Notes under the pieces: model-generated
Told to the model about the DNA's origin: nothing
Database searches by the model: none
The model's input: the letters and a program-made list of their open reading frames with translations, nothing else
In this document: in pieces, positions 1-64,000 of the stretch
Numbering within the stretch: position 1 is the first letter of the stretch
Layout of the letters: each line of letters opens with the position of its first letter
Translations under genes and position numbers: made by a program
From: Acinetobacter sp. ANC 3813
Lineage (GTDB): Bacteria > Pseudomonadota > Gammaproteobacteria > Pseudomonadales > Moraxellaceae
Assembly (NCBI RefSeq): GCF_002135435.1
Contig: NZ_NEGK01000001.1
Coordinates: forward strand, 248,001-312,000
Length of the DNA: 64,000 nt
Reading direction: 5' to 3'

Positions 1-320
1 GCAGCAACCATCCAGCCAGAAAGGTAGATGTAGCGGCGGTCAGTTGTACCGAAGTATTTTTTGTTCGCAATCATTTTTTGTTGTGCGATGAAACCGTGCC
101 AGCAGCCCAAAGACTGAGTGTATTGGCTAGAGTCAGCATCATAAGCTGCCATATCACGACGCATAATTGCAGCTGTGTATTTAGCAATATCTAAACCAGT
201 TTTGAAACGGTTTTGCATTTGCATACGCGCAGCATCTTCAGGACTGATGTCTGCCCAAGTGCTGCCGAATTTTGCTTTTAATTCGCGGATTGCATCAATC
301 GCTGTTTGGTATGTAGTCAT
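1..320 (-). CDS. aceA: isocitrate lyase, N-terminal part (runs off the window)
   Basis: Read on the minus strand, the first 106 codons start at ATG 320 and give MTTYQTAIDAIRELKAKFGS, followed by segments such as NRFKTGLDIAKYTAAIMRRD and QSLGCWHGFIAQQK and the stretch RRYIYLSGWMVA. These match the N-terminus of the Pseudomonas/Acinetobacter-type isocitrate lyase. That enzyme splits isocitrate into glyoxylate and succinate in the cytosolic glyoxylate shunt, needed for growth on acetate and fatty acids. An AGGAAA Shine-Dalgarno lies just before the ATG. The active-site part lies outside the window, so intactness cannot be judged. The divergent LysR-type gene at 956 is a possible regulator by position only. 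Confidence 0.9.
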   Translation of the reverse strand, partial: MTTYQTAIDAIRELKAKFGSTWADISPEDAARMQMQNRFKTGLDIAKYTAAIMRRDMAAYDADSSQYTQSLGCWHGFIAQQKMIANKKYFGTTDRRYIYLSGWMVA

Positions 321-955
321 GATATTTTCCTGTATATAATATTAGGATTTTTCTGCAGCGCGGCTAAAATCAACCCTCAATGATTTGTTCAGATTTACAG
401 CACATCGCTTCGATGAACTTAGAGTAGATTGAGCGGAATAATTAATCCAATATCCTGCATTAATTTTCGGTATTTATTTAAAAAATGGGTAGATCAAAGT
501 CTAATTATATTTTAACCAAAACAATATATAACTATGATTTTTATAAAAATAATATTATAAGTAAACGATACTTTTCGACTATATTTTATGCATTAGACTT
601 AAGTCTGGTCAGTTCAAAAAAGCGCTTGCATCTTCCCAATAAATAGAAAATTGACCCAAATGACAGCACCTTTACACATAATTGCAAAGTTTATTTTTCA
701 ATCATGATGTTGCACTTTTTATACTTTGGTACAGTCCCTCAAGCTAAAGGGCTCTGCCTTTTATACAATCATATGTATGCTTTAGCCTTAAACCAATCAA
801 ATCTACAAGCACCATTTTATTGTTGCAAAAGGCGCTCAGCACAGCCTATTGCGGCTGGAGCGCTAAGGCCTTTTTTTCATCACTTTATTACACAAGCCGT
901 GTGGCTTATGGCATAATCAAAACAATTTCATGATTTTATTTTCGGTATTTATTTT
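321..955. other. intergenic region between aceA and the LysR-type gene
   Basis: This 635-bp AT-rich stretch separates two divergent genes and must hold both promoters. No convincing protein gene is present: the short reading frame at 704-916 has no ribosome binding site and overlaps a hairpin with a T run at 828-877. That hairpin is the only clear structure seen. Confidence 0.6.
732..877 (+). ncRNA. candidate small RNA or leader ending in an intrinsic-terminator-like hairpin
   Basis: A TATACT box at 720-725 could start a transcript near 732. At 828-837, AAAGG then CGCTC can pair with GAGCG (858-862) and CCTTT (869-873), leaving a 6-nt one-sided bulge. A run of seven T follows (871-877). This looks like a rho-independent terminator that would end a roughly 145-nt RNA about 80 bp before the LysR-type gene. 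The -35 match is poor, and no known RNA family was recognised. It could equally be a leader terminator of the regulator gene. Confidence 0.25.
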
Positions 956-1945
956 ATGAATCTGGAGCGGGTCGATCTTAATCTACTAATTTACTTAGAC
1001 GTTCTTCTTCGTGAAAAAAATGTGACTCGAGCAGCTGAACAGCTGGGCGTCACTCAGCCGGCAATGAGTAATATTTTACGCCGTTTGCGTAACTTATTTA
1101 ATGATCCGCTTTTAATCCGTTCTTCCGAAGGCATGACGCCAACAGAACGCGCTTTAGAATTGCAGCCGCGCATCCGTGATGCCCTTGCTGACTTATCGAT
1201 GATTTTAGAGCCGCGCACCGAGTTCCGGCCTTATACGTCAAACCGCGTTTTCCGCATTATGACTTCGGACTATGCCGAAGCAACACTGGTTCCGCGCCTC
1301 GTGAAAGCGTTGCGGTCAGAAGCGCCGAATGTGGTTCTGGACTTTTTAACACCTAGTGATGTGTCTTACAGAGACATGGAACAAGGTAAAGTTGATCTTG
1401 CCATCAACCGCTTTAATGAAATACCGCAAAGCTTCCATCAAGTGCTGGTTTGGCGTGACAGTTTTTCTTGCCTGCTCAACAATAAGCACCCCGCTGCAAG
1501 CAACCTGAATTTAAAAAGCTATTTAGATGCACAGCATATCTGGGTATCTAAAACCGGCATGGGGGTAGGTTTTGGCGTAAACCCAGAAAAGCAAGCTGGA
1601 TTAGGCTGGATTGATCAAGCTTTAGAACGGATTGGTCAAAAACGTAAAATTTCAGTCTTTACCCGCCATTATCAAATGCCGGGGCTGTTGGCTGCAAATG
1701 TGGATTTAGTTGCAACTTTGCCGACTCGTATTGCACGCCTGCAAGCAAAAAGTCAAAACCTGCTGCTAAAAGATCCGCCATTTTATATTCCAGAATTTGA
1801 ATTAAAAATGGCGTGGTGCCCGCTTTTGCATCATCACCCTGCGCACCGCTGGCTGCGTCAGCTGATTTTATATGTGGCGCGCCAAATGATTGAAGAAGAG
1901 AATCGTGAATTTTTAATAAATAACTCTCAGTTTTCCCACTATTAA
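956..1945 (+). CDS. LysR-type transcriptional regulator
   Basis: The 329-aa protein has the LysR layout. An N-terminal winged helix-turn-helix (about residues 6-65) contains NVTRAAEQLGVTQPAMSNIL and then LRNLFNDPLLIRSSEGMTPT. An effector-binding periplasmic-protein-like domain follows. The NLLIYLDVLLREKNVTRAA pattern is that of the NodD/NahR/LeuO-like branch. The protein would bind DNA as a dimer or tetramer and respond to a small ligand, which cannot be predicted here. It is divergent from aceA, so the glyoxylate shunt is one possible target, by inference only. No strong Shine-Dalgarno precedes the ATG. Confidence 0.85.
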   Translation: MNLERVDLNLLIYLDVLLREKNVTRAAEQLGVTQPAMSNILRRLRNLFNDPLLIRSSEGMTPTERALELQPRIRDALADLSMILEPRTEFRPYTSNRVFRIMTSDYAEATLVPRLVKALRSEAPNVVLDFLTPSDVSYRDMEQGKVDLAINRFNEIPQSFHQVLVWRDSFSCLLNNKHPAASNLNLKSYLDAQHIWVSKTGMGVGFGVNPEKQAGLGWIDQALERIGQKRKISVFTRHYQMPGLLAANVDLVATLPTRIARLQAKSQNLLLKDPPFYIPEFELKMAWCPLLHHHPAHRWLRQLILYVARQMIEEENREFLINNSQFSHY

Positions 1946-1989
1946 ACATAATTTTTCATAAATTCTTCTTTTTTAAGCCTATACTGGAG

Positions 1990-2027
1990 CCTGAGGAAAT
2001 AATTGACTTATTCCCTCAGGTTTTTTT
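1990..2027 (+). terminator. intrinsic terminator after the LysR-type gene
   Basis: A 13-bp stem with one mismatch (1990-2002 with 2008-2020) is followed by seven T (2021-2027). Confidence 0.85.
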
Positions 2028-2070
2028 ATGTTAAAAATATTGATAATAATGATGATCCGCAGGTGGATTC

Positions 2071-3393
2071 GTGAGCCTCTTCCAAAATATTGTAATCATC
2101 GTCATCCTTATTGCTGGGGCCGGTTTTTTATCCTTAACAGAAATCGCGCTTGCTGGCGCACGCAAAGTTAAACTCAAAATCCTTGCCGAAACTGGCGATG
2201 AACGCGCTCAGAAAGTTTTAGAGCTGCAAGAAAATTCTGCTGACTTTTTTGCAGCCTCCCAGATTGGTTTAAATACTGTGGCCATTTTAGGCGGTATTTT
2301 GGGTGAAGGCGCTTTTCGCCCTTATTTCTTAGAACTGGTTTCACGCTTTTATGTAGGGCAATGGACCGAATCTATCAGCTTTGCGCTCTCTTTCACTTTA
2401 GTCACGTCATTATTTATCTTATTTGCAGATCTGATGCCTAAGCGTCTGGCCATGATTGCGCCTGAAAAAATTGCGGTTTCCGTGATTAATCCTATCCAGA
2501 TTTTCATTGTAGTCTGCAAGCCGCTAGCGTGGTTTATTAACGCGATTGCCAATATGCTGTTCCGCTTATTTAAAGTGAACACAACCCGCGAAGACAATAT
2601 TACGTTTGATGATATTTCGGCGGTCATGGATGCAGGCGCACAGGCCGGCGTACTGCAAAAGCAAGAGCATCACTTTATTGAAAATGTGTTTGAGCTGGAA
2701 GAGCGTAATGTGCCCTCCAGCATGACCACACGTGAAAATGTGGTGTTTTTTACGCTGAAAGAACCCGAAGCCAGTATCCGTCAAAAATTAGCAGAATTTC
2801 CTTATTCTAAATTTGTCGTCTGCAGTGAAAATATTGATGAAGTGATTGGCTATGTAGATGCTAAAGATATTTTAGTCCGTATTTTAAACAATCAGTCATT
2901 ATTGCAGCTGAATGAAAACACCATCCGCAACGTACTGACCATACCAGACACATTGACTTTATCTGAGGTGCTTGACCGCTTCCGCTCCACCAAAGAAAAA
3001 TTTGCCGTGGTAATTAATGAATATGCGCTGGTTGTTGGTGTCATTACCCTCTCAGACATTATGATTACAGTGATGGGCGACTGGGTGACTCCAATTGAAG
3101 CTGACCAGCAAATTATCAAGCGCGATAATAATTCATGGCTGATTGAAGGCAGCACGCCGATTGAAGATATGATGCATGCGCTGGAAATTGATGAAATGCC
3201 CGACACGGACAATTACGAAACACTGGCAGGCTTTATGATGTATAAGCTGCGCAAGATTCCGCGCCCTGCTGATACCGTCATTTATGGCAACTATAAATTT
3301 GAAGTTGTGGATGTTGATCATTTTAAAATTGATCAGCTGCTGGTCACGCGATTGTTAGAGCAGCCCGATCCAGCCAAAGAAGAGTCAGAATAA
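2071..3393 (+). CDS. paeA: CNNM/CBS/CorC-domain inner-membrane protein, PaeA (YtfL) family
   Basis: The 440-aa protein follows E. coli YtfL/PaeA closely along its whole length. It has an N-terminal CNNM (DUF21) membrane domain with TEIALA, then ILFADLMPKR. A CBS pair includes KQEHHFIENVFELEERNVPS and an EYALVVGVITLSDIM segment. A CorC/HlyC C-terminal domain includes NYETLAGFMM and FEVVDVDHFKIDQLLVTR. In E. coli this protein is linked to cadaverine/putrescine homeostasis, and related CNNM proteins are tied to Mg2+ export. Translation starts at GTG 2071 behind AGGTGG. A small membrane-protein gene follows 45 bp downstream and may be cotranscribed. Confidence 0.88.
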   Translation: MSLFQNIVIIVILIAGAGFLSLTEIALAGARKVKLKILAETGDERAQKVLELQENSADFFAASQIGLNTVAILGGILGEGAFRPYFLELVSRFYVGQWTESISFALSFTLVTSLFILFADLMPKRLAMIAPEKIAVSVINPIQIFIVVCKPLAWFINAIANMLFRLFKVNTTREDNITFDDISAVMDAGAQAGVLQKQEHHFIENVFELEERNVPSSMTTRENVVFFTLKEPEASIRQKLAEFPYSKFVVCSENIDEVIGYVDAKDILVRILNNQSLLQLNENTIRNVLTIPDTLTLSEVLDRFRSTKEKFAVVINEYALVVGVITLSDIMITVMGDWVTPIEADQQIIKRDNNSWLIEGSTPIEDMMHALEIDEMPDTDNYETLAGFMMYKLRKIPRPADTVIYGNYKFEVVDVDHFKIDQLLVTRLLEQPDPAKEESE

Positions 3394-3438
3394 TCTGACT
3401 CTTCTGAATTAATTCAAATCAGCAGCAGAATTAAAAAC

Positions 3439-3723
3439 ATGATCCTTTCATTCCGAGCGCTTGCAGCCTGTTTCTGTTTTTATTCTGCTCTTTATCTGGT
3501 CTATGCTTTTTTCTTTAAGGGAAATAATCCTTTTTATATAATCGCTGCTTTAGGGCTTTTTGCAGGGTCATGGTTTTTTACGCCCTATTCTTATGAAGAA
3601 CGCCAGCGCCAAGGATTCGACTCAACATTAACCTTAGGGTCTATCTTTTATCATCCCTTACTTTTTTGGGGACAATTTTTCAGCTGGCCAATTCGTATTT
3701 TGCTGTCCCTGCTCCGGGATTAA
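3439..3723 (+). CDS. small inner-membrane protein of unknown function
   Basis: The 94-aa protein has two strongly hydrophobic segments near the N-terminus (about residues 7-25 and 32-47). A short polar stretch (YEERQRQGFD) and an amphipathic, aromatic C-terminus (LFWGQFFSWPIRILLSLL) follow. I do not recognise a family. It lies 45 bp after the PaeA-like gene on the same strand with no terminator between, so the two may form an operon. No good Shine-Dalgarno is visible. Confidence 0.6.
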   Translation: MILSFRALAACFCFYSALYLVYAFFFKGNNPFYIIAALGLFAGSWFFTPYSYEERQRQGFDSTLTLGSIFYHPLLFWGQFFSWPIRILLSLLRD

Positions 3724-4018
3724 GCACTCGCTTATTGCTATTTATGCTGCAAACTAATGCCCATAACAGCCGTTGCTGGCATTGATATAAGCAGACCTAT
3801 TGTTATTTAAATGTAACTCCAGCATTCATTTTTGCTAAATAGTAAAAAAACTCATTTTTGGACGGCTCGTAACTTATTCATTTATAAAAACCATTTTTTG
3901 ATTAAATAGTGATGCAATTCACATTTTTGTCATATTGTTTTAGATAGCCTGTTTTTCTTCTATGCTCCTTTGTGAAAAATTACTTCATTAAATTGAAAAA
4001 CTCAAAGGACTGAAAACC

Positions 4019-5359
4019 ATGCTCACCCTCTTAGGCCTAGGCATGATTATTTGCTTCATGTATTTAATCATGTCACGCCGTATGAGCCCGCTCGTTGCGC
4101 TCACGTTAATCCCGCTGCTTTTTGCTGTTATTGCATGGTTGCTTGGTTTTTATTTTGACAGCCTGTCACACATTCAAATACATGAAATTGGCGAAATGAT
4201 GATAGAGGGCGTTAAGAAATTGGCGCCTACAGGCATTATGCTGCTGTTCGCAATTTTATATTTTGCCATCATGATCGATACTGGTTTATTTGATCCTTCG
4301 GTTAAATTTATCTTACGGATGGTTAAAGGCGATCCGCTCAAAGTCATCTTAGGAACTATTACCCTCACCATTATTGTATCTCTGGACGGTGACGGTTCTA
4401 CCACCTATATGATCTGTGTCGCGGCGATGCTGCCGCTCTACAAGCGTTTGCAGATGAGCCCGCTGATCATGGCCTGCTTAATGATGCTGGCAAGCGGCAT
4501 TATGAACTTAACCCCCTGGGGCGGTCCGACCGCACGGGCAGCCAGCGCCTTGCATGTAGACCCAAGCGCTGTATTTGTGCCAATGATTCTGCCTATGCTG
4601 TGCGCAATTGCTTGGCTGTATTTTTTGGGCTATATGTATGGACGCATGGAACGCAAGCGCTTAGGCATCATTGAACTGGACATTAGCCATGGCGACAACA
4701 TTCAGATTTCAAATAATCCAGAAGCCAACCGTGCGCATTTGCGCTGGTTTAACGGCCTGCTGACTCTTGCTTTAATGATTAGCCTGATCATGGGTGTATT
4801 GCCTATGCCTGTGCTATTTATGGTTGCACTGTGTATTGCACTGGTTGTGAACTATAAAAATATTGATTTGCAGAAAAAGCTGATTGCAAATCATGCAGGC
4901 AGCGCACTGAACGTCGTCGGTATTATTTTTGCCGCGGGTATTTTTACCGGTATTTTAGCCGGTACTGGCATGGTTGAAGCCATGTCTAAAGAACTTGTTG
5001 CTGTTATTCCAGAAAGTATGGGGCCTTATTTAGCGCCTATTACCGCTGTCATCAGCATGCCAATGACCTTCTTTATGTCGAATGATGCCTTCTATTTTGG
5101 CGTACTGCCCATTTTATCGGAAGCGGCAATGCATTACGGTATTGAGCCTGTTGAAATGGCTCGAGCGTCTATTGTCGGACAGCCAGTGCACCTGCTGTCT
5201 CCATTGGTTCCATCGACGTATTTGCTCTGCGGTTTAGCAGGAATTGAATTTGGTCAACATCAAAAATTCACCATCATTTGGGCGACGGTTACCTGCTTTG
5301 TTATGCTGGCTGCAGGATTAATTTTTGGCATGTTTCCCTTTTATTCAACCCTCGGTTAG
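4019..5359 (+). CDS. CitMHS-family citrate/divalent-metal:proton symporter
   Basis: The 446-aa protein has about twelve hydrophobic segments. It carries CitMHS-type motifs: KLAPTGIMLLFAILYFAIMI, a SLDGDGSTTYMI stretch, NLTPWGGPTARAASAL, and near the end SIVGQPVHLLSPLVPSTYLL. Family members in Bacillus (CitM, CitH) import citrate complexed with Mg2+ or Ca2+ together with protons. Citrate or a related tricarboxylate is therefore the likely substrate, by homology only. The gene stands alone, with a 295-bp upstream gap for its promoter and a strong terminator downstream. Confidence 0.85.
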   Translation: MLTLLGLGMIICFMYLIMSRRMSPLVALTLIPLLFAVIAWLLGFYFDSLSHIQIHEIGEMMIEGVKKLAPTGIMLLFAILYFAIMIDTGLFDPSVKFILRMVKGDPLKVILGTITLTIIVSLDGDGSTTYMICVAAMLPLYKRLQMSPLIMACLMMLASGIMNLTPWGGPTARAASALHVDPSAVFVPMILPMLCAIAWLYFLGYMYGRMERKRLGIIELDISHGDNIQISNNPEANRAHLRWFNGLLTLALMISLIMGVLPMPVLFMVALCIALVVNYKNIDLQKKLIANHAGSALNVVGIIFAAGIFTGILAGTGMVEAMSKELVAVIPESMGPYLAPITAVISMPMTFFMSNDAFYFGVLPILSEAAMHYGIEPVEMARASIVGQPVHLLSPLVPSTYLLCGLAGIEFGQHQKFTIIWATVTCFVMLAAGLIFGMFPFYSTLG

Positions 5360-5371
5360 TTCATTCACCAT

Positions 5372-5397
5372 AAAAAAGCGCCTTAAGGCGCTTTTTT
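5372..5397. terminator. bidirectional intrinsic terminator between convergent genes
   Basis: This is a perfect 26-bp palindrome: six A, a GCGCCTTAAGGCGC core, and six T. It serves the CitMHS gene on the plus strand and the convergent gene that ends at 5411 on the minus strand. Confidence 0.9.
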
Positions 5398-5410
5398 AAT
5401 ATTTAAATCA

Positions 5411-5914
5411 TTATTTGCGAATCAGCGCATCGAGTACGCCTTGATAATGAATGGAAATATCTTCAGCTAATATTGTGTATGCATTATCAAACTGCACCAT
5501 TGGCCAGCCTTCTTTCCAAAAAGGGAAGATATTATGCAAATCGCGGGTTACCACTGCATCTTCGCGGATAATTGCCTGCGCAACTTGGGCAAGCACTTGG
5601 GCCGTTTCAGCTCCATCAATCGCCATATAATCAATACCGCGCACTTTTAAAATACGGATACGGTCTTTTTTATAACGGATTTTTTTGCTTTGCCCCTCGT
5701 TCAGCTGCAGCGCCAAAGTCACAGCTTCTACAAATTTGTCTTCAAAAGATTGGTTTAAAGCTACCAATGCTTGTTTATGCGACTCCTGACGCCCCGCTTT
5801 ACCGCCTTCACGAATAATGACTTTTGCTTCTGCGCACAAATCATCGTCTTTCATGGACGTTAAAATATCTAAGATTTCAATATCACTTAAATTTTCAGGA
5901 GATTGCTCAGCCAT
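5411..5914 (-). CDS. conserved hypothetical soluble protein
   Basis: The 167-aa protein is acidic and helix-rich, with no signal peptide or membrane segment. An N-terminal helical part is followed by a basic strand-like stretch (KKIRYKKDRIRILKVRGIDY) and an aromatic C-terminus (NIFPFWKEGWPMVQFDNAYT). I do not recognise its family. An AAGG Shine-Dalgarno precedes the ATG. It is a single gene convergent with the CitMHS transporter and sharing its terminator. Confidence 0.7.
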   Translation of the reverse strand: MAEQSPENLSDIEILDILTSMKDDDLCAEAKVIIREGGKAGRQESHKQALVALNQSFEDKFVEAVTLALQLNEGQSKKIRYKKDRIRILKVRGIDYMAIDGAETAQVLAQVAQAIIREDAVVTRDLHNIFPFWKEGWPMVQFDNAYTILAEDISIHYQGVLDALIRK

Positions 5915-6080
5915 GGCCTGCCTTTGAATAGGTATTTAAAGCATTATTTTCTCATATTTCTGATGACAAAAGTGGAATATCTCTTGCGGGCAACCATCTA
6001 AAATTCAATTTGAAAAAATCATGCCGATAAGCAAAAAATAATTTATATTATTCAACACGTTTTACAACGCTGCTTTTTGC

Positions 6081-6815
6081 ATGATTAAAGATAAACAGGC
6101 CGCTCTCTTTTTAGAACAGCTGAAACTGCTCTACCCTGCCGCATTTAAACATAATTATATTTTTTACGGCATGATGAAAACCAAAGGCATGCTTGATGAA
6201 TTAAAAGAATTAATTCCTTGGGTGCTGGCGGCGATGATTTTTGTATCGATCAGCCTCAGTCTAGGCAGTTATCTAGAAATGCTTTGGCCGCATTTAGCCG
6301 GATTCCGCGCCAAAGGCCTTGCCGTTTTAGCCATCATGCTGTTTTTCATGCTGACTGCCCCGCTTATTATTAAGCAAATGAAGCACAGTTCAATTTCACT
6401 GTATAAGCAGCTTTGCAATACGCCTATTAAATTGGCTGGTATTATTCTGCTGCAGGCGCTGAACATTGCGTATATTGAAAGTACATTCCTGCAATCGGTA
6501 CTGTTTTTCTTTGCCTTAAGCTTTGGTTTTGTGCGTTTTTACAAAGAGAATCTGTTTCGGGAGCATAGCGACAATCTGCAATTCCACTACCTGCAAGAAG
6601 CTCGCCGCGTATGCTTTTGGTCTTATAAGCAAATGCTGAAAATTAAATGCCAGCTTTTTTTCTGTCAACGGAATTCAGAAAAGTCTGAATTGTTAAAACA
6701 AAAACTGAAGCATCTGCAAGAACTGCATGCGCAAACCATGCGTTTCGAAAACCAGCTGTGCAAAAGCTTTAAACACATTGATCTAGAAACTTATTTAGAC
6801 GATTTAATGAAATAG
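6081..6815 (+). CDS. membrane protein of unknown function with a cytoplasmic coiled-coil tail
   Basis: The 244-aa protein has three to four hydrophobic segments (about residues 44-66, 80-98 and 115-150). A basic, helix-forming tail follows (about 155-244) with cysteines in the CFWSY and CQLFFCQRN segments and heptad-like leucines near SELLKQKLKHLQELHAQ. The family is not recognised. The start codon lacks a good ribosome binding site. It stands alone between opposite-strand sequences, and its role cannot be inferred from context. Confidence 0.6.
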   Translation: MIKDKQAALFLEQLKLLYPAAFKHNYIFYGMMKTKGMLDELKELIPWVLAAMIFVSISLSLGSYLEMLWPHLAGFRAKGLAVLAIMLFFMLTAPLIIKQMKHSSISLYKQLCNTPIKLAGIILLQALNIAYIESTFLQSVLFFFALSFGFVRFYKENLFREHSDNLQFHYLQEARRVCFWSYKQMLKIKCQLFFCQRNSEKSELLKQKLKHLQELHAQTMRFENQLCKSFKHIDLETYLDDLMK

Positions 6816-6865
6816 AAGATTAATCTGCAATTGAGCCTTCTATTTCATTTCTATTGCCTGTGCCC

Positions 6866-7020
6866 TTATGCCGACTGCGCTAAGCTGTGCACAGGCTGTA
6901 ATTGCACTTTTGACGCAGATGTTACATCCGTATCGCTGTTGCATGCCGTCAAACTGATATAGATAAACCTACAGCGCCGAAACCCGCTAAAGTGCGTTGA
7001 ATCATTTCACGGCGTGTCAT
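6866..7020 (-). pseudogene. remnant of a Tat-exported lipoprotein gene
   Basis: From ATG 7020 the minus strand encodes a twin-arginine leader (MTRREMIQRTLAGFGAVGLS) and stops after 23 codons. In the +2 frame the sequence continues ISLTAC, a lipobox with its cysteine, then NSDTDVTSASKVQL, and stops at 6866. A single-base change near codon 20 would join a complete Tat signal to the lipobox. The reconstructed product is only about 51 residues, so the 3' part is probably lost too. What the intact protein did is unknown. Confidence 0.5.
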
Positions 7021-7249
7021 TTTTAATTTTCATCTTATCGCGACCTATTTTTTTTAAATCAGGCTAGAACAATATGGCTGCAATTTAATCTCAATTTAAT
7101 TAAGCAATGATAAAAATATCTCCACAGTATATTCTGCACAAAAAATTGAGCTCATTTTTAAATATAAATGACTGTTTTGGCTGTATTTAAATCAATTGTG
7201 CTGATTTATGCTTGCCAATCTAAGTTTCGTCTATTAATATTGCGCACAT

Positions 7250-7335
7250 GCCCGAGTGGTGAAATCGGTAGACACAGGGGATTTAAAATCCCCCGCCCAC
7301 AAAGCGTGCCAGTTCGAGTCTGGCCTCGGGCACCA
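7250..7335 (+). tRNA. tRNA-Leu(UAA)
   Basis: The 86-nt gene has acceptor halves GCCCGAG and CTCGGGC. The anticodon stem-loop is GGGGA-TTTAAAA-TCCCC, giving anticodon TAA. A long class II variable arm, a TTCGAGT T-loop and an encoded CCA end are present. It reads UUA/UUG leucine codons. No integrase or att-like duplication was seen next to it. Confidence 0.95.
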
Positions 7336-7363
7336 TTTTAATACTTCTTAAAATGGTGCAATA

Positions 7364-7391
7364 AAAAATCCAGCATTAAGCTGGTTTTTTT
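7364..7391 (+). terminator. intrinsic terminator of the tRNA-Leu transcript
   Basis: CCAGC-ATTAA-GCTGG (7370-7384) is preceded by an A run and followed by seven T. An additional 11-bp perfect inverted repeat (7331-7341 with 7348-7358) lies between the tRNA end and this terminator. Confidence 0.8.
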
Positions 7392-7836
7392 ATGTCTGAA
7401 ATGTAACAACGATAAAACTTAAAATCACGATTATTCAATATTTTGATATAAAAATATCACCGTGTATCTCAATTATTCGTTAGCAAATGATAATACTCCC
7501 GCTATCGATCAAAAAACCATTCTATGGTCTTCTTATAGACTCATTCGCATTGAAGAATCATCAACTCCACCTTCTAAGCTGCTAAACAATAGATGCTGAA
7601 GCGTTCAGCCATACATCTAAAGATGCAGCATATTAGAAAAATGATGCAGAAATATAATAAATTTACGCTTTGTTAAATTCAAATACAGACATGAAAAATG
7701 CTGAGTGTGTGATGACAGTGGATAATACTGCAGAAAAATACCCGAATAGAACCTGTCATCCCACTGAATTATTGAATCATTGCAGCAAACAATCTGACGT
7801 GAATCACTCTTGAGCGCATCAAATTCAGAGCGTGTA
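7392..7836. other. AT-rich intergenic stretch, nothing recognised
   Basis: About 445 bp lie between the tRNA-Leu terminator and the 3' end of the DUF5713 gene. All frames are broken by stops, and no hairpin with a T run, repeat or gene fragment was recognised. Confidence 0.5.
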
Positions 7837-8151
7837 TTACCACTCTCTATTTGATACTAACTCTTCCATTTCAATATCCATATAGCCATGGTCTTGCGCT
7901 ATCATCATCATCGCTTCAGCAATATAATCCGCAGCGCTATCATCTAACGATGAATCCAAATCTTCAAATTGCAGCTTCATGGCATTAATAGCAATCACTG
8001 CCACATGCGCATGGTGATATACATCACCTTCTGACAATTCAGACTTGGCCAATTTTTTTGCAAACTGTTCGATGTGCTGCTTTACTTCAGCAACAAGAAT
8101 ATCTGGATAATATTCATCATCAAACATAGGGAGAAGTAATTCTGCAAGCAT
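7837..8151 (-). CDS. DUF5713 family protein
   Basis: From ATG 8151 the protein is 104 aa, short and acidic. It carries MFDDEYYPD near the start, a YHHAHVAVIAINAMKLQFED helix, the AADYIAEAMMMIAQDHGYMD segment and an ending EMEELVSNREW. These agree with my recollection of DUF5713 (YYPD near the start, an EEL...RDW-type end). Its function is unknown. The frame is open up to 8217, but that extension runs through promoter-like AT-rich DNA, so the downstream start is preferred. No strong Shine-Dalgarno precedes either. Confidence 0.7.
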   Translation of the reverse strand: MLAELLLPMFDDEYYPDILVAEVKQHIEQFAKKLAKSELSEGDVYHHAHVAVIAINAMKLQFEDLDSSLDDSAADYIAEAMMMIAQDHGYMDIEMEELVSNREW

Positions 8152-8280
8152 TACAGGTACTCTAAACACACTAAACTTTAAGCGTGTGTATATAACATAC
8201 CCATACAAAATTACCAACTAAAACCCATATAAATTGAAATTTACAGCATTTTTACAGACTGCTTATTCAAATATCTGCAA

Positions 8281-9135
8281 TCAATGCGCAGATTCCATCG
8301 CTTTCCATACATTAATGGCATCTGTCATAGCTTTGACGTCATGCGCGCGAACCATGCACGCGCCTTGCTGTATGCTGAACATATGCGCAGCCACTGAACC
8401 CACAGCGCGGTTTTGTGCATCTGCACCATTTAAGGCTTCACCTATAAAACGTTTCCGTGACAAGGCTGATAAAATTGGATATCCCAATTCATGCAGTTTA
8501 TAAAATTCATTCAGCAATTTCAGATTTTGAGATGCATTTTTTGCAAAGCCGAAACCGGGATCAATCATAATATTTTCTGGCTGTACGCCAGCTTCTAAAG
8601 CATCATCTATACGCTGCTTCAGCTCTGCTATCACATCCAGAGTTACATCTTCATATTGATCCAGATTATTCATGGTGGTCGGCTCACCGCGCATATGCAT
8701 AATCATCACAGGGATATTCAGTTCAGCAGCAGTTTTTAAGGCATTCGGCCGAGTTAATGCCCGTACATCATTCCAGATATGTGCTCCCGCATTAACCGCA
8801 GCACGGATTACCGCTGGCTCTGAGGTATCAATTGAAATTACAGTATTCAGCTTTGCCAGCTCTTCAACAACTGGCACTACACGGCCGATTTCTTCTTCTA
8901 TAGGCACTGCAGATGCGCCTGGACGTGTTGATTCGCCGCCAACATCAATCACTGTCGCGCCATCAATAATCATTTGCTTAGCATGCGCAAGCGCCTGCTC
9001 TTTGCCATTATGCCTGCCGCCATCGCTAAAGGAATCTGGTGTGACATTTAAAATCCCCATAACATGCGGTACAGACAAATCTAAAGATAAATTGCCGCAC
9101 TTTAAGACTTTATGGGGTAATGGCATCAGCTGCAT
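8281..9135 (-). CDS. folP: dihydropteroate synthase
   Basis: The cytosolic enzyme joins p-aminobenzoate to 6-hydroxymethyl-dihydropterin diphosphate to make dihydropteroate in folate synthesis, and it is the sulfonamide target. The 284-aa TIM barrel shows the family motifs: GILNVTPDSFSDGG, IDVGGESTRPGA, ISIDTSEP, IMHMRG, IDPGFGFAKN and SALSRKRFIG. ATG 9135 is chosen because AAGGAG lies at 9143-9148; the open frame extends upstream to 9171 without a better site. It follows ftsH on the same strand, with an intrinsic terminator between the two. Confidence 0.95.
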   Translation of the reverse strand: MQLMPLPHKVLKCGNLSLDLSVPHVMGILNVTPDSFSDGGRHNGKEQALAHAKQMIIDGATVIDVGGESTRPGASAVPIEEEIGRVVPVVEELAKLNTVISIDTSEPAVIRAAVNAGAHIWNDVRALTRPNALKTAAELNIPVMIMHMRGEPTTMNNLDQYEDVTLDVIAELKQRIDDALEAGVQPENIMIDPGFGFAKNASQNLKLLNEFYKLHELGYPILSALSRKRFIGEALNGADAQNRAVGSVAAHMFSIQQGACMVRAHDVKAMTDAINVWKAMESAH

Positions 9136-9225
9136 TGGAATACTCCTTCTATTCTGCATGCATATTAACAATATTCTCTAAACCCAAGCTGAAAACTTTT
9201 CAAACACCGCTGGAATTTTCAGCAA

Positions 9226-9255
9226 AAAAAAGCCTCAATAAATTGAGGCTTTTTC
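9226..9255 (-). terminator. intrinsic terminator after ftsH
   Basis: A 9-bp perfect stem (9231-9239 with 9242-9250) is flanked by a T run on the minus strand. It would separate ftsH from folP unless read through. Confidence 0.85.
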
Positions 9256-9277
9256 CAAACTGAATGTACTGTGCGGA

Positions 9278-11167
9278 TTAGTTCGCTGGCAATGGCGGCG
9301 GAGTCGCAGGACCATCAGCTGCAGCAATATCCACTACAGGATTATCTGCTACATAGACTTTTGGCGGCTGCGGTTCACGGCCTTCCATAATGTCGCGGAT
9401 TTGCTCGCGGTCAATGGTTTCCCACTCAAGCAACGCTTTAACCATTGCATGGGCAATATCTTTATTGCCTTCCAAGATATCGCGCGCAACACGGTACTGC
9501 TCATCAATAATACGGCGCACTTCAGCATCAACTTGCTGCTGAGTTGCTTCTGAAATTGTACGGCTGCCAATGCTGCCCATGAAAGATTGCTGAGAATCAT
9601 CTTCATAGACCATGACGCCTAACTTATCAGACATACCATATTTAGTGACCATTGCACGCGCCATTTTGGTCGCGCGTTCAAAGTCGTTTGAAGCGCCAGT
9701 CGACATTTGGTTAATGAAGACTTCCTCTGCAATACGGCCGCCAAACAAAATTGAAAGTTCATTCAGCATTTTGTCTTTGTAATGACTGGTTTGGTCATGT
9801 TCAGGCAGCTGCCATGTCACACCCAAAGCCCAGCCGCGCGGCATAATCGTTACTTTATGCACAGGGTCAGTACCCGGTAAAATTTCTGCAACAATCGCAT
9901 GGCCTGCTTCATGGTAAGCGGTAGCGCGTCGCTCTTCTTCGCGAAGCACCATCGATTTACGCTCAGGACCCATGTACAGCTTGTCTTTTGCATCTTCAAA
10001 GTCATGCATATCGACAGTATTTTTATTGCGGCGGGCAGCAAATAATGCAGCTTCGTTCACAAGGTTTGCCAATTGCGCGCCAGAGAAGCCTGGTGTACCG
10101 CGTGCAAGTACTTTTACCTCTACACCAGTGGTAGATGGCAATTTTTTCATATGTACATTTAAAATCTGTTCACGGCCTTTAATGTCTGGCAGACCCACCA
10201 TCACCTGACGGTCGAAACGCCCAGGACGAAGCAATGCTTTATCCAAAACATCTGCACGGTTTGTAGCAGCAATAACAATAATGCCTTCATTGCCTTCAAA
10301 ACCGTCCATTTCGACCAGCATCTGGTTCAATGTCTGTTCACGCTCATCATGACCGCCGCCAGTGCCTGAACCGCGGTGACGGCCCACTGCATCAATCTCA
10401 TCAATAAAGATGATACAAGGCGCGTGGCGTTTAGCCTGTTCGAACATATCGCGTACACGAGATGCACCGACACCCACAAACATTTCGACAAAGTCAGAAC
10501 CTGAAATACTGAAAAATGGAACTTTCGCTTCACCTGCAATGGCTTTTGCAAGCAAGGTTTTACCAGTACCTGGAGGACCTACCATCAGCACGCCGCGCGG
10601 AATAGTTGCGCCAAGGCGTTTGAATTTAGTCGGATCTTTCAGGAAATCGACAATCTCAACCACTTCCTGCTTTGCTTCATCACAGCCAGCAACATCAGTA
10701 AACGTGACTTTGATCTGATCTTCAGACAGCATCTTGGCTTTAGATTTGCCGAAACTCATCGGGCCATTTTTACCGCCAGCACCGCCACCCATGTTGCGCA
10801 TAAAGAACATGAACAGCAAAATGATGAGAAGCACTGGGAAACTAGCAATGAGAAGCTGCATTAACAGACCTTGACGCTGAGGCGCAGTGCCTTCAACAAC
10901 AACGTTGTTTTTAATCAGGTTCGGCATCAGTTCAGGATCTTGAACCGCTGGACGAATACTTTCAAATTCAGAACCGTTAGATTTCTCACCACGGATTCTT
11001 TCACCATCAATTATGACTTGTTTAATTTGACCAGCATTCACCGCTGCCACAAACTCTGAATAGTTCATCGCAGTCGGCTGATTGCGGTCACTGACGTTGC
11101 TGAATATAAGTACCAGCACACCCAGTATGACGAGCCACAATACGGCATTCTTAAAAAGATCGCTCAA
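9278..11167 (-). CDS. ftsH: ATP-dependent zinc metalloprotease FtsH
   Basis: This inner-membrane AAA+ protease degrades misfolded membrane proteins and regulatory proteins. The 629-aa protein has a first membrane segment at about residues 7-23, a periplasmic domain, and a second membrane segment at about 104-123. Walker A is GPPGTGKT (197-204), Walker B is IIFIDEID (252-259), and the zinc-binding HEAGH is at 419-423. A proline-rich tail (EPQPPK...PPPLP) ends the protein. Translation appears to start at TTG 11167, with GGGA upstream. It follows rlmE, the usual rlmE-ftsH pairing. Confidence 0.96.
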
Positions 11168-11301
11168 AGCTTTATTCCCATATCATTAATTTGATCATGC
11201 CCTATAAAAGGGTTGACCCTAATATTTACGCTGCAGACCAGCTTTGCAATTAGTTAAAAAAGTACAAAATGCACAATTTTTAACGCGTTGGCAAGTAGAC
11301 T

Positions 11302-11952
11302 TTACTTGAAACCCTTCTTGCGTCCTTGACCAATTAAAAACACTTCTTTAGAACGGGCGCGTGAAGCAGCGGGTTTCGCTGTCTTCAATACGTCAAAATT
11401 ATCGACAACTTGCTTGCGGAACTCATCAAAACCAGTACCTTGGAACACTTTCACCAAAAACTGGCCTTTAGGCCCTAGCACTTTGGTTGCAAAATCCAGC
11501 GCAAGCTCACATAAATAAATTTGGCGAGGTTGATCTACAGCCTTATTACCTGATGTATTGGGGGCCATATCTGAAATTACAACGTCTACCGTACGTCCGT
11601 TTAAAATTTTTAACAAATTTTCGAATACTTCTTCTTCTCGGAAGTCACCTTGCAAGAAAGTAACATCTGGCAATGCGTCCATTTCCAAGATATCCGATGC
11701 AATGACCAAACCTTTGTCACCCACCAGTTTGCCGGCAATCTGCGACCAGCTGCCCGGTGCTGCACCCAGATCCACCACGATCATGCCGGGTTTGATCATC
11801 TTGTATTTTTCTTGAATTTCGAGAAGTTTATAGGCGGCTCGCGCACGATAACCTTCCTTTTGCGCTTTTTTCACAAAAGGATCATCTAAATGTTCCCGCA
11901 TCCAGTCTCGGCTGCTCTTGGATAATTTTTGATTGGTAATACGCGTCGCCAT
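11302..11952 (-). CDS. rlmE: 23S rRNA 2'-O-ribose U2552 methyltransferase RlmE (FtsJ)
   Basis: This SAM-dependent enzyme methylates U2552 in the A-loop of the 50S subunit. The 216-aa protein has the SAM-binding [13 protein letters not shown] motif (from about residue 59). The family K-D-K-E tetrad appears at K42, D128 (in ISDMAPN), K168 (in FLVKVF) and E203, each shifted by four from the E. coli positions. It sits upstream of ftsH and divergent from yhbY. Confidence 0.95.
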
Positions 11953-12146
11953 AAAACTCTAAATAAAATAATCTTCTAAACTCTGATTGTACGTGAAAAA
12001 CACGCTGTTTGCAGTATACATGTGTATCTAAATGGTGGTTAAAAGCCAGTTTTTTTCAATATTTCGCATCGATATTTTCGTATAATCTAAAGCGTTTAAA
12101 CTCAGCTTTTGCTATAATAGGCCGTTTTCAAATTTAGGTTACATTT

Positions 12147-12470
12147 ATGGCGTCTTTATCTATTCAAGAGCGCAAGCGTTTACGTCAAATCGGACATGCT
12201 CTAAACCCTGTGGTTATGGTGGGCGACAAAGGCTTAACTGAAAATGTAATTGAAGAATTGGCCCGCGCTTTAAACGACCACGAACTGATTAAAGTGAAAA
12301 TCGTTGCTGAAGACCGTGAAGCCCGCGCTGCCCTAATTACTGAAGTTTCAGAAGCTTCTGGTGCTGAAATTGTACAGACGATCGGCAAAATTGTATTGCT
12401 GTATAAAAAAGCAGCCAAGCAAAATGCCAAATTGTCTAATTTAGTCCGTCATGCTCATTTATCTAACTAA
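12147..12470 (+). CDS. yhbY: ribosome assembly RNA-binding protein YhbY (CRM domain)
   Basis: The 107-aa protein is a single CRM domain. It begins LSIQERKRLRQIGHALNPVV, has the GxxG loop as GDKG, and continues with ENVIEELARALNDHELIKVK and GAEIVQTIGKIVLLYK. Family members bind pre-50S particles. It is divergent from rlmE, a common arrangement. The next gene starts 8 bp after its stop, so the two are probably cotranscribed. Confidence 0.93.
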   Translation: MASLSIQERKRLRQIGHALNPVVMVGDKGLTENVIEELARALNDHELIKVKIVAEDREARAALITEVSEASGAEIVQTIGKIVLLYKKAAKQNAKLSNLVRHAHLSN

Positions 12471-12478
12471 TCCATAGA

Positions 12479-13018
12479 ATGGCTAGTTATGATCTAAGCG
12501 CTTTTGACCGCCGCTTTCAGGCAATTTCGCTGGTCGGCGCAATTGAGCAGCAAGGCCAGTACGCATTGAATGTGGGCTTCTGGCTGCGCGACCCCAATCA
12601 ATGGGTGCAATGGCCTGAAATGGCTGCGTCCAACCCGCGTCAGGATTTTCTGTGGGAACAGACCTGCTTTGAAATTTTCATTGGCGTACATAATGAAGAT
12701 TTCTATCGTGAAATCAACCTCTCCCCTTCTCAGGCATGGCAAGCTTATCAATTTGAAGAATACCGCTTCCCTGAAGATATGCCGCCGCCAGCTGCATATG
12801 ATATTGAACTGAATCAACTCAAGCGCACACACTATGGCTTGAATGTCAGCGTCGATCTGACAGAATTCATGCTGACGCATAAACTGAAATGGTCTGACAT
12901 GTATCTCGGCTTATCTGCTGTATTGAAAACCTCACAAGGCGATCAATACTACGCAATGCAGCATAGCAGCCCAAATGCAGATTTTCATAATAAGCGCGAT
13001 TGGCTGCATCAGTTTTAA
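12479..13018 (+). CDS. DOMON-like domain protein
   Basis: The 179-aa protein looks like a beta-sandwich of the bacterial DOMON-like type. It has LWEQTCFEIFIG near the middle, FYREINLSPSQAWQAYQFEE, and LGLSAVLKTSQGDQYYAMQH near the end. No signal peptide is present, so it is probably cytosolic. Related proteins are annotated DOMON-like without a known ligand. It lies 8 bp after yhbY and ends at a strong terminator. Confidence 0.75.
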   Translation: MASYDLSAFDRRFQAISLVGAIEQQGQYALNVGFWLRDPNQWVQWPEMAASNPRQDFLWEQTCFEIFIGVHNEDFYREINLSPSQAWQAYQFEEYRFPEDMPPPAAYDIELNQLKRTHYGLNVSVDLTEFMLTHKLKWSDMYLGLSAVLKTSQGDQYYAMQHSSPNADFHNKRDWLHQF

Positions 13019-13042
13019 ACAAAAGCCAATCTGCAATAGATC

Positions 13043-13071
13043 AAGCAAAAGCTCAGCCTTTTGCTTTTTTT
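13043..13071 (+). terminator. intrinsic terminator of the yhbY operon
   Basis: GCAAAAG (13045-13051) pairs with CTTTTGC (13058-13064) and is followed by a T run. Confidence 0.8.
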
Positions 13072-13396
13072 ATTTATAAGCCCGTCATAGATAAATCTAA
13101 TATCAATACAAAGCATCTGATTCTATCAAGTGCAGCAGCAAATCAGCGCTATTGCGGACCTTAGATTATTTTCCTGCATTAGATCTATGCGATTGAAAGC
13201 GTGACTAAGGATTGCATATTGCTCAATGTCATTTATATGAACTTATTTAAATAATCTGAATGCTTCATGCAGCGTCTGCGATGTATTTATTATGTTATTG
13301 AGCACTATACTGCGTTTTATACGCTTCATTTTTTATTTGATTCAATTAAAACAATACATCCATGTACTGTTCTTCATTAAAATTCAGCTTGAGCGC
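13072..13396. other. intergenic stretch, nothing recognised
   Basis: About 325 AT-rich bases lie between the yhbY-operon terminator and the 3' end of the coiled-coil gene. No gene fragment, repeat or clear terminator for the minus-strand gene was seen. Confidence 0.5.
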
Positions 13397-13891
13397 TTAG
13401 CTTTTTAATACATCTTTAGTTTCGGCTGCTTGATCAGCTTCAGCTTTCACATTCGATACTTTCTTCCATGCTTCCAAAGTATGCTCTTTTGAACGCTTAT
13501 AGGTTTCAGTCAGCTGATCTTTATGTTTCAGTGAAATTTGGCTGACATCCTCTTTCAGTTCTTTGCTTAATTTAGAAATATCATCAAGCACTGCATTGAA
13601 TTCTGTTTTTACAAATTCTTTCAGCTCAGTAAGATCTTTCTGAGATGAACCTAATTGAGTTTTCAGCAATTCAATCTTCTGCAGCAAATCCTGCTTGAAT
13701 TGGCGCAGCTGATCTTGCACGCTGGCATTCAGCTGTTTAGCCTCTGCTTGAATTTTTTCTTTGCTCTCTATTACCGCTTCTGCAACTTGTTCAGTGGCTT
13801 CTTTCGTCGCCTGCTCAAGCTGCTCAGCACCATCTGCCGCGATGGTTTTAAGTGTTTTAACAGTTTCAGTTGCCTTTGGAGATGTCGCCAT
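13397..13891 (-). CDS. coiled-coil, phasin/apolipoprotein-like protein of unknown function
   Basis: The 164-aa protein is almost wholly charged amphipathic helix. It has an alanine/glutamate-rich first half (EQLEQATKEATEQVAEAVIE) and long heptad stretches such as QLRQFKQDLLQKIELLKTQL. No signal peptide is present. The composition recalls phasins and apolipoprotein-like helical bundles, but no specific motif supports either, so no function is assigned. An AGG lies 9 nt before the ATG. It is a single gene, divergent from carA. Confidence 0.7.
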   Translation of the reverse strand: MATSPKATETVKTLKTIAADGAEQLEQATKEATEQVAEAVIESKEKIQAEAKQLNASVQDQLRQFKQDLLQKIELLKTQLGSSQKDLTELKEFVKTEFNAVLDDISKLSKELKEDVSQISLKHKDQLTETYKRSKEHTLEAWKKVSNVKAEADQAAETKDVLKS

Positions 13892-14061
13892 GTGCTTATA
13901 CCTATAGTTATTGATGACTTTTTAAGCATATTCCAAATTGATAAATTTTAACTTCTGATTTGTCAGACAATAATTAAATGCTTACATATTTTTAAAGACT
14001 AAAAAACAAACTTTCAAGCAAAAATCAAGCCTAATATCTAACTTATTCAGGATATTTTCAA

Positions 14062-14090
14062 TGGACTTTTGAGGCTTTCATGCGTATAGT
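14062..14090 (+). promoter_or_regulatory. predicted sigma-70 promoter of carAB
   Basis: The -35 box TGGACT (14062-14067, four of six matches) lies 17 bp from the -10 box TATAGT (14085-14090, five of six). Transcription would start near 14097, just ahead of the leader hairpins. Confidence 0.6.
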
Positions 14091-14104
14091 ACGCTGTTAA
14101 GTTC

Positions 14105-14172
14105 AAGCGAGCAGACATAGGGAGGGTAGGTTTTAAAGCAGCCTTCCTTTTTTTTCGTCTACTCGCTTTTTT
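14105..14172 (+). promoter_or_regulatory. nested-hairpin leader, candidate attenuator of carAB
   Basis: The inner hairpin (14121-14127 with 14141-14147, two G-T pairs) is followed by eight T at 14148-14155, the form of an intrinsic terminator. It is enclosed by an outer 12-bp stem with one mismatch (14105-14116 with 14157-14168), which ends in its own run of six T. Both lie between the predicted transcription start and the carA start codon. Pyrimidine- or arginine-linked control is an inference from the gene. Confidence 0.55.
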
Positions 14173-14198
14173 ACAGCCTAAATTTCAGGAGCTTTGGT

Positions 14199-15341
14199 TT
14201 GAGCACCCCAGCAATTTTAGCCCTTGCCGACGGAACTATCTTTAAAGGTACTTCTATTGGCGCAACGGGTAGTACGACTGGTGAAGTCGTTTTTAATACA
14301 GCAATGACTGGCTATCAAGAAATTTTGACTGACCCTAGCTATGCACAGCAAATTGTAACGCTGACTTACCCGCATATCGGTAATACAGGCTGCAACGATG
14401 AAGACGCTGAGTCAGGTCGAATTCATAAAGTATGGGCCAACGGTTTAATTATCCGTGACCTGCCTTTATTGCACAGCAATTTCCGTTCAACGCAATCATT
14501 AGGTGAATACCTAGAGCAGCACAACGTTGTTGCTATTGCAGACATCGACACCCGTAAACTGACACGTATTTTACGTGATAAAGGCGCGCAGAATGGTTGC
14601 ATCCTTGCTGGCGAAAATATCACGGCAGAAGAAGCTTTAGAAAAAGCTCGTGCATTTGGCGGTTTAAACGGTTTAGATCTTGCGAAAGAATGCTGTGACC
14701 CTGAAGGTTTTGAATGGACAGAAGGCTCTTGGGCACTTGGTAAAGGTTTCGCTCAACCAGAACTTAAATTCCATGTTGTTGCATACGATTACGGTGTCAA
14801 AACCAACATCTTACGTATGCTCGCAGACCGCGGCTGTAAATTAACTGTCGTGCCTGCGCAAACTCCTGCTGCTGACGTGCTTGCGTTGAATCCAGATGGA
14901 GTGTTCCTTTCGAACGGCCCTGGCGATCCAGCTGCATGCGACTATGCAATTGAGGCTGTAAAAACAATTGTAGAAGATGCCCGCAACGTACCAGTATTCG
15001 GTATTTGCTTAGGCCATCAAATTCTTGCACTTGCATCAGGTGCAAAAACTGTGAAAATGCCTCACGGCCACCACGGTGCTAACCATCCTGTACAAAATCT
15101 TGAAGATGGCACAGTGATGATTACTTCTCAGAACCACGGTTTCGCAGTAGATACAGATACGCTACCGGCCAACTTGAAAGCTACGCACAAATCACTGTTC
15201 GACCAAACCTTACAAGGTATGCATCGTACAGACAAACCTGCGTTCAGCTTCCAGGGACACCCTGAAGCAAGCCCTGGTCCACATGACTGCGCACCATTGT
15301 TCGATCATTTCATCGAACTTATCAAAGCATCTAAGAAGTAA
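14199..15341 (+). CDS. carA: carbamoyl-phosphate synthase small subunit (glutaminase)
   Basis: The 380-aa glutaminase subunit releases ammonia from glutamine and channels it to CarB. An N-terminal CPSase small-chain domain precedes a class I amidotransferase domain. The catalytic triad is Cys270 in FGICLGHQ with His354 and Glu356 in GHPEASPGP. The start is TTG 14199, behind AGGAG. carB begins 14 bp after the stop, so the two form an operon. Confidence 0.97.
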
Positions 15342-15355
15342 TTAAGGAAGCGATC

Positions 15356-18300
15356 ATGGCTAAACGTACAGACATTAAAAGCATCTTAATTATTGGTGCG
15401 GGTCCGATTGTGATCGGTCAGGCATGTGAGTTTGACTACTCAGGTGCGCAAGCATGTAAAGCCCTTCGTGAAGAAGGCTACCGTGTAATTTTGGTGAACT
15501 CTAACCCAGCCACCATTATGACTGACCCAGCAATGGCAGACGCAACTTACATCGAGCCGATCACTTGGCAAACTGTAGCTGCAATCATTGAGAAAGAACG
15601 CCCAGACGCAGTTCTTCCGACAATGGGCGGTCAAACAGCATTGAACTGTGCACTCGCACTGGATGCCAACGGTATTTTAGAAAAATACAATGTTGAATTG
15701 ATTGGCGCGAGCAAAGAAGCGATTGAAAAAGCGGAAGACCGTAAACTTTTCGATATCGCAATGCGCAAAATTGGTTTGGAATGCCCTCGCGCTGATGTTG
15801 CAGAAAGCATGGAACATGCTCTTGAAATCCAAGCGCGTTTCGGCTTCCCTGTAATTATTCGTCCATCATTCACCATGGGCGGTTCAGGCGGCGGTATTGC
15901 GTATAACAAAGAAGAATTCATTGAAATCTGTGAACGCGGTTTCGATCTTTCTCCAACCAAACAATTATTGATCGATGAATCTTTAATTGGTTGGAAAGAG
16001 TACGAAATGGAAGTTGTTCGTGACAAAAACGACAACTGTATCATTGTATGTACCATTGAAAACTTTGACCCAATGGGCGTGCACACTGGTGACTCAATCA
16101 CTGTTGCTCCTGCGCAAACATTGACAGACAAAGAATTCCAGCTTCTACGTAATGCATCTTTAGCAGTGCTTCGTGAAATTGGTGTTGAAACTGGCGGTTC
16201 TAACGTTCAATTCGGTATTAACCCGAAAGACGGCCGTATGGTTGTGATCGAGATGAACCCGCGTGTTTCTCGTTCATCTGCCCTTGCATCTAAAGCAACT
16301 GGTTTCCCAATTGCGAAAATCGCTGCGAAATTGGCTGTAGGCTACACCCTTGATGAGTTGAAAAACGACATCACTGGCGGTACAACACCTGCATCTTTCG
16401 AACCAGCAATTGACTATGTTGTTACTAAGATTCCTCGTTTTAACTTCGAGAAATTCCCGCAAGCTGACGCAACTTTGACTACACAGATGAAATCTGTCGG
16501 TGAAGTCATGGCGATTGGCCGTAACTTCCAAGAGTCTGTGTCTAAAGCGCTTCGCGGTCTTGAAGTTGGCGCATGCGGTTTTGATGAAAAAATCGCAGTG
16601 GGCACTGAAGGCGCACGTGAAAAAATTCTGGTTGAATTGAAAGTTCCAGGTCCAGAGCGTATTTGGTACGTGGGCGATGCATTCCGTCACGGCTTTACTT
16701 TAGATGAAGTATTTGCTGCAACAAACATCGACCGTTGGTTCTTGATTCAAATCGAAGACATCATCAAAACTGAAAACCAAATCAAAACTTTAGGTTTTGG
16801 TGATTTGAATGCAGACAACATCCGTTCATTCAAACGTAAAGGTTTATCAGATCTTCGCATTGCGGACTTGATGGGCATTTCACAAAAGCAATTCCGTAAA
16901 CACCGTTGGAACTTGGGCGTGACTCCAGTTTACAAACGCGTAGATACATGTGCAGCAGAGTTTGAATCTGACACAGCTTACATGTACTCAACTTACGATG
17001 AAGAATGTGAAGCGAATCCTTCTAACCGTGACAAAATCATGGTGATCGGCGGCGGTCCTAACCGTATTGGCCAAGGGATCGAGTTCGATTACTGCTGTGT
17101 ACACGCGGCGCTTGCTATGCGTGAAGACGGCTACGAAACCATCATGGTGAACTGTAACCCTGAAACGGTTTCTACGGATTACGACACATCTGATCGCTTG
17201 TACTTCGAACCAATTACTTTGGAAGATGTACTTGAAATCGTACGTATCGAGAAGCCTAAAGGCATTATCGTTCAGTACGGCGGTCAAACACCTTTGAAAT
17301 TGGCTCGTGCGCTTGAAGAAGCAGGTGCGCCAATTATCGGTACATCACCTGATGCAATTGACCGTGCTGAAGACCGTGAACGTTTCCAGCAAATGATTCA
17401 ACGTCTGCAACTTCGCCAACCAAACAACAGCATCGTAAAATCTGCTGAAGAAGGCATGGCTGAAGCGTCTAAAGTGGGCTACCCGCTTGTAGTACGTCCA
17501 TCATACGTGCTTGGCGGCCGTGCGATGGAAATCGTTTACAACGATGACGAATTGAAACGCTACTTACGTGATGCGGTTCAAGCATCAAATGAAGCGCCAG
17601 TTCTTCTTGACCACTTCCTTGATGATGCGATTGAAGTTGATGTGGACTGCGTATCTGACGGTAAAGACGTGGTGATTGGCGGTATTATGCAGCATATCGA
17701 ACAAGCAGGCATTCACTCAGGTGACTCTGCATGTTCAATTCCGCCTTACTCTTTATCTAAAGAAGTTCAGGATGATATGCGCCGTCAAACTGTTGCCATG
17801 GCGAAAGAGCTTGGCGTAATCGGTTTGATGAACGTACAGTTTGCGGTTAAAGGCACTGATGTATACATCTTAGAAGTGAACCCGCGTGCATCACGTACAG
17901 TTCCGTTCGTTTCTAAATGCATCGGCGAATCTTTAGCGAAAGTGGCTGCACGCTGTATGGCGGGCCAATCTCTAGAATCTCAAGGATTCACTGCAGAGAT
18001 TATCCCTGAGCACTTCTCTGTAAAAGAAGCTGTGTTCCCATTCAACAAGTTCCCTGGCGTAGACCCTATCCTTGGCCCTGAGATGAAATCGACTGGCGAA
18101 GTTATGGGTGTAGGCAAAACTTTTGGTGAAGCATTCTATAAAGCTGTGTTAGGCTCTAACGACCGTTTACCAGGCTTGCCAACTGAAGGCGAAGTGAAGC
18201 ACGCATTCTTGTCTGTACGTCATTCAGACAAGCCTCGCGCTGTCGGTATTGCCAAACAGTTAACAGATCTAGGCTTCAAAGTGATCGCGACTGGCGGCAC

Positions 18301-18586
18301 TTATGATGTGATTAAAGAAGCAGGTATTGAATGTGAACGCGTGAATAAAGTCACTGAAGGCCGTCCTAATATTGTGGACCGCTTGAAAAACGGCGAAGTT
18401 CACCTCATTATCAATACAACTGAAGGCAAACAGGCTCAAGAAGATTCATTCTCGATCCGCCGCTCTGCACTTCAAGGCAAAGTGTATTACACTACCACCT
18501 TGAATGGCGCAGATGCTGTATGCCAAGCTTTAGCAATCAAATTGCCAATGGATGTTTACCGTCTGCAAGACCTTACTAAAGGTTAA
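15356..18586 (+). CDS. carB: carbamoyl-phosphate synthase large subunit
   Basis: The 1076-aa subunit makes carbamoyl phosphate from bicarbonate, ammonia and two ATP, feeding pyrimidine and arginine synthesis. Its duplicated ATP-grasp halves show parallel motifs. The first has [18 protein letters not shown] and [17 protein letters not shown]; the second has [16 protein letters not shown] and [17 protein letters not shown]. The C-terminal MGS-like allosteric domain (from about [16 protein letters not shown] to the end) includes ATGGTYDVI. Length and domain order are normal. AAGGAAG lies before ATG 15356. Confidence 0.97.
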
Positions 18587-18603
18587 TTAAGTTACTGATA
18601 AGA

Positions 18604-18634
18604 CCCGTCACCTTATCGGTGGCGGGCTTTTTTA
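18604..18634 (+). terminator. intrinsic terminator after carB
   Basis: A 9-bp stem (18604-18612 with 18618-18626, one G-T pair) with loop TTATC is followed by seven T. It lies between carB and greA. Confidence 0.85.
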
Positions 18635-18680
18635 TTTTCTAAACCTGTATTTTCTACATACCAATTTATGAGGGACAACA

Positions 18681-19157
18681 ATGCAACGTTATCCTATGAC
18701 TCCCGAAGGCAAGGTTGCCTTAGAGAAAGAATTATATCAATTAAAAAGTATTGATCGTCCGCGTATTACAGCCGCTATTGCTGAAGCACGCGAACATGGG
18801 GATTTAAAAGAAAACGCGGAATACCATGCTGCCCGTGAACAGCAAGGCTTCTGTGAAGGCCGCATTCAAGATATCGAAGGCAAATTAGGCGCATGCCAAG
18901 TGGTTGATATCAACACACTTGAACAAAATGGCCGTGTTGTTTTTGGTGTAACGGTGACGATTGAAAACCTAGATACCGAAGAGCAAAAAACCTATAAGAT
19001 TGTTGGCGATGACGAAGCAGACTTTAAGATCAACAAGATCTCTGTAAACTCTCCAATCGCTCGCGGCCTTTTAGGTAAGAGTGAAGGCGACGAAGTAAAA
19101 ATCGTGACTCCGCAAGGCGAAGTAGAATACGAAATTGTGAAAGTTGAATATCTTTAA
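18681..19157 (+). CDS. greA: transcription elongation factor GreA
   Basis: The 158-aa factor enters the RNA polymerase secondary channel and stimulates cleavage of backtracked RNA. An N-terminal coiled coil ends in the acidic tip [20 protein letters not shown]-terminal FKBP-like domain includes [24 protein letters not shown] and ends [10 protein letters not shown]. Length is standard. It follows carB behind a terminator, so it probably has its own promoter in the 94-bp gap; its ATG follows a weak GAGGGA site. Confidence 0.96.
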
Positions 19158-19179
19158 TTATTAAAGATTTTAACGCCAG

Positions 19180-19203
19180 CCCCTCCTTATGAGGGGTTTT
19201 TTA
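19180..19203 (+). terminator. intrinsic terminator after greA
   Basis: CCCCTC-CTTAT-GAGGGG (19180-19196) is followed by a T run. Confidence 0.85.
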
Positions 19204-19213
19204 TTATCTAAAA

Positions 19214-19798
19214 TTAAATTTTTAAAAATCCTGAAGCAAATATCTCAAAGGCCTGTAAAGCTTGCGGCAAGGCGTATACTGGATCCTCACTAGATGCAAC
19301 CCATAATGCCGCATTCATTGCAGCCCCATTTAATAAAACGGCCGCAGCAATAGGCTCCACTGCTTTTAATTTACCCTCAGTCAACAATTGTTCAACACAT
19401 ACTTGTGTTGATTGCAGGCACTTATTCTGACTTGGCCAATGTGCAGGATCACCCAATACTGCTGGACCATCACGTAACACAATGCGTTGAAATTCAGGAT
19501 TGAGAGCATGTTCAATATAGGTGCGACCTTCTAGCAATAAACCCCGCCATAAATCCTGTTTGTCGTGTAATTGCTGTTGTGCGGTCAATGCCATTTCTGA
19601 ATCAATTTGATCTACCACTACAGCAAATAAACCTTTTTTATCCCCAAAATGATGATACAACGCACCGCGTGTGAGCCCAGCTTCTGCTGTGAGCTTATCC
19701 ATAGAGGTTTCGGCATAGCCATATTCTGCAAATGCACGCCGCGCCACCTCAATCAATTTTTTGCGGGTTTCCGCCATTTTTTGTTCACGTACAGACAT
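19214..19798 (-). CDS. TetR-family repressor
   Basis: The 194-aa protein has the TetR N-terminal helix-turn-helix (about residues 8-55), including ARRAFAEYGYAETSMDKLTA and the recognition part GLTRGALYHHFGDKKGLF. An all-helical C-terminal ligand/dimer domain follows, containing EFQRIVLRDGPAVLG. The gene is divergent from a RidA-family gene, and two matching palindromes lie between them. It probably represses itself and the neighbour. The inducer is unknown. Confidence 0.9.
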   Translation of the reverse strand: MSVREQKMAETRKKLIEVARRAFAEYGYAETSMDKLTAEAGLTRGALYHHFGDKKGLFAVVVDQIDSEMALTAQQQLHDKQDLWRGLLLEGRTYIEHALNPEFQRIVLRDGPAVLGDPAHWPSQNKCLQSTQVCVEQLLTEGKLKAVEPIAAAVLLNGAAMNAALWVASSEDPVYALPQALQAFEIFASGFLKI

Positions 19799-19831
19799 GC
19801 AACGCTCTCATTAATTATTATCAAAATTTTA

Positions 19832-19854
19832 TTGACATACATAGCGTATGTCAA
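19832..19854. promoter_or_regulatory. predicted TetR-type operator 1
   Basis: This perfect palindrome has 9-bp arms (TTGACATAC and GTATGTCAA) around a 5-bp centre. TTGACA at 19832-19837 can also serve as the -35 box for the plus-strand RidA gene, so repressor binding would block polymerase. Confidence 0.75.
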
Positions 19855-19862
19855 TTACGTTA

Positions 19863-19885
19863 TTAACATACGCTACGTATGTTAA
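19863..19885. promoter_or_regulatory. predicted TetR-type operator 2
   Basis: This second 23-bp palindrome has the same architecture (arms TTAACATAC and GTATGTTAA). It is centred 31 bp from operator 1, close to three helical turns. On the minus strand TTAACA (19885-19880) can be the -35 box of the tetR gene. Confidence 0.75.
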
Positions 19886-19916
19886 ATTATTCATCTAATC
19901 TTGAATGAGAAATATC

Positions 19917-20321
19917 ATGACCAGAACAGCTATCTTTCCGCAAAATCGCCATGCTTTATATGAACAGCATGGATATTCTGCTGCTATTCAATCCCAAGAT
20001 TTACTTTTTATTTCAGGTCAGGTTGGTAGCCGCGCAGATGGCACACCTGAACCCGAATTCGAAAAACAGGTGGAACAAGCATTTGAAAACTTAGCTGACA
20101 CTTTAACAGCAGCGGGTTGTAGCTTTGATGATATTGTCGATGTCACAACTTTCCATACAGATCCAGAACAGCAATTTGAAACCATTATGAAAGTCAAAAA
20201 TAAGATTTTTACACAAAAGCCTTATCCTAATTGGACAGCAATTGGCGTAAATTGGCTGGCAGGTTTCGATTTTGAAATTAAAGTCATTGCGCGCATACCT
20301 AAGGCTGAAATTCCAGCCTAA
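19917..20321 (+). CDS. RidA-family protein (reactive intermediate/imine deaminase-like)
   Basis: The 134-aa protein is one RidA (YjgF/YER057c/UK114) domain. It has a LLFISGQVGSRADGTP strand-loop, QVEQAFENLADTLTAAGCSF, the VDVTTFHTDPEQ stretch, and an AIGVNWLAGFDFEIKVIARI end. Classic RidA enzymes hydrolyse enamines and imines made by PLP enzymes. The usual active-site Arg-Glu pair is not clear here (AIPKAEIPA-type end), so deaminase activity is uncertain. ATG 19917 is preferred over 19905 because GAGAAA lies upstream of it. Control by the adjacent TetR protein is likely. Confidence 0.85.
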   Translation: MTRTAIFPQNRHALYEQHGYSAAIQSQDLLFISGQVGSRADGTPEPEFEKQVEQAFENLADTLTAAGCSFDDIVDVTTFHTDPEQQFETIMKVKNKIFTQKPYPNWTAIGVNWLAGFDFEIKVIARIPKAEIPA

Positions 20322-20424
20322 TTACCCGAGATTGCTAGTCGCTTGAGTACCTTTTTAATATTATTCCGCAAGTAAAGATACCTCTTCGCTATAATGATTT
20401 ATCCGCATTTGTTGTCTGCCTGCT

Positions 20425-21042
20425 ATGACTGAAAAATTGATTAATTCCCCTGTGAAGCATTGGTGTGAATTCGAGTTTATCTCCAAAACAGTGAAGAACC
20501 CGAATATTCATATCAAAGGCAATTACAGCTATTACTCTGCGTATTGGGATCAGGGCTTTGAACGCTGTGTCGTGCGCTATTTGCATGATAAGCCAGCAAC
20601 TCCAGAGAAACCCATTGATCAGCTCTATATCGGCAATTTCGTCTGTTTTGGCGCAGAATGCGTGATTATGATGGGTGGCAACCAATTGCACCGCACAGAC
20701 TGGATTTCGGCCTTTCCGTTTGATACACGCAGTTTTGTGCCTGCTGGCGATACGGTTATTGGCAATGGCTGCTGGATTGGTTCACGCGCCATGATTATGC
20801 AAGGTGTGACGCTTGGCGAAGGTGCTGTGATCGCTACAGGTGCAGTAGTGACCAAAGATGTGCCACCTTATGCAGTCGTAGGCGGTGTGCCTGCGAAGAT
20901 TATTAAATATCGCTTTCCAAAGGAAGATATAAAAAAACTGCTTTCTCTTAAGCTTTACGATTTAGATGAAAAGCAGTTTTTAAAGATGCGGGAACAATTG
21001 CAGACCAATGATGTAAATACTTTGTTCAAACAATCTGATTAG
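20425..21042 (+). CDS. CatB-related O-acetyltransferase (hexapeptide-repeat xenobiotic acetyltransferase family)
   Basis: The 205-aa protein is a left-handed beta-helix acyltransferase. It has [15 protein letters not shown] near the start, [20 protein letters not shown], then [18 protein letters not shown] and [20 protein letters not shown] with [14 protein letters not shown]. This is the layout of Vat/CatB-type enzymes, which move an acetyl group from acetyl-CoA to a hydroxyl. The His of the QLHRTDW stretch fits the catalytic histidine. Chromosomal homologues usually have unknown substrates, so resistance should not be assumed. Confidence 0.85.
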
Positions 21043-21044
21043 CA

Positions 21045-22307
21045 TTAAGTTTGCTTTTGATAAGCAAGCAATGCAGTGCCTGCCTCTCTTATTAATGCTA
21101 TCGTGTCTTGATACAGCGAATAGTTATATTCTAAGTCAGATAATGCTTTGTCATAATATTCCTGTTTTTCATATTCTTTTTTACTGCACTCTTCCTTATA
21201 TGCTTCATAACATTCAGTTAAACTTTTTAGATCTAGACTTAATGCATAAATCATCATCTTATCTTTATAACTTAATTGAATGATAGTATCCTCAGGCATA
21301 TCTCCATATGCCCATGCCTGTAATGTTTTTAAATTCCCATTTCCCAAATGTGCAAAAATAAAACTGACATAACCATTAAATCCATTAAAAAATTTCCGGA
21401 TTTTGGTCTGCTCGTCCCAACGACCAACCAATAAATATTTAATTTCATTTCTTCCAAATCTATCTATGAGATGCGTACGAATCTCCTCACTTCGTAATCT
21501 TAAAATAAGTTCCTCTTTTAATAATTTTTTTTGCTCTTGAGGTATAAAATGATTGGTTAAATCCATTGTAAATGAAGTCATTGGGCTAGTTGTCAGCTTT
21601 CCAAAACTCATTTTTAATTGGTAAAAGATATCCTCAACTTGATCTATAAAAAGGCACGCGCGGTATCCCTCATCTGGTGCCAATTCAGGATACTCAACAT
21701 TCCGGCTTGGACTAATAAAATCATGTCCAGTATTATAAATATATAATTTTAAGTTTTTTGCATATGGGTGCTGTGCTGCCCATAACCGTACTAATTCTTC
21801 AGCTTTTTTTATATTACAAGGTGGTTCAATATTTTCTAGATTAAAAATTTGTGAATCTGTTGTTAATGGTTTTAAAAATGAAGTAAGTACACCTTCAACT
21901 GCACCTACAGGTATTTGTGAATTACCAACTCCCCAGACTGAAAAATAAGGCTCATAGAAACCAACGTCCGATGCCTGCACTGCTTCATAAAATACACGGT
22001 AAAGCGCACCTCCCTGAGCAAGAATATCAAAGTTCTCTATTTCTAATATTGCCCAAGCTTGGTCTTTTAAGCCTTGCTGCAAACCTATAGCCCACTTTTG
22101 TACTTTTTCAGAAAAAAATTCACTGTATTGCGGGGCTGTTACTTTTGTAACAATATAATCAATCCATGACTGTAATGCATTTCCATTACTCTTAGTGCCA
22201 CGATATTTCTGATACAACTCATAAGCTGCACGTTCTGAATCGTTGATATCAGGCATATTTCCCGTAAAAATTTCAGGTTCCCATAAGTAAACAGCACCTA
22301 ATGACAT
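21045..22307 (-). CDS. uncharacterised 420-aa protein
   Basis: I do not recognise this family. No signal peptide or clear membrane segment is present. It begins MSLGAVYLWEPEIFTGN. Its middle holds QIPVGAVEGVLTSFLKPLTT and FIDQVEDIFYQLKMSFGKLT, and its tail is a charged helix rich in Lys, Glu and Tyr (about residues 365-405). An AAGGA sits 5 nt before the ATG, so it is probably translated. The coding sequence is more AT-rich than the flanking genes, and no partner gene is adjacent. It is convergent with the acetyltransferase, two bases apart. Confidence 0.7.
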   Translation of the reverse strand: MSLGAVYLWEPEIFTGNMPDINDSERAAYELYQKYRGTKSNGNALQSWIDYIVTKVTAPQYSEFFSEKVQKWAIGLQQGLKDQAWAILEIENFDILAQGGALYRVFYEAVQASDVGFYEPYFSVWGVGNSQIPVGAVEGVLTSFLKPLTTDSQIFNLENIEPPCNIKKAEELVRLWAAQHPYAKNLKLYIYNTGHDFISPSRNVEYPELAPDEGYRACLFIDQVEDIFYQLKMSFGKLTTSPMTSFTMDLTNHFIPQEQKKLLKEELILRLRSEEIRTHLIDRFGRNEIKYLLVGRWDEQTKIRKFFNGFNGYVSFIFAHLGNGNLKTLQAWAYGDMPEDTIIQLSYKDKMMIYALSLDLKSLTECYEAYKEECSKKEYEKQEYYDKALSDLEYNYSLYQDTIALIREAGTALLAYQKQT

Positions 22308-22544
22308 AATTTTCCTTATATTTTAATAATTTATTTAAAAAGATTTTATATATCGAATAAAACTGCAAATCAACAATCCAATCGTCAAATTTCGATGCTA
22401 AAAAATAGAATTGAATTTAGAACTCTTTAATTTTTTTATAGTTTTATCATTTTAATCTGAATATTTTCCCCAGATGACATAGTTATAAACCTAACTAGGC
22501 TCTATAAATAAAGCCCATCAAAACAAAAAATAATAGGACATGGA

Positions 22545-23155
22545 ATGCCTTATAACATCAACAAAACCGGTATTTTTGCTTTAGCTTTGCTGGCCGCCAT
22601 CGTCGCCACACTCTGCGACGCCAACCACGTCTTTACTCAAACACTTAGCTACCCCACTCCCCTATTTTTTCAGCAAGCTTGGTGGGTCTTTCCAGCCTTT
22701 TTCATTGCCTTTTTATTTATGGCAATCAATTACCTATTTTTAAGTCATGCACTTAGACAAAAAATAGATGTGGCTCAAAGCACAACACATGGTAACTGGC
22801 ACAATTTATCCGAAGATTTAACAGCATTTGCCTGCATATATCTGCTCAGCGGCTTTGGCAATTTTCACCCTGCTTTATTGTGCTTTATTTTTTACTTCAC
22901 CTTTATTATTCGGCAGGCTTTCACTTACGAGCGATGCTGGTTATGTCTATTGGCCATTTTATTGGCCATAGGCGGCATGTTCTTTGAAGGACTTTTGGCA
23001 GAATTTGGCTTAGTGGCTTAGTGGCTTAGTGGCTTAGTGGCTTAGTGGCCTATCGGCATAGCGACATGTTTAATGTGCCCTATTGGTTAGGCGGCGTATA
23101 CATGCATGGCGCATTTGCTTTACGCTCTGGTATGCGGGCACTGGTCTATAAATAG
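22545..23155 (+). pseudogene. multi-pass membrane protein gene truncated by an 8-bp tandem repeat
   Basis: The intact frame from ATG 22545 (AGGA upstream) gives 158 aa with four to five hydrophobic segments, including FQQAWWVFPAFFIAFLFMAI, and stops at 23021 inside a tandem repeat. Removing four of the five perfect repeat units joins it in frame to YRHSDMFNVPYWLGGVYMHG and a further 14 residues ending at TAG 23153-23155. This makes a 192-aa protein. The AWWV and YMHG segments faintly recall INSIG-like membrane proteins, but the family is not certain. The gene is either inactivated or phase-variable. Confidence 0.7.
23006..23061 (+). repeat. octanucleotide tandem repeat inside the membrane-protein gene
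   Basis: Five perfect copies of TGGCTTAG (23006-23045) are followed by two decayed copies, TGGCCTAT and CGGCATAG (23046-23061). Because the unit is 8 bp, each gain or loss shifts the frame. With two or more perfect copies in this context the frame meets TAG. Confidence 0.95.
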
Positions 23156-23183
23156 CTTAAAATTTAGACGCCAAATTTCAGGC

Positions 23184-23214
23184 AAAAAAATACCGCGTTT
23201 TGGAACGCGGTATA
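23184..23214 (-). terminator. intrinsic terminator of the tRNA-Met transcript
   Basis: ATACCGCG (23190-23197) pairs with CGCGGTAT (23206-23213), with a seven-T run on the minus strand. It lies directly downstream of tRNA-Met. Confidence 0.85.
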
Positions 23215-23220
23215 TGAAAA

Positions 23221-23297
23221 TGGTGGCTATGACGAGACTTGAACTTGTGACCCCCGCATTATGAGTGCGGTGCTCTAACCAACTGAGCTACATAGCC
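23221..23297 (-). tRNA. tRNA-Met(CAU), elongator type
   Basis: The 77-nt gene including CCA has 5' acceptor half GGCTATG and an anticodon stem-loop CCGCA-CTCATAA-TGCGG, giving anticodon CAT. The first base pairs with the acceptor's last base, unlike initiator tRNA, so it is read as elongator Met. A tRNA-Ile2 (lysidine) identity is less likely but cannot be excluded by eye. Confidence 0.93.
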
Positions 23298-23312
23298 AAA
23301 AACTGTGCGCGC

Positions 23313-23341
23313 ATTATGTGGTTTTATCCTAAGTACGTCAA
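23313..23341 (-). promoter_or_regulatory. predicted sigma-70 promoter of tRNA-Met
   Basis: On the minus strand TTGACG (23341-23336) and CATAAT (23318-23313) are separated by 17 bp. A GC-rich GCGCGC discriminator follows, typical of stable RNA promoters. Confidence 0.7.
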
Positions 23342-23370
23342 GTACCTAATGCGCTTAATTGATCAAAATT

Positions 23371-23748
<378 letters not shown>

Positions 23749-23773
23749 AGCGGGATGATATCAAAGAAACAAA

Positions 23774-24560
<787 letters not shown>

Positions 24561-24667
24561 TTATTTTAGCAAAATCTTGTTTTTGGGAGAAGAAACTCCA
24601 TCAATTTAAACAATCCATAAACATATAAGTTCGGGTACAATAGGCCTAACTTTGGAAGTTTCTGATT

Positions 24668-25144
24668 ATGTCGAAAGTAACTGTAGTTAAAAAGAACAAT
24701 GGCGGAACGATCGCGCAGAATAAACGCGCGCGCCATGATTTTTTCATTGAAGATAAATTTGAAGCCGGCCTTTCGCTGCAAGGCTGGGAAGTAAAGTCAT
24801 TACGCGCTGGCCGCATGACTTTGACTGAAAGCTATATCACCTTCAAAAATGGTGAAGCGTTTTTATTTGGCGCACAAGTACAGCCGCTATTAAGCGCATC
24901 TACGCATATTGTTCCTGAAGCGCGCCGCACACGTAAACTGCTGCTCAGCAAACGTGAAATTGAAAAATTGCTTGGCGCAGTCAATCAAAAAGGCTATTCA
25001 TGCGTGCCTTTGGCATGCTATTGGAAAGGCCGCCTAGCCAAACTGGAAATTGCGCTGGTTAAAGGTAAGCAGCTGCATGATAAGCGTGCAACTGAAAAAG
25101 ACCGTGACTGGCAGCGTGATAAATCGCGGATTATGCATAAATAA
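24668..25144 (+). CDS. smpB: SsrA-binding protein SmpB
   Basis: SmpB delivers tmRNA to stalled ribosomes. The 158-aa protein shows [32 protein letters not shown], and the basic tail [20 protein letters not shown] with [18 protein letters not shown], which folds into the mRNA channel. It is divergent from coaD and ends at a bidirectional terminator. The tmRNA gene itself was not seen in this window. Confidence 0.96.
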
Positions 25145-25163
25145 AATGCACCAGTTTGAATAT

Positions 25164-25192
25164 AAAAAAGCCTCCAATTAAGAGGCTTTTTT
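25164..25192. terminator. bidirectional intrinsic terminator after smpB
   Basis: AAAAAAGCCTC (25164-25174) and GAGGCTTTTTT (25182-25192) form a perfect stem with T runs on both strands. Confidence 0.88.
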
Positions 25193-25243
25193 ATATTTTA
25201 GGCTATAGGTGTTCTGAGCAGGGTTATCTGCTTAAAGGGCAGC

Positions 25244-25827
25244 CTAACAAAACTTCAATCCGCCAAAACAGTTGGATTTTACCTCCTGATTGCCCAAGAC
25301 CTGATTTCGCAACGTTAATGCTGCAGCGCCAGAACTGGACAAATCCAGTGATCCTACATTTTTATAAATCGGCAAGCCCAAAGCCGCCCCCACCGATGAT
25401 CCGAGTGGAATATAAATCGGTTCTTTATTTAAAATTTCCGCTGTTACATAACCCGTAATTGATTCCGCACTCAGACGAAATCCTTTCACTTCTCGAGTGG
25501 AAACCTGATTTGGATTATTAATGGCAAATTCAATAAACGGATTTTTCAGTTCTGCACTGGTGGATGCCCGCTCAGCATTCAAAGTTAAATTGTCCTGCGC
25601 ATCCATGCCATTGGCTTTGCCGCTGATCGCCAAATTTGAGATATCAATATCACAGCCGCCTGCGCCATTATCTCTGCCACATTCATTGTTCAGGTTTTTA
25701 GCTTTGCATCTACTTCCATCATGGCCTCTAAGCCCAGTTCCACTGGTATTTACATAAAATGAAGGGGAAAATGCAATTCCAAGGAACAAAAAAGCCAAAA
25801 GAATAATTAAATCTTTTGACTTTTCAT
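25244..25827 (-). pseudogene. secreted protein of unknown function with a frameshifted signal peptide
   Basis: The long frame (about 184 codons up to TTG 25798) lacks a good start. An ATG at 25827 begins MKSQK and then hits TAA after six codons. Adding one A to the four-A run at 25814-25817 would give MKSQKDLIILLAFLFLGIAF, a proper signal peptide, in frame with the body. The body has cysteines (CGRD, GGCDIDISN, C-terminal FC) and a segment PIYIPLGSSVGAALGLPIYK. It resembles Acinetobacter surface/secreted proteins loosely, but no family is recognised. A TTG start or a sequencing slip are alternatives. Confidence 0.5.
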
Positions 25828-25853
25828 TTATTTAAATATTTTTTTAAAATAAA

Positions 25854-26417
25854 TTATTTGAATTTATTTAACAATAAACCTATGTATTCACCAAACCAAA
25901 CGGCGGTATCCAAATCACCTTTAGGCGGTGTGACTTCTACAGGCGCATTGTCTGACTGTGTCATTAAGCCCAAAAAGCTCGACATTCGGTTTAAATCTGT
26001 TGTGCTGCGCCCTGTTGGCATCATGGGTAAACCAGACCACAACATGCCATGCTGCATAGCAAATAAATTAATCTGCTGCAAAACTGCAAGCTTATCGCCG
26101 CTTAAACCGCCGCCATTGGTAAAGCCCGCTGCCAGCTTGCCTTGCCATGTCCGCGCCAGCCAGCGTTTAGACGACTGTTCCATGAACTGTTTCAGGCCAG
26201 AGGTTAAGCTGCCCATATACGTTGGACAGCCAAAAATAATGGCATCCGCTTGATCAAGCACATCCCAGTCGACATTTTCAATGTTCATACTGTGCACAGT
26301 CACGCCTGTTTGTAAGGCGCCTTGCGCGATGGATGATGCAACTTTTGCGGTATGACCATAAGGGCTATGGTAGACAATTGCGATAGATTTGGAAGATACA
26401 GATGCAGTTAAAGACAT
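25854..26417 (-). CDS. flavodoxin-family / NAD(P)H-quinone oxidoreductase-like protein
   Basis: The 187-aa protein has a flavodoxin-like fold. Near the start IAIVYHSPYGHTAKVASSIA holds the FMN phosphate loop. ADAIIFGCPTYMGSLTSGLK is the WrbA-type PTYxG loop, and LAAGFTNGGGLSGDK is the third FMN-contact loop. It probably binds FMN and reduces quinones or carries electrons, but the substrate is unknown. ATG 26417 is chosen; the frame is open to a TTG nine bases upstream. No strong Shine-Dalgarno was seen. It follows pgeF on the same strand. Confidence 0.83.
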   Translation of the reverse strand: MSLTASVSSKSIAIVYHSPYGHTAKVASSIAQGALQTGVTVHSMNIENVDWDVLDQADAIIFGCPTYMGSLTSGLKQFMEQSSKRWLARTWQGKLAAGFTNGGGLSGDKLAVLQQINLFAMQHGMLWSGLPMMPTGRSTTDLNRMSSFLGLMTQSDNAPVEVTPPKGDLDTAVWFGEYIGLLLNKFK

Positions 26418-26457
26418 AATAATCAAAAGTCTACAGATTCAGTCAAGTTTAGCATTT

Positions 26458-27198
26458 TCATGCCATAAACACGAATGTTGCCATGCGCCCTGTTTTTGAG
26501 GCTCTGCGGTAAGAGTAGTAATCATCAGGCTGCTGATAAGAGCACTGATCACCGCCTAAAACAGTTTTAACGCCATGCAACGCTAAGATATAACGGGCAA
26601 TAGCATATAAATCTGCATAAAATTTGCCTTCTTTAAGCCCTGCTTTAAAGGCACTGTCCAGCTCAGGATATTTTGAGCAAAACGCTTGCTTCACTTCAGC
26701 GCCAATTTCAAAATTGTCCTGACAAATTGCCGCGCCCAGCCATGCCCATGCAGGCGGACTTTGCATCTCAGCAATGGAGTTTTCAATAATGCCGCCAGCC
26801 AAACCGCGCCAGCCCGCATGCAGGTTGGCCACTTCTGTGCCGTCCGCATTGCCCAATGCCACAGGCAAACAATCCGCCGTCATCATCATCAAAGCATGGC
26901 CAGCTGTTTGTGTGACCAGCCCATCACCCTCAAGCGCATCAAAAGGCATTTCTGCATTGATGGTGCGGCAAATGGTGCTGTGAGTTTGCGTCATCCAGGT
27001 AATTTTATTCACGCCATGTTCAGAAAATTCCTGCAGCAGCGCCATGCGGTGACGCTGTACCCGCTGCGTATCATCATTGACATGCAAAGCCAAATTAAAG
27101 CCCGCCAACTCAGCCATGGCTGAAGGCAGCGCCTGATCGTGCTGTACTCGAGTTTGCCCCACAAAAACACCTTGAGGCAGCCCTTGAACAAATTGCAT
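26458..27198 (-). CDS. pgeF: peptidoglycan editing factor PgeF / multicopper-oxidase-like laccase-domain protein
   Basis: The 246-aa protein (YfiH/DUF152 family) shows the zinc-site motifs. These are MTQTHSTIC, then MTADCLPVAL with ANLHAGWRGLAGGII, and later GDQCSYQQPDDYYSYRRAS. E. coli PgeF removes wrongly incorporated residues from peptidoglycan precursors, and relatives act as purine nucleoside phosphorylases. ATG 27198 is preferred over 27216 because AAGGA lies 7 nt before it. It follows rluD by 48 bp, the usual rluD-pgeF pairing. Confidence 0.92.
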   Translation of the reverse strand: MQFVQGLPQGVFVGQTRVQHDQALPSAMAELAGFNLALHVNDDTQRVQRHRMALLQEFSEHGVNKITWMTQTHSTICRTINAEMPFDALEGDGLVTQTAGHALMMMTADCLPVALGNADGTEVANLHAGWRGLAGGIIENSIAEMQSPPAWAWLGAAICQDNFEIGAEVKQAFCSKYPELDSAFKAGLKEGKFYADLYAIARYILALHGVKTVLGGDQCSYQQPDDYYSYRRASKTGRMATFVFMA

Positions 27199-27246
27199 GT
27201 CATTTTCCTTATTCATATTGCAAATACATGATGATGGAGCTTTGAA

Positions 27247-28299
27247 TTAATACGCTTTGTTTTCCGTGCGCAGTACTTCAACCAAATTGGTCAAATCTTC
27301 TGGCCACGGCGCTTCAAACAGCATTTCTTCGCCGCTGCGCGGATGCACCAAGCCCAGTTTTACTGCATGCAAAGCCTGACGCTTAAACGCGCGCAAAGTT
27401 TCCGCCAATAAAGGAGAAGCTCCCGCTGGAACACGCACACGGTTCATATATACTGGATCGCCCACCAAACCGTGACCGATATAGCTGAAATGCACACGGA
27501 TCTGATGGGTACGGCCTGTTTCCAAGCGCGCTTGAATACGGGTGAAATTCTGGAAACGCTCTTTCACATTGTAATGCGTTACCGCTTCTTTACCGCCCGG
27601 CAATATCGCCATTTTAATGCGGTCTATCGGATGGCGCTTAATAGGCTCATCAATCGTGCCGCCCGCAATAATCGCGCCATAAGCCACTAAATCATATACA
27701 CGGTATACCGATTTTTTTGCCAGCTGCTTACTCAATGAGAATTGCGCTTCTAAGTTTTTCGCTACAACCAAAAGTCCAGATGTGTCTTTATCGATACGAT
27801 GCACTAAGCCTGCGCGGGTCAGCTCTACAGATTTCGGGTAATGATGAAGCAATGCATTCACTAATGTGCCAGAGCCATTTCCTGCCCCAGGATGCACAAC
27901 CATGCCAACAGGTTTGTTAATGACAATAATGTCGTCATCTTCATACACAATGTCTAAAGGAATGTCTTCAGGCAGGCTGCGGGTCTGCGCTTCCAGCTCA
28001 ACCTCGAGCGTAAGCAACTCATCGCCCTCAGATTTATACTTTGGCTTGACGCTGTTACCATTCACTAACAAATGGCCTTCTTTCAGCCACTGCTTCAGTT
28101 TTTCACGGGAAAAATCAGGCCATACTGTTGCCGAAACTTGGTCGATACGCTGTCCGAAAAAGCTGTCATCCAATTGAAATTGCAACGATAAACGTGTTGC
28201 AGTTGAGTCTGAAGTATGGTTATCTGCATCCTCAGAATCTTCAAGCAAATTGAAGTCGGTTTCAGGGATATTTGGATTAGAAGATTGTGCTTGAGTCAT
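27247..28299 (-). CDS. rluD: 23S rRNA pseudouridine(1911/1915/1917) synthase RluD
   Basis: RluD makes pseudouridines in helix 69 of 23S rRNA. The 350-aa protein has an acidic N-terminal extension of about 35 residues and an S4 domain (about 47-100). The catalytic domain includes INKPVGMVVHPGAGN and the site HRIDKDTSGLL with Asp170. GRTHQIRVHFSYIGHGLVGD is also present. The extension makes it about 30 residues longer than E. coli RluD at the N-terminus. It is divergent from bamD, a common gamma-proteobacterial layout. Confidence 0.95.
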   Translation of the reverse strand: MTQAQSSNPNIPETDFNLLEDSEDADNHTSDSTATRLSLQFQLDDSFFGQRIDQVSATVWPDFSREKLKQWLKEGHLLVNGNSVKPKYKSEGDELLTLEVELEAQTRSLPEDIPLDIVYEDDDIIVINKPVGMVVHPGAGNGSGTLVNALLHHYPKSVELTRAGLVHRIDKDTSGLLVVAKNLEAQFSLSKQLAKKSVYRVYDLVAYGAIIAGGTIDEPIKRHPIDRIKMAILPGGKEAVTHYNVKERFQNFTRIQARLETGRTHQIRVHFSYIGHGLVGDPVYMNRVRVPAGASPLLAETLRAFKRQALHAVKLGLVHPRSGEEMLFEAPWPEDLTNLVEVLRTENKAY

Positions 28300-28370
28300 T
28301 TGATCATTCAGGCAAAAGTGGTTTAATAGTGCAATTGTAGCTCATTGCCAGTATTAACAGAGGAATTTTT

Positions 28371-29384
28371 ATGTCGCTACCACATTATAAAAAGACAATG
28401 CTTGCTCTAACCCTCGGCATTGCAACAGCAATGGCAGGCTGCAGCAGTAATCCAAAAAAAGATGTGGTTGATACTGGTCCGCAATCCAGCGAACAGGTTT
28501 ATATTGAAAAAGCTAAAAAAGCGCTTGATCGTCATCAATATACAGATGCAGCAAAACATCTGGAAGCTTTAGAAACCTATTATCCAACTGGCAGCTATTC
28601 AACGCAGGCTCAGCTTGAGCTTTTGTATGTCAAATTCCAGCAGAAAGATTATGAAGCGGCAATTACTATGGCCGACCGCTTCATCCGCATGAACCCGCAG
28701 CATCCAAATGTAGACTATGCCTACTATGTTCGCGGCGTTTCGAATATGGAACAAAATTATGACGGCCTGATCCGTTATACATCACTCAAACAGTCGCACC
28801 GTGATGTAAGCTACCTGAAATTAGCCTATCAAAATTTTGTCGATTTTATCCGCCGCTACCCATCTAGTGAATATGCAGTAGATGCTGCGCAGCGTATGAA
28901 ATTTATTGGTCAAGAACTGGCAGAAAGCGAAATGAACGCTGCCCGCTTCAATATTAAGCGTAAAGCGTATTTGGCTGCTGTAGAGCGCTCATTATGGGTA
29001 ATTGAACACTATCCGCAAACACCGCAAGTGCCAGAAGCGCTCGCTACCGTAGCTTACGGCTATGACAAGCTGGGCGACAAAGCGACTGCACAGCAATATA
29101 TTGACGTACTGAAGCTGAATTACCCAGATCTAGTTAAATCTGACGGCAGTGTCAATATGCGTGCAGCGCGCAGTGAAGGCAGCTTCTGGAACCGTGCAAC
29201 TTTAGGCGTTTTAGGCAAAAGCGCCAGCACACATTCAGAGCAGGATGAAGTAAAAAACACCGGCAATGAAGAACAGCGCAGCTTAACCAACCGCCTATCT
29301 TTTGGCTTATTGGACCGCCCAAAAGCGGAAGCAGCTGATATTCAGCAGCCTGTAGAAACAGACGCGGCAACACCAGCTGAATAA
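28371..29384 (+). CDS. bamD: outer membrane assembly lipoprotein BamD
   Basis: BamD is the essential lipoprotein of the BAM complex that inserts beta-barrels. The 337-aa protein has a lipoprotein signal ending AMAGC, with Cys24. TPR-like helices follow, such as AKKALDRHQYTDAAKHLEAL, YPTGSYSTQAQLELLYVKF and FIRRYPSSEYAVDAAQRMKF. The C-terminal tail after about residue 255 is longer than in E. coli BamD, polar and probably disordered. AGAGGAA precedes the ATG. Confidence 0.95.
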   Translation: MSLPHYKKTMLALTLGIATAMAGCSSNPKKDVVDTGPQSSEQVYIEKAKKALDRHQYTDAAKHLEALETYYPTGSYSTQAQLELLYVKFQQKDYEAAITMADRFIRMNPQHPNVDYAYYVRGVSNMEQNYDGLIRYTSLKQSHRDVSYLKLAYQNFVDFIRRYPSSEYAVDAAQRMKFIGQELAESEMNAARFNIKRKAYLAAVERSLWVIEHYPQTPQVPEALATVAYGYDKLGDKATAQQYIDVLKLNYPDLVKSDGSVNMRAARSEGSFWNRATLGVLGKSASTHSEQDEVKNTGNEEQRSLTNRLSFGLLDRPKAEAADIQQPVETDAATPAE

Positions 29385-29408
29385 ATCCAGTATTTCAGAT
29401 GATTTTTC

Positions 29409-29440
29409 ATAAAGGGCAAGTTATCATACTTGCCCTTTAT
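29409..29440 (+). terminator. hairpin after bamD, probable terminator
   Basis: A perfect 13-bp stem (29409-29421 with 29428-29440) follows the bamD stop. The T run is interrupted (TTTATCATTT), so terminator strength is uncertain. Confidence 0.6.
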
Positions 29441-29595
29441 CATTTCAGACACACGCTATTCAAAGCTTGATTGGAATGCTTAAAAAGGCTACAAATGATA
29501 AATTGGCGCCTTAAGCCAATTGCTTGCAAAAGCTCGCGCCATGACTTCAAAATGGCAATTTCCCTACTGAATTAAAGATATATTGATAGCACAGC

Positions 29596-31524
29596 ATGGC
29601 CATTCCTCAGCATACCATTGATCAAATTTTGGACCGCACCGACATTGTCGATGTCATTGGCCAATTTGTGAAATTAAAAAAGACTGGGCGAACCTACTCA
29701 GGCTGCTGTCCGTTTCATCAAGAAAAATCGCCGTCGTTTCATGTTTACCGCGATAAACAGTATTTCCACTGCTTCGGCTGTCAGGCCAACGGCAATGCCA
29801 TCCGTTTTTTAATGGATATCGGCAGCCGCAATTTCATCGAAGTGATGAAAGACCTGTCGAGCCAAACAGGCATTGAATTGCCTAAAGACAATTTTGATTC
29901 CAATAAATTAAAATATAAGCGCGAAGCGCCGAAGCCTAAAGCGCCAGCTCCCGCTGCTCAGCCAGCGCCAGCAGAGACTCAAGCAGCTGTAAAAAAAGCG
30001 CCGAATGCTGGCATCCCTGCTTTTGAGCATGACCCCTTTGCAGAATTTCAGCAGCAGGATGATGCGTTTTATGGCAATGATCCTTTTGCCGCATTTGATC
30101 AGCCGGCTGCGTTTGAACAAGCACAGCCTGACGGCAACCTCTATGATCTGCTGGAAAATATTGCTCAGTTCTATGAACATCAGCTGCCCAACAGCAAGAT
30201 CGCGCAGCAGTACTTCAAACAGCGCGGCCTTTCTGCGGAAACCATTGCCTACTGGCGTCTCGGCTATGCGCCTGAAGACTGGCAGCATTTAGAAAAAGCC
30301 TTTCCGCAGGATATTGAGGGCTTAAAGCTGCTGGGCTTAATCCGCACCAGCGATAGCGGCCGTGACTTTGACTTGCTGCGCGAACGGGTGATCTTCCCTA
30401 TTCGCGATGCCAAAGGCCGTGTAGTTGGTTTTGGCGGACGTGCACTGAACGACGAGATTAAACCCAAATACATTAACTCGCCAGACTCTGAAGTTTTCCA
30501 TAAAAACCAGCTGCTATATGGCTTATACGAAGGCCGCAAGCAAAAAGCCAATGACTGGCTGATGGTCGAAGGCTATATGGACGTCATTGCCCTACAGCAG
30601 TACGGTATTGCAGGCGCCGTTGCGACTTTGGGAACCGCAAGCAATACAGAACATTTAAATATTCTGTTTAAGCAAAATAACCGCATTACTATTGCTTTTG
30701 ATGGCGATGCTGCAGGTCAAAAGGCTGCGCGCAGAACTTTGGAAATTGCTCTGCCGCTGCTTAATGACGGCCGCGAACTCAAGTTCTTTGTCTTGCCCAA
30801 TGAACATGACCCAGATTCCTTAATCCGCCGTGAAGGTATTGAAAACTTTAGACGGCTGTTAGATACAGCGCCTTTGCTGTCTGAATTTGTCTTTGCGCAT
30901 TTAGCGCAAAATTTTGATGTCACAAAACCCGAAGGCAAAAGCCAAGTAATGGGTGAACTCAAACAGCTCACCGAGCTGCTGCCTAAAGGCGGCTCTTACC
31001 GTTACCTGCTGCAGCAGTATTTCCGTGAAAAACTGGGCTTTAGCCGTAAGTGGCAGCCGCAGGTCAACAACGACGCCTCACTCAGTTTCAGCACCAAAAT
31101 TGATGCCGAAGAATATGTGATTGCCATTCTGATCAATCACCCTTATCTCTACATTCATTTTGAACCGCTGCGCGCCATTGTTTCGTCAGACTTGCTTCTG
31201 TTTAATATCTTGAATATTTTTAATAGCATTTTTGACGATTTGCCAGATGACCCAGAACTGTCACGCTATTATGTTCTGGGCGCATGTGCAGCCTATCACC
31301 ATGAATTGCATAATATTTTAGAAAATGCCAATATCAGTGACTATACTTCATCACCTGAACAGGCTGACAAATTGGCTGCCGATTTTTCAACCAAATTGCA
31401 GTACGAGTTTTTACAGCAAAAATTGAAATCTAAGAAATTTTCCAGCTTGTCTGAGATGCGCAACCTAAAGCAAAAAATTTATGAAATCAGCAAAAAAAGA
31501 TCTCTGACGCTGCTGGATGACTAA
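29596..31524 (+). CDS. dnaG: DNA primase
   Basis: DnaG makes the RNA primers of replication. The 642-aa protein has a CHC2 zinc site (Cys38, His41, Cys59, Cys62), the catalytic core with VGFGGRALND and TOPRIM motif EGYMDVIAL, then DGDAAGQKAA. A helicase-binding C-terminal domain follows. Unusually, a proline/alanine- then acidic/aromatic-rich linker (about residues 104-180) separates the zinc domain from the core. It contains DPFAEF and DPFAAF. The gene stands apart from rpoD (48.5 kb) and no rpsU is present. The start codon lacks a clear Shine-Dalgarno. Confidence 0.95.
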   Translation: MAIPQHTIDQILDRTDIVDVIGQFVKLKKTGRTYSGCCPFHQEKSPSFHVYRDKQYFHCFGCQANGNAIRFLMDIGSRNFIEVMKDLSSQTGIELPKDNFDSNKLKYKREAPKPKAPAPAAQPAPAETQAAVKKAPNAGIPAFEHDPFAEFQQQDDAFYGNDPFAAFDQPAAFEQAQPDGNLYDLLENIAQFYEHQLPNSKIAQQYFKQRGLSAETIAYWRLGYAPEDWQHLEKAFPQDIEGLKLLGLIRTSDSGRDFDLLRERVIFPIRDAKGRVVGFGGRALNDEIKPKYINSPDSEVFHKNQLLYGLYEGRKQKANDWLMVEGYMDVIALQQYGIAGAVATLGTASNTEHLNILFKQNNRITIAFDGDAAGQKAARRTLEIALPLLNDGRELKFFVLPNEHDPDSLIRREGIENFRRLLDTAPLLSEFVFAHLAQNFDVTKPEGKSQVMGELKQLTELLPKGGSYRYLLQQYFREKLGFSRKWQPQVNNDASLSFSTKIDAEEYVIAILINHPYLYIHFEPLRAIVSSDLLLFNILNIFNSIFDDLPDDPELSRYYVLGACAAYHHELHNILENANISDYTSSPEQADKLAADFSTKLQYEFLQQKLKSKKFSSLSEMRNLKQKIYEISKKRSLTLLDD

Positions 31525-31578
31525 AGCTAAAATTATTGCCATTCACTTAAAAAAAATGCGCTCAATACAAGAACCTCA

Positions 31579-32862
31579 TCATTTTTTTGGCTTGCGGCGG
31601 TGCTGCGTAATATCCATAAGCTCCTGTTCCAGCATCTCAAAATAGGACGGGTCTTCTGCCGTAGCGGCATGGCGCAGCACAATAGATGTAGGATGCAGCA
31701 GCTTATTAGTTAACCGCTGCGAAAACTCTTGCAGCACGTGTTCAGCAGAATCGCCATGCTGCAAACGGCTTAAAGCATGCGCCAGCTCTTCTTCTCTCAG
31801 GCTATTGCCATAATCACGGTATGCATGAATGGTTTCCCCCGCTAAATTGACTTTTTGCTGTGTGACCAGCTCGGTCGCCAATTGGTTGACCATCACCTCC
31901 GCTTCTACCGCGGCTTGACGGCGCTGCGCGAGATTTTCATCAATCACGCTTTGCAGATCATCTACCCCATACAGATAGACACCATCCAGACTTTCTACTT
32001 TTGCTTCAATATCACGCGGAACGGCCAAATCCACCAAAAGCATTTGCTTATATTTACGCTTCTTTAACGCCGCTTTTACATCTTTAAAATAAATGACTTG
32101 ATGCAAGCTGCCCGTGCAGCTAGAAATCACATCAGCACGGTATAAATGATCCGCCAGCTGATCAAACTCAATAATTTCTACATCTACACGGTGCGCAATT
32201 TCCTGCGCCAGCTCTTCTGCGCGGCCGCGGGTACGGTTGCAGATAATGATTTTACCTACCCCCATTTCCGCCAAATGCTTGGCCACCAAGCTATTCATTT
32301 CACCAGCGGCCACCACCATGACCGTTAATTGTTCGGGTTTGCTGAACACCTGCAGCGCCAACTGCGCCACAGCATAGCCCATAGAAACAGCATGGCTGCC
32401 CACAGCAGTTTCTGAGCGCACACGCTTAGCGGCATAAAATGCGTATTCGAAAATCCGGTTTAAATTGCTAGAGACTGTAGCCGCATCTTTGGCAAGTGAT
32501 AAGGCCGATTTAACCTGACCTAAAATTTGCGGCTCACCCAGCATGAGCGAATCCAGCCCGCTGGCAACCCGCATCAGGTGCGTTACCGCTTGCGCATTTT
32601 CGTAGCGGTATACATGATTTGACAATTGTTTAACATCAAGATGATTTGCTTGGGCGAGCCAATTCAATACCATGTCTGCATTATCAGACATCGCATATAC
32701 TTCGGTTCTGTTACATGTAGACACCACCACCATATCATTCAGGTGTTCGGCATGGCTTTGCTGTGCAAGCAACCCGCTTAATTTTTCAGGATTAAACGCG
32801 ATTTTTTCACGCAGTTCTACAGAGGCGGTTTGATGGTTGACACCCAATGCAAAGAAAGACAT
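31579..32862 (-). CDS. hemA: glutamyl-tRNA reductase
   Basis: HemA reduces glutamyl-tRNA to glutamate-1-semialdehyde, the first committed step of C5 heme synthesis. The 427-aa protein has the catalytic nucleophile Cys50 in [13 protein letters not shown], the [13 protein letters not shown] motif, the NADPH-binding [17 protein letters not shown], and a dimerisation helical C-terminus. It is divergent from the TPR gene, as in Pseudomonas. Confidence 0.96.
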
Positions 32863-32895
32863 ATCAGATCATCATTTCGCTAAATTTATGCTATT

Positions 32896-34653
32896 GTGCA
32901 ACATCGGTGTCATAAAAAGCATTACTTGGATCAAGAAAAATTGCGTCAAACAAATAGCCGGCTAAACGGTTCGACAATTAAGCAGTATTCTACCACATTC
33001 TTGCTGGTCGGTAGCATGGCTTCCAGTGCTCAAGTTCGAGCATTTGGAGAAGTTTACCACGCCAATTCAAATTATGATGCCATAAAACAAAGCATGATTG
33101 CAGAGTTTGCTCTTGCTTATGATGACATCCCCACCGCATTGCATAACTATACTGTTCTCGCAATTAAAAGCAATTCTACTGCCGTTAAACAGCGCGCATT
33201 GAACATTGCGCTAGAACAAAATGATTTACAGGCCGCTTTGGACATTGCCACACATTGGGTTGTGCAAGAACCAGAAGATGTGCCTGCGCTGTTTTATCTG
33301 TCGCATATTGCATTAAAAGCGCATGAGTATGAACTGGCAGCGGATACACTAGATAAAATTTTAAATATTGATCCCAATGCAGATCTTGAACAGATTTTGG
33401 CCGGAATTGCCCCAGAATCTGCAGATGACCGTGATTTTCTAATCCGCGCCTTGCGCGCCAGCAAAGAAAACCGCAACCCCTCTATTTTAGTGCTGATTGC
33501 TGGTCTAGAAGCTCAAAATGGTCAATTTTTTGACGCGCTGAACACCGTGAATCTCGCCTTAAAAAAACGCCCTAAAACCACGGGTTATATTTTAATGAAA
33601 GCCAACTTACTGCTGGCTCTAGGCGATGAGAAAGCCACGCTTGAATGGTATGAAAAATCCAGCAGAAAGCACCGCAGCAATTTAGAAGTACGGCTCGCAG
33701 AAGCTAAATATTTGGTCAAAATGAATGAATCAGAACAAGCGCTGCTCAAGCTTGAAGAGATCATCAAAAAATGGCCTAAAGCCGAAGAAGCGCTGTTTCT
33801 TGGCGGATTAACCAGTATTGACTTAGAACAATATGAAAAAGCTGAAAAGTATCTGGTCGAACTGCGCTATTCAGCACAATATCAAAATGAAGCCTATTAT
33901 TATTTGGCAGTCAATGCGGAACGCAAACAGCATTTTGAAACGGCAAAAGCCTATTACCGTCTGGTAGACGGCAGCCTATACACCGTGTCACGCCGCAATA
34001 TGATCAATATTTTTGCACAGCAAAATAAGCTGCCGGATGCCCTGCGCTTTTTAACGCAAGAGCGCGTCAATTATCCTCAGCACGCCAGTTTTTTATATCT
34101 TGCACAGGCCGATATTTTAAAACGCATGAACAATAAAAAAGCTGCCATGCGCCTTTTAGACGAAGCCATTAAAAATTTACCCGATGATCCTGAGCTGATT
34201 TATGCCGAAGTGCTGATTCTCGACCCCTTTCAGGAGCGGGATAAACTCGATAAATTATTGACTAAGCTTTTAAGTATTGAACCGAACAGCCCAACCTACT
34301 TAAATGCCTATGCATACACGCTGGCATTGCAAAACAGAAGGCTGGATGATGCCCGCAGATTTGTAGAGCACGCATTAGAATTTGCGCCAGAACAGGCCTC
34401 TATTTTAGATACGCTAGGTTATATCTGCTTTTTGCAAAACGACTTTGCCACTTCTGCAGAAGTGCTGAAGAAAGCTTATGAGCTGAGCGGCAGCGTTAAA
34501 ATTGGGGTGAACTATGCCCGCTCTGTGTATATGCAAGGCAACATTGCAGAATTTAGCCAAGTGTTACAACAACTCAAACAAAAACACCCGAATGATCCTC
34601 AATTGGATCAGCTCAATGCATTATTGTTACCCCAGCACATGAAAAAGAGTTAA
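32896..34653 (+). CDS. exported TPR-repeat protein of the hemA-lolB locus
   Basis: The frame encodes up to 585 aa. Most is tetratricopeptide repeat solenoid, for example DVPALFYLSHIALKAHEYEL and AEEALFLGGLTSIDLEQYEK with NSPTYLNAYAYTLALQNRRL. An internal TTG at 32941 would start MRQTNSRLNGSTIKQYSTTF and lead to LLVGSMASSAQVRA, a plausible signal peptide; the GTG at 32896 is the alternative. The Pseudomonas gene at this place (between hemA and lolB) is also a TPR protein of unknown role. lolB begins 9 bp after the stop, suggesting an operon and a possible outer-membrane lipoprotein link. Confidence 0.85.
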   Translation: MQHRCHKKHYLDQEKLRQTNSRLNGSTIKQYSTTFLLVGSMASSAQVRAFGEVYHANSNYDAIKQSMIAEFALAYDDIPTALHNYTVLAIKSNSTAVKQRALNIALEQNDLQAALDIATHWVVQEPEDVPALFYLSHIALKAHEYELAADTLDKILNIDPNADLEQILAGIAPESADDRDFLIRALRASKENRNPSILVLIAGLEAQNGQFFDALNTVNLALKKRPKTTGYILMKANLLLALGDEKATLEWYEKSSRKHRSNLEVRLAEAKYLVKMNESEQALLKLEEIIKKWPKAEEALFLGGLTSIDLEQYEKAEKYLVELRYSAQYQNEAYYYLAVNAERKQHFETAKAYYRLVDGSLYTVSRRNMINIFAQQNKLPDALRFLTQERVNYPQHASFLYLAQADILKRMNNKKAAMRLLDEAIKNLPDDPELIYAEVLILDPFQERDKLDKLLTKLLSIEPNSPTYLNAYAYTLALQNRRLDDARRFVEHALEFAPEQASILDTLGYICFLQNDFATSAEVLKKAYELSGSVKIGVNYARSVYMQGNIAEFSQVLQQLKQKHPNDPQLDQLNALLLPQHMKKS

Positions 34654-34662
34654 TTTCAGCCT

Positions 34663-35244
34663 ATGCGTACTATTTCAAAATTCTGCTTATCCCTGATGGC
34701 TGTCAGCAGTTTGGCATTAACGGGGTGTCAGCAATATATCAAACCGCAAGAACAGCCGCCTGCGTCAGGCATTGAAGCGCCAGATCAATTTAATCTGCAA
34801 GGCAAAATAGGTGTACGCACACCGCAGCAGTCTGGCAGCGCGTTTTTTACTTGGGCGCAAGAGCAGCAAGACTTTGATATAGAGCTGAGCGGCATTTTAG
34901 GGGTAGGCAAAACCCAGATTAGCGGTAAAGCAGGCGAAGTGACGCTAAACAGCGCAAAAACAGGCTTAGTCAGTGCGGCAACACCGGAAGAGCTGCTGGA
35001 ACGGGCAACAGGCTGGCAAGCCCCGATTACGCATTTAGTCAAATGGGTGCAGGCAAAACCTGCGACTCAGCAAGCACAGCTGAACAAAGATGACAGCGGA
35101 CGTATTGCGCAGATTCAGGAAGATGGCTGGCAAGTCGATTTAAGCTATGCAGACAGCGCAACCTTGCCGAATAAACTGATTTTGAAGCAAGCGCTTGAAA
35201 CAGGTAAAGAAAACCGTATTACAATGGTCATTCAAAACCGCTAA
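34663..35244 (+). CDS. lolB: outer-membrane lipoprotein insertion protein LolB
   Basis: LolB accepts lipoproteins from LolA and places them in the outer membrane. The 193-aa protein has a signal ending in the lipobox LTGC (Cys22). A half-barrel follows with FNLQGKIGVRTPQQSGSAFF, the FDIELSGILGVGKTQISG stretch, and WQAPITHLVKWVQAKPA. It sits between the TPR gene and ispE, the order seen in Pseudomonas. Confidence 0.92.
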   Translation: MRTISKFCLSLMAVSSLALTGCQQYIKPQEQPPASGIEAPDQFNLQGKIGVRTPQQSGSAFFTWAQEQQDFDIELSGILGVGKTQISGKAGEVTLNSAKTGLVSAATPEELLERATGWQAPITHLVKWVQAKPATQQAQLNKDDSGRIAQIQEDGWQVDLSYADSATLPNKLILKQALETGKENRITMVIQNR

Positions 35245-35269
35245 GTCTAATTTTTAAGCCGATATACTT

Positions 35270-36097
35270 ATGATTCGAGTTTCTTCTCCAGCCAAACTGA
35301 ACCTGTTTTTGCATATTACTGGCCGCCGTGCAGACGGCTACCATGAATTGCAGAGTATTTTTCAGCTCATTGACTTAAGCGATTGGCTGGAATTTACACA
35401 AACAGAATCCTCCCAAATCACGATTGAGGGTTTAAGCAGCGTCGATCTGGAACAAAACTTAATTTATCGCGCGGCACAAATGCTTCTGCCGTATGCAAAA
35501 CAGCCAACTGGGCTGAATATCCGCATTGAAAAAAACATTCCTATGGGTGCTGGACTTGGCGGCGGGTCATCAAATGCTGCATCCACCCTCATCGTGCTTA
35601 ACAAATTATGGCGCTGCGGTTTAAATACTGAACAACTGGCCGCATTAGGCCTCAAGCTGGGCGCAGATGTGCCGATTTTTGTACATGGGCAGAATGCATG
35701 GGCAGAAGGCATTGGTGAACACTTAACATTCATAGACTTAGATCAAAAACAATACATTGTGCTAAAACCTGATTGTTTTATCAGCACTCAACTGCTTTTT
35801 TCACAAAAAACATTGACAAGAGACACGAAGCCTACTAAATTTTGCGCCTATCAGCTAACGCCGTTTAGTTTTGGCAATAACTTCGAACCTGTGGCAAGAA
35901 GTTTATATCCAGAAGTAGACGAAGCAATGCAGTATTTAGATCAGTTCGGTACGGCAAAGCTTACAGGTACAGGTGCTTGTGTTTTTGCTGAGGTAACAGA
36001 GAATATGAATGTTGATGACATTCTGAAAAACGCGCCTTGTAAATCTTACTTGGTCAACAGTTTAGCAGAATCGCCATTGCGTCATTTCGAAGTTTGA
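35270..36097 (+). CDS. ispE: 4-diphosphocytidyl-2-C-methyl-D-erythritol kinase
   Basis: IspE is the GHMP kinase of the non-mevalonate isoprenoid pathway. The 275-aa protein has SPAKLNLFLHITGRRADGYH, the ATP loop PMGAGLGGGSSNAAS, a GADVPIFVHGQNAWAEGIGE stretch, and KLTGTGACVFAE near the end. The first tRNA-Gln begins two bases after its stop, so the message must carry tRNAs. Confidence 0.95.
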   Translation: MIRVSSPAKLNLFLHITGRRADGYHELQSIFQLIDLSDWLEFTQTESSQITIEGLSSVDLEQNLIYRAAQMLLPYAKQPTGLNIRIEKNIPMGAGLGGGSSNAASTLIVLNKLWRCGLNTEQLAALGLKLGADVPIFVHGQNAWAEGIGEHLTFIDLDQKQYIVLKPDCFISTQLLFSQKTLTRDTKPTKFCAYQLTPFSFGNNFEPVARSLYPEVDEAMQYLDQFGTAKLTGTGACVFAEVTENMNVDDILKNAPCKSYLVNSLAESPLRHFEV

Positions 36098-36098
36098 T

Positions 36099-36173
36099 AG
36101 GGGCGTCGCCAAGTGGTAAGGCACCGGGTTTTGATCTCGGCATCCGTTGGTTCGAATCCAGCCGCCCCTGCCA
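36099..36173 (+). tRNA. tRNA-Gln(UUG), copy 1
   Basis: The 75-nt gene with CCA has acceptor halves AGGGGCG and CGCCCCT and an anticodon loop TTTTGAT giving TTG. Only one base separates it from the ispE stop codon. Confidence 0.96.
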
Positions 36174-36205
36174 TTAAATTCACCTGTAGATGTATGTTGT
36201 ATTAA

Positions 36206-36280
36206 AGGGGCGTCGCCAAGTGGTAAGGCACCGGGTTTTGATCTCGGCATCCGTTGGTTCGAATCCAGCCGCCCCTGCCA
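36206..36280 (+). tRNA. tRNA-Gln(UUG), copy 2
   Basis: Identical in sequence to copy 1, after a 32-nt spacer. Its flanks TGTATTAAA (36198-36206) and TTTAATACA (36281-36289) are complementary and would extend the acceptor stem in the precursor. Confidence 0.96.
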
Positions 36281-36301
36281 TTTAATACAGCACATCAAAT
36301 T

Positions 36302-36376
36302 AGGGGCGTCGCCAAGTGGTAAGGCACCGGGTTTTGATCTCGGCATCCGTTGGTTCGAATCCAGCCGCCCCTGCCA
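36302..36376 (+). tRNA. tRNA-Gln(UUG), copy 3
   Basis: Identical to the other copies, after a 21-nt spacer. Confidence 0.96.
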
Positions 36377-36427
36377 TTTTCTCAAAAAAGACAGAACATA
36401 CTTTTGTGAATAGCCTGTTAAATCACC

Positions 36428-36456
36428 TTGACAAAACAGCTCATAAATATTAAAGT
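36428..36456 (+). promoter_or_regulatory. predicted promoter for tRNA-Gln copy 4 and prs
   Basis: A perfect -35 TTGACA (36428-36433) lies 17 bp from TAAAGT (36451-36456, four of six). It sits in the 91-nt spacer between copies 3 and 4, so copy 4 and prs may be transcribed separately from ispE. Confidence 0.55.
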
Positions 36457-36467
36457 TCTGCCGCATT

Positions 36468-36542
36468 AGGGGCGTCGCCAAGTGGTAAGGCACCGGGTTT
36501 TGATCTCGGCATCCGTTGGTTCGAATCCAGCCGCCCCTGCCA
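36468..36542 (+). tRNA. tRNA-Gln(UUG), copy 4
   Basis: Identical to the other copies; it lies 36 bp before the prs start codon. Confidence 0.96.
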
Positions 36543-36578
36543 TCTATTTCCATACAAATCAACCGCCAAGGGTGCTTC

Positions 36579-37532
36579 ATGCCCAATCTTGTCGTTTTTA
36601 GTGGAACCGCGCATCCACAATTCGCTCAAAAAGTCGTTAGCCACTTACACATTCCACTAGGTGCTGCTGCTGTTTCTACCTTTTCTGATGGTGAAATCGC
36701 TGTAGAAATCACTGAGAATGTACGTGGTAAAGACGTATTTATCGTACAGCCTACTTGTGCCCCAACTAATGATAACCTGATGGAAATCTTAGTTATGGCA
36801 GACGCGCTTCGCCGTGCAAGTGCTGGCCGTATCACTGCTGTCATTCCTTACTTCGGTTATGCCCGTCAAGACCGTCGTCCTCGTTCATCACGTGTGCCAA
36901 TCACCGCTAAAGTTGTTGCAGATATGCTGACAACTGTAGGTATTGACCGTGTTGTAATGATTGATCTGCACGCAGACCAAATCCAAGGTTTCTTCGATAT
37001 TCCTGTAGACAACATCTACGGTACGCCTGCATTGCTTGCTGACTTACGCCAACAGTCTCATGACAACCTAATGGTTGTTTCTCCAGACGTAGGCGGTGTA
37101 GTCCGCGCTCGCGCAGTTGCGAAGCAAATGGGTGATATCGATCTTGCAATCATCGACAAACGCCGTCAAAAAGCGAATGAATCACAAGTCATGCATTTGA
37201 TTGGTGATGTAAAAGGCCGTGACTGCGTTATTGTAGATGACATGGTTGATACAGCAGGTACGCTATGCAAAGCTGCTGATGCACTGAAAACATTTGGTGC
37301 GCGCCGTGTTGTTGCTTATGCAACTCACCCAGTTCTTTCAGGCAAAGCCATTGAGAATTTGAAAAATTCTGTAATTGATGAATTAGTCGTTACTGACACG
37401 ATTCCTCTTTCAGAAGAAGCTCAAGCTATTGGCAAGATTCGCCAGGTTTCAGTAGCAAGTATGGTTGCTGAAACAATTCGTCGTATTAACAACGAAGAAT
37501 CTATTAGCGCAATGTTCGATTCTTATCTATAA
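36579..37532 (+). CDS. prs: ribose-phosphate diphosphokinase (PRPP synthetase)
   Basis: Prs makes PRPP from ribose 5-phosphate and ATP for nucleotide, His and Trp synthesis. The 317-aa protein begins [19 protein letters not shown]. It has [20 protein letters not shown], the [20 protein letters not shown] flexible loop, [11 protein letters not shown], and the PRPP loop [15 protein letters not shown] 36579 is chosen with AAGGG upstream; the upstream open frame runs through tRNA-Gln and is not coding. An intrinsic terminator follows. Confidence 0.97.
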
Positions 37533-37549
37533 TATAGCGCTAAAATTTC

Positions 37550-37575
37550 AAAACCCTGCTTAACGCAGGGTTTTC
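37550..37575 (+). terminator. intrinsic terminator after prs
   Basis: CCCTGC-TTAAC-GCAGGG (37554-37570) is flanked by four A and four T. Confidence 0.8.
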
Positions 37576-37631
37576 TATCGCTGAACTGGTCGAAAGTTCA
37601 GCTCAATCAAAACTTAAATAGGATGTCTATC

Positions 37632-37925
37632 ATGGCAAACTTCGTATTAAACGCAGCAGCACGTGAAGAAGCAGTTCAAGGGAAAGGTTCGAGCCGCCGC
37701 CTTCGCCTGCAAAACAAAGTACCAGCAATCATCTACGGTTCAGGCGAACCTGTTGCTGTAACTTTAGAACTTCGTGAGCTTGTTAAAGCTTTAGAAAACA
37801 ATGCATTCTTTGAAGAAGTTGTTGAAATCAAAGTTGGCGACAAAACTGAAAGCGTTAAAATCAAAGCGTTACAGCGTCACCCAGCTAAAAACACTCCTAT
37901 GCACGCTGACTTCGTTCGCGCGTAA
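37632..37925 (+). CDS. rplY: 50S ribosomal protein bL25, short form
   Basis: bL25 binds 5S rRNA. The 97-aa protein lacks the C-terminal TL5/CTC domain of longer family members, as in E. coli. It contains GKGSSRRLRLQNKVPAIIYG and KVGDKTESVKIKALQRHPAK. ATG 37632 follows AGGAT; an in-frame ATG nine bases upstream (37623) lacks a site. pth follows 19 bp later. Confidence 0.95.
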   Translation: MANFVLNAAAREEAVQGKGSSRRLRLQNKVPAIIYGSGEPVAVTLELRELVKALENNAFFEEVVEIKVGDKTESVKIKALQRHPAKNTPMHADFVRA

Positions 37926-37944
37926 GTGTTTATTGGTGTAATTA

Positions 37945-38526
37945 GTGTCTAATATTTCACTGATTGTCGGTTTGGGCAACCCTGGTAAAGAGTATGCCCA
38001 AACCCGCCATAATGCAGGCTTCTGGTTCGTAGAACGCCTTGCAGATCAATATGGCATTTCCCTCAAAGCTGACCCAAAATTCAACGGAATCAGCGGTCGC
38101 GGTAATATCGAAGGTCAAGACGTTCGTTTGTTATTACCCACAACTTTTATGAACCTTGTTGGTAAAAGTGTTGTCCCCTTCGCTAAATTTTATAACATTG
38201 CTCCCGAAGCAATGCTCATTGCTCATGATGAACTGGATATGAATCCCGGTGTTATCCGCCTTAAAACTGGCGGCGGTCACGGCGGTCATAATGGTTTGCG
38301 TGACATTGTTCCTCATACTGGTCCAAACTTCCATCGCCTGCGTATTGGAATCGGCCATCCTGGTTCTAAAGAGCGTGTCTCAGGACATGTCTTAAGCAAA
38401 GCGCCAAGCAGTGAACAAGATTTAATGGACAATGCCATTCACCATGCTTTAAGCCGCATTAAGATGCTGGTCAATGGTGAAATTCAGCCTGCCATGAATC
38501 AAATCAATGCTTACAAACCAAACTGA
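37945..38526 (+). CDS. pth: peptidyl-tRNA hydrolase
   Basis: Pth frees tRNA from prematurely released peptidyl-tRNA. The 193-aa protein has LIVGLGNPGKEYAQTRHNAG with catalytic His22 and substrate-binding Asn12, TTFMN with Asn70, HDELDM with Asp95, and KTGGGHGGHNGLRDI. Translation starts at GTG 37945. It follows rplY in the conserved prs-rplY-pth order. Confidence 0.96.
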   Translation: MSNISLIVGLGNPGKEYAQTRHNAGFWFVERLADQYGISLKADPKFNGISGRGNIEGQDVRLLLPTTFMNLVGKSVVPFAKFYNIAPEAMLIAHDELDMNPGVIRLKTGGGHGGHNGLRDIVPHTGPNFHRLRIGIGHPGSKERVSGHVLSKAPSSEQDLMDNAIHHALSRIKMLVNGEIQPAMNQINAYKPN

Positions 38527-38668
38527 TAAGTCCATAAATTGTTGAACAATGCTGCTTGCTATACAGCAATTTTAAAGGCAAAATGCGCTTGCCTGATTGC
38601 TGAACCAGCAAGTTCAGATTGATTCAATCATAAGATCAAATCTTGTGTCCACCAAGGAGACGCTAGTC

Positions 38669-39049
38669 ATGCTATCTCGTTTATTAAAAGCTAAAATTCA
38701 CCGTTGTGTAGTAACGCAAGCAGAATTGCATTATGAAGGCTCTTGCGCGATTGACGGTATTTTATTGGATTTAGCCGGTATCCGTGAATATGAAGAAATT
38801 CATATGTGGAACGTAACTAACGGTAAGCGCTTCACGACTTATGCAATCCGCGGTGAAGAAGGTTCTGGCATTATCTCTGTAAATGGCGGCGCTGCGCACC
38901 AAGCAGATATTGGCGATCTGATGATTATCGCAACTTTTGGCGACTTCACAGAAGCAGAAGCAAATGCACATAAACCGCGCTTAGTTTATGCAAACCCAAA
39001 TAATACTGTGAATCACACAGCGAACTGCATTCCAGTTCAAGTGGCTTAA
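38669..39049 (+). CDS. panD: aspartate 1-decarboxylase proenzyme
   Basis: PanD makes beta-alanine from aspartate for pantothenate and CoA. The 126-aa proenzyme has its self-cleavage site between Gly24 and Ser25 in [10 protein letters not shown], which gives the pyruvoyl group. It also has [20 protein letters not shown] and [23 protein letters not shown] 38669 is chosen because AAGGAG lies upstream; the frame upstream of it is not supported. A terminator follows. Confidence 0.96.
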
Positions 39050-39070
39050 TTTTAAGCACATTCAGATTTT

Positions 39071-39099
39071 AAAAAGCCTGCTTATATGCGGGCTTTTTT
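39071..39099 (+). terminator. intrinsic terminator after panD
   Basis: AAAAAGCCTGC pairs imperfectly with GCGGGCTTTTTT around TTATAT; a T run follows. Confidence 0.8.
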
Positions 39100-39176
39100 A
39101 TGGGATGAATCACATGATTTGCCAATGTCATCCAAATCACTTTCATTCACACATCAATGAGCGGCAGAACGAGAAA

Positions 39177-39785
39177 TTAACTGCGCGGACCTTTCCACCA
39201 CGCTTGCTTCTGCTCGCAATGCAGTGCCTGTAAATTCCCCCCAACTAATCCCGCCAAGAGCGGCTGCCCATTCGCTTGCACTTTCAGCTCTGCAAATTGC
39301 GCATCGCGGTAACATGGCTCTAAACCTTCGGCAAATAGAAAACTGCGCGATGCTGGATATAGGCCTTCAAAAGTGTTTTCTGGGTTTTTTACTATCAGTT
39401 TTGCCGAGGCATTGGGATATGCAGTTAAAAGATTCGGATTAAAACTGGTTCGAATCACCTTTCGCTGCGAATCAAGCTGCACATAGGTTATTACGCTCTG
39501 CTGATTCAGAAAGTAATCTATTTTCAAATGTTCTGACGAGGCATGCTCATCAACTCGGTCATCTGTTAATTCCATGGCAGGCGGTAGACCGCCAAAATAA
39601 AGATGATAATTGAGCGCCATGTAGTCGCCTTGAATCATAGAGCGCGGATCCACTGGTTTCAGTCTGACATAAATACTCTCGCTGTTTGATAAGTGCCATT
39701 CATGGCGAATAATCAGCACTGAAAAAAATACGATACTGAACACAGCTAAAAACAAAGGGAGGCTTTTTTTGAATACTTTTTTCAT
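39177..39785 (-). CDS. GDYXXLXY-domain protein
   Basis: The 202-aa protein has one N-terminal membrane anchor (about residues 10-26) and the family motif as GDYMALNY, after YVRLKPVDPRSMIQ. Function is unknown. Its ATG overlaps the stop of the upstream DUF2157-type membrane protein by four bases (ATGA), so translation is coupled. The two families are commonly neighbours, which suggests a shared complex. Confidence 0.85.
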   Translation of the reverse strand: MKKVFKKSLPLFLAVFSIVFFSVLIIRHEWHLSNSESIYVRLKPVDPRSMIQGDYMALNYHLYFGGLPPAMELTDDRVDEHASSEHLKIDYFLNQQSVITYVQLDSQRKVIRTSFNPNLLTAYPNASAKLIVKNPENTFEGLYPASRSFLFAEGLEPCYRDAQFAELKVQANGQPLLAGLVGGNLQALHCEQKQAWWKGPRS

Positions 39786-41620
39786 GGCATTTCCCCTTCC
39801 GCACTCTTAGCCATCGATGCAAGCAGCCATGCCATTGCCAACAGCAAAATGCCGGAAATCAAAATACTCAGGCTCTTCAGTAAAAAGCTTAATCCCAAAT
39901 TGTAGTACAGCATCCACAAACTAAAGATCAATAATAAGATGCTTAGCGCTTTGACCAGCCCTTGCTGATAAGAAATAGCCCAAGACAGCATGACCAGCAA
40001 AAGAAAAATTTCAAAATAGCCCATCGCAATCAGCACAATGCCCAAAATCCCCAATAGCCATTTCTCTAAGCCCGAATAGCCCTGTTCAACAGCAATATAA
40101 ACGCCAAGCCAGAGTAGCGGCAGCGCATAAACAATGACTGAACGCATAGCTTGAAGCTGAGTGTAATCAGCATTCATTAAACTGCTGGACAGCGTTTGTA
40201 ATACCACACCAGCTAAAACAATAAACAGCATCCAAAGTGCAAAAGTTTTGCGGTAAATCGATGACAGCCAATACGGCGCGGTGCATAACAGCGAGATAAG
40301 TAAAATATAATTCAAACCCATCACCGCTAAAATCAAAGTATCTTCACCGCGGAAAAACTCCTCCAGTCCCATAGCGGCAACAGTTAATCCATAACATGCA
40401 ATCAGCTGAATCAGAACAATAAACCAATGCATTCGGCTAAATATGCACAGCAAGGTAAATCCAATTTGCAGCAGAAGAATCAGTAAAAAACTGTCAGTTA
40501 AAATCTGGGTATGAACCAGTACTGCTGTTTGCCCGCACACCCAGAGACAGTAAGCAAACTGCCTGCTGAATGCGCTGATTGAACGGTGAATCATCCACCA
40601 TGCCAAAGCAACAAACACTAAGCCCATAACGATTGAAAAAGCCTTCCAAAATGTCAGCAAAAGGCTCGCCAAAATAATCCCTGCCAGCCACGCGCCAATC
40701 GCCAAAGGAATGGCTGCAAATTTTGTTTGGGGAAAAAATTTCATCAGTACCGCACTAATCGCGGCAAACCATGCAAAAATCAGCAGCGCTAAAACCAGCA
40801 GACCGCCAATTGAATCCGTCAATAAATGTTCTGCGAACTGGAAAATTAAAATACTGAAACTTGCAGCAAGACCTGCGGTTTGTAAACTGGTTTCGAGCGC
40901 GCGGCGCTGCAGATAAAAATACGCAATGAGATATGCAGGCAATGCAATAGACAGCAGCAGATACGGCCATTGATACTGATCTGCCCCCATGCCGCAAAAG
41001 AGAAACATGCAATAGATCGACATTAAGCTGATAAACGCGATAAAGACATAACGCAAGGCTGGATAGAATTTTAAGCTCATCGTCACGCAGAGAATGGTCA
41101 GCACACTCATACAGAGTAAATACATCGGCTGATGATCCAGCATTAAATAGCTCTGTTTAAAATACATCAATAAAGCCAGCTGACTGACAATACAAAATAG
41201 CGCAAACACACCGATATTGGGTCTATACAGCCAAGGTAAAAGCAGCAAAGCCCAGACCACAAACAGCAAATAGCTGTCTGCCCCAGTCTGGTAAACTTGC
41301 CCGATCACAGCCATGCTTAAACCCAGCATCAGACCGCATACCGTATCCAAACTCTGCTGTATCCATTGTTTTTGTGAAAAATACATACTGGCAAGCGCAC
41401 TGCACAACAGCAGAAGCATTGGAATGAGCAACTGAATAAATTTTGGAATCATCAGCCAATTGGCCGCAATCAAATATAAAAAACTTGCCGCAATCAGCGC
41501 CAGTCCGATGACTTGCAGATATTGAACAACGTGCAGATCGCAAAATAAGCGCGGTGAGAACTCGTTATACGGCTTTGAATTAAGATGCTGTTTTAGACTT
41601 GAATCTGTCATTTTTATCAT
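39782..41620 (-). CDS. DUF2157/DUF4401-type polytopic membrane protein
   Basis: The 612-aa protein is nearly all membrane helices (about 18-20 hydrophobic stretches). The DUF2157-like N-terminal part has ALIAASFLYLIAANWLMIPK and LMLGLSMAVIGQVYQTGADS. The C-terminal part resembles DUF4401. Function is unknown. ATG 41620 is taken; ATG 41611 is equally possible, and neither has a strong ribosome binding site. Coupled to the GDYXXLXY gene. Confidence 0.8.
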   Translation of the reverse strand: MIKMTDSSLKQHLNSKPYNEFSPRLFCDLHVVQYLQVIGLALIAASFLYLIAANWLMIPKFIQLLIPMLLLLCSALASMYFSQKQWIQQSLDTVCGLMLGLSMAVIGQVYQTGADSYLLFVVWALLLLPWLYRPNIGVFALFCIVSQLALLMYFKQSYLMLDHQPMYLLCMSVLTILCVTMSLKFYPALRYVFIAFISLMSIYCMFLFCGMGADQYQWPYLLLSIALPAYLIAYFYLQRRALETSLQTAGLAASFSILIFQFAEHLLTDSIGGLLVLALLIFAWFAAISAVLMKFFPQTKFAAIPLAIGAWLAGIILASLLLTFWKAFSIVMGLVFVALAWWMIHRSISAFSRQFAYCLWVCGQTAVLVHTQILTDSFLLILLLQIGFTLLCIFSRMHWFIVLIQLIACYGLTVAAMGLEEFFRGEDTLILAVMGLNYILLISLLCTAPYWLSSIYRKTFALWMLFIVLAGVVLQTLSSSLMNADYTQLQAMRSVIVYALPLLWLGVYIAVEQGYSGLEKWLLGILGIVLIAMGYFEIFLLLVMLSWAISYQQGLVKALSILLLIFSLWMLYYNLGLSFLLKSLSILISGILLLAMAWLLASMAKSAEGEMP

Positions 41621-41783
41621 TATGCAGTCATTATTACTTAATTAAAAAGATAGCATGCTTTTTTACTGACTATAAAATTGCTTACAAATCAATTCATCTG
41701 CTTTACTTATCTTAAATTTTGCATAGGTTTCTATACCCCAGCTCCCCCCCGAAACGTTAAAACGGTCTATACTGGCTGCACAT

Positions 41784-41970
41784 CGCTTCAGGGCGGGGCG
41801 CAATTCCCCACCGGTGGTAAGTTCAGCATAAAATCATTATGACTGAATCAGCCCACGAGCCAATTGCGCTTTGCAATTTGCAGATTTGGTGAGAAACCAA
41901 AGCCGACGGTATAGTCCGGATGAAAGAAGACGACGTCACATATTAACAGCTTGAAATCTCAAGCTGTTTC
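41784..41970 (+). promoter_or_regulatory. FMN riboswitch (RFN element) with expression-platform hairpin
   Basis: The aptamer (about 41784-41935) shows AGGGCGGGGCGCAATTCCCC, ACCGGTGGTAAG, AGCCCACGAGC, GGTGAGAAACC and AGCCGACGGTATAGTCCGGA with the closing GAAGACG. A perfect 10-bp hairpin (41945-41954 with 41959-41968) follows without a strong T run. A TATACT -10 box lies at 41768-41773. FMN binding would lower ribB expression, as known for this class; whether by termination or translation is not clear. Confidence 0.93.
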
Positions 41971-42038
41971 GTAACGCCACACTATTTCACACGTCCTGAA
42001 ATGTTCAACCGTATCTTAAAACTTACGAGAGCGTTTCA

Positions 42039-42698
42039 ATGTCCAGCTTAATACAACCCGAAATTTTCTTTTCTGCACTGCCACCTTTCGAGCAGCGCAT
42101 CGCGCAAGCGCTTGAAGATATGCGCCAAGGCAAGCCTGTTTTGGTCATGGATGATTTTGACCGTGAAAATGAAGCCGACCTGATTGTCGCCGCAGAAACC
42201 CTAAATGTCGAAACGATGGCGCGCATGATTCGAGACGGTTCAGGCATAGTTTGCTTAACGTTGACCAATGCGCTGGCCGACCATCTCCAATTGCCGCCTA
42301 TGGTGACAGATAACTCAAGTCAATTTAAAACGGCTTTTACCATCACCATTGAAGCCGCTGAAGGCGTCACTACCGGTGTGTCGGCCCAAGACCGCACCAC
42401 AACCATTCATGCAGCCATTAAAGACGGTGCTGCAGCCAGTGACTTAAACAGACCGGGACATGTATTTCCACTGCGCGCACGTGACGGCGGTGTATTAACA
42501 CGCCGCGGACATACTGAAGGCAGTGTAGATCTTGCGCGTTTAGCTGGACTAAAACCCGCTGGCGTCCTATGTGAGGTCACCAATCCAGATGGCTCAATGG
42601 CTGCTGGCATTCAAGTCCTTTCCTATGCGCAAACACACAATCTCACTCTAATTACCATTGATGAAATTGTGCAATATCGGCTTGCGCACCAAATCTAA
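42039..42698 (+). CDS. ribB: 3,4-dihydroxy-2-butanone-4-phosphate synthase
   Basis: RibB converts ribulose 5-phosphate to the four-carbon unit of riboflavin. The 219-aa stand-alone form has the [20 protein letters not shown] acidic loop, [27 protein letters not shown] and [19 protein letters not shown] with [17 protein letters not shown]. No GTP cyclohydrolase II domain is fused. It lies behind the FMN riboswitch as a single gene and ends at a terminator. Confidence 0.96.
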
Positions 42699-42712
42699 TA
42701 TAAAGCTTTAAC

Positions 42713-42743
42713 AAAAAGCCCAGCCTGTACGCTGGGCTTTTTT
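42713..42743 (+). terminator. intrinsic terminator after ribB
   Basis: AAAAAGCCCAGC (42713-42724) pairs perfectly with GCTGGGCTTTTT (42731-42742). Confidence 0.9.
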
Positions 42744-42830
42744 CTATAGGTCGAAAAATGTTTGCTTTTTAAGCACAGTTAATTTAATAAAAGAATATAA
42801 CCAATAATTAAAAATAAATAAGGTTCAATC

Positions 42831-43466
42831 ATGCTCAGCCATTTTTCAGATTTAAGCCGTGAAGACACCCAATTCATCCAGCGTACTTATCAGGTGCTTT
42901 TCGGCGCTTTGGCACTAATGACTTTATTAGGCATATTTTCTTATACCCAGCTCCCACCTGCCTCCGCTGGCCCGCTGATGCTTTTAGATTCTATTATCTG
43001 GATTGCATGCGGCTGGTTTGGTCTGCGTAACCCCATTAAAGCGGTTTTTCCAGCATTTCTAGTGATTACAGGATTATGCCTAGGGCAAATCGCGCATTTA
43101 TACCGTCCAGATGTTTTCTTGACCGCTGCAGCGACCACCTTGGCTATTTTTGCAGGAACAAGCGCCTATGTATTTTTCAGTAAAAAAGATTTCTCTTTTT
43201 TACATGCCAGTTTAAATATCGGTTTTTGGGTCATTCTTGCCCTATCGGTTGTTTCGCTCTTTGTTCATATCAACGCTTTATCCATATTTATCGGTATTTT
43301 TGGCTCTATCATATTTATTGGCTGGATTCTTTACGATACCAGCCAAATTTTATTACGCGCAGATCAGCTCGGCTATAACGCTCATATGGGTGCTTTCGAT
43401 TTATTTATGGATATTATCGGCTTGTTCAGCTTTGTTCGTCATCTATTTAATTTCATTGACGATTAA
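42831..43466 (+). CDS. Bax inhibitor-1 / YccA-family membrane protein
   Basis: The 211-aa protein has about seven membrane helices and family-typical sequence. It begins with FIQRTYQVLFGALALMTLLG; SIIFIGWILYDTSQILLRAD carries the conserved YDTxxI, and DLFMDIIGLFSFVRHLF ends it. E. coli relatives (YccA, YbhL) interact with FtsH or act as leak channels. The role here is unknown. AAGG precedes the ATG. Single gene. Confidence 0.85.
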   Translation: MLSHFSDLSREDTQFIQRTYQVLFGALALMTLLGIFSYTQLPPASAGPLMLLDSIIWIACGWFGLRNPIKAVFPAFLVITGLCLGQIAHLYRPDVFLTAAATTLAIFAGTSAYVFFSKKDFSFLHASLNIGFWVILALSVVSLFVHINALSIFIGIFGSIIFIGWILYDTSQILLRADQLGYNAHMGAFDLFMDIIGLFSFVRHLFNFIDD

Positions 43467-43578
43467 TTCAACTGAATCATGCAGCGTCTGAATGCTTTCA
43501 CGCTGAATATTCGGCTTTAATGCACTTAAATACAAAATCGATTTGCTGCGAAAATTCTGCTTATTTTACGGTGCCATA

Positions 43579-44190
43579 TTAAGCCCAAACACCGTAAATG
43601 CCATAGATGGCAACGGCAATCAAAATCAGTCCGCATAAAGCCAGCAGCTTTGGATACCATGCAGATTTCGCTAAACGGTTAAATGACAGATAGACCACAC
43701 TCAAAGTAACAAAATCCAAAATAATCCAGCTGATGGTCAATATCATTAAACTGAGGTTTAAATCGGAGCTGACGCCAGTAAATTGCGGGAAAAATGAGGC
43801 AAAAAAGATTATATCTTTAGGATTGGAAATACCGACGAGAAAGCCTTTTTTAAAGCCGCCAGATACCGCATTAAGCGTCATCGCATTTTCACTGGAAGAG
43901 CTTGTGATAACGTCTTTCAGAATGTCAAAACCAATATAAGCAATATACAAACAGCCCAGCACTTTAATGCCATTCAGCCATTGCTCATTAATATTCAGCG
44001 CACCTTTTAAAATCAGTATAGACAGTACGATTAATACCAATGACGCCAAATTAGTTCCAAAAATCGTTTGCAGCGCACGCTTATATCCACCTTGCAGGCC
44101 AGCACTGGCCACCAGCAGCATGACTGGCCCTGGTGTCGCAATCATCACCACTACAGCCGCGCAATATAAAAAATACTCCGCAAAATTCAC
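43579..44190 (-). CDS. LysE/RhtB-family amino-acid exporter
   Basis: The 203-aa protein has six hydrophobic segments and the family start ATPGPVMLLVASAGLQGG, followed by IFGTNLASLVL, KVLGCLYIAYIGFDILKD and KGFLVGISNPKDIIFFASFF. It probably exports an amino acid or homoserine lactone-like compound; the substrate cannot be read from sequence. GTG 44190 is chosen because AGAGG lies 7 nt before it; the frame opens two codons further upstream at TTG 44196. Confidence 0.88.
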   Translation of the reverse strand: MNFAEYFLYCAAVVVMIATPGPVMLLVASAGLQGGYKRALQTIFGTNLASLVLIVLSILILKGALNINEQWLNGIKVLGCLYIAYIGFDILKDVITSSSSENAMTLNAVSGGFKKGFLVGISNPKDIIFFASFFPQFTGVSSDLNLSLMILTISWIILDFVTLSVVYLSFNRLAKSAWYPKLLALCGLILIAVAIYGIYGVWA

Positions 44191-44236
44191 CGCCAACCTC
44201 TTTATTGATTTTTAAAGGTTCATAAAAAAAGAGGAC

Positions 44237-44743
44237 TCAGTCCTCTTCTGCCATATATTGCATCAAATGAATACTAATGCCGTCTGCCCGTAAAAAAGCC
44301 AAGTCATAGCTTGCGGTCGCCAGCGCCAATATGCGGCGCTCAAATTCGTCCCACAATGGGCGCACTTGTTTATAATGAATGCCTAAACCGCTTTCATCGG
44401 TAAAATGACGGTTTTTTTCACATAATTTCAAGGCATGGTACAGCTTGCGTCCGCGTGTAGCATCTGGGCGCAGCCGCACACGTTTAGACAGCACAAAACC
44501 TTCGACATGGCGTATATCCGCCAGCGGCAGCAGAGGCACTAAAATCTGATCCAGCTGCGCATCCAAGCGATGCCATACCGCACTTTGCTGATCGGCTGTA
44601 TAGGTATTCCACCGAATGACTTCATGATTAAAACGGCGGCAGCCGCGGCAAACTGAATCCCCAAATACCGTCGAACAGCGTCCCGCACAGGGGGTTAATG
44701 AGGCAATCCGGCGATCCGTAGTCAATGCAAGCTCCAAAAACAT
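44237..44743 (-). CDS. DUF1289-domain protein
   Basis: The 168-aa protein begins with the cysteine cluster of DUF1289 (TPCAGRCSTVFGDSVCRGCR) followed by FNHEVIRWNTYTADQQSAVW, which may bind a metal. A basic C-terminal half of about 100 residues is longer than the minimal domain. Function is unknown. Start codon choice is uncertain. Confidence 0.8.
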   Translation of the reverse strand: MFLELALTTDRRIASLTPCAGRCSTVFGDSVCRGCRRFNHEVIRWNTYTADQQSAVWHRLDAQLDQILVPLLPLADIRHVEGFVLSKRVRLRPDATRGRKLYHALKLCEKNRHFTDESGLGIHYKQVRPLWDEFERRILALATASYDLAFLRADGISIHLMQYMAEED

Positions 44744-44905
44744 TCATAAAATCTGCATCGCCGGCATTTTTCCGGCTGGTCAAGAATATACACGCTCTGC
44801 TGCTGGATGAGAAGCCGTGAATCTGTAATGGATCACTCGCTTATTCGCGCAATTCACGTTAAAATATGCGCCTTTCAAAATTCTTAATTTTCAATTGGAG
44901 TATCC

Positions 44906-45838
44906 ATGAACGCTACTGTAGAACAGCTTGCACCTGTAGAACAGCATGCGGCCGATGGCTGGGTTGTTGCGGCGCTTTATCAATTCAAAGAAGTACAAGA
45001 CTCTGCTGATTTACAGCAGCGCTTACTGAATTTGGTAAAAACCATCAACCTCTGCGGTACTCTGATTGTTGCTGATGAAGGCATTAACGGCACAGTTGCC
45101 GGCGACCGCCAAGCAGTTGATACGATTCATCAATTCCTTCTGAATGAAGGTTTTGCTTCGATGGAATATAAAGAGTCTCATAGCTCTGAAAAACCATTCC
45201 GCAAAATGAAAATCAAACATAAAAAAGAAATTGTAACTTTAGGTGTGGAAGTGAAGCCGCGCGACTTGGTTGGCCATTATCTAGACCCGAAAGAATGGAA
45301 TGAACTGATTGCACGCGACGATGTGATCTTGATTGATACCCGCAACGACTATGAATATAAAGCGGGTACTTTCAAAGGCGCGATTGATCCTCAAACAGAA
45401 TCATTCCGTGAATTTCCAGATTATGTGAAGAAAGAATTGGAACAGCATAAAGACAAGAAAATTGCGATGTTCTGCACAGGCGGCATCCGCTGTGAAAAAT
45501 CGACATCTTTATTGCTTCAAGAAGGCTTTAGCGATGTCTACCACCTCAAAGGCGGCATCTTAAAATACCTTGAAGAAACGCCTGCAGAAGAAAGCATGTG
45601 GGAAGGCGAATGTTTCGTCTTTGACGGACGTACCGCCGTAACGCATGGTATGGAAGAAGGTGCAAATATTAAATGTCACGCGTGCGGCTGGCCGTTGCTT
45701 CCAGAAGAAGTGGAATTGCCAAGCTATGAACATGGCGTGTCATGTAAGTATTGCATCGACAAGACCTCAGAACAGCAAAAGTCTGGCTTCCGCATGCGCC
45801 AATCACAAATTTTGGCGGCTAAACGCAAACGCCTCTAA
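44906..45838 (+). CDS. trhO: tRNA uridine(34) hydroxylase TrhO (YceA), rhodanese domain
   Basis: TrhO makes 5-hydroxyuridine at the tRNA wobble position. The 310-aa protein has an N-terminal ferredoxin-like domain with GTLIVADEGINGTVAG. A rhodanese domain carries VILIDTRNDYEYKAGTFKGA and the catalytic CTGGIRCEKS. The C-terminal part has cysteine pairs (KCHACGWPL, CKYCID) likely binding zinc. GGAG precedes the ATG. Length is normal for the family. Confidence 0.94.
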   Translation: MNATVEQLAPVEQHAADGWVVAALYQFKEVQDSADLQQRLLNLVKTINLCGTLIVADEGINGTVAGDRQAVDTIHQFLLNEGFASMEYKESHSSEKPFRKMKIKHKKEIVTLGVEVKPRDLVGHYLDPKEWNELIARDDVILIDTRNDYEYKAGTFKGAIDPQTESFREFPDYVKKELEQHKDKKIAMFCTGGIRCEKSTSLLLQEGFSDVYHLKGGILKYLEETPAEESMWEGECFVFDGRTAVTHGMEEGANIKCHACGWPLLPEEVELPSYEHGVSCKYCIDKTSEQQKSGFRMRQSQILAAKRKRL

Positions 45839-45869
45839 GTACATTGCAAGGTCTCTGTAAAATTTCCGA

Positions 45870-45902
45870 AAAAGGCGCTCAAAATTGAGGGCCTTTTCTT
45901 TT
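45870..45902 (+). terminator. probable intrinsic terminator after trhO
   Basis: An 11-bp stem with one mismatch (45870-45880 with 45887-45897) is followed by an interrupted T run. Confidence 0.65.
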
Positions 45903-46051
45903 ATCTGGCTGAAGCTTTAATTTGTAAGCGATATTTTGATTAATCAAAGGCCATCTCTTCTGTTTAGCCCTTTCTTTAACATTGCACATCTGTACTTTAC
46001 CTCCGCTGCAATTAAACTTAGGATATTTTCAGCGCTTTTGAATAATGACCT

Positions 46052-46672
46052 ATGAATTTAACTGAATGGATTATTTCCGTTATGGAACAGCTGGGCTATC
46101 TGGGCATTGCCTTGCTGATGTTTTTAGATAATGTCTTCCCTCCTATTCCATCAGAAATTATCATGCCTTCTGCCGGCTACACGGCATCCCAAGGCCAGCT
46201 GCTTCTCATCGGGGTCATTATTGCCGGCTGTATAGGCTCTTTAGCTGCAGCAGCTGTACTGTATTGGGTTGGGCGCCAATTCAGCCATGCTGCAATTTTT
46301 CGATTTGTAGACCGTTACGGCAAATATTTGTTTATTAAATCTGCAGATGTTGAAAAATCCTTAGCTTGGTTTGAACACTATGGACATCGGATTGTGTTCG
46401 TCGGCCGTATGGTTCCAGCGGTACGCTCTCTAATCAGCATTCCTGCAGGAATGAGCCGAATGCCCTTTTGGAAATTCATGTTTTACAGCTCACTCGGCAC
46501 GATTATTTGGACCACTTTCTTGGCCTATGTCGGTTTTTACTTCGGTGAAAATCAAGCCATGATGCACCAAATTTTCAGTCAGGTCGGCTATGTCATTATG
46601 GCAATTGTTGTAGTGATTATTCTTTGGATTCTTTACCGCCGCTATCAGCGTAAAAACAACAGAAAAGGCTGA
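46052..46672 (+). CDS. DedA-family membrane protein
   Basis: The 206-aa protein has the DedA features: LMFLDNVFPPIPSEIIMPSA near the start, YWVGRQFSHA, then FEHYGHRIVFVGRMVPAVRS and ISIPAGMSRMPFWKF. DedA proteins act in undecaprenyl-phosphate or lipid translocation and membrane energetics. A basic C-terminal tail faces the cytoplasm. No terminator separates it from the ABZJ_00895-family gene 160 bp downstream. Confidence 0.88.
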   Translation: MNLTEWIISVMEQLGYLGIALLMFLDNVFPPIPSEIIMPSAGYTASQGQLLLIGVIIAGCIGSLAAAAVLYWVGRQFSHAAIFRFVDRYGKYLFIKSADVEKSLAWFEHYGHRIVFVGRMVPAVRSLISIPAGMSRMPFWKFMFYSSLGTIIWTTFLAYVGFYFGENQAMMHQIFSQVGYVIMAIVVVIILWILYRRYQRKNNRKG

Positions 46673-46832
46673 ATAATACTGAGTAAATTGACTGCATACC
46701 TGACCACACAATCCCGCTTCAAGCCAAAGGACTGTTTGCAGCATCTTTCATCTTGCTGAAAAAATAGATACATTTAAATAAATTTAAGCACTGCCCTTGC
46801 CGCTTTTAATAATGACAATGGAGCCAAGCGAC

Positions 46833-47252
46833 ATGATAAAAAAATATACCTTCTACTTCGCGCTTTGTTATGGCGCCGCTATGCTGATTACCGGCATTAT
46901 CATCAGTTTCTTTGATCTGCCCGGCGGCACATCCGTTGCCTGCCTCGTTGCCGCAGGTTTTGCAGCAGCGATGAAATTTGTGCAGGATCAGCAGCGCGCT
47001 CCAGAAGCAGCAGAAAAGAAACAGCTGATTTGGGGCTGCCTCATCGCTTCTGTAGCCGTAAGCGTACTTGCTTCTATGGTGTCTTTAATAATTTTTGCCG
47101 AAACTGCAGATTTCTTCAGTATGCTGAGTACTGTTCCACTGTGGATCTGGGCAATTGCCATTCTCTTTACCCTGCTCATCCACTATTTTATCTTGGCTTT
47201 GTCATTTGGCTGGTTTGCCCGCTGGAATCAAAAAAATATGCTTAAAAAATAA
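46833..47252 (+). CDS. ABZJ_00895-family small membrane protein
   Basis: The 139-aa protein has four hydrophobic segments. It begins YTFYFALCYGAAMLITGIII, then CLVAAGFAAAMKFVQDQQR with a polar loop (RAPEAAEKKQLIWG). An inner segment reads SVAVSVLASMVSLIIFAET, and the end is LLIHYFILALSFGWFARW. This is the layout of the Acinetobacter ABZJ_00895 family, of unknown function. ATG 46833 is chosen with GGAG about 10 nt upstream. Confidence 0.8.
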   Translation: MIKKYTFYFALCYGAAMLITGIIISFFDLPGGTSVACLVAAGFAAAMKFVQDQQRAPEAAEKKQLIWGCLIASVAVSVLASMVSLIIFAETADFFSMLSTVPLWIWAIAILFTLLIHYFILALSFGWFARWNQKNMLKK

Positions 47253-47287
47253 TACAGTCCGCACCAACACGCGAAACTACAGCACAT

Positions 47288-47313
47288 AAAAAAGCGCCCC
47301 TAAAGGCGCTTTT
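47288..47313. terminator. bidirectional intrinsic terminator
   Basis: AAAAAAGCGCC (47288-47298) and GGCGCTTTT (47305-47313) pair between convergent genes. Confidence 0.8.
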
Positions 47314-47328
47314 CAATATCTAAATCAA

Positions 47329-47853
47329 TTAGTTTGGTGTGTGATACATCAAATATAATTCATTCAAATTTTCTGGAATTTCTTCTGCCAGTTCGTCCAT
47401 CAATTGGCCGTTGCGGCGGAAAGTTTCCATTTGCGGATCTTCTTCATCAATGCCGCTAAACACCATAATCGGCAAAGTTAAATCAATCAGCTGCTCTTCA
47501 AATTCTTCTGCAAACCAAGCGTCTTCATTCAGGAACATGGCATCAACAAAGCCCACACTCCAGTCGCCTAAGCTTGATTCAACGTCAGCTTCTTCAATTT
47601 CGAAAGGAAACTCAATTCCTTCTTCGTTCGCCAAGTTTTGACGAATCGATTCCAGCCATGCTTTAACTTGAGCGATAATTTCGGCAGGCACTTTCTTTTG
47701 ATTATTATCAAAAAGCTCATCCAGCCATTTCGCAAATGCAGGGCCTACGGCAATTGCACACAGAAAACCGTGAGTCGCAGCAAAATCCAGACCGTGCTCA
47801 TTGTCATCACCGTCTAGATATTCACTTAATAGGTCTAAGTTTAAAGCACTCAT
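47329..47853 (-). CDS. YecA/YgfB (UPF0149)-family protein
   Basis: The 174-aa acidic cytosolic protein has LLSEYLDGDDNEHGLDFAAT and HGFLCAIAVGPAFAKWLDEL, followed by DWSVGFVDAMFLNEDAWFAE; this is the UPF0149 helical fold. It lacks a C-terminal SEC-C zinc motif. Function is unknown. GGA lies about 6 nt before the ATG. A PA3496-family gene lies 67 bp upstream on the same strand. Confidence 0.82.
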   Translation of the reverse strand: MSALNLDLLSEYLDGDDNEHGLDFAATHGFLCAIAVGPAFAKWLDELFDNNQKKVPAEIIAQVKAWLESIRQNLANEEGIEFPFEIEEADVESSLGDWSVGFVDAMFLNEDAWFAEEFEEQLIDLTLPIMVFSGIDEEDPQMETFRRNGQLMDELAEEIPENLNELYLMYHTPN

Positions 47854-47920
47854 TTCACATCCAAACTTGGAAACTTAAAGGCGTAGCATAGCATTTTCAA
47901 CGCTTAGGCAGAATCAGATT

Positions 47921-48127
47921 TTATTCGTCATCATCATCCAAATCGTCATCGTCGAAATCGTAATCAAATTCTTTTAGTTCTCGCTCCAAACGGCGCTGTG
48001 CCAATAAATCATCGATCAAGCGGCGCTTTTCCAATGATTCCTTTGCACTGATCTTGCTGCCGGCTTCATCGAAATTAACGTCATCATCACTGTAGCTATC
48101 ATCTAGTTCAAAATCTGTAGAAGACAC
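47921..48127 (-). CDS. PA3496-family small acidic protein
   Basis: The 68-aa protein has a central basic helix LEKRRLIDDLLAQRRLEREL, then EFDYDF and a run of Asp/Glu at the C-terminus. This pattern (RRxIDDxLxxRRLxxExxEFDYDF-like) is that of the PA3496 family, sometimes called putative envelope integrity proteins; the role is not established. Start GTG 48127 has GAGG eight bases upstream. Divergent from rpoD. Confidence 0.8.
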   Translation of the reverse strand: MSSTDFELDDSYSDDDVNFDEAGSKISAKESLEKRRLIDDLLAQRRLERELKEFDYDFDDDDLDDDDE

Positions 48128-48546
48128 TTAAACTACCTCATAATGAAAAAATGTGAAGGGTCCTAGGCGCTATTTATATGGGTTCTAGAACCATGTCAAG
48201 TTTTATTTGTTTTTTTACATTTAATTTGCGTTTAGGGCTATATTTCAGAGCAAATTTTATGGCATGATATAATCCACCCTGCGTCTTTCAGTTTTATGAC
48301 AGTCCATCTGTGTTAAGCACTGGTTATTGAGTAAAAGTCATAAAGAGAAATACGGTAGGGCTGAACTTGAAAACAACAAATTCACCCCCATCTCATTTAC
48401 TGAATTAATATTTTAAAATTTTATCAGGCAGCGCCGCGCTGGTTTACCCTGATGAAATACGCAAGCTATTCACAGCTAAATTTAAGCGAATTGTGCTAAA
48501 ATGCACGGTTTTTTACTGTCACAAATTCAACGATGAGTGAGCAAAG
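48128..48546. other. intergenic region and structured leader upstream of rpoD
   Basis: About 419 bp separate the PA3496-family gene and rpoD. A nested hairpin at 48423-48453 pairs ATCAGG (48423-48428) with CCTGAT (48448-48453) around an inner stem CAGCG-CCG-CGCTG. It has no T run. A TAAAAT box at 48497-48502 could be a -10 element. No other gene was seen. Confidence 0.5.
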
Positions 48547-50436
48547 ATGAGCGATATGAATTCCCCTACTTCACAAGTAGCGGCGCTGATTAGCCGAGGC
48601 AAAGAACAAGGTTACCTAACTTTCGCTGAGGTTAACGATCATCTCCCGGACTCGATCACAGAAAGCGAACAGATTGAAGACATCATTCAAATGCTGAATG
48701 ACGTTGGTATTCCTGTACATGACCGCGCGCCTGAATCTGACGATACCATGTTTGAAGGCGGCAACGAAGCTGCCGATGAAGTTGCAGAAGAAGAAGCTGC
48801 TGCGGTACTTGCATCTGTAGAAAACGAACCTGGCCGCACCACTGACCCCGTCCGCATGTATATGCGTGAAATGGGTACTGTTGAGCTTCTGACACGCGAA
48901 GGCGAAATCAGTATTGCAAAACGCATTGAAGAAGGCATCCGCGATGTTCTTCACTCAATTGCTTACTGGCCTAATGCGGTTGAAGTTGTACTGCAAGAAT
49001 ACAAAGATTATGAAGCAGGCGAACGCCGTCTTGCTGACCTTCTTTCAGGCTATTTAGACCCTGAATCAGATGAAGAAATTCCAGAAGTTCTAGAAGAAGA
49101 ATCCGAAGAAATTGATGAAGAAGAATCTTCGACCAGCAAATCAGCCAAAGATGTAAAATTGGATGATGATGAAGAGGAAGAAGAGTCTGAAAGTGACGAC
49201 GATTCTGAAGGCGATTCTGGCCCAGATCCTGAAATTGCAAAAGCGCGTTTCACTGAACTTGAAAATGCGTGGAAAAACACTAAAGTTGTAATTGAAAAGC
49301 ATGGCCGCAGCAGCAAGCAAGGCGAAGAAGCCCTAGAAGCGCTTGCATCTGTATTCATGATGTTCAAGTTCACTCCGCGTTTATTCGATATTATTTCTGA
49401 ACTGATCCGCGGCACACACGACCAGATCCGTACATCTGAGCGTGAAGTAATGCGTTATGCAATCCGCCGCGGCCGTATGGACCGTACTCAATTCCGTACA
49501 TCTTTCCCGGGCCAAGAATCAAACTTTGCTTGGTTAGATGAACAAATTGCCAAAGCGCCTGCAGATCAAAAAGGCTACTTGGAAAAAGTCCGTCCAGACA
49601 TTCTTGCATTCCAGCAGAAAATTGCGGATATCGAAAAAGAACTTGTTCTGAACGTAAAAGAAATTAAAGACATTTCTAAACGTATGGCTGTGGGTGAAGC
49701 AAAAGCCCGCCGTGCTAAAAAAGAGATGGTTGAAGCCAACTTGCGTTTGGTAATTTCAATTGCGAAAAAATACACTAACCGCGGCTTGCAATTCCTGGAC
49801 TTGATTCAAGAAGGCAACATCGGCTTGATGAAAGCGGTTGATAAATTTGAATACCGCCGCGGCTACAAGTTCTCGACTTATGCGACATGGTGGATTCGTC
49901 AGGCGATTACCCGTTCGATTGCCGACCAAGCGCGTACCATTCGTATTCCAGTGCATATGATTGAAACCATTAACAAGATCAACCGTGTATCTCGTCAATT
50001 GCTTCAAGAAATGGGCCGTGAACCGACACCTGAAGAATTAGGTGAACGCTTAGAAATGGACGAAGTAAAAGTCCGTAAAGTCCTCAAAATTGCCAAAGAA
50101 CCGATTTCAATGGAAACGCCGATTGGTGATGATGAAGATTCGCACTTGGGTGACTTCATTGAAGACAGCAACATCACTTCTCCAGTCGATGCTGCAACTT
50201 CAGAAGGCCTGAAAGAAGCGACTCGCGAAGTGCTGGAAAACTTGACTGAACGTGAAGCCAAAGTCTTGAAAATGCGTTTTGGTATTGATATGCCAACGGA
50301 TCATACTTTGGAAGAAGTGGGCAAACAGTTTGATGTAACACGTGAACGTATCCGTCAGATTGAAGCCAAAGCGCTGCGTAAGCTGCGCCACCCTTCTCGC
50401 TCAGAACATTTACGTTCATTCCTTGAGAATGACTAA
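48547..50436 (+). CDS. rpoD: RNA polymerase primary sigma factor sigma-70
   Basis: This factor directs RNA polymerase to housekeeping promoters. The 629-aa protein has region 1.1, then [20 protein letters not shown] (region 1.2). A very acidic stretch (about residues 175-225) in the non-conserved region precedes regions 2-4. These include [20 protein letters not shown], the extended -10 reading [11 protein letters not shown], and the region 4 helix-turn-helix [20 protein letters not shown]. It is monocistronic, apart from dnaG. A terminator follows. Confidence 0.97.
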
Positions 50437-50510
50437 CCCATTCCTGAGATAATGCAGACTTGAATATTCAGGGTACTCCCCCATAATATTGAGTATGCAG
50501 TAAATGAATC

Positions 50511-50541
50511 AAAATACCTGCTCTGGCAGGTATTTTTAATA
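50511..50541 (+). terminator. intrinsic terminator after rpoD
   Basis: AAAATACCTGC (50511-50521) pairs with GCAGGTATTTT (50526-50536) around TCTG. Confidence 0.8.
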
Positions 50542-50554
50542 TAAGAGGTGTCCC

Positions 50555-50851
50555 ATGACTGACATGATCGACCGCACGCCATCACGTGAACTACAAGAGC
50601 ATCTTTGGGTTTTCCCAATGGACTATCCAATTAAACTCATTGGTAATGCTGGAGAAGAGTTGCGTCAAGCTGTTGCCGAAATCTTTATCAAGCATTTCCC
50701 TGATTTTGACGGCGAAAGCATGACAGTGACACCTTCACGTACTGGTAAATATCACTCTATTACCGCACAGCTTCGTTTTATAGAGCTGGAGCAGGTTCAT
50801 CTGGTTTATGCTGACCTTGCGGCTTGCCCGCACATCAAAACAGCTCTCTAA
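50555..50851 (+). CDS. ybeD: YbeD/DUF493-family protein
   Basis: The 98-aa protein has LWVFPMDYPIKLIGNAGEEL and the VTPSRTGKYHSITAQLRFIE stretch, typical of the ACT-like YbeD (HP0495) family. Function is unclear; it is a conserved neighbour of lipB, as here. A strong AGAGG ribosome site precedes the ATG. A bidirectional terminator separates it from lipB. Confidence 0.92.
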   Translation: MTDMIDRTPSRELQEHLWVFPMDYPIKLIGNAGEELRQAVAEIFIKHFPDFDGESMTVTPSRTGKYHSITAQLRFIELEQVHLVYADLAACPHIKTAL

Positions 50852-50852
50852 T

Positions 50853-50882
50853 AAAAAAACACGCTTTCGAGCGTGTTTTTTT
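50853..50882 (+). terminator. intrinsic terminator after ybeD
   Basis: Seven A, a CACGC-TTTCGA-GCGTG hairpin and seven T form a perfect inverted repeat. Confidence 0.9.
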
Positions 50883-50982
50883 ATGCGTATTGCAACCCCT
50901 CACTTTATCCTTCTCCTCCTCTTTTCTATCAATTTCACTATAATAAGCTTTTCTATCCAGCCATTTTGTCAGGACATTCAGC

Positions 50983-51642
50983 ATGGAGACCGAGGCGTCT
51001 AAACCGCAGCTCATCATTCGTCAATACACAGCGCTCACGCCTTATGAAGAACGCTTTTTAGAGATGAAGGCGCTGACCGAACAGCGTGATGAAAACACCC
51101 CAGACGAGTTATGGATTCTGCAGCATCCAGATGTGCTGACCCAAGGCCAAGCAGGCAAACCAGAGCATATTTTAATGACCAGCAGCATTCCTGTCGTTCA
51201 GTCTGACCGCGGCGGTCAGGTGACATGGCATGGGCCAGGCCAATTGGTGGCTTATTTCATGTTTGATTTAAACCGCCTTGGCTGGAATGTACGCACACTG
51301 GTCACTTATGCAGAAAATCTAATGATTGAACTGCTGAATAAGTACGGCATTCAAGCCTATGCCAAACCAGATGCGCCCGGCGTCTATGTCAATGAACGTA
51401 AAATTGGCTCACTGGGCTTTAAAATCCGCAAAGGCCGCTCATACCATGGACTTGCGCTGAATATTGATTGTGATCTCTTCGGTTTTCACACCATCAATCC
51501 TTGCGGCTATGCAGGGCTGGAAATGGTGCGCGTTATGGATTTAGTGCAAGACTATCCAAAATTTGAAAACTTATGCGTCGATATCATTGAAACATTAAAA
51601 AACAGCGGTTACTTTAAAGATGTTCGAATCGAACAGCGATAA
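50983..51642 (+). CDS. lipB: lipoyl(octanoyl) transferase
   Basis: LipB moves octanoyl groups from acyl carrier protein to E2 and H-protein lysines, the first step of lipoate assembly. The 219-aa protein has [20 protein letters not shown], the [20 protein letters not shown] stretch with the catalytic Lys, and [10 protein letters not shown] with the catalytic Cys. AGGA precedes the ATG. Its usual neighbour ybeD is upstream. Confidence 0.95.
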
Positions 51643-51717
51643 AGCTTTTGCTTTCAGCACAAAAATAAATTAGAGTATTTACTCTAAACAAAATAAAACA
51701 CTAAAAGGGATGAACGC

Positions 51718-52251
51718 GTGATTGCAGCAAAATCCGTCAAGCCCGCCCTGCAGCTAGCCTATGTCAAACTCATGATGGATGTGATTGGCAGAGGCTTAGT
51801 TATGGCGAGCCAAGTAGATGACGAAATCAAACAGGAAGTCTCTAAATTTCCAGAACAATTCACTTTGTCGATGAATGTTTTCCCAAATGGGCCGGCATTC
51901 ATTGCACGTGTAACTGCCAATAAGCAGCTGGAATTGGTGCCCAATTTGCCTACCAAACCAGATCTGACTATTACTTTTAAGCATCTTAGCCACGCATTTT
52001 TAGTTTTTTCTTTCCAAGAAAGTACGGCGCAGGCGTTTGCCAATGACCGTATGATTGCGAATGGCGACATTTCCTATGCAATCCGCCTCGTCCGCTGCCT
52101 CAATAAAATGGAAGCGCTGATTTTGCCTAAATTGGTGGCAGAGCTTGCAGTCAAGGAATACCCAAGCGAACTCAGCCTAAAAGAAAAACTTACAGGAGCT
52201 GCCAGCATTTATCTCAAAGTGGCTCAATCATATTTCAAACGGAGCGCATAA
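51718..52251 (+). CDS. SCP2 sterol-binding-domain protein
   Basis: The 177-aa protein has an SCP2-like lipid-binding fold with KPDLTITFKHLSHAFLVFSF and QAFANDRMIANGDISYAIRL. It may bind a fatty acyl or other lipid. Start GTG 51718 has AAGGGA upstream. An iron alcohol dehydrogenase begins 3 bp after its stop, so the two are cotranscribed; a shared lipid-aldehyde or alcohol role is an inference. Confidence 0.78.
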   Translation: MIAAKSVKPALQLAYVKLMMDVIGRGLVMASQVDDEIKQEVSKFPEQFTLSMNVFPNGPAFIARVTANKQLELVPNLPTKPDLTITFKHLSHAFLVFSFQESTAQAFANDRMIANGDISYAIRLVRCLNKMEALILPKLVAELAVKEYPSELSLKEKLTGAASIYLKVAQSYFKRSA

Positions 52252-52254
52252 CTC

Positions 52255-53439
52255 ATGGCTAAGCCTTATTACGAATTTTTCTGTCCAGTTAAAGTGATTG
52301 CAGGCCATGCAGCTTTAGAACACATTCCGTTTGAACTTGCGACTTTGGGTGCAGCCCGCCCAATGATCATTACTGACAAAGGCGTGCGCAGCAATAATCT
52401 ATTGACGCCCATCGAAGCGGCTTTTGAATCGACTGATGCAGTCATTGGCTGTATTTTTGATGATGTCCCGCCAGATTCAAGCCTTGAAACTGTGCGCAAG
52501 GCCGCGCAGCTGTACCGCGATAACAACTGCGACGCCATCATTGCTGTCGGCGGCGGTTCAGTCATTGACACCTCAAAAGCGACCAACATTTTGGTGTCTG
52601 AAGGCGGCGACGATCTGCTGAAATATTCAGGCGCTCATAATCTGCCAAAGCCGCTCAAACCATTTTTTGTGATTCCAACCACGTCAGGTACAGGTTCTGA
52701 AGTCACAATGGTTGCTGTGGTTTCTGATAATCAGAAAAATGTAAAAATGCCGTTTGCGTCTTATTATTTGATGCCGCATGCTGCCATTTTAGATCCGCGC
52801 ATGACGCAGACACTGCCGCCACACTTAACGGCAATGACAGCAATGGATGCCATGACGCATGCGGTTGAAGCTTATACCTGTTTGGCAGCCAACCCCATTT
52901 CTGATGCTTATGCAACAGCGGCAATTAAAAAAATCAGCGCCAGCTTATTTAATGTCTTGGACAATCCGACGGATGCCAACGGCCGTTTAGAACTGGCGCA
53001 AGCTTCGACCATGGCGGGGATTGCCTTCTCAAACTCAATGGTGGGGCTGGTACATTCACTTGGACACTCTTTAGGCGCAGTTGCACACCTGCCGCATGGT
53101 TTATGCATGAACTTGTTCCTGCCTTATGTATTGGAATACAACAAAGAAACCAATAGCGATAAACTAGCGGATTTGCTGCTGCCTTTAGCAGGACCTGATA
53201 TTTACGCGCAGACCCCTGCCCATCTGCGCGCAGATAAAGCGATTTCAACGATTCAAACCATGCGTGACCGCATTTATGCGCTGACTAAATTGCCGCGTAC
53301 TTTGCGTGAAACCGGTAAAGTCACTGAAGTGCAGTTTGAAGAAATTGCAGAAAAAGCGCTGAATGACGGATCGATTATTTACAACCCGAAAGAAGCGACC
53401 TTGCAAGATCTCAAATCTATCCTAGAAAAAGCTTGGTAA
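52255..53439 (+). CDS. iron-containing (group III) alcohol dehydrogenase
   Basis: The 394-aa protein has the NAD-binding AIIAVGGGSVIDTSKA, PTTSGTGSEVTM, and the iron-binding part MDAMTHAVEAYT with LVHSLGHSLGAVAHLPHG holding the His ligands. It oxidises or reduces an alcohol/aldehyde; the substrate is unknown. It is cotranscribed with the SCP2 gene. The GGAG site lies about 11 nt before the ATG. Confidence 0.9.
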   Translation: MAKPYYEFFCPVKVIAGHAALEHIPFELATLGAARPMIITDKGVRSNNLLTPIEAAFESTDAVIGCIFDDVPPDSSLETVRKAAQLYRDNNCDAIIAVGGGSVIDTSKATNILVSEGGDDLLKYSGAHNLPKPLKPFFVIPTTSGTGSEVTMVAVVSDNQKNVKMPFASYYLMPHAAILDPRMTQTLPPHLTAMTAMDAMTHAVEAYTCLAANPISDAYATAAIKKISASLFNVLDNPTDANGRLELAQASTMAGIAFSNSMVGLVHSLGHSLGAVAHLPHGLCMNLFLPYVLEYNKETNSDKLADLLLPLAGPDIYAQTPAHLRADKAISTIQTMRDRIYALTKLPRTLRETGKVTEVQFEEIAEKALNDGSIIYNPKEATLQDLKSILEKAW

Positions 53440-53471
53440 TTGCTGAAAAATAAGCGAATATAGCCCCAAAT

Positions 53472-53505
53472 AAGCCTGATGTTTTTTTAAACATCGGGCT
53501 TTTAT
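53472..53505 (+). terminator. intrinsic terminator after the alcohol dehydrogenase
   Basis: AAGCCTGATGTTT (53472-53484) pairs with AAACATCGGGCTT (53489-53501, one G-T pair) and is followed by TTT. Confidence 0.8.
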
Positions 53506-53650
53506 CATGCTGAGCAGATATTTAATTATTATTCAGCATAATTGGCACAATTTCTGCTAAAAAAATCATGCAAAGTTACTGACAAATTGCGTCGTTTTAG
53601 AGTAGATTGGCGCGCTTTTGAATCAAATGCTTTTGAATTACACATAGGGG

Positions 53651-53713
53651 GGATCGTTCGTCTCAAACGGTCCTTATTGTATATGACTGATCCTTGATCA
53701 ACGATTAAGAGGA
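53651..53713 (+). promoter_or_regulatory. leader hairpin with alternative pairing before the APC permease
   Basis: GGATCGTT (53651-53658) can pair with AACGGTCC (53666-53673). The same left arm can instead pair with GATCC (53689-53693) or AACGAT (53700-53705), the latter next to the AGAGGA ribosome site at 53708-53713. No known riboswitch was recognised. Confidence 0.35.
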
Positions 53714-53720
53714 AACGCCG

Positions 53721-55118
53721 TTGACAAATAACTCTGGGACTCAATCGGCAGCTAAACTGCAAAAAACGCTAGGGCTCTGGCACATCATTATTATTGGTTT
53801 AGCTTATATTCAGCCAATGACGCTATTTGATACTTTCGGCCTCGTGTCGGAAGAAAGTCATTATCATGTGCCTACCTCTTACATCATTGCCTTAGTTGCA
53901 ATTCTGTTTACTTCCATCAGTTACGGACATATGATCCGCCGCTATCCATCTTCGGGTTCTGCATATACCTATGCGCAAAAATCCATTCACCCGAATGTTG
54001 GTTTCATGGTGGGCTGGTCATCTTGGCTGGACTATTTATTATCGCCAATGGTCAATATCATATTAGCGGTAATCTATTTGGAAGCTCTTTTCCCAGACGT
54101 TAATCACTGGGTTTGGGTAATCGGCTTGACCGCATTCATGACAGCAGTGAACTTGCGCGGCGCTAAATTCGTAGCAAACTTTAATGGCTTAATCGTATTT
54201 GTACAGCTTGGCGTTATTGCCTACTTTACCTGGATGGTTTACAGCTTGCTTGCAGGCGGTATAAATGCCGACGGCACATTAATCAACGCACCATATCAGC
54301 TCTGGAGTTTAGAGCCGTTCTGGAACGAAATGACCCAACTTGGCGCATTAATTACGGGTGCGACCTTGCTGTGCTTCTCTTTCACAGGATTTGACTCACT
54401 CAGCTCACTTGCAGAAGAAACCAAAGATACTGAAAAAACCCTGCCTAAAGCCATTTTCTTAACCGCTTTAATTGCAGGTATCATTTTTATTATCAGCACG
54501 TACTTCATGCAGATCTATTTCCCGAATGACCCTAAAACCTACTTTGAAGACGTAGCTGCAACTCAGCCAGACATTCTTCAAGCAGTAGGCGGCGCAGCAT
54601 TCAAAACAGTTGTGCTGTATTTTGCAATTGTGACGGTGATGGCTTCAGGTATTTCTGCACATGCCGGCGTTTCACGCTTAATGTATGTGATGGGCCGTGA
54701 CGGTGTCATCAATAAGAAGATTTTTGGCCATATCAGCCCGAAAAGCTTTACTCCGTCATACAACATTTTAATTGTTGGCGCAGTGGCTCTAACAGCAGGC
54801 TTCATGGATCTGGACATTGTGATTTCAATGATCAGTTTTGGCGCTTTAACAGCATTCACTTTCGTTAACTTGTCAGTGATTTCACGCTATGCACTGCGTG
54901 ATGGACGCACCAAAAACTTCAAAGACATTCTGAGCTTTGTCATTATTCCAATGCTTGGTTTCCTCAGCATCTTTGCGATGTGGCTGGAAATTGAAGAAAC
55001 AGCGCTGAAATTCGGATTATGGTGGGCGATGTTCGGTATCTTGTACCTTGGCTATAAGACCAAAGGCTTCAAGCACCCTGCACCGCAGCATAACGAATTC
55101 GATGATACTCATCATTAA
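53721..55118 (+). CDS. APC-superfamily amino-acid/polyamine permease, PuuP-like
   Basis: The 465-aa protein has about twelve membrane helices. GLWHIIIIGLAYIQPMTLFD is the APC start, then RRYPSSGSAYTYAQKSIHPN and LLCFSFTGFDSLSSLAEETK, a signature like putrescine importers. The likely substrate is putrescine or an amino acid, by homology. The start is TTG 53721 with AGAGGA about 8 nt upstream. Single gene between terminators. Confidence 0.86.
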   Translation: MTNNSGTQSAAKLQKTLGLWHIIIIGLAYIQPMTLFDTFGLVSEESHYHVPTSYIIALVAILFTSISYGHMIRRYPSSGSAYTYAQKSIHPNVGFMVGWSSWLDYLLSPMVNIILAVIYLEALFPDVNHWVWVIGLTAFMTAVNLRGAKFVANFNGLIVFVQLGVIAYFTWMVYSLLAGGINADGTLINAPYQLWSLEPFWNEMTQLGALITGATLLCFSFTGFDSLSSLAEETKDTEKTLPKAIFLTALIAGIIFIISTYFMQIYFPNDPKTYFEDVAATQPDILQAVGGAAFKTVVLYFAIVTVMASGISAHAGVSRLMYVMGRDGVINKKIFGHISPKSFTPSYNILIVGAVALTAGFMDLDIVISMISFGALTAFTFVNLSVISRYALRDGRTKNFKDILSFVIIPMLGFLSIFAMWLEIEETALKFGLWWAMFGILYLGYKTKGFKHPAPQHNEFDDTHH

Positions 55119-55137
55119 TCGCTGCAATACGGACAAT

Positions 55138-55164
55138 AAAAAAGGCGCTTCATGCGCCTTTTTT
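55138..55164. terminator. bidirectional intrinsic terminator after the permease
   Basis: Six A, a GGCGC-TTCAT-GCGCC hairpin and six T lie between convergent genes. Confidence 0.88.
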
Positions 55165-55185
55165 ATTGTGTACTGATTGAATGGA

Positions 55186-55884
55186 TTAAGGGTCTTCTCT
55201 CACCAAACCTGTATTAAGAATCTGATCCACATTACTCTGCTGCAATTTTAAACCAATAGGCAAAACTAAAGGCTGGCATTCTTCCTGCGGCATATCCGGC
55301 ACGGTTATTTTAAGCTTAGGATGAACCGACCACTGCCCCTCTATCGGCTGATCAAGCTTATATTTCAAATGAAATGATCTCGTCTGCTGCGGCGCAATGA
55401 TTTCAGTTTTAGATACAGTGCATTCTCTAATTGGAAAATACTGCGTATCTCCCTGATTATTTTGAAGCATCATTGGCACATCACATGATGGATATTCAAT
55501 ACTTATATCTTTGTTATAAACATTATCCAGACTCAAATACACTTCTATCGGCACTGTTCCGCTTTGATCAAAATTTACCGCAACATCTTGCTGATCATAT
55601 AGCACGTTTTGAGTTTTAGGATCGATAAACAGTATTTCACGGATCAGCATATTGCAGGCATCGATTGCTGCAGCACCCAGTGTAAGCCGCATTGGGCTTT
55701 GCTCCCAATGCGAAGGCGGCCCTACATTATCATCACCAGCATTTCCAAGACCTGGCGCTGGCGGCTGGCCATTGCCTGTGCCTTCCAGACTTGCGCCGCC
55801 TGCACCAAAATCCAGACCACACCCCGTCAATGCAATGCATAAAATTGATAATGGAAATAGCTTCTGCGGCCTATTCACTATCAT
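55186..55884 (-). CDS. lipoprotein of unknown function, paired with a DUF6502 protein
   Basis: The 232-aa protein from ATG 55884 has a lipobox LTGC (Cys22), a Gly/Pro-rich linker (GNGQPPAPGLGNAGDD), and a beta-rich domain with cysteines. Segments include IPIEVYLSLDNVYNKDISIE-like text around residue 110 and PMMLQNNQGDTQYFPIRECT. The start is chosen because GGAG lies 9 nt upstream. It overlaps the DUF6502 gene end by 14 bp, so the two are coupled. Family not recognised. Confidence 0.75.
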   Translation of the reverse strand: MIVNRPQKLFPLSILCIALTGCGLDFGAGGASLEGTGNGQPPAPGLGNAGDDNVGPPSHWEQSPMRLTLGAAAIDACNMLIREILFIDPKTQNVLYDQQDVAVNFDQSGTVPIEVYLSLDNVYNKDISIEYPSCDVPMMLQNNQGDTQYFPIRECTVSKTEIIAPQQTRSFHLKYKLDQPIEGQWSVHPKLKITVPDMPQEECQPLVLPIGLKLQQSNVDQILNTGLVREDP

Positions 55885-56674
55885 GCTGATAAACTCCAAA
55901 TCTGAAAGACTTATTGGCATCTGCTTTTCCCTCATCTAAAGCACAGCGCTCCGATGCCAACTTTAAAAGCTGCAGTGAATACTGCTGCCACAATTTTAAA
56001 CTTTGATCATGTAATATATTGATTGATTCTTCTGTTAATTCATCAGCACAAATAGCCTGTTCTAAATAGGAGATCTGATCGGGCTGAAATAGATTATGTA
56101 AGCCCGCTGCCATATGAGACTGCAAATTATTGGTTAAAATTTTACGTGCTTCTTGCAAAGAAGGGTCAGGAATAAATTGACCTTTCTGCAACAAAATATG
56201 TTCATTTTCTTCTAAAACAACACCTAAACGGAGCAGTTCATTCAGTACCGAACGCGGATGACGCTCTGTAGATACACGCTTAACCAAATGCTCAAAACTA
56301 TTTTCAGTTTCACTATGAAAAGGCAGGCTCTCCTTCCAGCCCTCGGCAATCCACAGGCCAATGACCCGTGAAGGCACACTTACAGGTTCAGATACCGTCG
56401 CTTCTGTTAAAGCCATCCCTGCCGCAGCAACCTCTTTATATGCAGTAACATCCTTGCGGTGTAAACCGGAAAGCAGGCTAAGAGCAGAAATTGTGGTTTT
56501 CTGATCGATACGTTGTAATTCTTCCATGGCTTGCTGATAGAAAATAGGTTTTAAAGCCGCAGTAAACTCCGTATAGCCCACCCCTGACCGGATAAGCCAC
56601 TGGCTTAAATAATTCATCAATACAAGCACTTGCTGTAAATTGAATTCTGCATCGTTGGTGGGAAGTTTGCTCAT
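55871..56674 (-). CDS. DUF6502-family protein
   Basis: The 267-aa soluble protein has LVLMNYLSQWLIRSGVGYTE and the SALSLLSGLHRKDVTAYKEV pattern, which recalls DUF6502 proteins with their RxS-LTGLHRKDV motif. A winged-helix or regulatory role is possible but unproven. Its last codons overlap the lipoprotein gene downstream. Confidence 0.72.
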   Translation of the reverse strand: MSKLPTNDAEFNLQQVLVLMNYLSQWLIRSGVGYTEFTAALKPIFYQQAMEELQRIDQKTTISALSLLSGLHRKDVTAYKEVAAAGMALTEATVSEPVSVPSRVIGLWIAEGWKESLPFHSETENSFEHLVKRVSTERHPRSVLNELLRLGVVLEENEHILLQKGQFIPDPSLQEARKILTNNLQSHMAAGLHNLFQPDQISYLEQAICADELTEESINILHDQSLKLWQQYSLQLLKLASERCALDEGKADANKSFRFGVYQHDSE

Positions 56675-57219
56675 TGAGTGCCAATACTAGATTGCTGGTT
56701 TATAAGTGAAATTTTCGCATTATTTGAACTGTTTAACAATTTCAAAATGATGCGTCCTTGTAGATATTCTAAATAAAAGTGTTTATTTTGATTAATTTCG
56801 TAAATTAATCATCTTCAAACAGCCTGTTACATCACCCAAAAAAAATTTAGCAATTGATGATTTAATTTCTGCCTCTCGCTCCATTAGCTGAGCAGTATCC
56901 ATTCATCATGGCATAAGCAAAAATGTGCCGCTAAGAATAAAAAATTAAATTGAATAAGGCAATTAGACTCCAATTTCAGCTCATGCATTAAGCAACGTAT
57001 TCAGCTGCCAATGCTTTATACCCTATCAGCGAAATTCTATTGCCATGCTTGTACAAGATTCGCCTTTACAAATTCAGTGAATTTTCCCACTTTACAGAGC
57101 AAGTATAATTGAACTATCCTAAAAATGCTAAATTTTCGCATTTATAAATAGCCATAATTTAAATTTTGTAGACCTAAATGTCGCAACTTAATTATTTGCC
57201 CCATACAGGAGTGAAAACG
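56675..57219. other. AT-rich intergenic region, nothing recognised
   Basis: About 545 bp between divergent genes. It holds the promoters of both; no gene fragment, repeat or strong hairpin was recognised. Confidence 0.5.
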
Positions 57220-57606
57220 ATGAAAAAACTAGCCTTAGCTTTAACTGCCGCAACGATATTCTGTGCGCAAGCCCATGCAGGATTTGCAGACTCTATGCGT
57301 GATCTGCGCGGAACTCTAAGCCAAATTACCGATACAACCAAAGAAATTACAGGTGTAACGAAAGAATTAGGCGGCTTTAAAAGCGGCGGAAATGCTAACA
57401 GCAGCAACTTTAAGTCTGGACAAAGCCTTTATCCGAAAATCAATAATCTTGCCCTCTATCAATCTGCAAATAAGTCGAGCTCTGTGCTGACAAAGCTAAC
57501 TAAAAATACCGATTTAATCTTTTCAGGGAATGCATCCAATAACGGCTTTATTGAAGTAACAACAGAACACGGTAATGGCTGGGTAGAAGCCCATCTGGTG
57601 CAATAA
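57220..57606 (+). CDS. exported SH3-domain protein
   Basis: The 128-aa protein has a signal peptide (MKKLALALTAATIFCAQAHA), a Ser/Gly/Asn-rich middle, and a bacterial SH3 domain at the C-terminus (about residues 65-128). That domain includes LYQSANKSSSVLTKLTKNTD and GNGWVEAHLVQ. Such domains often bind peptidoglycan or proteins in the periplasm. ATG 57220 follows AGGAG; the frame upstream to 57178 is not supported. Confidence 0.85.
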   Translation: MKKLALALTAATIFCAQAHAGFADSMRDLRGTLSQITDTTKEITGVTKELGGFKSGGNANSSNFKSGQSLYPKINNLALYQSANKSSSVLTKLTKNTDLIFSGNASNNGFIEVTTEHGNGWVEAHLVQ

Positions 57607-57748
57607 AGCTCTGAACAAAAAAATTATTAAATTGAATGGCCTAGATACTGCTTGAAACACGCTCCGCACATTTAGGCCTCATCCATTTAAGCGCTAGATG
57701 CCCTGCCCTCATTTGACGCTTAAATGACTGAAAAATAGAGGAAATGTC

Positions 57749-59284
57749 ATGAACACTTTTACTAAAAGCGGTTTAGCCCTTTCTATACTGATTGGCTTAA
57801 CAGCTTGCGGCGGCTCTAGCTCGGATGACGCACCATCGGAACCGACACCGACACCGACACCAACGCCAACGCCAACGCCAACGCCAACAACAGTAGCCGA
57901 TAAATTCACAGGTGAATGGATTCAAGGCAACTCAAGCCTTGGAAATAGCAATTGTAATGTTCCGCAAATTACAATCATTAAAACTAGCGACAATTCAGTC
58001 CAAGCTGTGAATGAAGAAGCCGCATATGCCACACACAATAGTACTGAAAAGAGCTGCAGTGGAGAGCTAATTTCTAAACGCTATCAATTACTGCATGATT
58101 TGGTCATTAGCGATATACAACCTGCAGCGACTCTTAGCAATTTCCAATATCATGCAATTAAATTTCAACCTGAAAGAGGCAACACTGCGAACAATCGTGT
58201 ACTGACTTTCTTAAATAACAATAGCTTCTGTATTATTAACAGCACCATTTCAAATCCGAATTACATCATCATGGAGCGAGGCCTGATCAAAGACCCGCTG
58301 AAAGATAGCCGCTGCTATACCAAAAATACCGTTGGATTTTTTACCGCCCTCAAACCAAAAACTAAAGTGACTACAGCTGAATTTAAAACTGCCAGTTTTG
58401 TAAATTCCATAAGCACAACTGATTTTTTAGCGCAGCTGAATGAAATGGGTCAAAATGGCTATAAAATCATAGGCTATAACAGCAAAACGAATGATCAAAG
58501 CAATGTAAACAGCTATATGAAATTAGCCAATGATACGGCACGTTTCAGCCATATCGTTGCTGACCGTAATGCAGCATCTCTCGCTGATAACTATTTCTCA
58601 TGGCGCAATCAATTAAATGAAAAAGGCAAGTCTGGTTATCAGCACCTGCATAGTGTTAGACCGTCCACCGCACTTAATTACAAAGATTATTTCATTAAAA
58701 AAGAGAATGATACTGCGACTTATACCTATGACAGCGGTTATGTTTATCCATTAGTCGATTCCACCCTGCTCATAAATACACTCAATGCACTCGGTGCACA
58801 AGGATGCAAAATCATTGGGTTTTCAAGCTACTTCACCGGTTTGCGCTCAGATGTTCTAGGCGGTAAGGAAAATAGTCCTAAAATTGCAACTTGTGTAAAT
58901 AGCAGTGCACATAACGGCACCTATACTTACCGCTATAAAGACTATCCAACCAACAGCACCAGTGTAGAACGCACTATAGCCCTGCAAACAATGATTGATG
59001 AACAGGCTAAAGAAGGCTACCGCATGGTCAGCCGTTCATTAGATATGAGTTCGACCACAAAAAATGGTTTGCTGTTTATGAAAGACAGCGAAAATAGCAA
59101 TGTAGGCGAGTTTAAAGTCTTCAGCGAAACAGCATTTGGAACATCGACCTATAATGATGTATTGCTGAAACGTTTAAATCAGCAAGGCCAATTAGGCTGG
59201 ATTTTCACCAATAGCCAGCTGATATATGCCACCCAGCCTAAACATCTGCAGACTGATTTGGTGAGCTTCCAGCTTATTGACTAA
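57749..59284 (+). CDS. lipoprotein with a Pro-Thr tract and five DUF4177-like repeats
   Basis: The 511-aa protein has a lipobox LTAC (Cys20), a Ser/Asp patch, and an eight-fold Pro-Thr tract (about 32-47). A cysteine-containing domain follows (about 50-195). Five repeats then carry LN-x2-G-x2-GY/W cores at about residues 230, 289, 345, 415 and 476, e.g. LNEMGQNGY, LNEKGKSGY, LNALGAQGC and LNQQGQLGW. These recall the LNxxGxxGW motif of DUF4177. It is probably surface- or periplasm-facing and anchored. No known enzyme motif was seen. Confidence 0.8.
   Translation: MNTFTKSGLALSILIGLTACGGSSSDDAPSEPTPTPTPTPTPTPTPTTVADKFTGEWIQGNSSLGNSNCNVPQITIIKTSDNSVQAVNEEAAYATHNSTEKSCSGELISKRYQLLHDLVISDIQPAATLSNFQYHAIKFQPERGNTANNRVLTFLNNNSFCIINSTISNPNYIIMERGLIKDPLKDSRCYTKNTVGFFTALKPKTKVTTAEFKTASFVNSISTTDFLAQLNEMGQNGYKIIGYNSKTNDQSNVNSYMKLANDTARFSHIVADRNAASLADNYFSWRNQLNEKGKSGYQHLHSVRPSTALNYKDYFIKKENDTATYTYDSGYVYPLVDSTLLINTLNALGAQGCKIIGFSSYFTGLRSDVLGGKENSPKIATCVNSSAHNGTYTYRYKDYPTNSTSVERTIALQTMIDEQAKEGYRMVSRSLDMSSTTKNGLLFMKDSENSNVGEFKVFSETAFGTSTYNDVLLKRLNQQGQLGWIFTNSQLIYATQPKHLQTDLVSFQLID
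57842..57889 (+). repeat. hexanucleotide repeat tract coding for Pro-Thr
   Basis: Three CCGACA units are followed by four CCAACG units and one CCAACA. The hexamer keeps frame, so slippage would change spacer length rather than switch the gene off. Confidence 0.9.
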
Positions 59285-59369
59285 ATCATCCAGTTTTTTT
59301 TGTACGGATGCGCCAATCTTCCAACATTGCCTTCAGCTTGCATAAAGCCGGAGGCAAACTTTTTTCAGC

Positions 59370-59828
59370 CTACTTTAAGCGGCAATTAAAGCCCATTTGC
59401 GTATCGACGATATTATTCTGATACCCCAAAGACTGTATAAATGCATTTCGGTCGTCCAGTAGTTTTTGGTCCGCTTCTGGCAAACGGCTGCGGTTTTGCA
59501 CGGCCAATTTCAGTGTTTCATCTACAATGCTTTGATAAATACCGCAGACTTCTTGCCGTTTCTGTTTTTTCAAAATGCGCCCAAACCAGCTGCGCTCAAA
59601 ATCTTCAGGCTTTAATGATGCTCCCCATGCTTCAATACGCTGATTCTGCAGCTCACGTAAATCTGTAATGCCCTTCTGTATTTCTTCTTTCGTCAAAGGC
59701 TGTACAGGTGATGCCGCAGCATCATCTGCATAGCTAAATACGCTGCAACCCGTTGCTGTCACAAAAGCTAAAATTGCAGGGAGCTTTTTTAATTTTTTTA
59801 AAGTTTTCAAATTGAACCTTAATTTCAC
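59370..59828 (-). CDS. secreted protein of unknown function
   Basis: The 152-aa protein has a signal sequence (basic start, hydrophobic LPAILAFVTATGCSVFSYA) that may be cut after AYA-like residues or at a weak lipobox ATGC. A helical mature part follows, with cysteines in EVCGIYQSIVDETLKL and near the end FNCRLK. Family not recognised. No strong ribosome site precedes the ATG. Confidence 0.65.
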   Translation of the reverse strand: MKLRFNLKTLKKLKKLPAILAFVTATGCSVFSYADDAAASPVQPLTKEEIQKGITDLRELQNQRIEAWGASLKPEDFERSWFGRILKKQKRQEVCGIYQSIVDETLKLAVQNRSRLPEADQKLLDDRNAFIQSLGYQNNIVDTQMGFNCRLK

Positions 59829-60059
59829 CTATTCAATAAATTTCGTTATACACAATTCATCCTGCAATACAAAGCTTTAACAAAAAAACATTACATTTAT
59901 CTTTCATAATATTTTTGTTAATAAAATATATTTATATTGTTTTCCCACTATTTTTTATAATCTAACTCCATATTATCTTTTAAAAGATGATTTAAATAAT
60001 CAGGCACTATTATTGCTTTAAATAAATCCTTATTTATACATTTTCTAGGATTTATTTTA

Positions 60060-61139
60060 ATGAAAAAGATGTTTCCATTAGGCTGTGCTGGTTTGGGTAT
60101 TCAAGCATCTAGTTTTGAACAGCCAGTATCACTTAATGAACCTTCTATTGCTGAAAAATTTGAATTATTGCAAAAAGCCGAGCTTTGGGATTTTATAGAT
60201 CATATTCCGCTTCATGCAGACTTCATTGATGATTATATCCAAGGCAGTCAAAAAACAGGCATTCCTATTTATTCAGGTTATGGTTGCTATGTTTGGGGTA
60301 ATCATGAAACTGAATTTAAAACCAATATAGATTTAAGCGCTGCTGTCGGCGCAAAATATCATAATATTATGATGGCCGCTAAAGACATCAGCCGTTCATA
60401 TTTAAGCAATGAACAAGTCGCTAAGGCTTACCTATATTTTTATGAATATGCACTTAAAAAAGGTGTAAATATCACCTTTGAAAATCATGTCGACAATTGG
60501 TCTGAAGACTACCGCCGCGTGATGCAGGTTGCTGAGTTAGTCCAAAAGCAAGGCATACCGTTTCAACTGGCTATGGACTATAGCCATTGTATTTTTAAAA
60601 TTGAAAACCCAGTGGAATGCCATGTTTCCTTTCAAGGCAGCCCAGATGCCATCCGTAAATTAGATCCCTTTAATACAGACAGTTATGCCGATGACTGGCT
60701 CAACAGCAACCTTGTGCATTGGGGGCAAATCCGTCCTGCTGTACCCAATGGCCCTTTAAATATGTGGGCTTCTGAAAGCAGTCCATGGGAAGGTTTTGGT
60801 GTAGACCGTCCGGGACGCGGCATTCAGTACCCCTTTGCACAGCCGAATGCAGGCGAATGGCCAACGGAAGTTTGGCATGCGCATAAATTAGCTTGCACTA
60901 AAGAAGTCATTAAAAAGCTTATAGACAGCTACCTGTACAATCCTGAATCCAAACTTGAAATAATGACCGTAGACAATATTAATTTATGGTCCTATGGCTT
61001 AGGCTGGAAATACAACATGTTCCAAGACAGCTGCCATGTAGCAGCTTATATCCGTGAACTGTACGCAGAACGCAGCGCTATTTATGAAGCTAAACAGAAA
61101 CTCAGCGTGCAGGATTTTGTGAAACAATACCGCGCCTAA
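60060..61139 (+). CDS. TIM-barrel (xylose isomerase-like / sugar-phosphate isomerase-epimerase fold) protein
   Basis: The 359-aa protein looks like an AP-endonuclease-2-type TIM barrel. It has GVNITFENHVDNWSEDYRRV with a metal-ligand-like Glu, then PFQLAMDYSHCIFKIENPVE, and acidic/histidine residues in later strands. It could be an isomerase, epimerase or dehydratase; substrate unknown. It converges with the dioxygenase gene, sharing a bidirectional terminator. Linkage to the nucleobase genes is by position only. Confidence 0.7.
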   Translation: MKKMFPLGCAGLGIQASSFEQPVSLNEPSIAEKFELLQKAELWDFIDHIPLHADFIDDYIQGSQKTGIPIYSGYGCYVWGNHETEFKTNIDLSAAVGAKYHNIMMAAKDISRSYLSNEQVAKAYLYFYEYALKKGVNITFENHVDNWSEDYRRVMQVAELVQKQGIPFQLAMDYSHCIFKIENPVECHVSFQGSPDAIRKLDPFNTDSYADDWLNSNLVHWGQIRPAVPNGPLNMWASESSPWEGFGVDRPGRGIQYPFAQPNAGEWPTEVWHAHKLACTKEVIKKLIDSYLYNPESKLEIMTVDNINLWSYGLGWKYNMFQDSCHVAAYIRELYAERSAIYEAKQKLSVQDFVKQYRA

Positions 61140-61158
61140 AAACTTTTATTCCGCGCAA

Positions 61159-61194
61159 AAAAATAAAGCATTATTTTCATAATGCTTTATTTTT
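61159..61194. terminator. bidirectional intrinsic terminator
   Basis: A 14-bp perfect stem (61161-61174 with 61179-61192) around TTTC has A and T runs on both sides. Confidence 0.85.
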
Positions 61195-61213
61195 ATTAAC
61201 TCAATAGAAAGGA

Positions 61214-62191
61214 TTAAGCGACTGCATTTTCTGCAGCCTTGTTATATGAACGGTTATACATTTGCTCTAGATGTTCGCCTACGGTACAAGGTTCAAATTT
61301 AGCCTGCTCGCCTTCTTGCAGCGTTCCTAGCACAGGTGTAATCACGGCATGATAATCAGGCTCATAGAAGAAAGGAATTGAATAGCGGTACTGTCCTTTA
61401 GAAAAAGTATTTTTCACCCGGTGCGGGTTGGAATGATAGAGGCCATTGGTCCATTTCGGGATCATATCGCCCAAGTTCACCACAAATGTACCTTCAATAG
61501 GCGGAGCGGCAACCCAAGTACCATCCGGCATGCACACTTCCAGACCGCCCACTTGATCCTGCGCCAAAATTGTCACTGAACCCCAATCGGTATGTGCCCC
61601 CACGCCATAGGTCAGGCCATCTTCATCTTCCGGTGTAGGCGGATAGCGGATCATGCGCAAAGTCCCCATTGGATCTTGGCTTGATGCATCAAAATAGTCT
61701 GCGGGCAATTTTAAAGTTAAGGCCAAAAGTTTCATCAGGTAATCTGCCAGCGAATACATCGCCTCTATATACTCTTGGCAAATTTCTTCGCATTCTGGCA
61801 ACTCTTCAGGCCATTGATTCGGCCCATAGTTTTGATATTTGGCAATTGCAAATCGATGATCTTGCGGATAATTTTTACCGCAATAAAATCCTTCCTTATG
61901 ATCTGGCTTACCATAAGGGTCTAACTGCTGGCCGTTCAGCTTGTCAAAACCGCGAAAGCCAAAGAAGTTCTTTACATCATACTTCTGCTTTACTTCATCA
62001 GAGAGCGCCAAGAGATCTTTAGAAAGCGCAAACTGGCGCGCAATCATTTGTAATGGAACACTGTGATTTTTCACATAAAAGAAACCCGAATGCATTGCCG
62101 CTTTACGCAGTTCTGCCACCACTTTTTGTGTAGCTTCGCATTCTGGATTATTTACATCTACATCTTTTAAATCAATAACTGGGATACTCAT
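61214..62191 (-). CDS. 2-oxoglutarate/Fe(II)-type dioxygenase of the isopenicillin N synthase family
   Basis: The 325-aa protein has the jelly-roll dioxygenase motifs: GFFYVKNHSVP, the iron site HTD (His200, Asp202) in GAHTDWGSVTILAQDQ, and His257 in SNPHRVKN. The RxS pair Arg269/Ser271 in YRYSIPFF binds the 2-oxoglutarate or substrate carboxylate. Thymine-7-hydroxylase belongs to this family, and an NCS2 nucleobase permease lies just upstream, so hydroxylation of a base is plausible but not shown. Confidence 0.88.
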   Translation of the reverse strand: MSIPVIDLKDVDVNNPECEATQKVVAELRKAAMHSGFFYVKNHSVPLQMIARQFALSKDLLALSDEVKQKYDVKNFFGFRGFDKLNGQQLDPYGKPDHKEGFYCGKNYPQDHRFAIAKYQNYGPNQWPEELPECEEICQEYIEAMYSLADYLMKLLALTLKLPADYFDASSQDPMGTLRMIRYPPTPEDEDGLTYGVGAHTDWGSVTILAQDQVGGLEVCMPDGTWVAAPPIEGTFVVNLGDMIPKWTNGLYHSNPHRVKNTFSKGQYRYSIPFFYEPDYHAVITPVLGTLQEGEQAKFEPCTVGEHLEQMYNRSYNKAAENAVA

Positions 62192-62328
62192 ACCATTTCA
62201 ACCTAAAATATAATTCAGCAAAGTTTCAATTCAGCGCATTTGAATTAAAGCAATTCATATGCCATTTAAATATTTTAAAAACAGAAAATAAAAAGCGACT
62301 TAATACTCAATTAAATCACTTTTAAACA

Positions 62329-63663
62329 TTAACTTTTTTCAGCCAGCATATTTTCTGTGACAGCTTCCTTTTGCTTTTTCTTACGGTTAAATACAAGGTT
62401 CAAAAGAATCCCTGCAAATGTTGCTGTGGTAATCCCGCCCAGATCTAAACTGCCAATATAAATCGAATAATTTCCTGCGCCCATAATCACAGTTACTGAA
62501 GCGACAATAATATTGCCGTTTTGGGTAAAATCGACTTTGTTTTCAATCCAGATTTTAGCACCGGCAATCACAATCAAACCAAATACAATCATGGATGTGC
62601 CCGTCAAAATAGCAGCAGGCAGTGTACTGATCACTGCACCAAACTTAGGCGACAATCCCAGTAAAATAGCCGCAAGCCCTGCGATCACAAAAACAACCGT
62701 AGAATAAATCCGTGTTGCCGCCATGACGCCAATATTTTCTGCATAAGTGGTCAAGCCCGTACCGCCAGCAGCGCCAGACATGGATGTACAGAGACCATCC
62801 GCAAGGAAAGCGCGGCCCATATATGGCGTAATATTTTTACCTGTCATTTCACTGACGACTTTAAAGTGTGCAAGATTTTCTGCAATTAAAATGAAGGCAA
62901 TAGGCAAAATCAGTAAAATTGCATTGAGCTGAAATTCTGGCTGATGAAATGTAGGCAAACCAAACCAAGCCGCATTGGCCACTGGTGCAAAATCAATTGG
63001 CTTGCCCAAACCTAGTACGTTAGCCAAAACAAAATAAGCCAAATACGCAATAATAATCCCCACCAGCAGCAGCAAGCGGCGCAGCATGCCTTTGGTAAAT
63101 ACCGCAACACCGCCTATACACATTGCAGTTAGTAACGCCATCCATGTATCAAAAGCATTGCCAGCTACCGCTTTAATTGCGCCAGGCGCAAGATTTAGCC
63201 CTACAATCATAATAATCGCGCCAGCAACAACAGGCGGCAGCAGATTTTCCATCCATTTTGAGCCAGTTTTCATCACCACTAAGCCCATCAGTGCATAGAA
63301 AAGTCCACAAACAATAATTGCCCCTAAGGCAATGCCAATATTGGGGTTAAGTCCTGAGCCGCTATATCCTGTAACTGCAATGACTGCGCCAATAAAAGCA
63401 AAGCTGCCGCCCAAATAGCTTGGCACTCGTCCGCCGGTAATTAAGAAAAATAGAATCGTTCCTATACCTGAAAGCAAAATGGTCAGGCTGGGATCAAAGC
63501 CCATTAATAGCGGAGCTAAGACAGTGGCGCCAAACATGGCAAAGGTATGCTGCAAACCTAAAATGACAGATTGGCCTGCTGGCAAGTACTCATTCATTGC
63601 CACAGGTGTTGTTTCAATATCACCTTTAAACGGTGTAAAATTTATAAACCAGTTTTCTTTCAT
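62329..63663 (-). CDS. NCS2-family nucleobase permease (uracil/xanthine type, RutG-like)
   Basis: The 444-aa protein has about twelve to fourteen membrane segments. The QH signature is in LGLQHTFAMFGATVLAPLLM; it also has SYLGGSFAFIGAVIAV, ENLAHFKVVSEMTGKN, GLTTYAENIGVMAATRIYST and SLDLGGITTATFAGILLN. The last part resembles RutG/UraA more than xanthine transporters, so a pyrimidine substrate is likely. ATG 63663 follows GGGGA; a GTG one codon upstream is possible. The dioxygenase gene follows 137 bp downstream on the same strand. Confidence 0.88.
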   Translation of the reverse strand: MKENWFINFTPFKGDIETTPVAMNEYLPAGQSVILGLQHTFAMFGATVLAPLLMGFDPSLTILLSGIGTILFFLITGGRVPSYLGGSFAFIGAVIAVTGYSGSGLNPNIGIALGAIIVCGLFYALMGLVVMKTGSKWMENLLPPVVAGAIIMIVGLNLAPGAIKAVAGNAFDTWMALLTAMCIGGVAVFTKGMLRRLLLLVGIIIAYLAYFVLANVLGLGKPIDFAPVANAAWFGLPTFHQPEFQLNAILLILPIAFILIAENLAHFKVVSEMTGKNITPYMGRAFLADGLCTSMSGAAGGTGLTTYAENIGVMAATRIYSTVVFVIAGLAAILLGLSPKFGAVISTLPAAILTGTSMIVFGLIVIAGAKIWIENKVDFTQNGNIIVASVTVIMGAGNYSIYIGSLDLGGITTATFAGILLNLVFNRKKKQKEAVTENMLAEKS

Positions 63664-64000
63664 CACATATTCCCCAAACCCTTCGGCTATGTGACTGATG
63701 CCTATTCTGCTAACTGAATAAACATCAGTAGACCTGCACGCATGTGCTTAAACAGCGTGAATTAAATGCTCGTGCTTGTATTAATTCAATAACCAACACA
63801 GCTGGTCAGGATTATGCAACTTATATACCAATGATTAAAAATTATCCAAATTAAGGACTTATTCGCAGATTTTTTTATTTTTACTACTTAATTGCTGTAA
63901 ATACTGAATAAATCAAAGAATAAATTTGCACCAATTTAAATATTCATGAACTTTATTTGATCAATGAGTAAAAAATGCCCAGTAATTTCATAATTAAACC
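63664..64000. other. intergenic region upstream of the NCS2 permease
   Basis: About 337 AT-rich bases to the window end. It holds the permease promoter; no riboswitch, repeat or coding frame was recognised. Confidence 0.5.

Follow-up and report, generated by a model that had tools for sequence, protein, structure and literature searches.

A premature stop inside an octanucleotide array of a rare, probably Insig-like Acinetobacter gene: slippage inactivation favored over a contingency switch

Short tandem repeats can disrupt genes by slipped-strand mispairing, and simple-sequence contingency loci are known from Haemophilus and Neisseria. A membrane protein gene of Acinetobacter sp. ANC 3813 raises the question of which of the two has happened, since its coding sequence holds a perfect array of the octamer TGGCTTAG. 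The gene lies in a stretch of 64,000 nucleotides (NCBI RefSeq assembly GCF_002135435.1, contig NZ_NEGK01000001.1, positions 248,001 to 312,000), which was analyzed as a whole and is referred to here as the window. We are fairly confident that the octamer expanded by slipped-strand mispairing within the coding sequence of a rare, probably Insig-like gene and so disrupted it recently in this lineage.

The array and the reading frame it interrupts

Tandem Repeats Finder placed 5.5 copies of TGGCTTAG in the coding sequence, in agreement with the five perfect octamers that an earlier note, made from the letters alone, had counted there. The frame enters the array through the codons GAA TTT GGC TTA GTG GCT TAG and ends, as that note had also said, after 158 amino acids at a stop induced by the array. 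Behind the array, the DNA encodes AYRHSDMFNVPYWLGGVYMHGAFALRSGMRALVYK in a frame of its own, with its stop at 23153-23155, and this side gave a profile match to model positions 144-193. The earlier note had further stated that removing four units yields 192 amino acids and that only a single unit reads through cleanly; the arithmetic is correct (157 + 35), and an in-frame TAG is already present in unit 2. The coordinates of these and the surrounding features are collected in Table 1.

Table 1. Features at the array and around it, in window coordinates
Feature	Position	Strand	Details and basis
Conserved region upstream of the gene	22433..22544	+	96 of 112 aligned columns (86%) identical to the A. 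bouvetii locus (L002)
AGGA, ribosome-binding-like site	22535-22538	+	Named by eye
Truncated ORF, probably Insig-like membrane protein	22545..23021	+	158 aa; ORF list; weak collinear NF047899 match
TGGCTTAG array	23006..23049	+	Five full units at 23006-23045, half unit TGGC at 23046-23049; period 8, 100% match; Tandem Repeats Finder
Premature in-frame stop TAG	23019..23021	+	End of unit 2; codon reading
TGGCCTAT/CGGCATAG, the "two decayed copies" of the earlier note	23046..23061	+	Gap-free alignment with homologue codons (A/K)-Y-R-(H/Y)
Orphaned C-terminal coding piece	23048..23155	+	35 codons and TAG; in a frame other than that of the ORF start
Terminator-like hairpin beside tRNA-Met	23213-23190	-	Scan; 2 hits, against 2.3 expected from shuffles
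tRNA-Met, convergent with the gene	23221..23297	-	ARAGORN; Rfam tRNA
RNase P RNA gene, class A	23371..23747	-	Rfam RF00010, 331.7 bits

A comparable array (unit of 7 to 9 bases, at least 2.5 copies, at least 20 bases) was absent from all 20 order-3 Markov shuffles of the window, showing that the array is not a product of chance. Throughout the 3.86-Mb genome, two adjacent TGGCTTAG units occur only here, with one mismatch tolerated. In 464 kb of its own genome (a 12% sample), no second octamer array reached 2.5 copies, nor did any in 800 kb from ten other Acinetobacter genomes; such arrays are uncommon across this sample of the genus.

Two decayed copies, TGGCCTAT and CGGCATAG, had been proposed to follow the perfect ones. 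This part of the earlier note did not stand: the stretch aligns without a gap with conserved codons of homologues that have no array, and on this ground we rejected the two as repeat remnants. At the equivalent of positions 23046-23061, the homologues show low octamer self-similarity (4 to 6 of 16 bases). The junction residue is Ala in one homologue (locus L011) and Lys in the other five, so that an origin of the window's Ala codon in the array does not have to be assumed. Most simply, TGGCCTAT and CGGCATAG would be ordinary codons resembling the unit, and they may have helped to seed the slippage.

Homologues, constraint, and protein family

The gene is present in 7 of 175 Acinetobacter genomes, that of ANC 3813 included, and a profile search found the same seven; within a mixed set of 58 relatives, the only genome with the gene was that of ANC 3813 itself. 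Four of the six homologues come from carriers with names (A. bouvetii DSM 14964, A. sp. ANC 5054, A. gandensis, and A. amyesii). All six are open and free of an array, with lengths of 194, 193, 193, 193, 201, and 192 amino acids, and two adjacent TGGCTTAG units occur nowhere in any of the six genomes. Their C termini read VP(Y/W)WLG..YMHGAFALR..MR..(V/I)Y plus 1 to 6 residues. The homologue state predicted in the earlier note, a single unit-length and the end GGVYMHG...YK, was found in all six, essentially as GG(V/I/L)YMHG...Y(K/R/Q/N) with one GAVYMHG. The result named there as refuting, five-copy homologues that share the early stop, was looked for among the six and not found. Relative to the homologues, the window carries 32 additional bases, equal to four unit-lengths; this number is not a multiple of three, hence the frameshift, and the gain would most simply be explained by slippage. 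Before the array, 134 of 157 residues are identical to the A. bouvetii protein, and behind it 32 of 34 residues equal its residues 159-192 (32 of 35 in the codon comparison).

Both halves of the gene still look constrained, which argues that the lesion is probably recent. In comparison with A. bouvetii, dN/dS was 0.12 before the array (dS, 0.73) and 0.10 after it (dS, 0.64; 5 nonsynonymous differences in 35 codons). The corresponding values for nine neighboring genes were 0.028 to 0.088 (dS, 0.62 to 2.03), meaning that the gene evolves somewhat faster than all nine neighbors tested, yet far from neutrally. Neutrality would lead one to expect about 35 nonsynonymous differences in the tail as against the 5 observed, and as a rough bound, the share of the summed divergence that could have been unconstrained is about 25% at most. 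For the same stretch, three usable pairs of homologues gave dN/dS values of 0.08, 0.11, and 1.14, the fourth pair being saturated in dS; the measure is noisy because it covers 35 codons, and the value of 1.14 rests on two synonymous differences. The lost tail is invariant among the six homologues at 19 of 36 positions, compared with 63 of 158 before it, and the longest invariant run, the nine residues YMHGAFALR, falls within the tail. The perfect state of the array fits a recent origin and also an active variable tract.

The gene adjoins a tRNA-Met on the opposite strand in the loci of all four named carriers (L002 to L005), as it does in the window. The wider gene order in A. bouvetii also matches, with carB, greA, and an acyltransferase on one side and a ferredoxin-like gene and coaD on the other (names from our own reading of the ORFs); the next ORF to the left is not the one found in the window, and the two homologue loci L010 and L011 have other neighbors. 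Just upstream of the conserved region before the gene, beyond position 22433, 51 of 125 columns are identical to A. bouvetii. Promoter-like matches in the upstream region did not exceed the shuffle level (3, with 3.3 expected).

A link to phages or plasmids was considered and rejected, as relatives of the protein were found neither in plasmid records nor in viral records, where the search reaches close relatives only; records very close to the window may be absent from these collections. Among the 20 matches listed in a plasmid search at the DNA level, at most 15% of the query was covered, at the tRNA end. The tRNA-Met region (23216-23400) has a 96% identical stretch in a 177-kb A. cumulans plasmid, in which no feature is annotated at that place.

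The family match is to the NCBIfam model NF047899, DACBindInsig, which describes bacterial Insig-like diacylglycerol-binding proteins such as MvINS of Mycobacterium vanbaalenii, a homologue of known structure. Four of the six homologues were scanned, and all four match collinearly over most of their length (E values of 3.8e-5, 6.3e-3, 1.7e-6, and 6.9e-6); the truncated window protein matches at an E value of 0.003, and three reversed-sequence controls gave no match. A short photosystem model, surely spurious, matches the window protein at an E value of 0.0089, and the weakest of the NF047899 E values therefore means little alone. The scores, 16.4 to 28.1 bits for the four homologues and 17.5 bits for the truncated protein, lie far below the curated cutoff of 280. 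The best PDB profile match was human Insig-2 (E value of 0.057, not significant alone), collinear over profile positions 34-188, and neither of the two PDB profile matches was a bacterial Insig chain. Pfam gave no Insig match at E values up to 1, and its few other matches were weak and below the cutoff. An AlphaFold model, too poor to serve for a fold search (pLDDT, 44.7; pTM, 0.31), has six helices (7-33, 45-78, 85-104, 109-123, 128-153, and 169-192); hydropathy backs the earlier helices and not the last one.

On these grounds, the protein is probably a distant Insig-like relative and not a member of NF047899. It differs from that family also in its distribution, with 7 of 175 Acinetobacter genomes carrying the gene and nothing convincing in class or phylum samples. 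Two profile matches outside the genus, one among 274 genomes drawn from the class (E value of 3.3e-4) and one among 398 drawn from the phylum (E value of 2.7e-4), own genome excluded, were set aside as partial and weak; the phylum match contains five stops. A search of the ANC 3813 genome and 14 controls with NF047899 itself found no match in either and is hence uninformative. The picture is that of a small, patchy family of probably Insig-like Acinetobacter membrane proteins which score far below the cutoff of the current model. According to PMC9233655, the structure of a bacterial homologue of Insig has been solved. In literature searches on Insig, octanucleotide slippage, and repeat phase variation in Acinetobacter, no title among the matches listed concerned the gene or the array, which is weak evidence of absence.

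Inactivation, switch, or a product in another form

Under slippage inactivation, a Gly-Leu-Val-Ala stretch, which contains TGGCTTAG and behind it a near copy, may have served as the seed. The 32 bases, or four unit-lengths, that the homologues lack shift the frame and let a TAG enter it inside the second unit. To judge from the homologues and from the low-confidence helix prediction, the product retains predicted helices 1 to 5 and lacks the predicted last helix together with YMHGAFALR; it is most probably nonfunctional. The preference of the earlier note for inactivation over a switch is supported by the homologues, all six of which are open without an array. In its frame-shifting perfect unit within conserved coding sequence, its open relatives without an array, and its conserved out-of-frame downstream piece, the locus resembles slipped-strand gene disruption at short tandem repeats with no essential difference, although few octamer arrays were seen in the genus as sampled. 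It looks like an ordinary slippage inactivation.

The alternative of a contingency locus, at which slippage would reversibly toggle the gene within the population, was set aside mainly on frame logic. With a unit length of 8, the three frames share one 24-base cycle, GLVA*WLS, in shifted form, and the reverse strand reads LSH*ATKP; the TGGCTTAG array thus holds a stop in every phase on both strands, once in each 24 bases. An array of at least three units is therefore closed in all six frames. Because translation already ends in unit 2, an identical 158-amino-acid product results from every allele of at least two units, and a one-unit step from five, to four or to six, leaves the protein unchanged; any later change in unit number would likewise have no consequence as long as two or more units remain. 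The open state is a single unit, which offers no array for easy switching back, and the 464-kb sample holds no second octamer array of 2.5 or more copies. A contingency locus would be expected to leave one frame or more open across its array, so that slippage steps alternate between on and off; here every frame is closed. The locus does share with the contingency loci of Haemophilus and Neisseria a perfect intragenic array with a unit that is not a multiple of three, and constraint on both halves would be expected if the gene were on in some cells. Octamer arrays are also known at genes proposed to phase-vary: in H. influenzae biogroup aegyptius, PMC3309571 places a GCATCATC array in the putative hmwA promoter region. 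The window unit differs from those loci in being closed in all frames and open only when single, and we regard a contingency switch as unlikely, with only a slim chance of being correct. A short tandem repeat with a stop codon inside its unit has little prospect of serving as a reversible switch within coding sequence and just disrupts the gene, making annotation as a disrupted gene preferable to annotation as a contingency locus.

Other readings would leave the locus functional. The truncated form of 158 amino acids could be a working, perhaps altered, protein, given that predicted helices 1 to 5 are retained, that 131 of 154 compared codons agree with A. bouvetii in the encoded residue, and that the upstream region is conserved. 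However, none of the six homologues ends early, and what is lost is better conserved among them than the remainder and includes their longest invariant run, so that we consider a working short form improbable, to about the same degree as the switch. Somewhat less credible still is a ladder of termination and reinitiation, in which ribosomes would stop and restart at the TAG/GTG overlap (TAGTG) of each unit and the protein would be made in two pieces. The overlap is indeed present at every unit junction, the last GTG opens onto AYRHSDMF...VYK in frame at any copy number, and the tail still looks constrained. Yet with five units, ribosomes would have to restart several times in a row where no ribosome-binding site is evident, the Leu-Val codons TTA GTG already produce the overlap with no need for selection, and a recent loss accounts for the constraint equally well. 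If the ladder were true, slippage would be harmless; that such a ladder, indifferent to copy number, yields parts of 158 and roughly 36 amino acids that reassemble in the membrane strikes us as the least likely proposal of all. An assembly or sequencing artifact within the repeat is about as doubtful as the ladder itself: the observation rests on a single assembly, but the array of 44 bases is below common read length, errors do not typically produce five perfect units, and the same octamer stands in tandem at another locus in two other Acinetobacter genomes.

The octamer and other repeats elsewhere

Tandems of 16 bases of TGGCTTAG occur in 3 of 175 Acinetobacter genomes, namely, that of ANC 3813 and two others (G123 and G180), while one permuted octamer was found as a 16-base tandem in none of the 175. 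In backward-read controls, the TGGCTTAG pattern had a single match (G194) and the permuted pattern none. In G123, a SUKH-family (SMI1/KNR4) gene is followed, immediately behind its stop codon, by five perfect TGGCTTAG units (L046 1501-1540, G123:C10:5455-5494), and in G180 seven perfect units stand at the same site (L047 1501-1556, G180:C20:13863-13918). This locus is unrelated to that of the window. The two SUKH proteins are 92% identical, showing that the tandem number of TGGCTTAG can differ between relatives; in a further relative (G137), the SUKH gene is largely missing, as is the array stretch. Given 4,178 octamer classes, the coincidence of TGGCTTAG at two loci is mildly unlikely. In IMG/VR, one contig has a TGGCTTAG tandem, of three units, and three permuted octamers were found in 2, 3, and 0 contigs, which places the IMG/VR match at chance level.

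Repeats of other kinds were also seen in the same genome. Outside the window, 18.7 perfect copies of the 9-mer ATGATGGTT (L037 4835-5002, C1:336835-337002) encode (YDG)n near the C terminus of a 345-amino-acid ORF that matches Pfam 8xMP; this array is in frame, so that its length could vary with the gene unbroken. Within the window, four consecutive tRNA-Gln(TTG) genes at 36099-36542 lie partly within a perfect 96-base repeat of 1.8 copies, and adjoining hexamer arrays of ACCGAC and CCAACG at 57841-57888 encode a Thr-Pro tract in a 511-amino-acid ORF, where the tract follows what we read as a lipoprotein-like start.
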